Below, in pieces: positions 1-64,000 of a DNA stretch of 64,000 bases. A program made the translations under genes and the position numbers. The first letter of the stretch is position 1; each line of letters begins with the position of its first letter. Under the pieces are notes generated by a model. The model was not told the DNA's origin and ran no database searches. It saw nothing but the letters and a program-made list of their open reading frames with translations. The DNA is taken from positions 75,794,891 through 75,858,890 of the forward strand of contig CM049317.1 of the NCBI GenBank assembly GCA_026874595.1. Direction: 5' to 3'. This DNA comes from Sipunculus nudus. Lineage: Eukaryota; Annelida; Sipuncula; Golfingiida; Sipunculidae.

Positions 1-1365
1 ATAGATAAATCTTCAGTTCAAAAATGTCAAAATATTGGTTAATTACCACATTTTTTAATTATTGTTTATAAAATATTCTGTCTCTCTTAGTCTGCTGTTT
101 TAAAACAGTGCAAAAAAGGAAGAACAACTTTCCTCTCTTTGTTTGTAGAGGACATTATACAATTTCAGAAGCAGATATTGCAGCCTGTTTTTTTCTTTAA
201 CTGGCATGATACCCTATATTATTTTTGTAAATGACATGGCTGGCAAACATAATGCTTATTCTAAACCATGCCTGAAACCATGCCTTGACCCATAACTGGT
301 ATCAAAATTTTTCTAACCATACATTAAAAAATGATAAAAATACTTTCATGATCATTGAAACAAAACTGAACATCAAAAAGTTTTATTTTATCTTTATATT
401 TGTATATTTAACTGAAATATTATGTTGATTTCAAATAAGGACCACTTTGCAACATCCTTCCAGTTCAGGTATGGTAAAGTAATTATGACGAGGTGAACTT
501 CAAAGAAAGACGAAAAAAGACACATTCATAGATTTACTCATCAAAAATGTATAAAAAACAGTGGAAAATTGAAGGGTAAAATCTAACATTTCTTCACATT
601 TTCCCCCCATTGTAATGTTTACTTTGGTCGTTTTGATACTCCCGGTAAAGCGTTTATCCCTTTTTTGTTGTCCTTTACAGAAAGTACAAGAGAATCCCCG
701 TCGCATTGCATTGCGAAACATTGCAAAACGTTGTCAGACGTCTTTTTTATCTTAAGACATAAGCAAAAATTCTCCAATTTGAGTAACTAAAGTTTATTTA
801 ACATTATTATATTTATTGTGTTCAAAACATATTCTAAAAGTTGTCAAAGCACAATGTCTATCGAGCTTCAGGTCCGACGGCCGCTATCTTGAAAATTGAT
901 GACATTGCTCGTCCTTCATAACAGGCAACATAAACATGGAAAATATCTTAAGGAATGAGAAATATTAACTGGCACGGTCAGTTGAAACATCGCTTTTGTT
1001 GACATCACGGGTGTCCCTTGCCGACACCTTTCATACAGAGTCTAAATTAGAATTTTATGAATATTTATGAGTATTCATGATAAATGAATAAAAATTTATC
1101 ATCTTTACAGTAAGGGTGTCCTGGGACCGTATAAAAACGTATCCAACGTTAATTTTACCTCCAAAACCGAGCTAAAACGGGGAGTTCTAAGTGTCAAATT
1201 TGAGTACGTTTCCATGGCTTATGAATAACTGTGGGGATGTCACGTGATGTGGCTTGTAGTGGCTTTTCAAATGTTAAAGCATTAAACACAAACTAGCTTC
1301 AAAATTGTCTAAGGATGATTACAGGACTCAAAACCAGTTTATGAGCTTTAAACTTGAGATGTTCA
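1..1365. other. Intergenic DNA, no gene recognised
   Basis: AT-rich sequence with scattered stops in all frames. The only open frames are short (up to about 73 codons) and show no family resemblance. I see no RNA gene or clear repeat here. Confidence 0.6.
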
Positions 1366-1367
1366 AC

Positions 1368-1590
1368 GTTGGCCCCCGCCAAGATTGAGCGCTCTGTAGG
1401 CTAATGGGAAGACTGTGCCCAACGGCCGTGCATCACTCACAAACGAATGAGTCTAGGGGAGGTTCCTTGGTGTTTTGACAAATTTGGACAATAACACATG
1501 CATGACCTGCAGGTGCAGTATACATGGGGCCATATGTGACATCAGGATACAAGATATATGACAGGAAGCGAGTAATAGCCCTGTAGTCCT
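1368..1590 (+). repeat. 5'-truncated SINE body
   Basis: This stretch matches the body, but not the tRNA-like head, of the SINEs at 38511, 41093 and 58945. Shared landmarks are the segment around TTGAGCGCTCT, the block ending CACTCACAAACGAATGAG, the GGTTCCTTGGTGT segment, and a region resembling AGGTGCGGTACACAGGGCC. The 3' part decays after about 1560. It is an old, truncated insertion; no target-site duplication is visible. Confidence 0.6.
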
Positions 1591-2633
1591 CGACACAGAA
1601 TTTGGTACTAAAACCATATAAAGTACTTAAACTCTGTCTTGTAAAACAATATTCAGCCGTATCAGTTCAGGAGGATTTCAGTTCATCTAATTCTAAAAGC
1701 CGTGCAATATTAACCAATCTCATTCCTGATTTGTGTTTGGCACTTTTCCTAAAATCATCATAAATGTGAATGATAGGGTATATATATACACACATAAAAT
1801 AATAATACCTCTGCAAAACCTGATATATTAAATTCATGTTGACCCGGGCACAAATGACAGTAACAGCAGCTTTATCATAAAACAAACTAATCAAGATCCT
1901 GTACAATTAACATTGGTCTGCCTGACAATTTTTAATCGAAATAATGTTCCTGAATTTTCAGTTGTGGAACTGAACAGAGCTACTCCCGACAGATGCCATC
2001 TGATCAATATAGCTCTGATTATCCTCAATGAATTAATGTGACAAATACGAACACATCTTTGAAGAGGGTGTATATATCTGTACATTTAATTTAATTGCCT
2101 TCTGCATCAGTACTCAAACATGTCTTTCAAATAAAAGAAAGGTAAGTGACACATTTCTTGTGTATCTGGTTAGTTCAACAGGTTAACAGCACCGCATATA
2201 AAGTTCAATGTATTTTTATTTTTATTATGGGATTGTGAGCACCATGAAGGCAGACTGTTGTTCGACTCTGCTGAAAAAAAGCATATCTTATTTATATGCA
2301 CACACTATCAGCAAGTAGTACCATCCTTTTTCTAAATACACGTATATTATCGATGCATTTGGTTTGATTACATGTGTAGGGATATTGTTACTGTTTCTGA
2401 TTAACCAAAATACAACAGTAAAATGAAAGAGATAAATTTTCTTGTTAATCTTTAATTACATCCACGTAATTTTATGGGACAGGAAAGCATTCGTATTGCA
2501 AAAAAAAGAAATTGTGTTTAAACTAGAAATGGAGCACAGACTAACTAGGCACTGTTATTGGCATTTTCTTTTTAGTCAAATTGGACTATCGAGTACAAAA
2601 CAGGGATTAAAAGTAGGTTTCCAATAATGATCA
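1591..2633. other. Intergenic DNA, no gene recognised
   Basis: AT-rich, with only short open frames that have no recognisable domain. Sequence from about 2550 onward is related to the region before 34985, so the upstream flank belongs to an old duplicated block that includes the CTLD fragment at 2634. Confidence 0.5.
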
Positions 2634-2809
2634 TCATATTAAAATTGTAAACCCACACTGAGTCAACCACATTGAACCATCTTTCTTACAAAGTCCTCCA
2701 TTCACGAAAGCATCATTGGTGTCAAACCATTTATAATCAGTGGCGACGAACTGTATATGGCACTCTGACCTGAGGCTTCCTAGATCCATTTTCATGAGAA
2801 GGAACACTT
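2634..2809 (-). pseudogene. C-type lectin domain terminal exon, degenerate
   Basis: The minus strand reads an open frame that resembles the last third of a CTLD. It has a segment SECHIQF where the EDC cysteine of a CTLD would sit, then DYKWFD in place of the Ca2+-site WND region, then GGLCKK in place of the final ICE/LCEK cysteine. An acceptor-like ttttttag precedes the exon at 2810-2815. The usual cysteine after WND is missing (TNDAF), the W-T-S-G and EPN portions cannot be found, and the frame runs on past the family's usual end to a TGA at 2634. No partner exon 3 or signal exon is visible upstream. It could be the last exon of a very divergent lectin, but a decaying fragment is more likely. 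A more degraded relative lies at 34985. Confidence 0.5.
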
Positions 2810-2884
2810 CTAAAAAATGTACAATAAAGCCAGATTTTTTACAATAAGATCTTGACTGCTGTAGATTCCTATTATTAATCATTG

Positions 2885-3480
2885 GACTAGCATATTTTGG
2901 AGTATACTGTTGTTGTTGTCTTCGGTATCTTTAAATAATGATTTAAACACAAACCACCAATAAGAATTCATGTCATAACATGTTGCTTTATGTAAGATGA
3001 TCACCCCGCTGATATAATTTGTTATCGCTTACACTGATTTAAATTATTAACTCACAAACTATACTTAAAGCCTTTACCTTTCCCCTTGCCAATCCCACAG
3101 CTTGACTATTATGCGTTCCTTCTTCGGTCGGTTCAGCTGAACTGCAACAAACGCAGAAACTTTTTGAAACGTCACGGTAAGTTTTCCAAATATCCTTTTC
3201 CTGAACGGAATTCTTTTAAATTCCGTTCTAAAATTGCCCTAATATTCCATCTCGAAGGTAGTCCGGAATTCTGATATCAGTACCCTCTATGTAAACCACC
3301 TTCAGTTCTAATTCATATTGAACTGCTTTGAATGTATTTTCTCATATGTATGCATAATAATATATTAATATTTACTCCATTTTATATTGTGAAGGCTGAT
3401 ATGTTCTCCTGGATACATTTCTCTATTCAATACGTTATATAAAAATATATTGACGATAAGCTAATTAAAAAAGCGTTTTA
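2885..3480. other. Intergenic DNA, no gene recognised
   Basis: AT-rich sequence without supportable coding potential. The single open frame at 3086-3274 has no domain and no splice context. Confidence 0.5.
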
Positions 3481-3483
3481 TTA

Positions 3484-4340
3484 GCGAACCTGTGAGCTTA
3501 TGCGATGGCGCAGCGTCGTCCGTCCCCGTCCGCCGTCCGCCGTCCAGGGCTGGCTTTCCGCCGTCCATGGCTGTAAGTCAGAAACTGTCAGAGCTAGCAG
3601 CTCCAAATTACATGTAAGATTTCGTCACATGTGAAACTTGGTGGCCTGGAGCTTATTATTGGGTATCTGCATTAATTTAGATTTTATAGAGAAAAAGCTT
3701 AAAAACTTTTAAAAATCTTCTTCTCTGAAACTGTCCAGCCAAATTGTCCAATATTTCACAGAAATGATCTCTGTAACAATCTCTCTCAAGTTTGTTCGAA
3801 TGGTTCCAGTTCGGAGATTATTGGCCGAGTTACAGGAGGTTGAACTTAGTCATCTGTCCAACAAAGCACACTAAAATTAAAATCTCAGAAACGGCTAGAG
3901 CTATAATGACCAAATTTTATACCAATGTTTGTCACATATGTCATATCTGACTTTGAGGTATTGGTGGCGCCACCTACATTGATGTGTTTTTACAAGCGAA
4001 AATGTAATTTTAAACTCTTCTAGCTTATACACTGATTTATGATGAAACTGTTCAGCTGATTGGTTTAAATTTTACATGAATTATTCTATGGTAGGGTTCT
4101 GCCAGTTTTATAAGAAAAGATTGGGTAAATACAGTTTTAAAAAAGCATTGTAGCCAATTGAAAAAGGCTTTCTGTTTTTGAAAACAGATTTGACTTCATG
4201 CAGCCAAGTCAAGAGGTCACTCAGTACAAACAGGTTGGGTCCAGACATCACCATGGCAACTGACCTGGCTCGGGGGGGGGGGGGGGTCTAGACAATGTGT
4301 CTAGATGTATAGACACAGCGTCTAGACGTCTGGATACAAT
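3484..4340. repeat. Diverged repeat unit leading into the satellite
   Basis: Begins with a GC-rich block of CCGTCC/GCCGTCC steps (about 3500-3570), followed by segments such as CTCAGAAACGGCTAGAGC and CCAAATTTTAT. These are distant versions of the satellite core (CTCGGGAACCGTTTGACC, CCAAAATTTTGCATG). At 3963-3980 it carries GGTGGCGCCACCTAC, the same palindrome-containing junction as the downstream array. A run of 16 G lies near 4271-4286. This looks like a dispersed element from which the array at 4545-7020 was amplified, or a degenerate edge of that array. Confidence 0.55.
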
Positions 4341-4544
4341 GTTTAGATGCAGAATTCCCAGATTATTGGAACTATATCTTTCAACTGTTTGGAAAAACTT
4401 GGGTTGCATTTTAAGCAAATCGGGTTTATCATCAGGTCACATGTGAACTGCTGCGCCTTCATTTTTGGTTGACATCTGACCTTTCCTTGCTGCCCAGTGT
4501 CCATTTGTGCGTCTGTTTCCACACATAAGCCCACATATCTCGGG

Positions 4545-7020
4545 AACCGTTTGACCGATCAGGCTAAAAATTTTGCACAAATGTAGCCCTTTGATAGCTA
4601 TATAACATACACTAAAATGATGGCGCCACCTGCAACCATTTTTGCACAGCGTCCGTCTGTTCATCTGCCTTGGGATAATATTACTCGTATCTCAGCAGTT
4701 GTTTGACTTATCCACCTGAAATTTTGCAGTTTTATACATCCTGGACAGGTTTCTTGATTTTATGACAGGTGTCGCCACCTACATTCTCATTTTCTCTACA
4801 GACATTCAAGCTCATATCTCGGAAACCGTTTGACCGATTAGACCAAAATTGTGCATGTGTCTAGATCTCACATAGCTCTTCATCATAGGCAAAACTGGTG
4901 GTGCCACCTGCAACCATTTATGCACAGCGTCCATCTGTTCATCTGCCTTAGGTTAAAATCACTCATATCTCAGCAGTGGTTTGACTTATCCAACTGAAAT
5001 TTTGCAGGTTTATACATCCTGGACAGCTTTCTCGATTTTATGACAGGTGGCGCCACCTACATTCACATTTACTATGCAGACATTCAAGCTCATATCTCGA
5101 AAACCGTTTGACCGATTGGGCCAAAATTTTGCATGTGTCTAGATCTCACATAGCTCCTCATCATAGGCAAAACTGGTGGTGCCACCTGCAACCATTTTTG
5201 CACAGCGTCCATCTGTTCATCTGCCTTGGGATAATATTACTCATATCTCAGCAGTGGTTTCACTTATCCACCTGAAATTTTGCAGGTTTATACATCCTGC
5301 ACAGCTTTCTCGATTTTATGACAGGTGGCGCCACCTACATTCACATTTACTCTGCAGACATCCAAGCTCATATCTCGGGAACGGTTTGACCGATAGGGCC
5401 AAAATTTTGCATGTGTATATAGATCTTACATAGCTCTTCATCATAGGCAAAACTGGTGGTGCCACCTGCAACCAGTTATGCACAGCGTCCATCTGTTCAT
5501 CTGCCTTGGGATAATATTACTCATATCTCAGCAGTGGTTTCACTTATCCACCTGAAATTTTGCAGGTTTATACATCCTGCACAGCTTTCTCGATTTTATG
5601 ACAGGTGGCGCCACCTACATTCACATTTACTCTGCAGACATCCAAGCTCATATCTCGGGAACGGTTTGACCGATAGGGCCAAAATTTTGCATGTGTATAT
5701 AGATCTTACATAGCTCTTCATAATAGGCAAAACTGGCGGTGCCACCTGCAACCAGTTATGCACAGCGTCCATCTGTTCATCTGCCTTATGATAAAATCAC
5801 TCATATCTCAGCAGTGGTTTGACTTATCCACCTGAAATTTTGCAGTTTTATACATCCTGGACAGGTTTCTTGATTTTATGTCAGGTGGCGCCACCTACAT
5901 TCACATTTACTCTGCAGACATTCAAGCTCATATCTCGGGAACCGTTTGATAGATTAGGCCAAAATTTTGCATGTGTCTAGATCTCACATAGCTCCTCATC
6001 ATAGGCAAAACTGGTAGTGCCACCTGCAACCATTTATGCACAGCGTCCATCTGTTCATCTGCCTTGGGATAATATTACTCATATCTCAGCAGTGGTTTCA
6101 CTTATCCACCTGAAATTTTGCAGGTTTATACATCCTGCACAGCTTTCTCGATTTTATGACAGGTGGCGCCACCTACATTCACATTTACTCTGCAGACATC
6201 CAAGCTCATACCTCGGGAACGGTTTGACCGATAGGGCCAAAATTTTGCATGTGTATATAGATCTTACCTTGCTCTTCATCAAGGCAAAACTGGTGATACC
6301 ACCTGCAACCAGTTATGCACAGCGTCCATCTGTTCATCTGCCTTATGATAAAATCACTCATATCTCAGCAGTGGTTTGACTTATCCACCTGAAATTTTGC
6401 AGTTTTATACATCCTGGACAGGTTTCTTGATTTTATATCAGGTGTCGCCACCTACATTCACATTTACTCTGCAGACATTCAAGCTCATATCTCGGGAACC
6501 GTTTGATAGATTAGGCCAAAATTTTGCATGTGTATAGATCTCACATAGCTCTTCATCATACCCAAAACTGGTGGTGCCACCTGCAACCATTTATGCACAA
6601 CATCCATCTGTTCATCTGCCTTAGGTTAAAATACTCATATCTCAGCAGTGGTTTGACTTATCCACCTGAAATTTTGCAGGTATTTTACATCCTTGACAGC
6701 TTTCTCGATTTTATGACAGGTGTCGCCACCTACATTCACATTTACTCTGCAGACATCCAAACTCATATCTCGGGAACCGTTTGACCGATTAGGCCAAAAT
6801 TTTGCATGTGTATAGGTCTCACATAGCTCTTGGCGCCACCTGCAACCACTTATGCACAGCATCCATCTGTTGATCTGCCTTTGGTTAAAATCACTCATAT
6901 CTTGGCAGTGGTTTGACTTATCCACCTGAAATTTTGCAGGTTTATACATCCTGGACAATTTTCTCGATTTTATGACAGGTGGCACCACCTACATTCACGT
7001 TTAAGCTGCAGACATCCATG
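4545..7020. repeat. Satellite array, ~280-bp dimeric unit, about 9 copies
   Basis: The landmark GCGTCCATCTGTTCATCTG (or a close variant) recurs near 4648, 4926, 5206, 5486, 5764, 6043, 6320, 6598 and 6856, giving a period of about 278-280 bp. Each unit has two related halves of about 140 bp. One half holds CTCATATCTCGGGAACCG and ends CCAAAATTTTGCATGTG. The other holds CTCATATCTCAGCAGTGG and ends CTGAAATTTTGCAGGTTT. The junction between halves is AGGTGGCGCCACCT, a perfect 14-bp palindrome in the units at 5045, 5323, 5603, 5883 and 6161 and altered in others. Neighbouring units at 5176-5713 are almost identical, which implies recent amplification. Open frames of 85-120 codons along the array follow from the repeat sequence and shift frame between units (280 is not a multiple of three), so they are not genes. 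Confidence 0.92.
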
Positions 7021-10000
7021 CTAATATGCAACACACCACGCTGTATTCCCCTTGCCACTAAATCCATGCCTCACTTCACCCGTCCCACTCAGATTTCTGC
7101 GGATACACATAGTGGCTTGTCGACTACCCATATTCTGGTTTTAAAATGTCCTAGTCCGAAACTTGCAGGTCAGAAACGTCATTTTTGCTGAAATCATAAT
7201 GACTAAGGTAGATATGCAGGACTTAGGAGGATCAATATTAAATTTTAAAAATAAACCTCCATTCATACTCCTAAACTTTGCACAGGTTCGCATTAGACCT
7301 GTAGGCCTTGTTATTTAATGTAGCGTTCTCGAAAATGAAACACCGCTTTCTCTACGATCTGCAGCCACACTTCGTTCATGATCAGATTTGAGATGGGCTC
7401 GATGTTACCTTTTATATACCTTAAGACTATAACGTTCTAATTTAAAGTCTCAGCCGGATTGTCTACCATGCAGTATAAACTATGTTAATATTGTAATGCG
7501 AAATTACTATGGAGGAAAGTATGATCAAACACGTACAACCCTGACTGGTAGAGTACGTTATAAACTTTATTCCTGTATTTTACTGGATCGTACAGTTATA
7601 AAATCTGAAGCAAGGTACTTTCCTTATCTAAGATTGGGGCGTTAATTATTCTCTAGAGAGTGAATTACACCGGTGAAACCCGCAAAAAACCCGACTGTGG
7701 GCGGGTCACCACAATCCCAGTCCTAGTGACGCCAGGGACCGTACCATTGCCATAAGCGCAGAAAGCTGAGCTTGTTACCACAAGACTGTCCAGTCTCTAG
7801 TTGTAAAATTATTTCATCTACTGTACTAGTTTCAACGTATGAATGAAATACGTTTCAGCGAGAAAACTATGGTTATAAGTGATAAGAGTTCCGACGGCTA
7901 CTCCATAAGAGTATGGGCTGCTTCGGCAGGAATAGATGTCATTATAATGAACAGTCGAGGGGAAAAAAGCTCGGCTCTCTCTGTTGTCGACTCGCATTCA
8001 ATCTCCTGCTTGTTTTCCGGTTTCAGTTAAATTATAAAAACTATTTGTACAATCCATGTAAAATAAATGTATCTATTTTAAAAGATTATATAGAGCTTAA
8101 AATCTGACACTATCGAATTTTTCTAGATAGATCAATTACCCAGTGAGGGTATAATTTATGTGATTAATTAACATATTGTTTATTCGAAAATTCAAAATGT
8201 CCACCTGGGCACATAATTAACAGTAGCCCATATGCTGGACGGTTATTAAATCTGGGAAAGTTGCCACTTTATCGGAAAGGAAGAGATGTACCAGTCTATT
8301 TTTGTATGGTATTTTTCAGCCTGGATGGTAAATCTAAGAGGCATTCTTCACTGGTATATTACATTTTATAAAAAAAAAGAATGGCCCAGAGAAGGACTGG
8401 GTATCAAAGACTTTTTCATCTGAGCAAAAAATGAACTCAAACTAACCTTTATTTAATAAATTTACTTTCCCGGAGTATAATACTTACATATTATGCATCC
8501 TAATTTTTTCGAGTATTATTTTCTTCCCAAGTGATCACCAAATAGTTTTCAGAGCTCTCTATCGCAAAGAGTCAATGCCAGGCGATTGTTCTGGCCTCTT
8601 AAAATAATATTAGGTGACCGGCCATGTATCCTTGTTCGTAAAAAAAAACACCCCTGCGATGGAACAGAACTAGAAAACAAACATCATCATATTCATCTCA
8701 TTGAATATTGCATGAACAGATTAATAAATGTGTGAATGTGTGAACATGATGTGTAAATATAATGAAACCGGAATTATGAATTACCAATGTGATTCTGATG
8801 TGTCGATTAATTTCATATTATGTTGCTAATGCTTGGACATATTAACATATTCTCAATATATCCTAATTTGTGGACTCGTGGACTGATCTGGTAAGAGATG
8901 AAATAAAACAAAATGATTCTCAGACAATGAGATGAGATTTATAAACTAAAATGACATATATCTATACAGGTCATACTGTATTTGCGGTTCTACTGAAGGG
9001 AACAATTTAATGCTAATTAAATGAGAAAATTTAATCGAAAGAAAATAATAGGTCGATATATGTTTTGTTCATGTTTCACTTCACACAAGAGTCCCCTTAT
9101 AAAATAAACGAAATCAGTATTTATTGGTTCGATTTCAGTCCCATTCATGGTCTCCTGTATGACATATCCTGTGTCCTGCCAATGCGCAGTGACTTAGCGT
9201 GCGAAAATAAATATTGTCCAAGGCAGCGCCCACACAAGAGGCTGATGGTAGCGTATAGCCTGCTGTATACCTGGATCTCTCCTGCAAACACCTTGCCTTT
9301 TCTCCAAGTCCTCGGATTCGCCTTCTGCCGATCTGAGTCACATAAGATAAGAATACTATGAAGTGTATGTGTGCGTACTGCGATGTAAATGCATACATAA
9401 ATCAACATGTGTTTAGGTCTAAACATTTACTAGTTTAAACTTGCATATAGGCAAGGCTATAACTAACGTGCAGTTGACATCGATAGGTGCGATTGTAAAT
9501 GGAAAATTTGTAGTTGTAAATCTGGATTGTACAGTTCTCTTAAGCTTTTGGTCATATGTCAGATTGAAAACAAACAGTTATGTCCACGAATAAATAATTA
9601 AGTTTTATTGAATATTCATACTGAGGCTATACACCAAACGTAAAGGGCTGACCATGTGATAATTGGGGTTATGTTTTTGATAGAGAAATTATTTGGATAA
9701 TATGCTTGTTCCTGAATTTGAAGAAAGTGGTGGTTTCATATCATGTAAATAGCAAACATGCCACATGGTAGAGTAATATATTTTGTTAGTATAATTTCAG
9801 TTTCATGATTTATAAAAACATATTTGCATAAATACAAACAGACTTTTATGCATATACACACGTTTTTATTTCCTGTGTTTTGAAAGTTTAACTCAACAAC
9901 AAATTTGCTAAAGTTAACAGAACTTTTGGGCCAAATTACAAACTACATTTGTAAAACAAACGCGCTAATAAGAATCACGAGGAATATATAAAATAATATT

Positions 10001-10925
10001 AATTTTTAGAAGCTGTTCGTATGTGATGCAAAACTTTATACTAACAAAGTGACTTTATGTGAAAAAAATGTTATATTTTGCCGACTAGACTGAGGACCAG
10101 AAGACCATGAATATGACGACAATAAACTTACATTCAATTATATTACTTTGGATTAACAAGAAAAGGTAGAAACAAAAACAGAAATAAAGCCAGTACCCTG
10201 GTAGCAGAAAACTTTGCATTAGGTGGTTGGTCTAGGGTATTCACATGTTTCCCTTACACTTCACGTGGTCCTGTTAACTATTTTACATAAACCCTCAAAC
10301 ATATTATAGAAAAAAACGGACAAAAGGTTTAACGTTAGGCCTCTTGTGGACAACTATTCAACTGAGTAAAATTGCAAGGAAGTTTGGCGGTTTGCATCTC
10401 GAATCCATACACTTATCAATAAGCTGCATACCATATAGTTAATATTGTTGAAAATCCTCCATTCTTTATTATTGTGAATATATTTATTGACATCTAATAT
10501 TTGACGGATCTATTGACGGATATAATATTCATCTTGGTACAAATTGCTTGGGATTAAGAACGAGCATGCTCATTCGTCACTCTTTCTCTGTATGTTTCAC
10601 ATAAGTAAACATGATCAAACAACTGAAAATAAAAAAAAAATATGTGTCTTTCTTGAACAAGGTTTTGTCCTTCATAGGCGTGGTAACAGTGAATATATAA
10701 GTAGATTGGTTGTTTAAAAGAAACACAGGCATATAGGGAAGAAAGGGGAACAGGAGGGTTGGATGTTATGATAAAATATATAATTTTAATTGTTACACAA
10801 TTATTCATGCTAAGATCAATCGAAACGTTTTGTAACTTTGGTAAACATTTGTAGGGACTAGAATGATTTCTTATTGAAAGAGTAATCTTTACCGGGGTCA
10901 CCATGCAGAATTAATTGGGTGTTGA
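7021..10925. other. Intergenic DNA, no gene recognised
   Basis: No exon, RNA gene or transposon domain could be recognised on either strand. Open frames (for example 7839-8107 and 9065-9426 on both strands) lack domain similarity, and the overlapping antisense frames argue for chance. Mostly AT-rich unique-looking sequence. Confidence 0.5.
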
Positions 10926-10929
10926 GAGA

Positions 10930-11610
10930 GTTGTCCATATCTTGTTGGAGGTTTGAAGATGCGTGTGTGCTTCATTTTTTTGTAATACACACCCGAGGAA
11001 ATTATGGGCGGCGTCTTCTATCAAAGATCCACATCTACAGGGAGGATTGTCAATGACGTGACATTGTGCTTAATGGTAAATTAGACTGCTGCATTTTGAT
11101 CATAATCTTGTATAGTATATTTGACATTTTTCTTTTTTCAATAAAGTAGTACATACGTGGTTTCAAATTTGATTTAAAAAAGTCTTTTAAGGGCATTAAC
11201 TCTCATATCTTTCAATATTAAGTTTATTCAACTTAGTGATAGTATTGAGTAAAAATAATTTTTTATAGTGCTTTGTAAGCATGAATATAGTTAATTGAAA
11301 CCTCTTCTCAGATTATAGTCATGTACTGAGTTTGTTTTGCTAAGACTGCATAAATAAACTGATCCTTTATTTTTAAACAGTTTGTACATTAACATTATTT
11401 GCTTGTGTTCCGCCTATTTTGTTGAGTATAAAGAATTTTTTTCTTGGTTTAGAAAGCTGTGCCTTTTACACTTCCGGTAATGATTCTTGCTGCTTCAAAT
11501 TGCACTTTCTCGAGTTTTTCCGACAGCTCCTCGCTACAGTTATTCCATATGATGGAACCGTTATCTAATATCGGTCTAATGTAGCTACAAAACTTTAGAT
11601 GAAGTTATTT
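10930..11610 (-). mobile_element. LINE (non-LTR retrotransposon) 3' remnant
   Basis: Two minus-strand segments resemble the C-terminal part of a non-LTR retrotransposon ORF2. Around 11460-11600 the frame reads SYIRPILDNGSIIWNN followed by LEKVQFEAARIITG, the conserved stretch after the reverse transcriptase palm in CR1/L2/jockey-like elements. Around 10960-11090 it reads PPCRCGSLIEDAAHNFLGC, the cysteine-rich C-terminal motif (C-x-C-G...EDA-x-H-x-F...C) of the same proteins. The spacer between them (about 11150-11440) is AT-rich and unreadable, so the copy is broken by decay or a secondary insertion. Five-prime parts are absent. The order and orientation of the two blocks fit one old 3' fragment. 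Confidence 0.7.
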
Positions 11611-13777
11611 TCTATCCAGATTCCATTCATTCGTTAACGCATCCTTGGTCTATAATTAGCTTTTTCATTTTCAATTTCATCTATGTGATTGTTCTAAAGG
11701 TTCTTAAATTTTAAGATTATGACCAACTGTTTATTCTTGGTATATGCCGATTTTTATAAAAAAAAATACAGAGGGTTCTTACGTCGTTAACATTGCCCAA
11801 TCGACCGTAACAAGCCCTTTACTTCTTCTTTTAAACGGCTGGCCCATTCCATATGCGTTTTAATAGGCCCTGTGACGGTAAACTTATTCTTTTTCAGATT
11901 AAATTAATCTCTGGAGTGGTGACAGGACCACTTCATTCTTTCATTATAATCCAAAGACAATATTTACTGCCGGAGTAAGTATTTGATAACCTTAACCACA
12001 CGACGCAAAGCAGTCTATTTATACCGTATGACATCATGAATCCAAATTTCGTCCCTCACGATAAGAGTGTACACGCCCCCCCCCCCCCTTGGGCGATAAG
12101 CATAGCCACAAAACATTGGATGGTTTTTGGACTATTAAGTCCAAATGTGTCATCTATTATACAGTCATTTTATCTGCAAGTTCTCTTTTGTTTGATAGAA
12201 AAGGGGATATAAATTACGGTACGGATAAACGCGGTTCGGAGGCACAAGGTACGCACACATATGGTACAGGTTTAAATTTTCAGACATTGACAGCTCTGGT
12301 AATAGGAGGTTTTAATATTTGAGCTAGGAATATACAACGTTATGTTGCAACATTTCTGTTTAAAGATCACAAGTCATGACGAGACATTTGTTATGCGAAT
12401 GGCCCTACCATCGTGAATGACCTTCATATCACTGCACACAGAAATTACGTTTTAAGTTAATGTATAAAGTTTACACACACTCATAGGTTTTTCTCTTTTC
12501 TGTCCTTTCCTTCTTTCCCTTTTTTAATGTGTTCGTTAGTCTGTCTTTCACTTTTAATATACTCGTACCTTATCATAGGATTGCTTTGATTCAGCGGAGA
12601 TGCGCTTTAATGTAAATAAGAGTTGCTTATATCTGGAGTTGATTTATATATATAAAAAAATAAACCCTTTCCAGTTATTCTCTTAAGATCCAGAGAACTA
12701 GAAGTCACTGCGTTTCCAAAACCATCCAAAAAAGGTACAATTTACATCCAGAATGATGGAATAGGGGTTCAGAGGGAGAATATGTAGCATTATACGTCCC
12801 CGTCAAATACACAATAAAAAGTCTATGTACACCCCTTTACAGGAATACATGTATTTACAAAGCTGAAGAAGCCTAGCTCTGTTTCCCTATTTCCACGCTT
12901 TTTTCCATGGACATGTTAGTGAGTAGGGCTAAGTGGAAGAATTTTGCAGGGCTGTAAGGAGATGAAATATTTGCGGGTTATGTTATTTCGCATGAAATTG
13001 CTCTGGGAATCAACGTGAATACCGTCGAGTTCAAGACATAACCAAATACTGACTAACCCAAATTGATTAAGCTAGCCCATGATTTACTTGTGACAATATA
13101 TAGTATAACATTTTCCATCGATTTGATAAATTTATCATATGGAACACATTAATATTTAATAATATAATTATTGTAAAGAGCCCTGCTCTGGAAACAATCG
13201 GTATCGTACCTACTTCATATCACGCGTGAATGCCATGATAACTGGAGTGACCTGCTATGACCTCGAAAGTGCTGCCATCTCTCGGCAGATAGGTTTACTG
13301 CGGGAACCCTTATACATGTACTGTATTTTTATTGAAATTAAAGCCACCCTGATCAAAGTTGAGCCGAGGACTACACGGTCTGTTGTAACATTTTGTTTGT
13401 ACAGATTGATAACCCCGGCCTGGGCATTCTGATTTAAGCGAGTCGAGGACAACCCCGGCCGGGGGGAGATGTTTTCACACCTACTGCACTAATCAGCCGG
13501 CAATATATGCATCACCGTTGATATGGCTACTTTTGTTTTGAACCGGACGATCTTTAGTTCACACAATTTTTGTCTTGGATTTTTTTGTCATTGTTCAGAT
13601 TTCGGAAAAACGATTTTTGGATAAAGGTACGAACTGACATATGTTTACTCTCACATTTTTATAGACCTAAAAAAGAAAAATAATCCGAATTAGGAAGACA
13701 TTAACTGAAAATGGTCTGTGATATAAAGTTTACTTCTAAGTCTATGAAGTGATTAAGTGTTACAAATACATACAAGC

Positions 13778-13846
13778 ATAATATATATATATTTATATAT
13801 ATATATATTTATATATATATATAAGTAGTATATATGTGCTGAACAA

Positions 13847-13888
<42 letters not shown>
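13778..13888. repeat. TA microsatellite, two blocks
   Basis: Alternating TA runs with TTTATA interruptions at about 13778-13825 and pure TA at about 13850-13888. The tracts are self-complementary and cruciform-prone. Confidence 0.9.
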
Positions 13889-13889
<1 letters not shown>

Positions 13890-14504
13890 ATCGAATCACA
13901 AATGTATATACTGATTACGGGATGGTAATATTGGGTAGTATTGTATTAAAACCCGAAGATATCATGACAAGACAGCATTAAAAAACCAACAGGTGCGTAT
14001 AAAACAACGGGCACCTGATATAGGATATACATCAGCAAGCGTACAGATTTCCACCTTACTGTCTATAAGGTGTCGTTTTTGTATTTCATTATAATATAAT
14101 GTACATGTACTAAAGTAAAGGATATCAAGTAAATACAACCGAATACTTGTTTGGTTTGCTCTTAAAGGGAAAAGAACACAGGTATATCACAGAGATAAAT
14201 CCCTTATTGATGCGCAATGGAGTGCAGTCATAAAGACATTAACTCTACAGCCTAGTTTCATGAATACACGCCCCTGTCAGATATTAAACACGTCGGAAAC
14301 GAATCGTGTAATATACGTCAATTCAAGGGGGTTAACACCTTTATTTATATACAATAAGGCTTACTGTGACAGAGTTATACCTCAAATAGATACACAACAT
14401 TCTTTGATAAATTTACCTTGTTTCTATTAGGTCAGAACCAGAGATTAAACTTCAATATTTAAGACAGCATATTTCCGAAATAACATGTTGGTGATTTACA
14501 AGGC

Positions 14505-14720
14505 CAAACACAGTGGTACTGATGTTCAGTATATAACTCAAGCACCCTTGCAACATGAACACAGTGACTGATGTTCAATATTTTAACACAGGTACCTTTA
14601 TAACATGGACACAGTTACTGATATTCAATATTTAACACCGGCACCTTTTTAATATAAACACGTAGACTGATGCTCAATATCTATTACAGGCATCTTTAAA
14701 AGATGTACACAGTATTTAAC
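14505..14720. repeat. Short tandem array, ~75-bp imperfect unit
   Basis: Segments with ACTGATGTTCA-like starts followed by ATATTTAAC, an ACC/GCACC block and TAACATGAACACAG-like ends recur near 14518, 14568, 14627 and 14668. Units are diverged and the array is short. No coding potential. Confidence 0.5.
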
Positions 14721-15139
14721 GGAAACATCTATTCTAAATTTTTCGGTTTATTATTTGGTAATTTAATGAGAGATAAATAGCATTTTATGTGTCAAATAAA
14801 TTTCCAATAAGATATTCATATGCATAAGAACTACAATAATACATTGATTATAATCTTTCGACAAGAAAATACATTTTACAAGTTATATTTGTTTGGTTAT
14901 TTTAAGTTTAGATGATTCCCGTGGCTTTTGATATTACAATGTGAATTTTACACTCGTCCTGAACGGAGTGAATTTCACAAAAGTCACTAGAGAGTAAAGT
15001 CGTTTATATTAGTATCATATGACGTATAGATACTTCCAGGCCAAATGATGTTTTGTATGATATTTAGGAAAACTAAATCTCTGAAGGTTAAACAATTGAT
15101 ATGCATACGTTAATGTGAGTTCAGTTGTTGGTTTTGAAT

Positions 15140-15384
15140 TCAAGTGCATTTGGCCTTTTTCTCACATAACACTCCTTTCTTGGAGAGTTCACAAGCGCTG
15201 TCAAAATGCTTGAAATCTGACGTAGAAAATGCCAGACGATCTTCATAGCCCATGAAATTATTTGGTTCGCCAAACTTCCATTCTATGAATGTGACTGGTT
15301 GACCCGTAGATTCCCAAACCCAGTGGCTCACATTTTCCTGAACTGTTCCTGATGTCCAGTATCCCTCGCCGTGTCCAATTTCAA
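15140..15384 (-). CDS. Lectin (minus) exon 3: CTLD C-terminal half and stop
   Basis: Acceptor tttctag is followed by 245 nt beginning in phase 1 with EIGHGEGYWTSGTV, then WVWESTGQPV, WKFGEPNN, and the end DSACELSKKGVLCEKK. These are the canonical second-half CTLD strands. EPN is present. The C2 cysteine of the usual C2-C3 bridge is missing (EDRL), leaving SAC without its normal partner, and WND is not conserved. Confidence 0.9.
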
Positions 15385-18300
15385 CTAGAAAGCAAGTTAC
15401 TATTATAGTCAGGTTGTCTCTTTACGCGGACATGTATTTAAGACAAAAGGGGCATATTCTAGTTAATGTACTGGACTTTTATGCCAAACCTGGAACAAAG
15501 TGCAACATAAATTAAATCACTTGCATTTTTTTGTTTAAACTCTGAAGAAATACATATAAAAAGGTCGAAAAAAACGCCTTGGGGGGAAAGTCATGTTATT
15601 CTAATTTGACTATTGAGTATTAAGTTTGACTTAACTTAGCTGCACATTGTCAAATAAAACTTGGTCTTTACCCCTATAAATGACCACTCATTTGAAAGTT
15701 CTCCTCATTGCCTGTCTGTTGAATACAAATAAGATGTATATTCAGCAATAAAAACGATTTTAAGCATATTGACCACGACAGGGCTCGACAATAGCCCCTA
15801 CCAATTTATACAAGGGATTGGGAATGTCGTGAGAACAACTTTTCCTAGTGTCAGAAAGTTGCCGGTTTGGCCTCCGATATACCAGCCCATGCCCATGACA
15901 CAATTTAAGGGAATATCAGTTTCCAGTTTTAAAAGCTTGAAGAGTTTCTTACAAACAATGTCTTAAGTCGGGGGCGTCTGTGTGTCATCATGGTAAGCAT
16001 TATGACGTCACAATTCTAACAATTTTAAGTTGTTCTTTATTTGTTTCCACTCGCAAAGAAACACTGCAGTTGCAGAAACCGTGCAAAGACCCATAATATC
16101 TCTGTGCTTGCCCAATATTACCACCCCGTAAAGGCGATGCTGACTGAAGAAAAAAAATGGTTTAACAAGACTTTTATTATATCCATTATATTCTGCCCTG
16201 AAATATTAAGAGGGTTTCAATTATACCGTAAAAGAAACCCCACTAAAATTAAGTTAACTATGTGAACAGATAGTTATGCAGACATGTTACAGGACTCTTC
16301 TGTTAAAAGGGCCATCAAACTAACAGAAAAAGCATACCTTTGATTAACAAACTTTCAAAGTGTGATTACAGATTTTGAAAACTACTGGTAGGGAGAGAAA
16401 GAGTGCTTTCCCATGTATTTGCAACATTTTAACAATACAATTAGGCAAATATTATAAATTTAAGTGTATGGGCACACTAAGTGATATTTCAAGTTTAAAT
16501 GGTACTTTCCTTGAACAGACTTCATTTCATATAGACTTGGAAACCCTATCTGGACGATTTTGTTTTCTAAATCAGCATGAGTTAATTTGATTAATATTGA
16601 CTTCCAATTTATTTACCTGGTACTGATAAACTAGCGTTGCTTTAAATGACACCTCGGATGTTTTGCATCTCTTCTTCTGTTTCAATATTGGCGGTAGTAG
16701 CATTTGTTTAGTGATAAAAAATTAAAGTTTAAGTTAATTTACCTGGTACTGATAAACTAGCGTTGCTTGAAATGACACCTCGGATATGTTACAATATTCT
16801 TCTGCTTCAATACTGATGGGAGTGGCATTTGCTTTGTGATAAAATTTAAAGTTAAAATTAATTAATTTACCTGGTACTGATAAACTAGCGTTCCTTTCAA
16901 TGGCACCTCGGATGTGTTGCATCTCCGCTTCTGTTTCAACACTGACGGGAGTCGCATTTGCTTCCTGACAAAACTTTTCTACTTCCGGGTAGACAAGTCG
17001 CGGTGATGGTTGAAATTTATAGCAGGAGGTTGGGTTAGACTCACCTGTTCTGAACGGATGACCAAATGGTGGGTAACATGGAGAACCTATTGAACCAAAT
17101 AAAAACACATGGCAGTGCATAGACACATGGTCATAGGTAATACCCTTTTATACTTTTATCGAAAAAAAGGAGAATGGCTTTGGCTCGGGATAAATGTACA
17201 ATGTTTGAAAAGACTGTTCTTGATTTTCATCAAGTTATTCTCAGTTGTTCAAGGTGATGTAGTTCTTATGCATATGAATATCTTATTGGGAATTTATTTG
17301 ACACATAAAATGCTATTTATACAATACATGCAACAAAGCCAGATGCAAAACATGCGCAATAATAACACGGGGAGAAACTTTAAACATTAAAAGTCAAACC
17401 TATAAGGTACGAGGACATTTAAGCTGCGAGTCGAGGGGAGTGGTGTATTGTATACAATGCAGGATCTGTCCAAATATTTCATACATAGGTGAAACTGGAG
17501 AAACCTTGAGACAACGTGTCAACGGCCATAGACAAACCATTAGCTCAAACAACCGCTTTGTGCCAATAGGAAAACATTTCTCTGAAAACAGACATCAGGA
17601 ATCGGACATGAAAATATGTGTTTTAATGGGTAATCTGCCAGATACACACAACAGAAGAATATGGGAACTGAAACTCAGTTTGACTGTATAAATATGGGAT
17701 TAAACAGAGATAATGGATTCCTAACCCATTACAAAGACTAAACATAGGACTCAACTATTTTAGACTATGTACATACATTTTGATTTTTACACCAGTACAC
17801 AACACAACAATTTAAAACTTGGAACACTCCCTTGCTTTTAAGGATCAGTTACCACTTCAATGGACACCTGCTACCTGGAAATCATGATCACTAATCCACC
17901 AATCCCCTTTTTCAGCCAGCACCGACACAACTTAACAATAGAACCGACAGGCTATGCCATAATCCTCGTCAACTGAACCATACTGGGAACAGCTACCTGA
18001 GGAACAGCTCCATTTACACCTGAGGAAGGGGGCCGAGCACCCGAAAGCTTGTGTACAAGAACCTACACACAGCTAGTCTTTTTCAAAAGGTGTCAACCAA
18101 TTACATTACTTTTTGTAAGTAACAGACTAGCACGGCATTTCAAAACTTTATAATATTTCACATGTATACGTATATTGCTTCTATCATACTAAAAGCAACG
18201 CAACCATACATTTAAAGATTCATTGAAAACTTGACTAACATCAATATTAAATTACATTTCTCAGTGTTCATTTACAAATTACAGCCATTAAAAACTACCC

Positions 18301-18724
18301 AGAGGGATTGCAATTTTAATTTTGGATGTGCATTAATATACCTACAGCTGGGTCGTGGTTTAGGGGTACTTTGAAGGCGACTTATCATACTTAAGGTGTA
18401 CATAATTTGCGCAGTGTTGTGAAGACCATCACACGCTGTCTACCCTGCCTTGTCCATATTTTTCACCTTACTATTTGGAGCATATGGGTTTGTTATACCT
18501 GTCGAAGCATAATGACATAATTATAGAAAATTTAAAATATAGTGACATTTAAATATATCTCAAATTTAAAATAAACATATATTTTTCTTTATCACTAATC
18601 ATCATCAGTTATGAAAGACTTTAAAATGACCTTGGTAAAGTATTATAGAAGGTCTTGTTAATGGTTATAAAAGCTTACCTGCTTTTGCTATAATGAAAAA
18701 ATGGACGGTCATGACTGTTTTCAT
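15140..18724 (-). CDS. Secreted C-type lectin, three coding exons (gene model)
   Basis: Coding exons on the minus strand are 18724-18679 (signal peptide), 17086-16871 (CTLD first half) and 15384-15140 (CTLD second half, TGA stop at 15140-15142). Donors and acceptors follow GT-AG and every junction is phase 1, so the exons join in frame to about 168 residues, a normal size for a small single-CTLD secreted lectin. The mature N-terminus has the extra cysteine pair of long-form CTLDs (PCYPPF and SCYKF). An EPN motif within GEPNN is the type that usually binds mannose-like sugars. The WND region reads HFDS and the EDC cysteine is replaced (YEDRL), so Ca2+ and sugar binding may be weakened. Intron 1 holds a Penelope-like remnant, and the start of intron 2 holds repeated copies of the exon 3' end. 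The unspliced model is inferred; untranslated exons are not identified. Confidence 0.8.
15400..16600. other. Lectin intron 2 and flanks, no other gene
   Basis: No further exon recognised. The open frames at 15769, 16041 and 16375 on the plus strand are uncharacterised and lie inside the intron of the minus-strand lectin. Confidence 0.5.
16611..16870 (-). repeat. Two tandem partial copies of the lectin exon 3' end and its splice donor
   Basis: Downstream of the true donor at 16870/16871 the last ~95 nt of the exon plus intron start recur, with donor-like CCAG|GTAAAT at 16742/16743 and 16616/16617 (spacing 128 and 126 bp). The middle copy still reads ANATPISIEAEEYC but an indel shifts the frame. 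The outer copy has an in-frame stop. Both are decayed duplicates, yet both donors match consensus. Confidence 0.85.
16871..17086 (-). CDS. Lectin (minus) exon 2: CTLD N-terminal half
   Basis: This 216-nt exon follows acceptor ttcaatag and ends CCAG before gtaaat. It begins GSPCYPPFGHPF, contains SCYKF, the helix cysteine VEKFCQEANATPVSVE and the AEMQHIRG helix, and stops before the WTSG strand. The exon length and phase (1-1) are identical to those of exon 3 of the plus-strand lectin, so the two genes share ancestry. Sequons NAT and NAS suggest N-glycosylation. Confidence 0.88.
17305..18115 (+). mobile_element. Penelope-like element 3' fragment (GIY-YIG endonuclease)
   Basis: From about 17315 an open frame reads NTCNKARCKTC, SQTYKVRGHLSCES, VVYCIQC, then CPNISYIGETGETLRQRV and NGHRQTI. 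This is the cysteine-rich linker plus GIY-YIG endonuclease core typical of Penelope-like retroelements. GKHFSE and WELK of the C-terminal domain follow. The frame ends at 17691, but the expected C-terminal GLNRDNGF continues in another frame at 17697-17730, showing a frameshift. About 300 bp further, the motif GAGCACCCGAAAGCTTGTG lies in a tail region of the kind seen in element 3' UTRs. The reverse transcriptase part is missing. The fragment lies in intron 1 of the minus-strand lectin, in the opposite orientation, and is inactive. Confidence 0.85.
18679..18724 (-). CDS. Lectin (minus) exon 1: signal peptide
   Basis: The minus strand starts with ATG at 18724-18722 and reads MKTVMTVHFFIIAKA plus one base, then donor gtaagc at 18678-18673. 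A basic start and hydrophobic core (VHFFIIA) make it a plausible short signal peptide. It ends in phase 1, as needed by the exon at 17086. It resembles in length and style the plus-strand lectin's exon 1 (MKNTTILKLLPVIISVT). No other ATG-led hydrophobic exon was found nearby. Confidence 0.65.
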
Positions 18725-18729
18725 TCTTC

Positions 18730-21700
18730 CTCACTCGCCCTTATTCCTTATATGATATACTGAATCTTTTTAAATATTTTATCCAGGCACGGAACTTAAT
18801 CTTAGGACCATCTATTTTTATGAGAAATCAGTAATGATGATTCTATCCCGTTGTCTTTTTGTTGCCACTCTAAGACAACCAGGGCCACGTCAAAATTGCA
18901 TATCGTGAAATATATTAGCCCTGACAATGATAAATGATACAGGCTATTATAATGGGCACATGATCTTCAAACTTAACAGTCACGAAAGATAATATCCTCA
19001 CGTAAGCTTAATGGGTCGTTAATTATCTAGGCCCGACAAATTTGTCACAAAATATTGAAAATTTAAGATGCCATACACCCGTCTTCAGCACCAATAATAA
19101 AAGCAAGTAATGGGCAACTAGGCAAACAGATTGCTCCATAGAAGCGCCTACTTTATTCAGTTTAACCCTATTGTCATTAAAATTTATCACAAATTGCAGT
19201 GCGTCTTATTTTATACAAAAGATCTTCTTACAACGTATTTATTGAACCACCAGTGCATTAAAATTTGTCTATGTTGATTGATGGGGAAATTCTGTGTATG
19301 AAAATTTAAGAGCCCTGTGGTTTTAAATATCTGTAATGATGGCTTGCTGGTGTAAAGGACAAAGAGTTTATTGATTTATATTCCTAAACCGACATAATTG
19401 ATCCATTATTCTCTCACAATTTTTCTGGGACATACAAACAGAATAATTAATGAAGATATAACGTTACGAGAATGGGAAATTTCATGTGATCGATCTCACA
19501 ACAATAAAACCCAGTAGAGAATGCTGTAAATATTAAACCCTTGAAGCTACTTGCCTCGTAGCAAATCATAAAGGTTGTACTGTGTATTAAACCAAATGTG
19601 CTGGTAGAGTTGAAGCGTAAATGTAAAAACAAATTAAAAATAAGCCTGATATATTGTTTTCATGAATGATACAAATTGTGTTAGAATAAGCCGGTTAATT
19701 ATAAAAAAAAACTAGTAACTGATGACTCAACACTACTATCTATGCAAGAAATTGGATGACAACAGGTATGAGAAAGTAGCCATTAAAAGTAAAATCCAGG
19801 GGGGGGGGGGGGGGCTGGCATTAAGGAAACTCAGAATGACCTTTATTCAGAGACATAAATATGCCATGAAGTTGCTTACAATAATGTCAATAATGCATTT
19901 AATATAGGAAATAGCAGAACTCTCTCAGAAGTATTAAATTTAAAGTTAAAACGTACTTAAAATCCAAAATGGCTGTCAGTATGCTCCCCACATAGGCGAA
20001 TACGTGGATTCTTACATACATTGTAGTCACTATACGTAAATGTTGCACGCCCGCTAAAGACGATGGTGTTGGCAAATTTTATGAGATAAGACGTCAAGAG
20101 GTATACATCGGGCGTATTATGTACTTTTCGGGTGCAGCTTTTCTCATCGACTGATCGACTTCTATGTTAACCTACTGGGATTCAGGCAATACGGTAGATA
20201 AATAATTTTACATTTAAAATATCGAATATCCTTTCAAATAAAAACTCATGTTATTAGATGTAATATCCCAGTGGTTTAAACTATGGGGGGATTATATCTT
20301 AGTATCCCATTTATCTTATTGTCATATATCGTTGTTCAATAAACTATTTTTCGGCGTGATATCTGGCCAGGATGGATTTCTGTTAAACACAACAGAAATA
20401 CTAACCTCACCGATGAACATTTGTGGTTTGCTCTCCCACATTCTCTGATCAACAACATTAATAAGCATGCCTGTAGCAGCAAGTCTGTCACACTATATGC
20501 AGGTGACTAGTTTCTAGATGATAGCGCGCAGGATACAGATAAAATAAATTTCACATAACTCTAATCCTATATAAAGGTACTTTTCTATTTTAAGTGAAGT
20601 TTGTTATCCTATTCTGGCCTGACAGCAGTTAGAACGGGACAGACGCTGAATAAAATCGCCGAAAAAAAAATATGTTATTTAATTGTTGCATCAGTTACGA
20701 AATTTTGTATTTATATATTTTTGTATTTTTTGTATTTTTGTTTGTTAATCATGAATAGAAGTTTAGTTTTACAACACCTTCATGAGAAGACTTTACAGTG
20801 CTATGAATTTCCAAACCACGAGTCATACACATTCGTTCTTCCCTATTGGACGGATACTGGGCTTCGGGTAATCACGAATCTAAAGAAGGTAATTGGATTT
20901 TGGAAACCACTGGACAGCCGATCATTTGAGCCTAGCCTACTGATTATTTGGTATACCAAATAATTTACTCGGGGAATTGCACTATCGTTTGTTACGGATG
21001 TTAATAATCAGATTTCCCCTGATTATCCCGAATAAATAACATAGGTAGCCACGCTTTGAGAAGAAATCCACTTGATGTGTTTGGCCTGACTGAGGGGTGT
21101 TTTCCTATCGATTGACAAGCATTTTTATCTGCTGTATTCATAAAAACGATTTCATATTTCTTTCCTGTCTTGCTTATCAAGCCTGTCTACTGCCACAGGC
21201 TCCCTTTAACAAATTTATTAGTAACGTTTGAGGCAAAATAATCAAATTACTGTTCATCAACAAGAAACAAACATCCCTTTCCTATGACTTTGACCTTCTC
21301 CCCACAAATAAAATGTGATTGTTGTCGCAAGATGGGTAACATAAATATCAATTTTGAATCCAACTTTTCATTACCAATAAAACAAAATTTCAAACTTTTC
21401 TTAAGCTTCATCCGGCAACTTTTGACCTCCTGAGCCAAATATCAAAAAGAGGATTTCCTTGCGTTATGTCACCTATAAATGTGAAGTCTGGACAAATTAG
21501 TAAATTCTTGAGGGCATTTCATAAGAAACCTGGTCGCACATATTTCAGTTGACCACGAAAGCCAAAGGCGGAGAATGCTCTGACAAATTCAGAAATCAGC
21601 AGAAAATACCACATGTGCCGCAATCAATGAAAATTACATTGCTGTCCTATTATCCATATGTCAGTTCAATTTGACAATGACTATTCTTGCTGTTCAAGAG

Positions 21701-22025
21701 ATGAAGTATACGGTAGAACATATGTAAACATGTAAAATAAAATTTCGGGAACAGCTAATTTACATGAAACATTATTTTGAAAATAATTTGTTTCGATTTG
21801 TCTTATTCACTGACTCAGAAAGAAAGTAGAAAATATAACTTTTAATCGCAGAAAAAAAGGGTTAAATTATAATGACATATTAGTCCTATGACAAATAAGT
21901 AGAATGTGAAGAAAGCAGCAGAGGCTTTATATATATTTGGTAAGATAATCGGACAGGACACGTAAGCGCTAACACTGTGTCAGCTACACTGAGACATTTT
22001 TCTTATAAATCTTAAAATACTATAT
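18730..22025. other. Intergenic DNA, no gene recognised
   Basis: AT-rich with short frames only (for example 20601-20963, 120 codons, no domain and very uneven composition). A run of 16 G lies at about 19799-19814. No RNA genes seen. Confidence 0.5.
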
Positions 22026-23789
22026 AATTACATTAATATATATCGTTATATACCATAGATACAGTAAATTATAAAAAAATACAATTATTATTTTTTCTTG
22101 GCCTCTATGTTTGGGGGCTGGTTCGGGTTTGTACAAGGAATTCATAGGCGTATTGCATAGATTAAACAAAGGCCGATTAAGAAATATTTATTCAGTCTTT
22201 ATGACACATAGGACTGTAAAGTCATGATGGAAAAGGTTTTATCAAATCAATAAACTAAGAGCTACAATCGATAGTCCCCAGGACAAGAACGTAAAAACAG
22301 ACCATGCTTCACGGAAAAAGGTGAAAAATAACTTTATTTAAAAAAAATACCCCTGCGTATCATCTTTTATTACAACAATAGCTTCAAGTGTAAGCTGTCT
22401 ACTTTGAGAGTCTTTATTTAAAACGACATGACATGCTATTTTATGTTGATTTGTTCGAAGGTTCTTTCATTTCCATTCAATATAAAGCTATTGCCAAGGC
22501 CCTCTTGTGACAAAAAGATCGCTATTTATTACAATTCTTTGAGGCTTTTCATTTAGATTTCAGGAGAATAGAAGAACTGATCAAAATTTTATTTATCTCT
22601 CAAGACCTTGACTGACATTGTTTTCTCGTTGAAAATCGCAGCTGAAATCCCAACAGTTATTCGTTGTAAGTACACCTTGAACTTACCTTTTCATATTTAT
22701 TACAATGATTCGGTCAAACTTTTACTTAAAATATATTGTCAGATTGACTCAAGCAATTTATAAATTAAAAATTAACTTTAATGGTGTTTGGTTGAATGCA
22801 GGGGAGGAGGAAAACTTAGGACTCAGGGAAAGCACTCGACCTTGGAAGGGGCCAGTTCAAACCAGGGTCGGCAGCGGAGAGAACCGAGCATTTTACCATT
22901 CGACTGCACAGACCAATCTGATGACAAATCTGATATATAATTATAAATTAACTTATGTTTTCATTTAACTCCAAACTTATGAAATTTCGGTCAACCTCAT
23001 ACCTTTGAGCAAACATTATCTCCATTATTCTGATTAAAATAAAGCATGAATGATTATTAACTAAAAATAATGCTGAAATTACAGAATTAGAAGGTGAAGA
23101 CAGTCTATATGAAATACATTATCAAGGGCGGCCTTTTAAATACCTCAAATAAAGCTGTCAGGTGAAATACACTGAATGGATCAAACTGGTGATGACTCTT
23201 AAGGATAACAGTTGTTCCTAAATAATCCAACAAGAAAGTTATTACTTTACCTAATAGATAAATGAAGGCTTCATCAGCCCACTATAGTTAAATAGGCGAT
23301 AGGTAGAAAGGTAGGAGAGAAGTCATACAACATACAATATACATTTTGGCAGAAACCGTGATACATTGAAATAAGCATCAATTCGATAACAGGTCCTTCA
23401 AACAACCCTATATATGCCTAAACCAGAAAATACTTCTTCAACGAGCTTATGTGAAGACCTGACATAGAACACAATGCAACTTGTATATATTCACTTCAGT
23501 CAACTGCAGAATGTATGTTGAATTAAACATAGCAGACTGGAACTTGTTGGTGGAATTCCTGGTCATAATGTAATACTTCCGATTACTTTGGTACACCTTG
23601 AAAAGATCACTCTTGAAACATAATGGGAGTTACTTTGGACAAGGGTGCATTGACTTTATAATATGCTATAAAGTCTTTGAAATAATATGTCAACGTATGA
23701 ATAATTTTCTAACAACAAAACATATGATGTAAATGACCAGTTATTTTCATTTTATTTTATGATATATCATATTATGTTATATTTGTCAT

Positions 23790-23924
23790 ACCAGGATTAA
23801 GATGTGAACGTCCAGGTTGCTTTATCTGTCAAACCGACTTGCTGAAACCATGCATACTTACAACCAAAAAGAGAAATACGTCGTGTTAACAAAACACAAA
23901 CATATATATATAATTATATATATG

Positions 23925-23970
<46 letters not shown>

Positions 23971-24705
23971 AAAGAAGTTGCTTATATTCTCTGGAGAGGC
24001 GTCCCATATGTACCAACACCGATGATACCACAGAAATAAACATTGAGTCCCGTAATGACAGTACGCGGCAAAATTCCTTGTTTTCTCTGTTACTGGTACG
24101 CGGACCATCGGGCACATGTAACATCGGGGTGAAACACGGCTACCTCATTGAGTGGCTTGCGTTGTGTGTACAGTAAACTCAGTCCTTACAGTCAAGGTCT
24201 CTTGCTGGAGAATACACGTTTGACACAGTTCACGCACCGCGCACAGACTATTCCTCCTGGGCGTAGAATCAGTCTATCAAAGGTGATGTCTCCTGGAATC
24301 ACCAAGTTGTAGGTTGCAAAATACCCATCTACACAGCGCTATTCAGTCCGTCGGCAAATATACGATACTCGCTCTGAAGTCATTTACAGAGAAATCACTT
24401 GTGGCCTTTCACAGTCATCGACTATCTTCGCGTGTAGAAATCACATCTAAACTGTCTCCACTGTGACACATGCAGACCTGCCCCCGGACTGTTGTAGATA
24501 TCGCCAGGCTAAACCTAATCACAGCTGCTACTCGTCTTCTGCCCAATCACCACTCCCAATTACGCTGACCTCAATATGTAGATGGATGTCATTATCCTTA
24601 TTAATAAACGACAAATTATTAAAACAATCACCTGGTTATATACACCCCACTAGAATACCCAAGCAACAGTTTTCTGGTGTCATTTTATGTATATACATAT
24701 GTGTG
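23790..24705. other. ~0.9-kb block present in P1 but not in P2
   Basis: Flanks on both sides align with P2 (37670 and 37740) but this block does not. It holds a TA microsatellite (23901-23968) and, on the minus strand at about 24217-24310, a short open stretch reading IVCARCVNCVKRVF that I cannot assign. It is an insertion in P1 or a deletion in P2. No terminal repeats could be recognised. Confidence 0.5.
23901..23968. repeat. TA microsatellite
   Basis: TA run with ATTA and GTATGTA interruptions at its start. The hydrophobic-looking Tyr-Ile open frames across it are artefacts of the repeat. Confidence 0.9.
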
Positions 24706-26248
24706 TGTGTGTGTTTGAGGTTAGAGAACTATCCCACAAGAAGGTTGACAGCTCCCTACTCAGCGAGATAGATTTTGATCATAAAGGACAACTGTCCCGA
24801 CAACTTCTTTTTGTACAGAGACAGCAGTAGTGCTTCGCCATCTAGACTATACTAACCATCATCTCATCGTATCAAAATTGCAAAGCAAAAGAGGCTTTCA
24901 TGAGACCTACTGTAACCAGACAACACCAAAATGAAAATGACGGTGGAATCTAAAAGTTGATGGAAAGAAAACGTGTTATATTCAGGGCCCTCCAGAGTAA
25001 CCATTCCTGTCTATCCAAAACGCAGCCTTCATCAATATTCCGGGAGAAGTCAAAATCAAACTGCTCCAAATATTCGACTCACTCTTGAGATTCCGATCTT
25101 CCGGATCGTTCGCTTAAATATATATATGCGGATGAAGTTCATCTGCTGACGAACAAGAAACAATATTCTTCGTAATTCACCTGAGCGCTTGATATCGTTC
25201 TAAACTGTCCAGAACTCATCGATGACCATTGATGTAAAGGTCACCATCAACCCTGCTCTAGACTTTCCTGCCACAGTCAATGAGACTGCCATGGGAGAAA
25301 AAAACATTAAAAACATATACTTGAAGAGCTCCTTCCCCTAATGCTATTATCACTATTAAACTGATGCTATTAAACTGATGAGTTTATCCTAAAATGTTGC
25401 AGACATCCTGAGTAAAAGTTGTCATGTGGGCAGCTAGGCTTTTCTTCCAGCGGCCTGTCTTTAACCAAGTATTTCGCCTATTTATTTTTTAGGCGGAAAT
25501 TCTCCTCTATAACCTACTTTCAATGAAGGGAAGGCCCGCTCTATGCAAAATAACTTAAGGTAAAGAAGGAGCTCTTTTGTTACTCGAAATTGTATATTTC
25601 TATATTTTACATATGATTGCATATTTTATTTCTTTTATAATAGATAAGAATATATTTATGATTCATAGAAGCAAATTATAAATTTATCTAATTTTTCAAT
25701 TCAAATAACAAACTCACAGATCATTCCGTCAATTTAACAACATTGAGTTAAATTTATGCTTATTCTTTCATTAAAAATGTCATTGGTTAAGAAATATTGA
25801 CCTTATATTAAAAGTTAAACGATAAGGTTGAGGTTGGACAAGGACAAATACATCAGATCTTGGCAGTCTATAATCACAATTATTAGCTTTGTCTGATTCT
25901 TTTAACGATGCTGTAACGCAAAAAGAGCAAAACTTTTATGGTCTGTAGACGTAAGTGAGTACTTATTTCAGAGGAGATCATGCTTTGAGTAATAGCAACC
26001 TATGATTTTAGTTTTTTTAGATCCTATTTTATGAGTTATCCAACAAAACATCAATTCCTCTTATAAAAAAAATAGACAAATGAAAGGCTCCATGAGCTCA
26101 GTTTTAGACTTATTACAGATGTAATGATAAAACTAGTATTTAGTTCTCATTTCTAATTATATAAAAAGTGGTAAAATTGAAATATTAGAAAAAAATAGTG
26201 TTTGTTTGAATACGGAATACATACTTTCATTTTATAAACAGGTGAAGA

Positions 26249-27050
26249 ATGAAGAACACCACAATATTGAAGCTCTTGCCTGTCATCATTTCAGTTACAG
26301 GTAAATTTTGATGAAGTCTAAAGTTTGAAAATACTAAAAATGCATCGTAAAAAAACAAAAAGATATGATACAATAGCTTTTTAATATGTGAAAAGAAACA
26401 TACTTATAAATCTACTTAATTGTCTAATGCACCTTTAAACAAGGTACTCACGGGAAAGAAAAAGAGGACAGCAATCGTCTAACTGTTTTTCGAAGTCTGT
26501 GCATCAGTGATAACGTTGTGGCTATCCTATCTTTAATCAGCCTTGCCCATGCGACCCCACAACACGGAATATGCAGTGAGTATGATCAAATATGATCGAT
26601 AAAGTAAACCTATTACAAAGCAGTCAATGTCCGACTTATAAAATGATCTAGGTAAAATACGTATCACTTGTTATTAAACTTGTTATTACACCCTAGTTGC
26701 TTTTATCAAAATATAATTTACTTAAATATATTTCACCTTGAGAGCTTCTTTCACCGTGTACATTGATATGATAACTTACATTGCAACTTATCGATCTATA
26801 TAAACATGAGATGTATTCTCTGCATTCCATAAAGAACCCGTGTGTAAGCCACCATTCGGCTACCTGTTTACAAAAGATGCCTATCAGAAAAACTCCTGCT
26901 ATGAATTTCGACCAAATCTGCTCCTGAAATATCCGGCTGCACAACAAAACTGCACTCGAAGTGAATCTGCTCTCGTCAGTATTGAATCTGAGGATGAGAT
27001 GCTGCACCTTCGTCGAATTGTTGAAGACAACCCCGGACTAATCGTGTCAG
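26249..27050 (+). CDS. Lectin exons 1-3, duplicate copy A (partial gene)
   Basis: Coding exons 26249-26300 (signal peptide MKNTTILKLLPVIISVT), 26444-26575 and 26835-27050 are identical in structure to copy B and all remain open, with intact GT donors. No terminal CTLD exon follows before copy B begins, so on its own this unit would encode a truncated protein without the WTSG-to-LCEK half. Exons 2 and 3 are phase 1-1 with lengths divisible by three. Splicing from copy A to the exon at 32555, or inclusion of both sets, would therefore keep frame. It could be an alternative promoter and first-exon set, a dead partial duplicate, or an assembly artefact; sequence alone cannot decide. Confidence 0.6.
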
Positions 27051-27450
27051 GTAAACCTTAATCCCGGACTAGTTGTGTCAGGTAAACCACAACCCCAGAC
27101 TAGTTGTGTCAGGAAAACCTCCTCCCCGTACTAGTCGTATCAGGTAAACCTCAGCCAAACGTTTCGGTGTACATCAACAAAGACTAGAAGTATCGGGTAA
27201 ACCCCAACCCCCGACTAGTCGTGTCGGGTTAACCTCAACTCCAGACATGCGTGTAAGGTAAACCTAAACCACAGGCTAATCGTGTCAGGTAGGCTTAAAC
27301 ATCAACCCCCGACTAGTTGTGTCAGATAAAATCAAACCCCAAATAAGTCGTGTTAAGTCAGATAAACCTAAATCCCATAACAGTTATGTCAGGAAAAACT
27401 CAACCCTAGATTATTCGTGTCAGGTAAATCTCCCCCCCCCCAGACTAGTC
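27051..27450. repeat. Irregular donor-derived repeats, intron 3 (copy A)
   Basis: Immediately after the exon 3 donor, variants of CCCCAGACTAGTCGTGTCAG followed by GTAAACCT recur about every 30-40 bp, at least ten times. The consensus equals the exon 3 end plus donor. The repeats end in a C-run near 27431-27440. Confidence 0.88.
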
Positions 27451-28134
27451 GTTGTCACACCGCCAAAGGACTGGACGACCAGGTTATTTTTAAATGGTAA
27501 ACCAAACGATTCCTCAATACCGCTTTCACTTTACCTGTTACTGATTGCAATCACGGTAGAAACACATCGCCGGATTACCAGTCCGATGCAATTTGCAATA
27601 TCCACTCTGAACTCTGTGACAGAGCTTCCTATTTGGTCGTTCTCAGATATTGACTTTCTACGCTCGGAATATCATCTGTAAGCTGTTTCAGACACAGAAC
27701 AGACGCGGCACTGCCTCAGACGACGGCCAGATTGCGCCTCTCTGGCGCCCTGAACACGGCGTTTGTAACGACATCGTGTTATCCACAGTTTATATACGTA
27801 TTCTCACGTCACAAGTCCTGACGGTCTTGGGACCCATCATTTTACAGGACTTTACGGCTTGTCATGGCTTGTCATCAACTGTACTAAAATGGACAGGCCT
27901 CTAGAGAACAAACTATGAACAAACGCAAAATAAGCAGGTGGGTCTCGGTTCCCACGAAATAACACTGTACTGAAATTAACATCGAATGAGGCACCTGTGT
28001 TCCCTAACCAAAGTTTTTACACTTACATCTAAACATGATACTCCATATTGCTGTGCAATGAATTATAAAAACAATCATTTGGTTATAATCTCACTTAAAT
28101 ATGCCATCAAATAACTAATTCACAGTCCTCTGGT

Positions 28135-28440
28135 GACAGTTTAGTCAGGTAAACCTCAAGCCAAGATTAATTCCGTCAAATAAACCTGAACCTAAGACTT
28201 ATTCCGTTCAGATAATCCCCAAACCCAGACTAGTTATATCAGGTAAACCCTAGGCACAAACTAATCGTTTCGAGTGAACCTCAACCCCATATTGGACATG
28301 TCACGTATACCTCAACCCCAGATAAGTCATGTGAGGTAAATCCCATGCCCTGACTAGTAGAATTACATACGTTAATATACAGACACACGTTGCAATTCTA
28401 TTCATTATTAGTCAACCCCAGACTAGTAATCTTTTGTAAA
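28135..28440. repeat. Second cluster of donor-derived repeats (copy A)
   Basis: Seven or so degenerate units with GACTAGTTATATCAGGTAAA-like cores. They are more diverged than those next to the exon, so the family has spread within the intron over time. Confidence 0.75.
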
Positions 28441-29711
28441 CTTAGATATCCTGATCACAACGCTTGAACACAGAGAGATAAATCAAAGTACATTAGTTAA
28501 CATCATTGGATAAATCATAGTAAATTAGGCCCCCCGATGTGATTTTGACTCTGCTGGCTTTTTCTTATGGGGTACTAAGGTATTTAATTACATGTGGTAT
28601 TAAAGCGTTCAAGTAGTCCATGAATAAACAATTATCATACGTGTTCTTTTCTAGTTATCATTAAGTTTCTATAAACTGTCCGACCTCCAGGTAATAATAG
28701 CTTATTGATCATCGTTACAGCTTTGCAAGATTAATACATCGACTTAACATATTACTTCATATTGGGCTAAATATCTACATTATTAAACACTCGAGGGTGA
28801 TAATGCTATTATCACTATTAAACTGATGCTATTAAACTGATGAGTTTATCCTAAAATGTTGCAGACATCCTGAGTAAAAGTTGTCATGTGGGCAGCTAGG
28901 CTTTTCTTCCAGCGGCCTGTCTTTAACCAAGTATTTCGCCTATTTATTTTTTAGGCGGAAATTCTCCTCTATAACCTACTTTCAATGAAGGGAAGGCCCG
29001 CTCTATGCAAAATAACTTAAGGTAAAGAAGGAGCTCTTTTGTTACTCGAAATTGTATATTTCTATATTTTACATATGATTGCATATTTTATTTCTTTTAT
29101 AATAGATAAGAATATATTTATGATTCATAGAAGCAAATTATAAATTTATCTAATTTTTCAATTCAAATAACAAACTCACAGATCATTCCGTCAATTTAAC
29201 AACATTGAGTTAAATTTATGCTTATTCTTTCATTAAAAATGTCATTGGTTAAGAAATATTGACCTTATATTAAAAGTTAAACGATAAGGTTGAGGTTGGA
29301 CAAGGACAAATACATCAGATCTTGGCAGTCTATAATCACAATTATTAGCTTTGTCTGATTCTTTTAACGATGCTGTAACGCAAAAAGAGCAAAACTTTTA
29401 TGGTCTGTAGACGTAAGTGAGTACTTATTTCAGAGGAGATCATGCTTTGAGTAATAGCAACCTATGATTTTAGTTTTTTTAGATCCTATTTTATGAGTTA
29501 TCCAACAAAACATCAATTCCTCTTATAAAAAAAATAGACAAATGAAAGGCTTCATGAGCTCAGTTTTAGACTTATTACAGATGTAATGATAAAACTAGTA
29601 TTTAGTTCTCATTTCTAATTATATAAAAAGTGGTAAAATTGAAATATTAGAAAAAAAATAGTGTTTGTTTGAATACGGAATACATACTTTCATTTTATAA
29701 ACAGGTGAAGA

Positions 29712-29763
29712 ATGAAGAACACCACAATATTGAAGCTCTTGCCTGTCATCATTTCAGTTACAG
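29712..29763 (+). CDS. Lectin (plus) exon 1: signal peptide
   Basis: ATG at 29712 begins MKNTTILKLLPVIISVT, then one base of the next codon before donor gtaaat. A Lys near the start and the hydrophobic core LKLLPVIISV fit a secretory signal. A tttataaacag just upstream could be the acceptor of a preceding 5' untranslated exon. Confidence 0.75.
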
Positions 29764-32700
29764 GTAAATTTTGATGAAGTCTAAAGTTTGAAAATACTAA
29801 AAATGCATCGTAAAAAAACAAAAAGATATGATACAATAGCTTGAAAATGTGAAAAGAAACATACTTATAAATCTACTTAATTGTCTAATGCACCTTTAAA
29901 CAAGGTACTCACGGGAAAGAAAAAGAGGACAGCAATCGTCTAACTGTTTTTCGAAGTCTGTGCATCAGTGATAACGTTGTGGCTATCCTATCTTTAATCA
30001 GCCTTGCCCATGCGACCCCACAACACGGAATATGCAGTGAGTATGATCAAATATGATCGATAAAGTAAACCTATTACAAAGCAGTCAATGTCCGACTTAT
30101 AAAATGATCTAGGTAAAATACGTATCACTTGTTATTAAACTTGTTATTACACCCTAGTTGCTTTTATCGAAATATCATTTACTTAAATATATTTCACCTT
30201 GAGAGCTTCTTTCACCGTGTACATTGATATGATAACTTACATTGCAACTTATCGATCTATATAAACATGAGATGTATTCTCTGCATTCCATAAAGAACCC
30301 GTGTGTAAGCCACCATTCGGCTACCTGTTTACAAAAGATGCCTATCAGAAAAACTCCTGCTATGAATTTCGACCAAATCTGCTCCTGAAATATCCGGCTG
30401 CACAACAAAACTGCACTCGAAGTGAATCTGCTCTCGTCAGTATTGAATCTGAGGATGAGATGCTGCACCTTCGTCGAATTGTTGAAGACAACCCCGGACT
30501 AATCGTGTCAGGTAAACCTTAATCCCGGACTAGTTGTGTCAGGTAAACCACAACCCCAGACTAGTTGTGTCAGGAAAACCTCCTCCCCGTACTAGTCGTA
30601 TCAGGTAAACCTCAGCCAAACGTTTCGGTGTACATCAACAAAGACTAGAAGTATCGGGTAAACCCCAACCCCCGACTAGTCGTGTCGGGTTAACCTCAAC
30701 TCCAGACATGCGTGTAAGGTAAACCTAAACCACAGGCTAATCGTGTCAGGTAGGCTTAAACATCAACCCCCGACTAGTTGTGTCAGATAAAATCAAACCC
30801 CAAATAAGTCGTGTTAAGTCAGATAAACCTAAATCCCATAACAGTTATGTCAGGAAAAACTCAACTCTAGATTATTCGTGTCAGGTAAATCTCCCCCCCC
30901 CCCCCCAGACTAGTCGTTGTCACACCGCCAAAGGACTGGACGACCAGGTTATTTTTAAATGGTAAACCAAACGATTCCTCAATACCGCATTCACTTTACC
31001 TGTTACTGATTGCAATCACGGTAGAAACACATCGCCGGATTACCAGTCCGATGCAATTTGCAATATCCACTCTGAACTCTGTGACAGAGCTTCCTATTTG
31101 GTCGTTCTCAGATATTGACTTTCTACGCTCGGAATATCATCTGTAAGCTGTTTCAGACACAGAACAGACGCGGCACTGCCTCAGACGACGGCCAGATTGC
31201 GCCTCTCTGGCGCCCTGAACACGGCGTTTGTAACGACATCGTGTTATCCACAGTTTATATACGTATTCTCACGTCACAAGTCCTGACGGTCTTGCGACCC
31301 ATCATTTTACAGAACTTTACGTCTTGTCATGGCTTGTCATCAACTGTACTAAAATGGACAGGCCTCTAGAGAACAAACTATGAACAAACGCAAAATAAGC
31401 AGGTGGGTCTCGGTTCCCACGAAATAACACTGTACTGAAATTAACATCGAATGAGGCACCTGTGTTCCCTAACCAAAGTTTTTACACTTACATCTAAACA
31501 TGATACTCCAAATTGCTGTGCAATGAATTATAAAAACAATCATTTGGTTATAATCTCACTTAAATATGCCATCAAATAACTAATTCACAGTCCTCTGGTG
31601 ACAGTTTAGTCAGGTAAACCTCAAGCCAAGATTAATTCCGTCAAATAAACCTGAACCTAAGACTTATTCCGTTCAGATAATCCCCAAACCCAGACTAGTT
31701 ATATCAGGTAAACCCTAGGCACAAACTAATCGTTTCGAGTGAACCTCAACCCCATATTGGACATGTCACGTATACCTCAACCCCAGATAAGTCATGTGAG
31801 GTAAATCCCATGCCCTGACTAGTAGAATTACATACGTTAATATACAGACACACGTTGCAATTCTATTCATTATTAGTCAACCCCAGACTAGTAATCTTTT
31901 GTAAACTTAGATATCCTGATCACAACGCTTGAACACAGAGAGATAAATCAAAGTACATTAGTTAACATCATTGGATAAATCATAGTAAATTAGGCCCCCC
32001 GATGTGATTTTGACTCTGCTGGCTTTTTCTTATGGGGTACTAAGGTATTTAATTACATGTGGTATTAAAGCGTTCAAGTAGTCCATGAATAAACAATTAT
32101 CATACGTGTTCTTTTCTAGTTATCATTAAGTTTCTATAAACTGTCCGACCTCCAGGTAATAATAGCTTATTGATCATCGTTACAGCTTTGCAAGATTAAT
32201 ACATCGACTTAACATATTACTTCATATTGGGCTAAATATCTACATTATTAAACACTCGAGGGTTTAATAATTAATTATCATCAAATTTTATCAACAAAAT
32301 TGACGGTTTTGCTTGTTCATCGACTGCGCGAAAAGGCCGCTCAGACTCTCCTGTCCTGTTGGTATAAACCGCCCCAGAATCGGGCCTTCGAAAGAAATCC
32401 TGAAGACACTTTCGAGTAAGAGACGTTTCCCCATTAGTCCAAACAGGATGTCATCTCTTACAAAATAGTAATGAAGCCATAAGAACAATTTTACTCACAT
32501 AATCTCCACTTTTTGTGTTTTATTTTCCTGCAAATCTTTTGCCTATGGTATTAGGTTGGAAACCTCCCTTCCACCGACGGAACGGATACTGGACTTCCGG
32601 AACTGACAAGCTGGAGGAAGGACATTGGATTTGGGGAGCCACAAGTCAGCCAATAACCTATCAGAACTGGGGATTCACTGAACCAAATGATCTCTTCTCA

Positions 32701-32805
32701 AAGGAGGACAATCTTTTGTTAGGAACCTATAACTACAAATGGATGGACTGTAGTTGGAAGTTAAAGGCTGCAGTGCTTTGTGAGAAAAGGGCCATGTGCG
32801 TCTAA
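29712..32805 (+). CDS. Secreted C-type lectin, four coding exons (gene model)
   Basis: Exons 29712-29763, 29905-30036, 30296-30511 and 32555-32805 join with every junction in phase 1 to 216 codons plus TAA. Residues 1-18 are a signal peptide. Residues about 19-61 are a linker with two cysteines and a hydrophobic patch (VVAILSLISLAHA). The rest is one long-form CTLD: PVCKPPFGYLF, SCYEF, QQNCTRSESALVSIESE, then NGYWTSG, WIWGATSQ, NWGFTEPND and VLCEKR. EPN points to mannose-type specificity in the family. The EDC cysteine is replaced (KEDNLLL) and WND reads WMDC, so the second disulphide and the Ca2+ site are unusual. Intron 3 is about 2 kb and full of donor-derived repeats. The acceptor of exon 3 (cataaag) is weak, but phase and paralogue length support it. 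Confidence 0.82.
29905..30036 (+). CDS. Lectin (plus) exon 2: linker
   Basis: 132 nt, open, between acceptor aaacaag and a strong donor gtgagt, phase 1-1. Encodes a charged start (THGKEKEDSNRLT), one cysteine in SLCISDN, a hydrophobic run and PQHGIC. The minus-strand lectin lacks this exon. It matches no domain I recognise. The hydrophobic run could be a second membrane-interacting segment. Confidence 0.65.
30296..30511 (+). CDS. Lectin (plus) exon 3: CTLD N-terminal half
   Basis: 216 nt, phase 1-1, ending CGTGTCAG before gtaaacc. Contains the long-form cysteines (VCKPPF, SCYEF), the helix cysteine QQNC with an NCT sequon, LVSIESEDEMLHLRR, and the end PGLIVSG. The last ~24 nt of this exon plus the donor are the ancestor of the 31-bp minisatellite units in this gene's intron and at 40106. 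Confidence 0.88.
30512..30912. repeat. Irregular donor-derived repeats, intron 3 (copy B)
   Basis: Same array as at 27051, with a longer C-run (about 14) at 30893-30906. It lies directly inside the transcribed intron of the complete lectin gene model. Confidence 0.88.
31598..31905. repeat. Second cluster of donor-derived repeats (copy B)
   Basis: Counterpart of 28135-28440, nearly identical to it. Contains several CAGGTAAA or GAGGTAAA cores that look like splice donors inside intron 3. Confidence 0.75.
32555..32805 (+). CDS. Lectin (plus) exon 4: CTLD C-terminal half and stop
   Basis: Acceptor ggtattag precedes WKPPFHRRNGYWTSGTDK, WIWGATSQPITYQNWG, FTEPNDLF, YNYKWMDCSWKLKA and AVLCEKRAMCV, then TAA at 32803-32805. 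These are the second-half strands of a CTLD with EPN. It is the only intact terminal exon for the two upstream exon sets. Confidence 0.92.
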
Positions 32806-32809
32806 ACCA

Positions 32810-34980
32810 ATGTTTTTGGGTAACATATATTTTAGATATTTGGTGGGAAGCCATACAGACTCAGTAGAGCATTAGAATACCTACAACAGTTGTTGCCTCA
32901 CTACTGGTTGATTTGATAGTCTGTTAGTCACTCTACGCAAATGATAAGAACGGATTGTGATGAAATTAGTGAAGGGTTAGGCTGACACACACGGATCAAC
33001 TTATTTAATTTTTTAAGTAATTTTGATCACCCTGATATATATATATGTCACGGATTAAGGCGATGATTTGTCGTCGAGTTCACAGAGACGGCGCTATACT
33101 GTGCGCAGCGCGTGAAAGCTGGATTAGGGCATTGTGGCGGAGGTATCAATGTTGAATGTGATTTAACTATTTATGATGTTTTCTGGTGTATATTCAAGTT
33201 AAGTACTATTTCGTTTTAACGTGGATGTCACGTTAGTATTCATTATTGCGCTTTTTGATCCAATTAAACTTAATGTAATATTAACATTAGTTGGAATTGT
33301 TGCCTTCCGTCTTTATAAATTGGCTACGTTGAAAGTGTCTAGATTATACTATGAGCATGAGTTGTGTTCGAAAACGTTTAATGTGGATTATCCTAACTTT
33401 CTTATTTATTCATGTCAATTCATGCCATTCTCTGTTTTACCCACACTTACCACCAAGAGGCCTGAGGATTTCAAGATTCTATTACAGATTCAAAGAGTGA
33501 CACTTAAAACTGAATTCTGTACATGTAAATCCTTGACTCATTAATCACCTGAACCTCTTGCTCCATCCTGGCTATGCTTACTTACCACATTTGTATTTAT
33601 CCAATGAATCGAATAAAATGCAATATTCTTGGCTTTCTAATCAGATTTCTTGTTTTATTTGGTTTAATCTCTGCTTGTCTCCAGTTTACTAGCACTACAT
33701 ACCCATGGTATCAGATTATATTGCACTTTTTATATAGAATTCCATTATCCCAAAACCCGTTAACATAAAATTATTTAATAAAACCAAAATATTATTAATG
33801 ACTTGGACATCTTTTTTGGAAATAATAAGATAATAAAATCGTTCGTTTTTATCCTACCCTGCCGTGGAAATTGTAGAATTTTTCTATTTTACTTTTCGTT
33901 GAAAATATGGTTACAGCAACCCATCACCTTGTTAAAGTATTGGTCGCCGATTTATTTTGAAACTACCAAAACATTTGATTGATTGAAAGTTAATATGCAC
34001 TTTGATCCTTGCCCATGCCATCTGATAAACTGTTCAAATAATCAATAAAGATAGTCATCTGATCGGATGAAAGAAAGATACTATGGGTAATGAATTAACT
34101 GAACAGACGTTGTGTTATATTGGTGGAAATTGGGTATCAACCAAGAATAACAAAAATCATCGAAGTCCATATGCTACGTAAGTCTGTAACATTTGTGAGG
34201 CAATTAGTCAATTCATATATATTGAATCAATAACGTTTCATGAATATGTTATTCTTATCACAATTTTATACTGAAAATTGACACCCATGAGAGAATGTAT
34301 GCCATTAAATCATGAGACCCGCCAGGCAAATACTTCTGAACCCTTCCGGGTGTATCAGTTCAATAACCCTTTGAGATTTTGTAGTGAGTGTTTTAAGATT
34401 GGTCTTTTTGAGATTATTTGCAATGAAAAATTTCAGCCGAGTCTGACACCCATTAAGGCCATCCATAGGCTTACATTTGGAAGAATTTTGCACTGTGGCC
34501 CATAATTGAAGAAATTGTGGGTACCAATCATTTCCAGTTGCTTCGGAAGATGATAAATAATATAAATGTATTCTAGTCACTAGCTTCTTGTTCAAATATA
34601 ACAATGGAATTAAATGTAATTGATTAATTTTACACGTCTTGAATACGTTTTTGTCCAATCCATTTGATTGAAATAAAATGTCGGCCTTTATTCAAATGAT
34701 GTTTTTTCTTCAGACTTAATTGTTATCTGACGGCAGTCCTTTTAGGTCAAATAAGATAACTAAACCTAAACATGAACACATGTCCTGAGCGAAGTTCATG
34801 TAATATGTAATACATATCTTCCTTAACTCAAATTGAACTTCAATCGAGTAGTTTCTTGTAATACAATAGACATTAAAGGTATTGATATTGTCATTTCTTA
34901 AATGTATTTAGGTCAAGAGAACGTTTTCCATATTACAAATAAGGGGGTAAAGAAACTACAAAACAGGGTCAAAGTATTTT
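32810..34980. other. Intergenic DNA, no gene recognised
   Basis: No domain is recognised in the open frames (33221-33544; 34278-34658 on both strands). A GC-richer block at 33045-33180 beginning TGTCACGGATTAAGG, followed by AATAAAATGC near 33612, has an LTR-like look. No second copy or paired end exists in the window, so this is not called. Confidence 0.45.
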
Positions 34981-34984
34981 CTCT

Positions 34985-35090
34985 CAATAATGTTCATCGT
35001 ATTAAGATTGTAATCTAACACTCAGTCAGCCACAATGAGCAATTTTTCTTACAAATTGCTCCATTTTCAAAAGAATAAATAATGTCATAT
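34985..35090 (-). pseudogene. Heavily degraded CTLD terminal-exon remnant
   Basis: Aligns at roughly three quarters identity with 2620-2720, the 3' end of the minus-strand CTLD fragment at 2634. Shared pieces are AATAATGTTCATCGTATTAAG, ACTCAGTCAGCCACA and TTTCTTACAAA. No open frame remains. The upstream flank (about 34950) also matches, so the whole block was duplicated. Confidence 0.5.
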
Positions 35091-35254
35091 GTACGAGAAT
35101 ACGAGACAAAGCACATTTAAAGGCATTGCTGGTTCTCCCGTTCTCGACTTAGTGCCCAACAAGAAGACAACAAGAAGAAACAGCATACCCATCTGGCCGT
35201 CTACTACCTACCCATGTGTCTCCGCCCAGTTCGATCCAGCCAGCCAGTGCTGAA

Positions 35255-35950
35255 ACGGCGTATATCCAAGCTTCAAGGGTCCAACTGCTCCCTGATATAT
35301 GTTTACGTCCAGGGCCTCACGGTTCCACCTGCCCCCTGATAAAAGTTTACGTCCAGGGCCTCGAGGTTCCATCTGCCCCGGATAACTGTTCACGTCCAGG
35401 GCTTCAGAGGTCTACCTGCGAACTGGTAACTGTTCACGTTTGACCTCAAATGTCAACCTACTCCCGGATAACTGTAACTCCAGGGCTTCAAGGGTCCATC
35501 TGCTCCCAGATCAACGTTACCTCCAGGGCGTCAACGTTCCCCTGCTCCTTAATAACTGTTTACGTCCAGGGCTTCAACGGTCGACCTGCTCCCTGAAAAA
35601 TGTGTCCTCCAGGGCTTCAACGGCCCCCTGCTCCTTGACAACTGTTTACCTCCAGGGCTTCAAGGGTCCATCTGCTCTCTGATAACTCTTTTTCTCCAGG
35701 GTTTCAAGGGTGGCCTGCTCCCTGATAACTGTTAACATCCAGGGCTTTAACTGTCCAACTGCCCTTGTTAACTGTCACGTCGAGGGCTGCAAGGGTCCAC
35801 CTGCTCCCAGATAACTGTTTACCTCTAAGGTTTCAAGGGTCCAACTGCTCCTTGACAGCTATTTACCTCCAAGGCTTCAAGGGTCCACCTGCTATCTGAA
35901 TACTGTTTACCTCCAGGGCTTCAACGGGCCACTTGCTCCCTGATAACACG
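35255..35950. repeat. Minisatellite, ~44-bp unit, about 15-16 copies
   Basis: The unit contains GTTTACGTCCAGGGCTTCAA followed by GGGTCCACCTGCTCC and CTGATAACT. Copies recur about every 44 bp with substitutions and small indels. It is GC-richer than its surroundings. Open frames of 61-80 codons on both strands are by-products of the lack of stops in the repeat. Confidence 0.9.
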
Positions 35951-35954
35951 TCTA

Positions 35955-36875
35955 GGCCTCAGTTGTTAATCATCTTCATTTGTTAATTGGCCAACCAGAG
36001 CTGAAAGTGGCCATAATACATGCAATGGTTTATCTGCAATTCGGGATTTGTATTTCGGCTATGACTGTAAGATTATTTTAAAGTGTTCATAATGTTCCAT
36101 GTGTTTATTTGCCATAAATCCATGCTTATAAATATTATTGTTTTATTTACTGAGCGTCGCATACAAGGTGTCAATTCTTCATAGATAATGAAGCGTAATC
36201 ACCCAGGTAACATACGAATTGATCCGGGCAACTTGCAAAATCAAAACAAAAGAGAGTGAAGACCAAATTAATCTATCTATCAATGCCTTTTGTCATGGAC
36301 GCAAAAATAACCCCTCTTTTTTATCTACCATCACCATATGATTTGATTTCGTGGACGCACCTGTCTTTTGGGATTAACTTCTAGTTAGCACATACAGACA
36401 GAATATAATCCATGCTGCTTATCTCACGTGTTTTTATGAAGACTTTATCCATATAAATACTTTAAAGCCCATATTTTTTAGCAGGGTATGAAACATTTGT
36501 GTCTATATTGACGATGTAACATGCATCATTGATTAAATACAGATATTAGAACAGGACGGATCAAGCAATAATATCGACAAAGTAGATCAATATATTACAG
36601 AACTAGTGTATGTTAATAGAAAATGTTGTTAAATAGGCAATGAAAGGCATTACAACGTAGAAACTCCAGGAATGCTTCATTTGCATACACGGAACATGCA
36701 CAATAAAAGTATTTCTTGATCGGCTTTCACAGGGTAACATTGTTCCCATCGACCAGTGCTAGGTATGTTTATGAATCCTATCTGCAAAAATCAACAAGAC
36801 CTAAATATAAAATGACATATATCAATGTCTTAAACACGCCATATTTTATTGGTAACATGATATAAGTGTGAGTGT
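35955..36875. other. Intergenic DNA, no gene recognised
   Basis: AT-rich, no supportable exon or RNA gene. It leads into paralogous segment P2. Confidence 0.5.
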
Positions 36876-37316
36876 ATATATCGTACTGTGCCATAGATAC
36901 TGTAAAATATTAAAATAAAATATAATTATTAATTTTTTTTTTGCCTCTGATCGCTTGCTCGGGTTTGTGCAAAGAATTCATAGGCGTATTGTATGGTATG
37001 AACAAAGGCCGATGAAAACCAATCCTTCAGTTTTTCTGACATTTAGGGATGTAAAATATATCATAAAAATGATTTTTTTAAATCAGCAAACTAAATGAGA
37101 TTTTATACCACACTATCATCATAATTCTGTCTAAAACGATTGATTATTAAAAAATATTAAGACTGAAACAACAGAATTAGAAGCACAGACATATAAAGCT
37201 TAATATAAAACACATGATTAAGGGCGGTCCATAACTATGATTTCCTTTCATCCCTAAACCTGAAGTTACCTCATCTATGAGCTTATGTGAAGACCTGTCA
37301 GAGAACACAATGCAGC

Positions 37317-37322
37317 TTACAT

Positions 37323-37358
<36 letters not shown>
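37317..37358. repeat. AC/AT compound microsatellite
   Basis: An (AC)n run followed by (AT)n. It lies at the position of a TA-rich spot in the P1 paralogue, where the AC run is absent. Confidence 0.85.
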
Positions 37359-37677
37359 TCAACTCTAAGAACTGTCAATGATGGACAGTTATCACATGCA
37401 AACCCTTGATTTAAACATAGCAGACTGGATCTTGTTGGTTGAAATCCTTGTCATCGTGTAATAATTCTGATAACGTTGCCTATCTTGCAAAGATTACCCT
37501 TGAAACATCAAGTAGCCAATTTTGACAAGGGTGCAATGACTTTACTATATGCTATATAGTCTATGATATAATGGGATGTGGAACATATATTTTTCTAAAA
37601 TAAAACGTATGATTTAAATCAAATGTTATTTTCATTTAAATTTACATTGCATAATATTATTATATAATATTATATTA

Positions 37678-37679
37678 TG

Positions 37680-37711
<32 letters not shown>

Positions 37712-37738
37712 TTATTTATTTATTTATTTATTTATTAG
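37678..37738. repeat. TA and TTTA microsatellite
   Basis: TA runs followed by six or seven TTTA units. It marks the place where P1 carries its extra 0.9-kb block. Confidence 0.85.
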
Positions 37739-38510
37739 AAATAAGGATTGGGTTTGTGAATAGTCCCGCAACAAGGTTGACAGCTCACATCTCAGGGAAA
37801 CCGCTTTTGCTCACAAAGAATGTCTGGAGTGGAACACCTTCCTTTTTTACGGTAGAAGCAGTAATGCTTCGCAATCAAGACAGTACTTGACTGACCATTG
37901 TCTTATCGTTTCAAAGTTGAATCTCATCTCGTTATCAAACCGAAAAGAAGACCGCAAAGCAAAAAGGGAACCAGGAGAACTAATGTAACCAGACAACACA
38001 AAAGCTAGTTTCATGAAAATGAACCTAGAATTTGATGGGAAGAAAACGTCTTATTTTCAGGGCCCACCAGACTTACCATTTTAGTCTATCAAACACGAGA
38101 GTCTTCATCAATATGCCCGGATAAGTCCAAACCAAATTGCTCCAAAAGTTCAAATCACGGAATAAAGGAGTCTCAACATCGCAATCCTCCAGATCGTCCG
38201 CTTTAATGAATGCTGATGAAAGACACTTGCTGACGAACAAGAAACAAATTCTTGGGACGCGAGCTAAGCGGTTTATAATATTCTAAATTGTTCAGCTGTC
38301 ATCAATGACCAAACCATCATTCGTCTCCCTCAGGTTTCCATCAACCCTGATCTAGGCTTTCCTGATACAGTTGATGAGATCATGAAACACCAGTAACGTA
38401 TACTTGAAGTGCTCCTTTTCCCAACGCAAAAACTTCTGAAATTTACATGACAAGAGATCATGATTTGTCTCCGAGTGTTTTTCTTTATATATCACATATT
38501 CCAGTAACAC

Positions 38511-38865
38511 TGGCTTCTGTGGCTCAGGGGAAGAGCACTGGGCTCAAAGAGTTCGAATCTCAGCCGAGGCGGTGAGCCAGGTTGAGCGCTCTCCAGCTTA
38601 ATGGGGAGACAGTGCCAAACAGTTGTGAATCAATCACAAACGAGTGCGCCTTTGGGTTCCTTGGTGTGATGACCTAGCAATGGGGTTGACATACACCCAA
38701 GACCCACAGGAGTTATGCACCGAGCCAGGTTGACGCCAGACGTATCGCGTGTGCGAGTCCCTGTCACGTGGTCCGAAACCGTAATGGAATTTCGCAGATG
38801 TACATGCTAAGAGAAACAAACATTAAAAAATGGAGGCGGTTACTTCCAACAAAAAAACGTAATAT
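38511..38865 (+). mobile_element. tRNA-derived SINE, near full length
   Basis: The head has an A-box-like TGGCTCAGGGGAAGAGC at 38520 and a B-box GTTCGAATC at 38551. The shared body (TTGAGCGCTCT, CACAAACGAGTGCGCC, GGTTCCTTGG, CACGTGGTCCGAAACC) follows, then a tail with ATGGAGGCGGTTACTTCC. The direct repeat ATATTCCAG flanks it at 38496-38504 and 38876-38884, a probable target-site duplication. The element is absent from P1, so it inserted after the P1/P2 duplication. Confidence 0.85.
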
Positions 38866-39902
38866 ATATATATATATATTCCAGAAACTGGAGGAGTTGA
38901 TTGAACTACCGAGTTCATCCTAAAGTGATGCAGAGATCCTGAATGAAGGTTGTAACTTGCCCAGTTCTTCGTCCTTCTTCCACTGACTCGTCTGTGACCG
39001 GGTAGTTCGCTTATTTACATTTTGGCGGGAATCCTAAATATATTACTTGTCAATGCAGAGAAGCCCCGCTCTATGCAAGTTAACTTAAGAGTAACCAGAA
39101 GCTATTTCGGTTGTCAAAACGGTATATTTCTCTATTTTACATTTGATTACATATTGCATTTATATTAAGACTCCCATCGACATGCTCGTCTGACCCTTAG
39201 GTGAAATCCCAATAAAGATTTAACGTTTAAAAGAGTGTAAGTAAACTAAAAACTTATAGATTTATTATAATGGCTGAGTCAAAGTTTATATACGAAAATA
39301 TTCTCTGATTCACAGAAGCAAATTATAAATTTATTAAAATTTTCATGCAATTTACAAATGGATAGAATTTCAGTCAATCTGCCAACACTGAGTAAACTGT
39401 ATACTTATCCTTCTTGTTATCAAATCGATGGGTAAAGAAATTCTGTTATGATAATCAGACTAAAACGACAAGGTTGGTGTGGGGCAAGGACAAACTGTGA
39501 TCGTTAACATCAGATCCGATGCATGATCAAGATTGGCTTCAGTTAGTAAAAGGGACAGTCATTAATCACAATTAGCTGTTTGATACTTTTAATGAATTGC
39601 CAGGCAAATGGAGCCTATCGTTAATGGTCTGTATACTTGAGTGAGTACTTATTTCAGAGGAGTTCATGCTTTGATTAATAGCAACCTATGAAGATAGATA
39701 TCAATTTTATGAATTATCCAATAAAACATTTATTACTCTGATGTAATGGATAAATGAAACTCTCCATGGGTTCATTCATTACAGATGTTCAGCAATTACA
39801 GTTCCAGTTGATAATAAGGTATCAAGGGTTGCTAAACTGAAATATAAAAAACACTGTAGTGTCAGTTTTATTACCGATTTACACGTTTCTTTATATAAAC
39901 AG

Positions 39903-39961
39903 GTAAAAAAAAAGGAAAACGACAATCTCGGAGCTCTTGTCTGTCATAACTTCAGTTAAAG
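39903..39961 (+). pseudogene. Lectin exon 1 pseudogene (P2)
   Basis: Aligns with exon 1 of the plus-strand lectins: GGAGCTCTTGTCTGTCATAA corresponds to TGAAGCTCTTGCCTGTCATC. The ATG is replaced by an A-run, codons are disrupted, and the donor AGGTAAAT has become AAGGAAAAAT. No exon 2 or 3 follows. The gene is dead. Confidence 0.75.
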
Positions 39962-40105
39962 GAAAAATGACATGAAGTCTAATCAATTTTATAAATTGTA
40001 ACCATGCATCATCAAGGTTCAATAATATATAATACAGTGGCTCTTTATTCTGATAAAAAGAAAGATACTAATTCTGCATTAAATCAACGTGAGTGTCTGA
40101 TGTAC

Positions 40106-40812
40106 CTAGTCGTGTCAGGTAAACCTCAAAACTAGACTAGTCGTGTCAGGTAAACATCAACCCCATACTAGTCGTGTCAGGTAAACATCAACCCCAGACT
40201 AGTCGTGTCAGGTAAAACTCATCTCCAGACTAGTCGTGTCAGGTAAACCTCAACCCCAGACTAGTTGTGTCAGGTAAACATCAACCCCAGACTAGTCGTG
40301 TCAGGTAAACCTCAACCCCAGACTAGTCGTGTCAGGTAAAACTCAACCACAGACTAGTCGTGTCAGGTAAACTTCAACTCCAGACTAGTCGTGTCAGGTA
40401 AACCTCAACTCCAGACTAGTCGTGTCAGGTAAACCTCAACTCCAGACTAGTCGTGTCAGGTAAACCTCAACCCAAGACTAGTCTCGTCAGGGAAACCTCA
40501 ACCCCAGACTAGTCGTGTCAGGTAAAACTACACTCCAGACTAGACGTGTCAGGTAAACCTCAACCCAAGACTAGTCGTGTCAGGTAAACCTCAACCCAAG
40601 ACTAGTCGTGTCGGGTAAACCTCAACCCCAGACTAATCGTGTCAGGTAAACTTCAACTCCAGACTAGTCGTGTCAGGTAAACTTCAACTCCAGACTGTTC
40701 GTGTCAGGTAAACCTCAACCCCAGACTAGTCGTGTCAGGTAAACCTCAACCCCAGACTAGTCGTGTCGGGTAAACCTCAACTCCAGACTAGTCGTGTCAG
40801 GTAAGCCTTAAC
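40106..40812. repeat. 31-bp minisatellite of a splice-donor junction, about 22-23 copies
   Basis: The unit is CTCAACCCCAGACTAGTCG plus TGTCAGGTAAAC. Nearly all copies are full length with few substitutions (CTCAACT, AACCCAAG variants). It equals the end of lectin exon 3 (CCCGGACTAATCGTGTCAG) plus the donor GTAAAC, so every unit carries a consensus-like CAG|GTAAAC. The array replaces exons 2-3 of the P2 pseudogene and is more uniform than the intronic arrays, implying recent expansion. 31 is not a multiple of three, so no long frame persists. Although regular, it has no spacers and is not a CRISPR. Confidence 0.95.
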
Positions 40813-40814
40813 CG

Positions 40815-41090
40815 AGCAAATGCATTCATTTTAAATGGTGTCCAGAAAACTGACTAAATTTGAAAATATCATGAATGAGTTCAATGAAAGGAATACAATA
40901 TCAGTTCCTGGCTTAAGTCAGGAAGCGAAACTATAAGTAACTGCATAAATGTTAGGTAAGCGTTAATATAATTGACCCCCTTTTGCTAATGATAACATTG
41001 TAATAACCGTGGTGTCCTGGAATGACCTTTGGCAATGGTGTAGAAGGCGGATGCAGTTCGATCTCCTCAGATAAAGCACACGTTATCACC
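40815..41090. other. Non-coding flank, nothing recognised
   Basis: Unique-looking AT-rich sequence between the minisatellite and the SINE. No terminal CTLD exon for the P2 pseudogene is visible here. Confidence 0.5.
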
Positions 41091-41092
41091 GA

Positions 41093-41436
41093 TGTCTCTT
41101 GGCTAGGGATGGAGCACAGGGCGCAAAACCGGGAGATCGTGGGTTCGAACCCTAGGTGAGGAGCAATGAGATTTGTCACGGTCCTTCCCCACCCAGGGTG
41201 AGCGGGCTGCTGGCATAATGGGAAGATTGCAACCCACAACGTGTTTCACTCACTGACGAGTGCGCCTTGTGGATGTTACCCAGGACCCGCAGGTGCGGTA
41301 CACAGGGCCTGGTTGATGCCAGGATTATCGCGTTTCCAACATGTCACGTACTCCAAAGCCGGAACTGATTTCTTCAGATGTACATAGTACTTATAGTTAA
41401 GCCAGCATATAAATAATGGAGGTCGTTACCTCCATA
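41093..41436 (+). mobile_element. tRNA-derived SINE, near full length
   Basis: The head has TGGCTAGGGATGGAGCAC (A-box-like) and GGGTTCGAACCC (B-box, 41141). The body shows GAGCGGGCTGCTGG, CACTCACTGACGAGTGCGCC, CCCGCAGGTGCGGTACACAG, CACGTACTCCAAAGCCGG and CAGATGTACAT. The 3' tail holds AATGGAGGTCGTTACCTCC, an inverted repeat of GGAGGT/ACCTCC. It belongs to the same family as 38511 and 58945. The antisense frame at 40952-41239 is a shadow of it. Confidence 0.88.
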
Positions 41437-41439
41437 AAA

Positions 41440-42218
41440 CATATTTATAAAAAATCACGTTATTCAATTGTGACAGACGCAACAGCATCAAACTTACTGC
41501 TACGAACAGTTATTGCAGATGAACAGCTTTGCAATGGCGTAATCTGCGTCATGATTTGGCACACTATATTAGTGAGAAACTAATTTTAAAACTTCCATGA
41601 TATTTGTAATTTTGTTTTCTCATTCCGCGTAAGCAAATTGTTCCAGAATAGTTCACAATTTATTGAAAACACGGTGTTCTGGATTTTATATATAGTGCAA
41701 ATAATTAAAGTATTAAGAAAACAGGTAACTAAAGAGTGAATATAAAATATTAGTAAATGTAAATAGTAAATATAAATATACGAGCGTCAATTTTTTAGAT
41801 TATCAACATGTAAATCAGTTATGGTGCCGTATTTCTAAATCCGCGCAGAAATCTCGGGTAACCCGATCAAATGACACCCCCGGGAGTTGACGGGGTCTAT
41901 GGTGACAGATATAAGCTCTGATTTCTAAAACCACGCGGTGGCCTGGCCAAAGATAGCAGTAAACCAATATCATGATACCCAGCCCATGGGGAGACATGGG
42001 ACCTCTGTTATTATTTGATAAGAAAAAAAACATATTTTTTTACGTCTCAGACTTTTTTTTGGTTGACACGTAATATATTTCATCACCGACGTCGGGTTTT
42101 ATAGAAAAAAGGTGACGCTTGATTCATTTCATTGACGTAACAAGAGAAAAGACGTAAACTTACCATACACTCATAATAACAACTGGAGTATATATACTGA
42201 GATAGGTTATATAATATA
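41440..42218. other. Intergenic DNA, no gene recognised
   Basis: AT-rich. A GC-richer patch at 41820-42000 on the minus strand gives a 72-codon frame without a recognisable domain. Confidence 0.45.
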
Positions 42219-43210
42219 CAGTCGCGACTTGACATTCCGACCCTTAACAATCCGGAAACCTTACAATCCGACGGTATTTTGCAATAAACGAACGGGACCC
42301 ATAGAAATTAGCCTTGACAAACCGACAGCCTTGGGTTCCGACTCCGACATGACATTTCCCGACACAAACAAGGATACCGACGTATTTTCTGACTTGACAG
42401 TCCGACCGGTATATTGTCCTTTGATGTCAGTCGTCGGGCTCGTGCAAACAGCACCCTGATCAATTAGGCGTGAAATGCAGCGATGCGTATTGTTCTAACT
42501 GTACACGAGAACCAATTATTGAGTCAATTTGGCTCACTTATTAAGTCAGTTTACATCCGTATGTGGCAGACATGAACCTCTCGGTGTGTGGAATACGCGG
42601 AGGTGGAGAACGGTGTCGGGGACCTTTTCCAGGCACTCCACAGCGCGGACCACGTGACCGCGGAGCGATACCTCGTATTAGACAACATGGAGCCCACGGA
42701 AGCAATGCCGACGGCCGCTGATATTGCGTCAATGGTCAAAGAAGACGGAGGCGATAGTGACAGCGAGTCTGAGGGAGAAGATGGTCCTCCTAAACCAGTA
42801 ACTCTCAGAGACATGATTGGGGGAATGGAAACAGGGCAACGGTATATTGAGGAGTAGGGCTTCGCTGCAGGGGACGTTGATGTTTGTTCAGAAATATAAG
42901 CATATCTCATAATTGTAGAATCTGCATAGGTCGTCAATCTTGACGAGCATAGTATATATAGACACGTATATAAGACATAAAAACAGTACTCCATGACGGA
43001 TGTTTTGATTTTCTAATTCACATTAATCATAACAATTTACGTAGTTTATTATAACAAATTACTGAATGAATTAAAACAAGTCCTCCAAACATTTAGGTCA
43101 CATTGTATCTTTACCCTCCGTCACCTTTATTGATTTGACAGTCCGATAGCCTTGCAATCCGACGTAATTTAGTGTATTACATTTAGTGTCAGATTATCAA
43201 GTCACGACTG
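42219..43210 (+). mobile_element. Tigger/pogo-type DNA transposon, internally deleted
   Basis: Terminal inverted repeats: 5' CAGTCGCGACTTGAC (42219) and 3' end CAAGTCACGACTG (to 43210), flanked by TA on both sides (42217-42218 and 43211-43212), the target duplication of Tc1/mariner-type elements. Subterminal regions share CCTTGCAATCCGAC-like blocks in direct and inverted form. The internal frame at 42588-42857 reads an acidic end (EDGGDSDSESEGEDGPP) followed by VTLRDMIGG, which looks like the C-terminal tail of a CENP-B-related Tigger transposase. The DDE catalytic part and DNA-binding domain are missing, so it cannot move on its own. Confidence 0.85.
42588..42857 (+). pseudogene. Tigger transposase C-terminal fragment
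   Basis: About 85 residues are open to a TAG. They read AEVENGVGDLFQALHSADHV, then SMVKEDGGD, an acidic serine stretch and PPKPVTLRDMIGG. The family assignment rests on the acidic tail and on the inverted repeats around it. Lies entirely inside the 42219-43210 element. Confidence 0.6.
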
Positions 43211-43214
43211 TATA

Positions 43215-43270
43215 TATAGTGTATCTCTATATATATATATAAAGTACTTGAATATGGATGTGTACGTACG

Positions 43271-43306
<36 letters not shown>

Positions 43307-43330
43307 TATATATATATGCATGTATATGTA
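43215..43330. repeat. TA-rich microsatellite next to the transposon
   Basis: Runs of TA (main tract about 43274-43318) with GTACGTACGTATG variants. The element at 42219 inserted at a TA beside this tract. Confidence 0.85.
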
Positions 43331-44282
43331 TATGTATGTGTATGTTTTTGTGCAAGTATTTATCGCTCATATTGACAGCCCTTTTTTTTAATTTTTATTA
43401 CTTTTATTAATTATTTTTTTACTTTGGTATAAATGATAAAAATCATATGTTTTCATAGTGTTTCGGACAGGCAAAAACTTTTTCAATATACTTGATGTCA
43501 TTTATTCTTTATTTGTTAAAACCAGCATATAAAGAGATATTTTCATACAATTATATACATGTATTTAAATGTCGTTAAAGTATGATTAATTCTCTAAACG
43601 ACTATATGTCTGTGGAGTTCAGATGCGAATCCAGGAGGGAGGGAGGGAGTCAGGAGCCCCCCCCTCCCCCTTCTTTTCATCCGCTACATTCTTTTTAAGG
43701 TTTCAGACCAATTTGTGCGGCCTGGATCCCCCCCCCCCCTAACCTTTTTTCGGACCTGGGAACCTTTTTTTAGATTTAGTCATTTGTCCTCGTGGGTTGG
43801 ACCAATCCTTTTTTCTAAAATCAGGGATCCCCCCTGAAGTTTTATTTTATATATAACATAATTATGGTATGATATATTTGTACCTCCTAATTTAGAGTTC
43901 CATCTGTCATTTCAATCGAGGTCATATTGTGTAATGCAACAATACCAGCCACTTGAATTGAATTCAGTAATCAACGTGAGTTAGTATATTAAAGCAAAGA
44001 GATATTACAATGACTACATATTTATTATCCTTAATAATATGTATAAATGGTTTGACCGGGAAAAATGGCGCAACTGAAATGCTATATATGAAACTTTTCA
44101 TTCGCTATACGGATAATTAAGTTAACGCTATACAAATTATTGTTTACCGAATTTTTTCAATAAGAATTTAAACAATTTGAATGACCTCTTTACTATATTC
44201 AACGATGTGTAAATATAATATGTTTATTTAAAAAAATTGATTGAGGCTGTGTTTCATATTTTAGGTTGTATGTCATAAAAAA

Positions 44283-44284
<2 letters not shown>

Positions 44285-44326
<42 letters not shown>
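44285..44326. repeat. TA microsatellite
   Basis: About 21 uninterrupted TA units, followed by GATA/GGTA steps. Confidence 0.9.
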
Positions 44327-44329
<3 letters not shown>

Positions 44330-45460
44330 TAAAGATAGATAGGTAGATAGATATATTTACTGTACTCGGCACAGTACTAAATAAAACAAAAAATATAGGT
44401 TTACCGTTAACATCCTACCTTTATATTGACTGACGTGAACCACGACTACCCACCCTCCGCACCCCCCTACCCCCATCCACCCTCCCCCTCCCATGGACCT
44501 TGTCTGGTGATAGATTTCGTGGTAATAGAAAGTTTCATTCTAAGGAATGTAGCCCTTCACCATGTTTGTGTGTGCGTGGGTGTGTGCGTATGTAGGGGGG
44601 GGGGGGGGGGGGAGGGGTGCCCTATGTGGGTTACTCTCAAAACTTTTTTTGCATATTCAGTATTATTTTTCTCACATTACCAGTTCAATCATGCATAAAT
44701 GACTTTACATTTCTGAAAATTACTTGATGATGTTCCTAATTCCGAATAATGTTCCGGATCCACAGAAAAAAAATTCTAATCCACTTTCATTGACCCATTC
44801 TCGAAATGCTCTGAAATTTCATGAGATTACGTTCATATTTGCGTTATGAATAATGTGATCAAACACACACACACAAACAAACACACACAAACGCAAATGA
44901 ACGCATAACCTCCTGCAGAAGCGATGACACATTCAGTTTTATCAGCATAACCCCAATGCATGCAGTAGCTTTGCAGTGCCCAGATTATAAGGCCCCTTTG
45001 TGCATCCCTAAAATAAACAAGATAACCGCAACGATCTGTTTCGAATACCACACCCTAGATTTTTGTGGATAAGGGCTTTAAATTTCGTATCATGACAACT
45101 TTCATTTTAGTGTTACCTGACACTATCAAGCATACACTGGATCCATGGACCGGATCACGTGGTTCTAATCTGCAAAACCAACACTTGACCAGAAAGTTAC
45201 ACATGACACGTGCAGCCTATAAAAGATCAATTTGCTGGTATCTCCTGATATAGCGACAGAAGCCCTCAGCGAATCCAGACTCTGATACAGTCGAAGAAAG
45301 AGACAGGAAAGGTGGGTGTTGTTCATTAAACTTCAGGGGCGTAGCCAGAATTGAGGGAAGGGAGGGGGCCATGATCACTATCGGATCCAGAAATTCCTGA
45401 ACGGGTGTGTGTGTGTGGGGGGGGGGCGCTTATATGTATGGGTATTATGAAAACTAAGTG

Positions 45461-45461
<1 letters not shown>

Positions 45462-45504
<43 letters not shown>

Positions 45505-45545
45505 ATATGTATGTATATATATTATTATTAATATTATTATTACTA
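45462..45545. repeat. TA then ATT microsatellite
   Basis: A TA run to about 45500, then GTATATGTATG, then ATT repeats. Confidence 0.85.
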
Positions 45546-45748
45546 TACGTTATATATTTAAGTGTATGAAAATATAGATTTTTTTTTTATTTTCAGTTTT
45601 GAACCATGGTTTTATTTAGGTTAATTAAAGGTACATGGGAAGGGTATGGGGGTGGGTTATATATATATATATATATTCATAATTTGTAAAGTCAAATTTC
45701 ACAGATGTAAATAACATCAGCATAGGCCTATCGTGTATTGTTGCGTAG

Positions 45749-45850
45749 ATGGAGACTGTATTTGTGTGCCTGATGCTGCTGATGACCACGTGTTCTGGCC
45801 ACAGCGGGATCTTATCAGAAGATTCCCAGGCGAAGGATGACCAAATAAAG
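45749..45850 (+). CDS. Kringle-C1q gene exon 1: signal peptide
   Basis: ATG at 45749 begins METVFVCLMLLMTTCSGHSG, a classical signal peptide with cleavage likely after the small residues near position 17-20, followed by the acidic ILSEDSQAKDD. Donor gtattt at 45851. Its assignment to this gene rests on strand, position and lack of any other candidate; the phase mismatch with the kringle exon calls for an intervening exon. Confidence 0.65.
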
Positions 45851-48800
45851 GTATTTCTATGTATAGTTATTCTTTTAAAATGTTAGGTCGTATTTCGCTC
45901 CCTCCATGTTCCCGTTCTATCGGATTATTAAGAGATTAAGGCCATTTTATTGTAGCCACTGTCCGTAGTGAACCAGGAAGTTATATGTTCACCATGCGAA
46001 ACCTTTATTATTATCTTGATATCTTATTCGCAACTTCTTTAATTATTAAATGATCAATAATTAATAGTTAATTATTAATATTTTGTATTATTCCTTCCAT
46101 GTTTCATTGTCTTTTACTTATAACCACTCTGATCAGTTTTGGACCAACTGCATGACTGGCCTATCGTGCAAGCTTCTGTTTTAGAATGAGCTAACTATTT
46201 TTTTTCACATTTGCACAAAAAATACAAAAACAGATCACAGGGTGCACTGGGTCCAGTATTTCGTTTGAACATCGACCGCACACCCGCCGTGGAGAAGGGT
46301 GCTGCATACAACATCTCTTACCAAACCGCATTCAAATTATATAATTTATTGAAAATTCAAATGAAAATACATTTTTAGCAAACATGAAAGCATTTGTATG
46401 TTTAGAATTTGAATAATTTTAATATTTTCAGCTTGTTATAAGCCTGTGTTTTCAGTGTGGCTGGCCGATTTGACTATTCTGGCAACAAGAGTTAGCTGAT
46501 GGAATATTTGAATGAATTCATTAAATACAAATTCTCTCTTTGCAATAGGTCGTTTAATGTTCAGAATCAGCTGCCAAGACAGCTCTGTTTATTATTACCT
46601 GTAGACCGTGTACTTTTATTTACGTGACTGTTAAAAGAAAGAGGAACTTTTAGAATAGGTGTTTGAACTGAAATATATGAAAAATATTTCTGTTCTCATA
46701 GAAATAACACAGTAAAATAACATTTTTTCAGACATGTTTTCATCATTAAGATAACAAATTAAGGTTGCTAATCAAAATTTTCCTTTTCAGCCTTTGAGAA
46801 ATGCAATATATTTTCTAATGATGTTTTAATAAGCTGCCTGAATATATAATAAAAAAATACACTTTAGCCCTGTATTTTAGATACTACAGAGAAGGGGTTT
46901 AATTAGGGGTGAGTATTTAATTTACTTTTCTGTACAATTGTCCTTAATAAAAAGGATTTCGATATTTCCCATTTAGGACAAGTTTTGTGTGGAGCTAATC
47001 GCCGCCCTTTTGCGATACTTATCTTGATCTGTATGCACGTCTGCAGATTAACAATACGGCTCTGCATTTACCTTCCAATTTTAAATTGCAAAATACGAAA
47101 AAATAAAAAACAAGAAAACGTATCTCTTTAATAGGGTGCCTTTTGTATCTCAATGGCATTGCTCATACTCAACATGTACGATGTTAACAACAGTTAATAA
47201 CCTTTTATTTTCATGACCGTTTAAAAAAGAGGCTATGTATTTTTGGTTAACATTTTAGAATGTAAGTCCACTGTACTCGGTCTAGAGTACATGGGGATGA
47301 TAAGCTGGACGAAGACAGGCAGACGCTGTCAACATTGGACAAGCAACTACCCTCACAGGCATAAATTCCATTCCAACGAGAACTACCCAGATGGATCAGT
47401 AACCGCGGCGTCCAACTACTGTAGAAACCCCTCTCATCACTCTGTCGGGCCCTGGTGTTACACAACAGACAGATATAAACGATGGGAGACATGCGCGGTT
47501 CCTCTTTGTAGTAAGCGCTCCTTAAATCTTTTTTTTGTATGTGTGTGTGTGTGTGCGAGAGAGAGAGAGAGAGAGAGAGAGATAAGTAGTAGGAGTATTG
47601 CTAGCCGTAAATACACTAGGGGTTGGCCTACTCGAGTTATGACACAAGTCATACGGGAACATGAACTACAACCGCCATCAGCCTTTTTTTGCATCGACAT
47701 CTTTATAAAACCTGGTTAACCGTAACATAAGGCTTAAAGTGATCATATGATAGCTTACCTGTAGGCCATTGTAAATATTTGCATACATGAAAATATTTTT
47801 ATACTAATCGAACCTTACAGTTCATTACAAAGCACACAACGCTGACAGGTCAAGATACTTTCTTTTGTCAGAGGGGCAAAATTCCTCTAGATTTTGCCGG
47901 AATACATCAACTTCAGGTCCTGAGTCATTAGACAATGGGACGGCCAAATTTAATAACACAGGATTATTTGAACAAGATATTTTTAGGAATATACATCTGT
48001 TTGCAAACTCATTCCACAAAAAAAGGAAGCTATGAAATTTGATATGAAATTGAAATGAAATTAATATGAAATTGGAATCTCCCAAATTGAAAACTGCAAA
48101 GAAAATTTACTTCATTCCCATCACAAATTTAGTGATGATATTGATTCAATTGAGGATATTCGCGATGACAATTAAGTGAGGATATTGACGATGACAATTA
48201 AAGGGGCCCAATCACCTATCTGATCCTTATAAACTTAAGGGAATCCCGTGTAGCCTTTATAAAAAATAGGCCAGAAAACGTGGATATCACCGCACACAGG
48301 CTGCTTGTTTTGTTTATATCAACATGTTCATAATGTGTTGGTGCACGCCAAAATAATTAAAACGAATTCAACATGGGCATCTGGCAGCAAGTCAGATAAG
48401 CCAGAGCTTTGCCAATAGCGCTTTGCAACAAGTGACCTTTCTACCTCTGAATATTTGCAAACTACCAACTAAGGTTACATGTTTTTCCCGTTTGTCAACA
48501 ATGCTGTGTTTACAAACAGGTTGTTGATAAACAAGGTCATACATCCTTGACGAAGGCATTATAAGAACTTTTTACAAAATTTAACTTAGATCATTAATAT
48601 ATAAACAGAGGAAGCCAGATATCTCATAACCTTTTTTAACAGGTAGATGAATGGGATACCCATGACCTCCCCCCCCCCCCCGGGCCAACAGACTGAGATT
48701 AGGCCATGTCAATGAATCAGGGGGCTGTTTTATAAGGGCCCGCTTGGTTAAGCGGCTGCCATATATAGAAATCACCCTGTCCGTCAAGCTGTCCGTTTGT

Positions 48801-50492
48801 CCGTATGTCTGTCTGTCCCTCTGTTTCCGGATGAAAACTCAAGTTTGGATGGACATATGGATTTTAAACTTGATTTATACATGGCCCCCACTAAAGCAAG
48901 AACCCTTTTGCTTTGGGGGTCATGAGGTCAAAGGTCAAGGTCCCAGGACCCACATCCTTGAAAAGTTTGTGGATGCATTTGAAGCCAATCTTTTCATCCC
49001 AGATCTTCTGTCTTGCACATATGGCTTACCTGCCAATCAGGAAAGCTCGCTATCGATTTTCGAGTCACAAGGTCTGAGGTCAAGGTCGTAGTAGCCAGCT
49101 TTCTACAAATTCATTTCCGCATGATAACTCCAGTTTGGATGGATGGACAAATAGAATTCATACTTGACTTATATATGATCCACCACTTAAGGACGAAACC
49201 TGTAGATGGGGGTCATGAGGTTAAAGGTCAAGGTCATCTTCGAAAAGTTTGTGAATGTATTGTAAATGTTTCATCCTAAATATTTCACTTTTGGATAACC
49301 TAGCAATGGTAGAGAAACTATATCGATTTCGACATCACAGGTTCTAAGGTCAAGGTCACAAGACAATCCTACTGATTTTATATGCTGACCAGGATTATAG
49401 TTTAATATATCAGATGTAATTATGCCTCTGTTGCTTGACGATACTCAAAAGCTACAAATCTTTACACGATTATCACTGATTTAAACCTAAAAATCTTGGT
49501 TCAGTTGTTTAAATACTGTTATGTGTCAGTTCCCCCTGTCTCTGCATATTATCAGGTCTTTTATCAATTTTTCAAGCATCACTCAGCCGACACTGAAAGT
49601 CTATTGGCCTTTTGCGGGCCCTTCCTGACCTGTCAGTATTCTAGTTTCATATAAAAATATTTATTTTATAAAAAAAAAATCGAGGCAGCTTCTGTTATCT
49701 TTTCGCACTTAAGTGAAATTTAGACAATTTTTGTTTCAGCTGATATTGTATTCCACGTGGACATCCGAGGGGGTTCGGTGTTGCAAAACGTCGGTCGCGC
49801 TCGGCGAGTTCCGTACAACCACGTTAACATGAACGTCGACGGCGTCTATAAAGTTGGCCTGCATGCATTCGTTGCTTCCCAGCCCGGGGTTTACATGTTC
49901 ATGGTGGATGGCTTCTCCTCTTCAATGGGGCCAGGCTGTATCCAGCTCCGTAAGAACAACTTGGTGGTGGACCATGCCTACACTTTAGGTAGGTGTATAA
50001 TTCTTAAGAACATTACATTATTTTAGAGCAGGTAAAATACCATGGTCAAACAAAGGGCAAGTGTATGGTAGGACACAGTTATGTAACAAATTGACAAAAT
50101 GGGAATATTAAAACATAACATAATCAAGATAAGTTGTTTTAAACGTGATTATTGGTGTCTGAGTATATATTGGACATAAACAGTTTTCTGCAATACTCTC
50201 TCTCTTATATATATAAATATAATTATGGAACCTGCGTGAAAGATACCTGTTTAACAAGACCACCTGTCTATTAAGAACCGAAACATAGGTGTAACAGGTA
50301 CACGTATCGATTTATGTGCATAGTTTATGCTTCTATCTTCCAGGAGGCTTATCATCAATGTCGATCAGCAGACCACTGCAGCTCAAGAAAGGAGATTCTG
50401 TGTTCGTCACCATGTGTCCCACTGTACGTAACACACTCTACAATGACGGGAGGAATTCCTTCACCGGGTATCTCCTGACGCAGACGCTGTAA
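45749..50492 (+). CDS. Secreted kringle-C1q domain protein (gene model)
   Basis: Exons supported: 45749-45850 (signal peptide), 47259-47510 (kringle), 49740-49988 and 50344-50492 (C1q domain, TAA at 50490-50492). Kringle to C1q-a and C1q-a to C1q-b junctions are all phase 1 with clean GT-AG sites, so the kringle-C1q linkage is firm at sequence level. The signal exon ends in phase 0 while the kringle exon needs phase 1, so at least one small exon of 3n+1 nt between 45851 and 47258 is missing from this model, or the signal exon uses another donor. No collagen repeat is seen. Kringles bind proteins and sometimes lysine or carbohydrate in clotting factors. C1q domains trimerise and act as recognition heads in complement and in the large mollusc C1q families. 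A secreted trimeric recognition protein is the likely product (inference). Confidence 0.8.
46226..46285 (+). other. Tentative intervening exon in the kringle-C1q gene
   Basis: After acceptor-like aaaaacag at 46225-46232 an open frame continues exon 1 in phase 0 with ITGCTGSSISFEHRPHTR. A GT inside CGCC|GTGGAG would give the 3n+1 length needed to restore phase for the kringle exon. The donor is weak and there is no domain match, so this is only a candidate. Confidence 0.2.
47259..47510 (+). CDS. Kringle-C1q gene exon: complete kringle domain
   Basis: The 252-nt exon (phase 1-1) encodes one kringle with all six cysteines at exon residues about 2, 24, 55, 67, 79 and 84, matching the 1-6, 2-4, 3-5 bonding pattern. 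Hallmarks are CQHWTSNYPHRH, ASNYCRNP, GPWCYTTD and RWETCAVPLC. Where lysine-binding kringles have an acidic DxD after RNP, this one has SHH, so classical lysine binding is unlikely. The domain sits in a single exon bounded by symmetric phase-1 introns, the usual form of a shuffled kringle. The donor gtaagc is followed closely by GT and GA microsatellites. Confidence 0.93.
47537..47582. repeat. GT then GA compound microsatellite
   Basis: (GT)n followed by (GA)n starting about 27 bp after the kringle exon's donor, so length changes could affect splicing of that exon. Confidence 0.9.
47590..48820. other. Intron of the kringle-C1q gene
   Basis: No exon recognised. A minus-strand frame at 47825-48085 (NEFANRCIFLKISC..., SDKRKYLDLSALCAL) might be a transposon scrap, but I cannot assign it. 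C-run near 48668-48680. Confidence 0.45.
48825..49375. repeat. Intronic tandem repeat, ~289-bp unit, two copies, with AGGTCA motifs
   Basis: Unit 1 begins TTTCCGGATGAAAACTCAAG near 48825 and unit 2 begins TTTCCGCATGATAACTCCAG near 49114. Both contain GTTTGGATGGA, a TTGA-TTATA segment, GGGGGTCATGAGGT and AAAGGTCAAGGTC, a GAAAAGTTTGTG segment, and a final AAGGTCAAGGTC. Direct AGGTCA repeats lie at 48925-48937 (one-base spacer), 49077-49088, 49218-49236 and 49347-49358. No coding potential; the short open frames through it are chance. Confidence 0.8.
49740..49988 (+). CDS. Kringle-C1q gene exon: C1q domain, first part
   Basis: Follows acceptor ttgtttcag. It reads DIVFHVDIRGGS, then VPYNHVNMNVDGVYKVGLHA, FVASQPGVYMFMVDGF, and CIQLRKNNLVV. 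The pattern V.F...N..G.Y....F.A...G.Y.F is that of C1q/TNF-like beta strands A to E. 249 nt, phase 1-1, donor gtaggt. In-phase junctions to the kringle exon upstream and the final exon downstream. Confidence 0.88.
50344..50492 (+). CDS. Kringle-C1q gene final exon: C1q domain, last part
   Basis: Acceptor atcttccag precedes GLSSMSISRPLQLKKGDSVF, then VTMCPTVRNTLYNDGRNSFT and GYLLTQTL and TAA. LKKGDSV and the closing SFTGYLL match the C1q end (L..GD.V......SF.GFLL). Together with the preceding exon it makes a C1q domain of about 132 residues, the normal length. Confidence 0.9.
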
Positions 50493-50494
50493 GG

Positions 50495-50965
50495 GAGGAG
50501 GACCGCTCAATTGGTTCAGAACACCGGCAAAGCCCCCTACACCCAAACTATCGCAGCGCACTCTTATATTTGCTGAGAATCCTTCTATAATGCACTTTCT
50601 CGCTTCAGGATTCTGTGTCTTGCCCTTACGGCTAGCATTTTTTTTTACCACTATCACACGCGCACGCGGTTTCTTGCCCTAAATAAAATACGGCTTCCGA
50701 GATCATTAACCAAGAGCTGCAATAAAAGATCAATCTCTATTTGGAGTGTGTGTATTTTTATCTGGTGTGTGTTTGACCAAGGTGTGTGTATTTTATTTTG
50801 TGATGGTGTGTTCTGTATTCTGTGACAACTCTCCTTTACCATTTTTTTATTGTGTACCTCACGTATTTTATACAGTAAAGTGTTTTAGATAACATCTAAG
50901 AAACGCTAGACTTTGGTCCTCTTTTTGATAATCGAACATGACAGTCTTATTTATGCAAGGATACG
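50495..50965. other. 3' flank of the kringle-C1q gene
   Basis: Contains AATAAAATAC near 50683, usable as a polyadenylation signal. No further gene. The minus-strand 100-codon frame at 50355-50657 overlaps the C1q exon and is its shadow. Confidence 0.5.
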
Positions 50966-51000
<35 letters not shown>

Positions 51001-51840
51001 AAAATATTTATACAGGGTAGCCCGTTCAGACAAGATTGTCTGATCTGCCACAGGGCCCTGTTGGGCTACACAGATTATACAATGTATAAAACATGTAAGA
51101 TGCAATCAGAATTAATAAAAGTGGCTAAAGATAAAATAATGCAGCAAGATGGGATATTAAACATGAAAATATATAACTATGACATTTAACGTAATATAGA
51201 GCAAGATGTGATATAAAACATGAATATAAAACTATCACATGCAACGTAATATACAAGGCTATAATGATTGTAACATAAATATTAAATATATCAGAGTATG
51301 AAATAGCATGCATTATATGACATATAAAGCACATAATATGAGATTTATTACATGATACTTTTTTAAAGACCTGTAAGGAGGAGCAGTTTTTTCGAGATTG
51401 ATTTAATGTATTCCACAAAAAAGGACCTCGGCATAAAAATGATATCTTTAAGTAGTCTGTCCGAGGTTTGGATACATATAATTTATTGGAATAGCTATTG
51501 AGTGTGTCATGTTTGTGGACTTGGTGAACAAAAGTGAACCGGTTGGTCATATAGGATGGACTTAAGTTATTCAGACTTTCAAACATAAGGATGCGAGTCA
51601 GATATTCATGTCTTTATGCATCTGATTTAATGCCAAGGCACTGACGGATAGCTGTAACGCCAAATTCATGATTAAAATTGCGACTTATAATACGTGCGGC
51701 TAGATTTTCAAGACTTTGGATGCTAGTAACACATGAAGAAGGCCCATTTCCTCGTGACGTTATGTGCGTACTTTTTGTCAAATTATTACTTATCAGCATT
51801 ATCTTTCTTTGATTAACTCCAGATAAAATACTTGACCCTG
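50966..51840 (-). mobile_element. LINE 3' end with pseudogenised ORF2 and ATT tail
   Basis: On the minus strand an open frame from 51799 reads SIQSLENLAARIISRNFN up to a stop at 51614. It then continues in the same frame as ILMFESLNNLSPSYMTNRF, KHDTLNSYSNKLYV, PRTDYLKISF and GPFLWNTLNQ. This is the typical C-terminal region of non-LTR retrotransposon ORF2. The in-frame stop shows decay. Beyond it the 3' end has a hairpin-capable GGGCTA...TAGCCC segment (51019-51067) and ends in a (TAA)n tail seen as ATT repeats at 50968-50999. Truncated at its 5' end near 51840, as usual for LINE insertions. It lies just downstream of the kringle-C1q gene, convergent with it. Confidence 0.85.
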
Positions 51841-52145
51841 ACTATTTTTTTTTCTACTGATATGACAAAAAAATAACAATCACGTACTTTATGCCCTGGT
51901 GATTATATTTCGGAAGGAATTTAGTAAGTTCCAGACTGAATTCTTGTGAACATTCACTGTATTGGGAACATCTATGTAATCAAAACAGTCGAAATGTAAT
52001 CAATTCGTCACAAAATAATGCCAGTACTCCTACATAAATCGAAAAATGCAATTATGTGCCCAACACATGGATTTACTTCAAGCCACTGATTGATAAATGA
52101 CTTTGGTTTTCTAGTTAGACCTAAACACAGTGTAACAAATTTGTG

Positions 52146-52148
<3 letters not shown>

Positions 52149-52197
<49 letters not shown>

Positions 52198-52218
52198 ATG
52201 GTGTGTGTGTGTGTGTAT
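52149..52218. repeat. TA/TG compound microsatellite
   Basis: TA run to about 52182, then TG runs interrupted by ATGG. Confidence 0.9.
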
Positions 52219-52786
52219 GAACATGATTATACAAGTTGTCAATACATCGTTTTACTCCTGCAGGTACCCTACACCTGACAACTAGTACACAGACGTACCT
52301 CAAGCCCTGTTGAGCCATGTGGATGGATTGGTTGCAAATGAACATATGGTAAGTGACTCTATTACTATGAATCCCATTTATAAATACATGTTTAATGAAT
52401 ATATTCAGATAAAATTTCACACGGCACTGTTTCTTGCTCAAGTTTTAATTTTGTAATATTGAAGGCCCACATTTTGGGAGATGAATGGGAGGAGGACTCC
52501 TTAATCTCAGGAACTAACTCCAATATGAATATTATATAAAGGACACTTCCAATGTAGCTTCTAAAATAATAAAATTATCAGGATGACATATTCAAACATA
52601 TAAGCTGTGATTCAATGTACCAAATATCCTGCACACAATTCTGTCATATAAAATGTGTTTTTTATGGAATTTATGTCCACATTGTAAGGAATAATCAGTC
52701 GTAGAACTGTTGCAGACAAATACACGTATCACAAGTAACAAGACCACTTGGTTTTAATAAATATACGTTTTACTTGAAAATGTCTA

Positions 52787-52800
52787 TTATTATTATTATT

Positions 52801-52863
<63 letters not shown>
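52787..52863. repeat. TTA, TA, GA compound microsatellite
   Basis: TTA units, then a TA tract, then about 17 GA units, then GAAA steps. Confidence 0.9.
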
Positions 52864-52868
<5 letters not shown>

Positions 52869-52973
52869 AAGAGGGAGCGATAGAGAGTGTGAATACGGAC
52901 GAACCTGACAGGTCCATGAAAACCCATAGGTTGACACAGCAAACATTTGACAAACCTTTTAACAACTCTAGAG

Positions 52974-53000
52974 GGTTGTCAAATTGATATTTTGACAACC
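52974..53000. repeat. Perfect inverted repeat (10-bp arms)
   Basis: GGTTGTCAAA at 52974-52983 and TTTGACAACC at 52991-53000, separated by 7 bases. Further TTGACAA and GTTGTC motifs flank it from 52943 to 53061. Confidence 0.75.
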
Positions 53001-53880
53001 TGGGTTGTTGTTTTAGGTACACCCATTTGACAATCCTAAAGTTGTCGATTTGACAACCCTATGTTTTCAGTGATTAATACGGGGATATTAATAAAGGTAA
53101 CGGTGTATAGACCAAATTTCTCAAAATAAAATATATTCCACGTTTGTTCAATCCGTTTCAAATATAGTGAAAAATCCATGAGATTTCCTGGACTAGCGTC
53201 CACAACAACTGATAAACCAATAGGGCAATCAATCAGCCACACCGGCTCAGCGAGATATACCTCAAAATACAACCTCCACTCAGTATTGAAACCACCGTAT
53301 AATCTCTGATAGTTCTATTTTTAAACATCAAACTTCTGACGACAGTATTTGTCCTTTACATTGTCATGGCCTTAAATGTGTAATGCACGAGGACTAAAAT
53401 ATTTGGATGCGCTCCGGTTTAATAGCACAGCGGAATGCCCTCTTGCTAACAGTAATTTAGATTGGCTCTAATGTTTACGTATGACAAGCAGCCTTTTTTC
53501 GTATAAAACCATGACGCAATACTGCTCTGTAATTTGATTATGAATATTTATAATTTCCAGATGGCGCCACCGGCATCAACGTGCAAATTAGTCAATGTAA
53601 TAAATTTGTAAATAAAATATCAATGTCAAGTTTTGCCTGTGCCTGTCATACATAAGCCATTTCGATGCAATAATCTCGGTCCCACTGAAAATCATATAAA
53701 CAGCCAACAGACAACTGGACTGACATCTGGGGTATAAACATAACCTTTTTATAAACATTGTTGATTCAGAACAGGTTGCGTTTCTGATAGGGTGGTGCAG
53801 CTTCCAGCCGGAGCGAAGACCCGACATTAACCACAAACCAGCACCCGAATACCCCCGGAGTCTTTTATAGGTGCTTTGAA

Positions 53881-53925
53881 TAATGAATGAATGAATGAAT
53901 ACTTTATTCAGAAATATATATTATA
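53881..53925 (-). repeat. AATG tail of a retroelement remnant
   Basis: Five AATG units are followed by ACTTTATTC. On the minus strand this reads GAATAAAGT then (CATT)n, a polyadenylation signal followed by a short tandem tail, as at the 3' end of some LINEs. The body beyond it is not recognisable. Confidence 0.4.
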
Positions 53926-54988
53926 TATAACTATCTACATATCATAACTAACGCTTTCTTATTAATCGATGTAGATTTATTTTAAACATATTACAAGGTA
54001 GAAACATACGACATTATAAATACATATGAAAGAAAAACACCTTTAATATAACTTAGCATAATTGAAGTGCATCTGCGGAGACCGCTGGCGCCACCTGGTT
54101 ACTAGGCGAAGACCGAAAAATTACGACTTGTATTTACGATGACTCCCAATTATATTTAAAGTTATACTTAATATTTTTCAACACACGAAGTTGTAAAATT
54201 AGACGCATTATATGTTAAACGTTCGTTTTCCGTATATAATTCAACATATGGGAAAGAACTGAAGGCGTAACAACTTGTTAACTTTGAAGCATGAACGGAA
54301 GCGCCACCTGACGAGCAAACTATAAACGAAATTACCATTAACTTATAGGTGAAGTTCATGATATAACATTATATATCATTCAAATGGCATATTATATATT
54401 TCTCTATGATGTGCGCGTATATGCATGAAAATTGCTATTTCGCGCAAGTCGGCGCCATATATTTCCAAGGTACAATAAGGTAGCCCGTAATTATTCGCGT
54501 TCAAACTCATATCTCAATGTTTCCATGGACCTTTCTGATATCTATACACTTTTTAGTCGTAACTCTTCCATATATTAATCAGGTAAAGTAAAGAGATCGG
54601 ACTGATACTATAGGTGTAGCAATATAATGTATACAACATATTCTAGTGGGAAAAACAATTAAAAGAAAACGGATGGCGCCCCATTCGGATTTCGGGGTCT
54701 CATGGATTCCGCCCACACTTCTACGAGGGACACCCTCGCTGATTTTTTTTTTTTTAAATTAGCCCTCATATAAGACACATCCACTGTGAAACCAATCTTC
54801 GCTTTCTACGACTACGGAATTGCTCCAGATGACCCAATTAGAAAGGCATTTGATTAATTTAGTTGAGGGTAAAACCCAAAAACGAACCTGTTTAATGTTT
54901 GAGGTAATCTGGATCACTAAAATTTATATTTACGGATTAAGGCTATACACGATGAATTGTTAACTGACAGCAGTTAAGTTTTATTATT

Positions 54989-55558
54989 CAGTAGAGCGCC
55001 GTTTATCCAAATGCGTCGGGGGACAAGCTGTTTCTTTTTTTTCGGAAAAAAAACTTTCAGAAAAACGGTCAGAGTTCTAGTGACAAGTTCGTACGACAGT
55101 GAAAGATTAAGTGATAATAAAAATAATATTGGATTTATTGCATGGCTAGATTGCCATTAATCAGTTTAACCTGTTTTTAGTACATGTGCGTGCCGTTCTT
55201 AAACAAATTCACCGGTGGGAAAGATCAAATGCCATCGCCATTAGTGAAGCTTGCTTCGTTTCTGTTACAGCCCAAAGGCGGCGTCAGTGCAGTACACGTA
55301 TAACGAGTGAAAGGCAAGGGATTTAAACGTTTTTGAACAATTATAGAGCTTACCGATTATTCATAAATTTTTCTTTGAGTCAGGGGTACCTTGCAACTTC
55401 AATATGTATTGACGTGTTTCTTTCTCCTGAGTTTATATCTGAAAGGGTTGATTTTCCAATGTTGAAATCCCTCGCGATTATGTCACCACGGTCGAGCCGC
55501 TCAAGGATTGTCTGCTTGTCCGCAAAGCATAACGCCGTCTGTATAACGCGCTCTACTG
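54989..55558 (-). mobile_element. Compact Tigger/pogo derivative with HTH fragment
   Basis: The left end CAGTAGAGCGCCGTTTATCC (54989) and the right end, read on the minus strand, CAGTAGAGCGCGTTATACAG (from 55558) form imperfect inverted repeats. The right flank is TA; the left flank is TT, probably a mutated TA. Starting almost at the right repeat, the minus strand reads ALCFADKQTILERLDRG and DIIARDFNIGKSTLSDI, the N-terminal helix-turn-helix (psq/pogo type) of Tigger transposases. The rest of the transposase is deleted, giving a 570-bp non-autonomous element. Confidence 0.75.
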
Positions 55559-56149
55559 TATTCAAAAGATGTTACCTTATACCAGAACAAATGTTGTGAA
55601 CGAATTTCATGTACCATTCGGAAATAACTACTCCCTTCCTTAGGGCCTGTGTTATACTGTGAGAGAATGCAGGATTTATTTTGAAGATACGTTGAAGGTT
55701 TCTTTTGAAAGATACGCTGAGGGTTTCTTTTGAATAAAAAATAGAAACTATGACAAACAAATCTTAAAGGCGAAAGAAGTGTCTGCCTCAATACAGCCGA
55801 ACCTCACCAGGTTATTCCTCCATAAGCTACTCAATAGAAAAATACTTCAATTAGCCATATGAGCAATCAACCAAGTATGAAACAGTTTCAGTGAAATCAA
55901 AAATTAATAGCCGGCAAATGTCTCGGAATATTTTACAGAAACATACATGATTAGATATTTAGGTAAGATCGAGCACAAGTCATATTCCTTATAGGGATAT
56001 GTGTTAAGCTATAAACACAGATGAGTAAAGTTGTGGTGTAATTAAGTAACAGTATGAAATTAGACATGACCCCTTGTTCTTTGCCTATACAAACATATGA
56101 TGTTAATGGATGATCATCATTTTTATTACTCCATAAGTTTAACGTTATG

Positions 56150-56400
56150 TTTTAGTCGCAGTCGGTTTGTTTGTCTGTTTGCCTGTTAGCAACATTACTG
56201 AAACAGTTATGAACGGATTTCATGAATTTTCAGAATAGCTCGGCAATGATACAAGGGAGAATTAAATTAAAGTTTTGGTATGACACGGATGACTATCTGG
56301 ATTCAGGAATTTAAATAAAATAAAAAAAAATGCTACATTTCTGACAATGCCGTAATGAGCTACCATGGCGGAGGTCTGAGCTCTCTTAGTGATTTATTAG
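56150..56400 (+). repeat. Dispersed repeat, copy 1
   Basis: Aligns over about 250 bp with 58365-58620. Shared blocks: GTTAGCAACATTACT, a GAACGGATTTCATGAATTTTC-like core, ATAGCTCGGCAATGATACAA, a GATTAAATTTTGG-like block, and GCGGAGGTCTGAGCTCTCT. No coding potential or terminal repeats identified. Confidence 0.8.
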
Positions 56401-56597
56401 TTACTTTATAGTAAAATGTATACTGCCACAAATGTCCTTGAATACCGTGCTAAGTCAAAAAGCAAGAATACAGAGGAAAAACTCATGGAAGTGATACATT
56501 AGATCATCTTGATCTCTGAACCTCTTTTTACAAGACAACTCCTAATGGGCCTGGTGGTTGTATTGTTTCAATCAAGTTTCGAAGGATATGTCATTAC

Positions 56598-57359
56598 CGT
56601 GGTTGAGTTTAGCATCCCTTCCAATTATCTGTTGTGTGTACTTCATCTCAGATTTTGTTTCAATGCTGACCAAAGAGGCATTCATCTTCTGACAAACCTG
56701 CTGCGCCAATGTCTGATTCACATGTCGATTTGGTTGATTTTTTTTATGGTCATTGAAGAGTGATATCGGGTTATCAGATGCCGGCCAGTACTTACATACG
56801 GAAATATGTGTCTTTATCACATTGTTTTTAATACCTTCCTTCCTCATTCCAGACACAAGGATTATTCCTGTGTGATTGTTTTAGATCAAGTTATAACCAT
56901 GGCATAAGCTGTCTTTAGATATTCTATAACATTACATTTTTTTCATTATATTATAACAATATGACTCAGTCATACAATGGCTTTAGCTGTCGTTAGTTAT
57001 ACTGATAAAGCAATATATTATTTAAGTATATTATAACAACATGACTCACTCCACTGAGAACTCATAATTGTTTTAGGGGTTTTCTCCCGTCATCAAAAGA
57101 AACCTTCAGGAAACTTTAAATACTCCTATATATAGGCAAAGCACAAGTTACTTTTAAATAAACAGGACACATTTCATGGAGGAAAATAAAACAAGATGTA
57201 TATTTCGATCATCCTTTATAATACTGCATATTGATTAAGCAAGTAAATATTTTTCCTTATGAAAATATGTGACGTTTTCTTACCCGTCTGACCAAAAGCT
57301 ACTTCAAGGAGGAGGATTGTTAGGCTGCTCATCAGGCCTAGGCCAATGACTAGGAATAT
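56598..57359 (-). pseudogene. C-type lectin gene fragment (signal exon + CTLD first half)
   Basis: At 57359-57284 the minus strand has acceptor ttttcag, then ILVIG-like hydrophobic sequence, an internal ATG (57332) reading MSSLTILLLEVAFGQT plus one base, and donor gtaaga: a good signal-peptide exon ending in phase 1. At about 56811-56598 it has a CTLD first-half exon with SVCKYWPAS, AQQVCQKMNASLVSIETKSE and a donor gtaatg in phase 1. The only AG near its start lies in phase 0, the SCY cysteine is missing, and no WTSG-to-LCE exon is found downstream. It is a partial or dying lectin gene of the same family; an unrecognised linker exon could rescue the phase. Confidence 0.6.
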
Positions 57360-57364
57360 CTGAA

Positions 57365-58360
57365 AATAAAAAACCAAAAGCGTTCATTATGGAAGACCAA
57401 GTGATTGTTTCGTCCTAAAAATGTAATAAAAAGAAAAGGAATAAAACATTAAAGTGTCAAATGAATCATTCTATAAATTGATCTTAATTTTAAATTTCAA
57501 TAATAGCAAGATAGCTATCCTTAACTGCTTTAACTACAGGTTTCGCCCCGTATATGAAATGTAAAGCTTTACATTAATATATCAGTCTTATCGTCTTGTT
57601 ACCTCCACTCTCAATACTGACCCTATAGAGCTGGGGGCGTTTACTCATATTTTTATGTTGTTGCTGTCTACAGGATAAATGTATGAACAAGATTTGGGTT
57701 GCCTTAACCTATATCATTTAAACGAACATATGTATGGACACCAAATCCCTGTTATATTACTTATGAGCTGAAAAATCATTATATGTTTATTTTATGAAAT
57801 TTGCATTTGGTGACTTCCATACGTACCGGTACTCTTCGTGTCAGCAACTTTATGAGAACCATTAAGCTAATATGAATTCTAGATCTGAATTATCCATACA
57901 TTTTATTTTAGTTAGAATAAAGAATAACAAATAAACCTTCTGCATTAATAAACGTAAAGAGATTCCCCGAGCTCTAGGACCTTTAGGATTACAGCTCTCA
58001 AATGATTATAATCATTGTTATTATTTGTCAAACGTTTACAAGGCGACGCGCACACAGTACCCGGCGTGACAGTCACGTTCTTGTAACTGCATTTCTTTAT
58101 GTATTCATTATATTATATATATATACATATATACATATATATATATGTGTGTGTGTATGTATGTCATACTGTGCAAAGACTTCAACTTTCCCCATTTTCG
58201 GTCACGTCCTGGTAATTTAATATCGATATCAAATTACCCTCAGGTTAGCCTCAACTTGCTTACCACGCACTTTTCAGATTACCCCATCCCCCCCCCCCCC
58301 CCCCCCACACACACACACTGATTTAGCAAAATGATAGTTACATCCGCCAAGGCGTGCAGG
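57365..58360. other. Intergenic DNA, no gene recognised
   Basis: AT-rich; includes a TA/GT microsatellite (58114-58160) and a C-run followed by CA units (58285-58318). Confidence 0.5.
58114..58160. repeat. TA/TG compound microsatellite
   Basis: TA with ACATATATACA variants, then TG units. Confidence 0.85.
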
Positions 58361-58364
58361 CCAT

Positions 58365-58620
58365 GGGGATTATATTTTTCGGCGTTGCATAGTTTGTTTG
58401 TCTTTTAGCAACATTACTCAACAATTTTTACAGGAATTTGATGTAAAAATTCAGGATAGCTCGGCCATGATACAAGGAACAATTGATTAAATTTTGGGGG
58501 TGATCACCATCTGGATCAAAGATTGTTTTAAAGGAAAAATGCTGCATTTCTGACCAAGCCATGTCGGGATAATAAGCTGCCTTGGCAGAGGTCTGCGCTC
58601 TCTGAGTGTTTTTCTATAGT
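58365..58620 (+). repeat. Dispersed repeat, copy 2
   Basis: Counterpart of 56150-56400 in the same orientation, with GCAACATTACTCAACAA, ATAGCTCGGCCATGATACAA, TTGATTAAATTTTGGG, CATCTGGATC and GGCAGAGGTCTGCGCTCTCT. The family's 3' end seems to be near CTCTGAGTG. Confidence 0.8.
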
Positions 58621-58944
58621 TTGTTATGCCTTTTACCCATGATATGCAATTTCAACAAAGCATCTTAAACGAGATTTTAAACTGCAATCAATATATGGAA
58701 AATAATATTGTCTCAAAATGTTTACTCTTATGTTTATTAGAATTATACTGACAAATCCACTTCACCAAAGCGTATTGGTCAATATATACAAACGTAAGAT
58801 CTACACAGATTCAACTTAATTTTATAAGAAATCACAATAATTATAGGTAAATAAACAAAGAAAGAAGACATCAACTTTGAGGGTGTAATCTGAAATCCAT
58901 CTCCAGTCTGGCTTGGTAATCTGAAGCGGAGTAATATGAAATCA

Positions 58945-59672
58945 CCGGCTCCTGTGGTCGAGGGGTGGAGCACAGGACTCAAAGCCGGCAGGTCATGAGT
59001 TCAAAGCTCAGGCGCTGAGCGGCGAGATTTTTCAGGGTTGGCCCTTACCAACGTTGAGCGCTTTGCATGGAGGCCTAATGTTAAGGCCGTGGTCCAAAGT
59101 CGTGGGTCCCTCACAAAAGAGTGCACGTTTCGGGGGTTCCTCGGTGGTATGACACAGCTGTTGTAACGATTATACACACCAGCAGGTGCGGGAGTCACCG
59201 GACCTGGTTAAGGTAGCATCCCTTACAAAATCCCCTTTAAACATAAAAAAAAATAATATTCGATCCATGAAGTATATAAAATCTGATACGGATTTTTTTC
59301 TGATGGTGTATATATTTATATAAATCAACATTCATTTTAACATTTTGATTTTTTTTAAATGTTACACGATTTTAAGCAACCAGTAACAGCAACCACATTT
59401 TAGTGGGCGAATATCAATCCACTTGACAATATTTCATACTTTTTCCCTTTGTCTTTTTCCTTTCTAACTTAAAATTGATTTTTTTTATTTTAATTCAATA
59501 ATTTTTTTTTTACTTCTCATAACTTACTCTAGAAAGAAAGGTATAAATGAAAGGAAGCATGTGATGCCGCCCTGTCAAGTAGTCCGATGCCGGAATGAAT
59601 TCTGCAGATGTACATATAAAGTTATTTAAGCTAACATTACATAACGGGGGCAGTTATCTCCAAAAACATTAT
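58945..59672 (+). mobile_element. tRNA-derived SINE split by a ~340-bp stretch
   Basis: The head (CTCCTGTGGTCGAGGGGTGG; B-box-like GAGTTCAAAGCTC at 58997) and body (GTTGAGCGCTTTGC, CAAAAGAGTGCACG, GGTTCCTCGGTGG, AGCAGGTGCGGGAG) run to about 59220. The SINE tail resumes at 59570 with CCCTGTCAAGTAGTCCGATG, CTGCAGATGTACATA and a GGGGGCAGTTATCTCC end. The intervening AT-rich segment (about 59225-59560) is either an insertion or decayed sequence. Confidence 0.75.
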
Positions 59673-59679
59673 TTGAACT

Positions 59680-62600
59680 CGCTTCGTCGTTAACAAGCAA
59701 GACATGAAAATGGTTTGATTTTGTTTCTGGGAGAATTATCAATTATTTCTCCTAATTATTAAAACGTCTGCAGGATATTCATTGATGAATTCTCTTTTTT
59801 CGAGGGGGGGGGGGGGGGTTCTTACTGGTCCAGTCAAAAGCTCACATACACATATATATCGGCATTTTTCAGACATGATTTGACTGTGCTTTGACAAAAA
59901 AAAAGCCATACATTGAAGTGAGCGACTATTTGATGTTAACCTCGATTTGCGACGTACAATATTAATGAACTGTGAAACACTGAGGTCTCATGAACTATGG
60001 TTCCAAACAAGATTATGCATTTTTCTTTGTAGTTTATTTGTCCAGACGACTCGATACTTTTTCTTAATCATATATTTTAACATATAACCATATTCATATT
60101 AACATATTAATATTTTTGGCAAAGTATCGGCAGTGGAAGCGCTGTGTTTGCAAATGAAGCCTGCGAATCAAATTTCAATCGGTCAAGAGACTGTCTTGAG
60201 ATCGGGTTAGTGTACATTACTTCAGCCAGATGGCGCTACAAGAGCAGGACAGGTGTGATGCTGTAAGATTTCCCCACAGGTAAAATAGAACAACACAGCA
60301 AACTGAAGTTTTAAATCACCAAATGACCGAAAGGTCTGTCCGAATTTTGAATGGTTCTTATAACTAGGCCAAAATATATACTGCAAGTCTTTTAGTTAAT
60401 TGTGATAATCAGGGAGCTATGACAATCGCGGCAGGTACGATTAGATTTCCCATTATGTCGGTTAATGTTTAGTCCCTTGGCATGTCAACGTGACTTAAAC
60501 GAGTGCGGCAACAGACATGGGCTGCTAGGCCAACGTCTGGACCATTCAGGCACCAGAGAATATGTGCCGTTTTTGTACCTTTCCCCGGCTAGGACATCCT
60601 ACTTTACTATATGGGCTAGCTTATTGATGGGTCAATCCACTTATGGTTGAGGGATGGTAGGTAGCTCTGGTTTCTTACAGTGAGAACCTGTTTTTGTGGC
60701 ATCGGATAAAGCGAATGTATCGCTTCATTAATGTTTCTCTTCCAAAGAGCCAGTGATAATGAGCTAGTGCTTCTGTGTGGCATTTTATTGAATGACCAAT
60801 TGAAGGTACACAGGTTAAGATAACTGAATGTCCGAAGAAACAATAACAAGAAAAATTCATAATTTATGTCACAGCAAAACCATTAGAACCATATGTGCAT
60901 ATAAATACAATTTCATTTTAATTTTGTGTGATATACATTAGCTCTTATTTTGAACAACAGTGTTTTTTTTTAGAACAGCACTTTAATCTGGAATCTCTGG
61001 GGAACTCATACGGGGTCACACTGCCACCTGTCCTCTCCTAAAGGAAACGCATAGAGAAGTCACTGAAAAACCACACAATCTACATTTTAATATAAAGATC
61101 AATAACAATGTTTTAAGAAAAGAAATGAGCTCAGTCCATACATCGCCCGTGCATAATCCTGGCTGTGCTTTGCTTAATATGACTTATTGCGCCCCCAGTA
61201 AGTTGCAGGTATGCACATCATCGAAAAAAACGTGACGCGCGTTGGATTTTAACCTGACGTGCCCTATCATAAAGTTAGCGAGAGCCCTGGATTTAAATTA
61301 GACCGGGCTGATCGGGCCGCAGCCCAGGACCACGTGATCTAGAATAGGAGGCTGAGCCCCTTCATGTAAATATTTACAGAATTACTGTTAATTCTGTTTA
61401 TTTGTAACTTCAGGGGCGTACCTGACTGAAAAATAATATAAAGGAACAATTGAATGAAAAAAAAAAAATATTAAAACGTTAGTTGACAGGAGTGACAAAC
61501 GCACTCGCTATTTATTTTAATATTTATGCAAGTTCTTTGGTTACATTACCAACAGACAGCAATTAGTTTACAAGGAACTGTAAACAGGAAACAGCGCTGA
61601 TCTCGAAACATAGCGAGGAATGTTCTGTGTGAGCGTTAATTTAAAACATCCGTAAATTTATTAACGATATATTCATTTGCCATTATTAGCTTTCAACAAA
61701 TACGGTAATATCTTAACATCGAAAAGCGGTGTCGGATATTGCATCTCGCACCGTTTTCTTTCCTATACCCTTCTGCTTGCGAGACAGTTATGAATAAATT
61801 AAGTATTCTCCTGGAACACTTGTTTACCTGTACAAGGGTGTTTACCCCCCCCCCCCCCCTTTCTAAGATCTTGTTCCCGTCCCTGCTTAACCTAGTAGGC
61901 TTACAGGTTGAGGAATCCAGTTTCCATATGTTCTATTAATTACCTCCAGGCATCATGCAGTCTGTACGTTGTGTCTGATCCACTTTGGATTAGAGCCACC
62001 TATTATATTTATATATAAAAGCAAAAGTTCCAAATTATCGAAGTGATCCATGCTGCACGAGAGGGAGTTAATTCTAATTAAATTCTCCTAAAATGCAATA
62101 AATACATTATCTGTGTATATTATCTACCTCGCCATGCACCTAATAAAGTGTACTGACACTTCTTTATACTGAGGTGCAATGCTTGACCATTATCAATTAC
62201 CAATTGAACAACGGAAACAAAAGTCAAGCCTGTTAAGGCTGTATACACAGAGACCGTATATATACGTGCAATATCTGTGTGGTCCACCGGCCAGGGAGTG
62301 ATGTCAAATATAATTAAATACTAGTATATTGTTCACACGCCAGCATGGCCGTTACATAATGTAGAAAACAATATTTACTGATTTGATAGAAAATAACAAA
62401 ATTACAAAATCTTTAAAAAAATAATCCCAGTTTAATTAATATAAATAACTGAGGATCATCTGCAAATAAGAGATAACACCTTCATGTACCAAATTGTGCA
62501 ATAATATGAGATATAATGTTAAGATACATAAAGATCTGTCAGATCTTTTACTATCCTGACTGGAATAAATGTTTTTTTTTAACCTTCGAAAAGATTTTAA

Positions 62601-62726
62601 GAGCCAATTCCTCTCTCTCTCTTCCTCTCTCTCTGTATATATTCCGTTATCAGTTTATAATTGACTAAATATATTCTGAATAAAATTATATACATATATA
62701 AATAAAAACAGAAAAAGTGGTAATGT

Positions 62727-62797
<71 letters not shown>

Positions 62798-64000
62798 CAT
62801 ATTGCCTATAATTTGTAATGGCTTTGTAGTGTGTATATTAACATGCACCGACCGGAAAGTCCTACGTTGCAAGCGGAACCACTCGAATAAGACATTCCCA
62901 AAAGTCACGGACAATATTATCTTTAGTGGGCAGTGACACTTTGATGACCCGGCTGCAGTTGAACGACATGCCGTCAGTGGCCAAGTCCTAATATGGAATC
63001 CTTGCGCCAGGTAAGAACCAATAGGAGAACCGTGAAGGTAGCCGTTCCACTCCTGTCTGAGCGGAACACCAAATAGTCTTCAAAATGTCCTATCTTATGA
63101 ATAGAAAAAAATATCAAGTACAGAAAGAAGGGTCCCTAAAATGAGGTCTGTTAATCATATTTGTGGAAACCTGAGAGTTTTCGCTGTGTCTTCTGACAGA
63201 ATCTTACTCGCGCCTTTGTGATTGCCTGGATAACAATGTGTGCGCGCAAGAATATGTCCAATTTACAGCTGTGACGCGGTCTTGTTGGCTTTCCGGGTGT
63301 GAATAATCTGGGTGCATTGCCTGAGACAGAAGTTGGAGTTTGGACACGAGGTAATGTGGTTATACATATATCTACATTTGATAATTATATTAGCTGATTA
63401 AGCGATGCTTATCAGTTGTGATTTATATCATAACCACCGTGGATAGTGGGTATATACCGTGTTGGTATATATTGTTTAAAGATAGGCGTATATAAAGAAT
63501 AGGCTAGGCACTTATTTATCGCCCACCGGCCTGAAGAGGGTGTGTCCGTAAATGCCTTTATCGGCGTCGCAAAGACCTGTCACACCTCGTCTCTGTCGGT
63601 TCTTTATCTAACCTAACAGAATACACAGGTGTCAATCAGACTCACCGGTTGGTCATATATTTATATATGTATATCAATAGCAGAGGAAACCACTGTTTAC
63701 TTTTGCCAAGCAGGCTCGACCGATTGTTGCACTGTAAACTGGTAAATGTGTTCCTAATAGTAAAATTAATAATGTGCCATTATTTGTACACTCTTTCAAT
63801 TAAATTTAGGGACAAATTGTCAAACCTGAGTCTTTTTACATTTTGAAACTCCTATTCAAAGAATTGGTGTTTAACAAGTAAAAATCTTATAATTAAACAT
63901 AACCTGTATATAATGGCTTATGCTTGAATCAAGTTTTCAATTATTCAGATTTTTAATAAAATTCATACTGTAATATATATTCTATCAAGAAACTTTTGTT
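59680..64000. other. Intergenic DNA, no gene recognised
   Basis: No supportable gene. Contains G/C homopolymers (59806-59818; 61846-61858), a long TA microsatellite at 62729-62794, and a CCAGATGGCGCT motif at 60226. A possible dispersed-repeat edge (CTTCAGGGGCGTACC) is at 61411. Open frames such as 60465-60650 and 62597-62914 are featureless or microsatellite-derived. Confidence 0.5.
62729..62794. repeat. TA microsatellite
   Basis: About 33 uninterrupted TA units, the longest in the window. Confidence 0.92.

Follow-up and report, generated by a model that had tools for sequence, protein, structure and literature searches.

The window, by which we mean the whole stretch of 64,000 nucleotides of Sipunculus nudus DNA analysed here, carries on its forward strand a gene in which a kringle exon is followed by two exons for a C1q head (Table 1). 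It is a real gene, belonging to a small real gene family, and combines two well-known domains. The kringle and C1q exons had been recognised in a sequence-only reading; phase 1 at both of the junctions described there and the two Pfam domains were confirmed. The introns of these exons are bounded by AG and GT, and the exons form a single open frame. The G+C content of the four exons drawn in that reading is 0.49-0.53, against 0.30-0.40 in five measured non-coding stretches (flanks and introns). A motif scan of the window found one convincing kringle and one C1q domain, and neither Rfam nor tRNA scanning gave a match there.

Table 1. Positions in the window of the kringle–C1q gene and neighbouring features, and genomic positions of the other family loci
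Feature	Position	Strand	Details
Possible TATA box and 5' non-coding exon	45218..45311	+	TATAAAAG at 45218; weak
Signal-type exon (METVFVCLMLLMTTCSGHSGILSEDSQAKDDQIK)	45749..45850	+	phase-0 donor AAG/GTATTT; homologous exon in three of four other loci
Microexon, 28 nt	46881..46908	+	ILQRRGLIR plus one base of the following codon; phase 0 in, 1 out
Kringle exon, 252 nt	47259..47510	+	symmetrical phase 1-1; six cysteines; Pfam PF00051
C1q exon 1, 249 nt	49740..49988	+	phase 1-1; Pfam PF00386 across both C1q exons
Terminal C1q exon	50344..50492	+	stop codon TAA at end
Two polyadenylation-type hexamers AATAAA	50682..50726	+	at 50682 and 50721
C-type lectin exons	15143-17147; 56575-56880	-
C-type lectin exons	26810-27058; 30271-30519; 32503-32802	+
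Near-identical ORF sets, same order	26.2-27.9 kb; 29.7-31.4 kb
CENP-B_N domain ORF	55383-55571	-	Pfam 5.3e-05
Mobile-element-like ORF	51128-51841	-	by eye, this and the next row look like a non-LTR reverse transcriptase tail and a Penelope-type element; no Pfam match
Mobile-element-like ORF	17302-17688	+	see previous row; no Pfam match
Tandemly repeated ORF stretches	4985-6988; 35121-35732
Further family loci	C8 7.29 Mb; C8 6.08 Mb; C17 21.7 Mb; C7 78.9 Mb		C8 copies called C8a and C8b

The splice sites had been described as good. Scored with rough matrices of general splice-site frequencies, the C1q sites bear this description out: among all AGs and GTs of the window, C1q exon 1 ranks in the top 3.2% for its acceptor and in the top 0.9% for its donor, and the last C1q exon in the top 0.1% for its acceptor. 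It does not extend to the kringle exon, where the same matrices give a weak acceptor, in the top 31%, and a middling donor, in the top 6.9%. The position of the kringle acceptor is identical in all five loci of the family.

An upstream signal exon had also been proposed. The exon itself stood, being found at four of the five family loci; its direct splice to the kringle exon was ruled out, since a phase-0 donor would meet a phase-1 acceptor and a microexon had been missed. Three GTs in the signal frame are in phase 1 (45792, 45861 and 45882), each preceded by T, which together with the kringle exon's initial AA gives TAA at all three. The chain as first drawn therefore cannot splice. Alternative first exons with a phase-1 donor were absent from 38-47.2 kb under strict settings, and loose settings yielded two in 40-47.2 kb, both poor. 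The ORF at 46190-46375, considered as a possible exon, had no Pfam match. A frame and splice-score search for bridging exons, run over 45.87-47.24 kb, pointed to a single candidate site, for which two acceptors are possible. A 19-nt form (46890-46908) has the best matrix score, which was also reached by 4 of 300 first-order Markov simulations and by 6 of 92 window tiles (both strands, the site's own tile possibly counted), so that by score the microexon is suggestive at most. As all other loci show a 28-nt microexon, the 19-nt form was rejected and the window microexon is most likely the 28-nt one. Including it in the splice gives an open frame of 780 nt encoding 259 residues, and no lesion was seen in the coding exons. 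The start ATG is immediately preceded by AG, which leaves room for a non-coding exon 5' of it; the candidate in Table 1 is followed by a strong donor, AAG/GTGGGT, at 45312, and three other family loci gave no match to TATAAAAG 5' of their signal exon.

Kringle–C1q loci elsewhere in the genome

The genome (1.43 Gb, 153 contigs) was searched with the 216-residue protein as query. Among the best 150 of 432 candidates, at least four further loci encode a kringle and then a C1q head on one strand, and the five loci, the window included, are spread over four contigs. The C8 copy at 7.29 Mb is 70, 72 and 78% identical to the window across three exons. The signal exons of the three other loci that have one show 68, 76 and 71% identity over 34, 34 and 24 matched residues; at C7 the exon was looked for and none was recognised. 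A genome search with the signal and microexon peptide returned four matches from four candidates, namely the window and those three other loci with a signal exon. A 28-nt microexon lies between AG and GT at the matching place in all five loci, and those outside the window encode ELQRRGLLK, DLHRRGLVK, NLPRGGSLK and VLQRMGLIK; the C17 microexon was identified by eye. Spliced alike, C8a also gives 259 residues, with Pfam E-values of 6.5e-21 for the kringle and 4.4e-12 for C1q, and no lesion was seen in its coding exons. The kringle exon of C8b holds an in-frame stop, with the C1q exons still open; C7 has a frame shift close to the C1q end; and C17 has no GT where the kringle donor is expected.

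The conserved order at five loci argues strongly against two chance neighbours. If the kringle and the C1q head belonged to two genes that were simply adjacent, their seeming join would reflect a chance phase match, expected one time in three, and the matrix ranks of the kringle acceptor and donor, together with the missing GT at C17, would be in keeping with such an arrangement. Against it stand the identical order on four contigs, the confinement of the family signal exon to kringle–C1q loci in the genome search, the single convincing kringle and C1q in the window's motif scan, and the outcome of a search for signal-type exons between the kringle and C1q exons, which gave weak candidates only (donor scores at most 0.20). 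The same linkage together with a family-restricted signal exon is a strong argument against chance adjacency, and we regard separate genes as highly improbable. Separate genes were also the outcome that the sequence-only reading had named as fatal to it, and the conserved linkage at five loci contradicts them. Its central claim, a kringle linked to C1q without collagen, was upheld by the same order at four other loci and by the one open frame. That a kringle is joined to a C1q head without collagen in a single gene is well supported.

Pairwise Nei-Gojobori dN/dS was computed across the five family loci with our own script. For the kringle, all 10 pairs have dN/dS below 1 (0.17-0.42; window against C8a 0.31), with dS above 1, and so unsure, in 4 of them. 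For C1q it is likewise below 1 in all 10 pairs (0.17-0.87; window against C8a 0.17), dS being above 1, and so unsure, in one pair and the C7 pairs taking in that copy's frame-shifted end; four pairs with C17 are elevated (0.51-0.87). These values bear on whether the 252-nt kringle exon is an optional cassette. Because it is symmetrical (phase 1-1), a splice from microexon to C1q is also in frame, and skipping would yield a plain signal–C1q protein, with the kringle form as a lesser isoform or as a remnant in decay. C8b, with its stop confined to the kringle exon, would suit this idea. It is countered by the kringle dN/dS between the window and C8a and by the retention of six of six kringle cysteines in the window copy, and we consider it improbable.

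Predicted protein and related architectures

In the 259-residue protein, Pfam detects Kringle (E=1.4e-20, 73.8 bits, cut-off 34.3) and C1q (E=7.2e-11, 42.8 bits, cut-off 23.7, profile positions 16-127 of 127); the spliced 216 residues gave 1e-20 and 4.8e-11, both above the curated cut-offs. The C1q match above the cut-off places the product among C1qDC proteins, and the Pfam match with six cysteines identifies the other domain as a kringle. The N-terminus is hydrophobic and, judged by eye, resembles a signal peptide. The spacing from kringle to C1q is minimal (PLC-T-DIVF). There is no collagen Gly-X-Y repeat before the head in the 259-residue protein, and hence no collagen tail as in C1q-like type I; Kringle and C1q are its only Pfam matches, with none to Ig-like, SUEL or protease domains. 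No relatives among prokaryote genomes and viral contigs were confirmed.

The best-scoring solved structures for the C1q part in a sequence search are complement C1q heads, and the best solved relatives of the kringle (PDB phmmer) are plasminogen and HGF kringles. All six cysteines are kept. The NPDND motif of plasminogen kringle 1, whose acidic pair we take to be the paired Asp of the lysine-binding anionic centre in plasminogen kringles, aligns with NPSHH in the window, and the alignment places no plasminogen-type paired Asp there. Classical lysine binding by the window kringle is predicted to be unlikely because the acidic pair is replaced. Plasminogen and HGF proteins carry a protease-type domain. 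Their kringles are the nearest solved ones by sequence; they have several, whereas the present protein has one, no protease match and substituted lysine-site acids.

Several known proteins pair a binding module with a C1q head. Passages of PMC6835236 distinguish secreted C1q types with collagen, a coiled coil, several heads or no extension, and portions of PMC10672478 give a similar classification. Bivalve C1q heads mostly lack collagen tails, and bivalves have sSUEL/C1q fusions, with 16 such genes in the eastern oyster, according to sections of PMC6835236, which also cite gastropod Ig-C1q QREPs. QREPs resemble the present protein in having an N-terminal binding module and a C-terminal C1q head (passages of PMC6835236 and PMC10672478); they differ in that their modules are Ig-like domains, of which Pfam finds none here, where one kringle takes that place. 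In sSUEL/C1q proteins, too, a module with binding properties lies N-terminal to the head (same passages of PMC6835236), but it is SUEL, for which Pfam likewise gives no match, in place of a kringle. The sghC1q proteins of molluscs have a related head, and 10 of 12 relatives in the present genome share a phase-1 acceptor before it; a kringle and linker separate signal from head in the window protein, which thus departs from the plain signal-then-C1q layout. Heads of the sghC1q type are mostly unsplit among the matches listed, whereas those of four of the five family loci are split by an intron. Proteins with MACPF and a kringle, described in a mussel (excerpts of PMC4581086) and an annelid (excerpts of PMC2762978), likewise join a kringle to an immune-type domain in lophotrochozoans, but that domain is pore-forming and here it is C1q. 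A limpet mucus protein with several domains also includes a kringle (excerpts of PMC7333891).

The sequence-only reading had not recognised the kringle–C1q architecture from described families. The word 'kringle' has zero occurrences in the texts of PMC6835236 and PMC10672478, and no description of a kringle–C1q protein was found among the open-licence papers listed, although unreported database entries may well exist. After Ig-C1q and SUEL-C1q, the gene would add another case, apparently independent, of a binding module fused to a C1q head, and bears on how collagen-less C1q heads couple to other functions.

Origin of the exon combination

Trees were built solely from the loci fetched. The C1q tree (18 heads) unites the family's five in a single clade (98/96), in which the C7 head branches outside the remaining four (90/86). 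In the tree of 28 kringles, the five family kringles group with the kringle at C10:24738009 (87/47) and form no strict family clade, being grouped alone in 26% of bootstraps. The C10:24738009 kringle (locus L039) may be close to the sequence from which the inserted module came. The genome holds at least 150 kringle matches (best 150 of 350 candidates). A C1q family search gave at least 141 C1q matches (best 150 of 203 candidates), and the window's own split head is absent among those listed; a C1q-head query, with all 115 candidates scored, gave 92. Large clusters of kringle exons occur at C9 28.89-28.95 Mb, at several places on C10 and at C15 50.3-50.6 Mb. Four C1q matches of equal bit score recur about every 6.95 kb at C8:24669291-24690530, probably representing a tandem array of recent origin.

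Outside the family, no kringle was found at 23 C1q loci (16 places) within stretches reaching about 1.5 to 6 kb upstream; the list of C1q loci without a kringle numbers 26, among which L015, L029 and L035 are pieces of family loci. Directly before the head, 10 of 12 non-family C1q matches have, judged by eye, a phase-1 acceptor (AG with two codon bases left), in five of the ten with exactly the CAG/CT of the window; of the remaining two, L045 has no AG there and the match at L049 begins within the head. The family signal exon was not seen at the single-C1q loci read. Seven single-C1q loci scanned for signal-type first exons gave one weak candidate (L048). An intron at a shared position interrupts the C1q head of all four family copies other than C7, which has none; most C1q heads in the genome are unsplit among the matches listed, and the C8 63.16 Mb head (L050) is split elsewhere. 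Since most heads are unsplit and C7 is without the intron, it probably either arose inside the family or disappeared from C7.

Judged from exon phases and relatives, the simplest history would be that a symmetrical kringle exon (phase 1-1) entered the phase-1 intron just 5' of the head exon in a putative secreted C1q gene. The kringle-rich genome would have provided the donor setting, and copies would later have come to sit on other contigs. Five copies in one genome offer material for studying this plausible exon-shuffling route, in which a 1-1 exon enters a phase-1 intron.

Possible function and genomic neighbourhood

Heads of the C1q/TNF type are trimeric. The predicted protein would consist of a signal-type N-terminus, a short charged linker partly encoded by the microexon, one kringle and a C1q head, with no collagen. 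From its family, the head is expected to trimerise, and since the last kringle cysteine almost adjoins the head, three kringles may be placed at the base of the trimer. Once secreted, the protein may bind a microbial, glycan or matrix ligand with its C1q head, its kringle or the two together. By analogy with QREP and sSUEL/C1q proteins, whose layout it resembles, it is likely to act in recognition or adhesion as a secreted and probably trimeric protein, and the loss of the plasminogen lysine site favours multivalent recognition or adhesion over a plasmin-like lysine binder. A soluble recognition factor, as the sequence-only reading had suggested, is plausible; its lineage specificity, also suggested there, stands as a conjecture, the five loci all coming from one genome. 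Taken together, a gene of five coding exons for a probably secreted kringle–C1q protein with a trimeric, ligand-binding head, having arisen by exon insertion, is an account that we consider moderately likely. That it stands for a new soluble class, in which an exon-shuffled kringle supplied as an in-frame cassette is no longer engaged in lysine or protease chemistry and serves as a second recognition arm on the trimer, is possible but doubtful, and we propose it tentatively. A kringle–C1q protein would also give a kringle a role beyond clotting and growth-factor chemistry.

The protein might instead act outside immunity, as an adhesive or as a component of matrix or mucus (in a glue, a shell or an epithelial secretion), the trimer cross-linking kringle ligands. 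A kringle protein is counted with the putative adhesive proteins of a limpet in parts of PMC7333891, whose reference list includes a title reporting C1q from slug glue; parts of PMC10672478 mention C1qDC proteins in shell formation and byssus. The C-type lectin exons of the window fit a recognition cluster equally well, and we hold an adhesive role to be rather unlikely.

The kringle–C1q gene sits among these C-type lectin exons, which lie on both strands (Table 1) and fit a recognition neighbourhood around it. Two lectin exon pairs (5'/3'), joined by eye, gave Lectin_C matches of 7e-08 and 1.7e-05, above the cut-off; taken singly, two of six lectin-type ORFs matched Pfam below the cut-off and four had no match. 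The two near-identical ORF sets in the window apparently arose when a region of lectin exons was recently duplicated locally. The window also contains an ORF with a CENP-B_N domain, ORFs that by eye resemble a non-LTR reverse transcriptase tail and a Penelope-type element, and two tandemly repeated ORF stretches.
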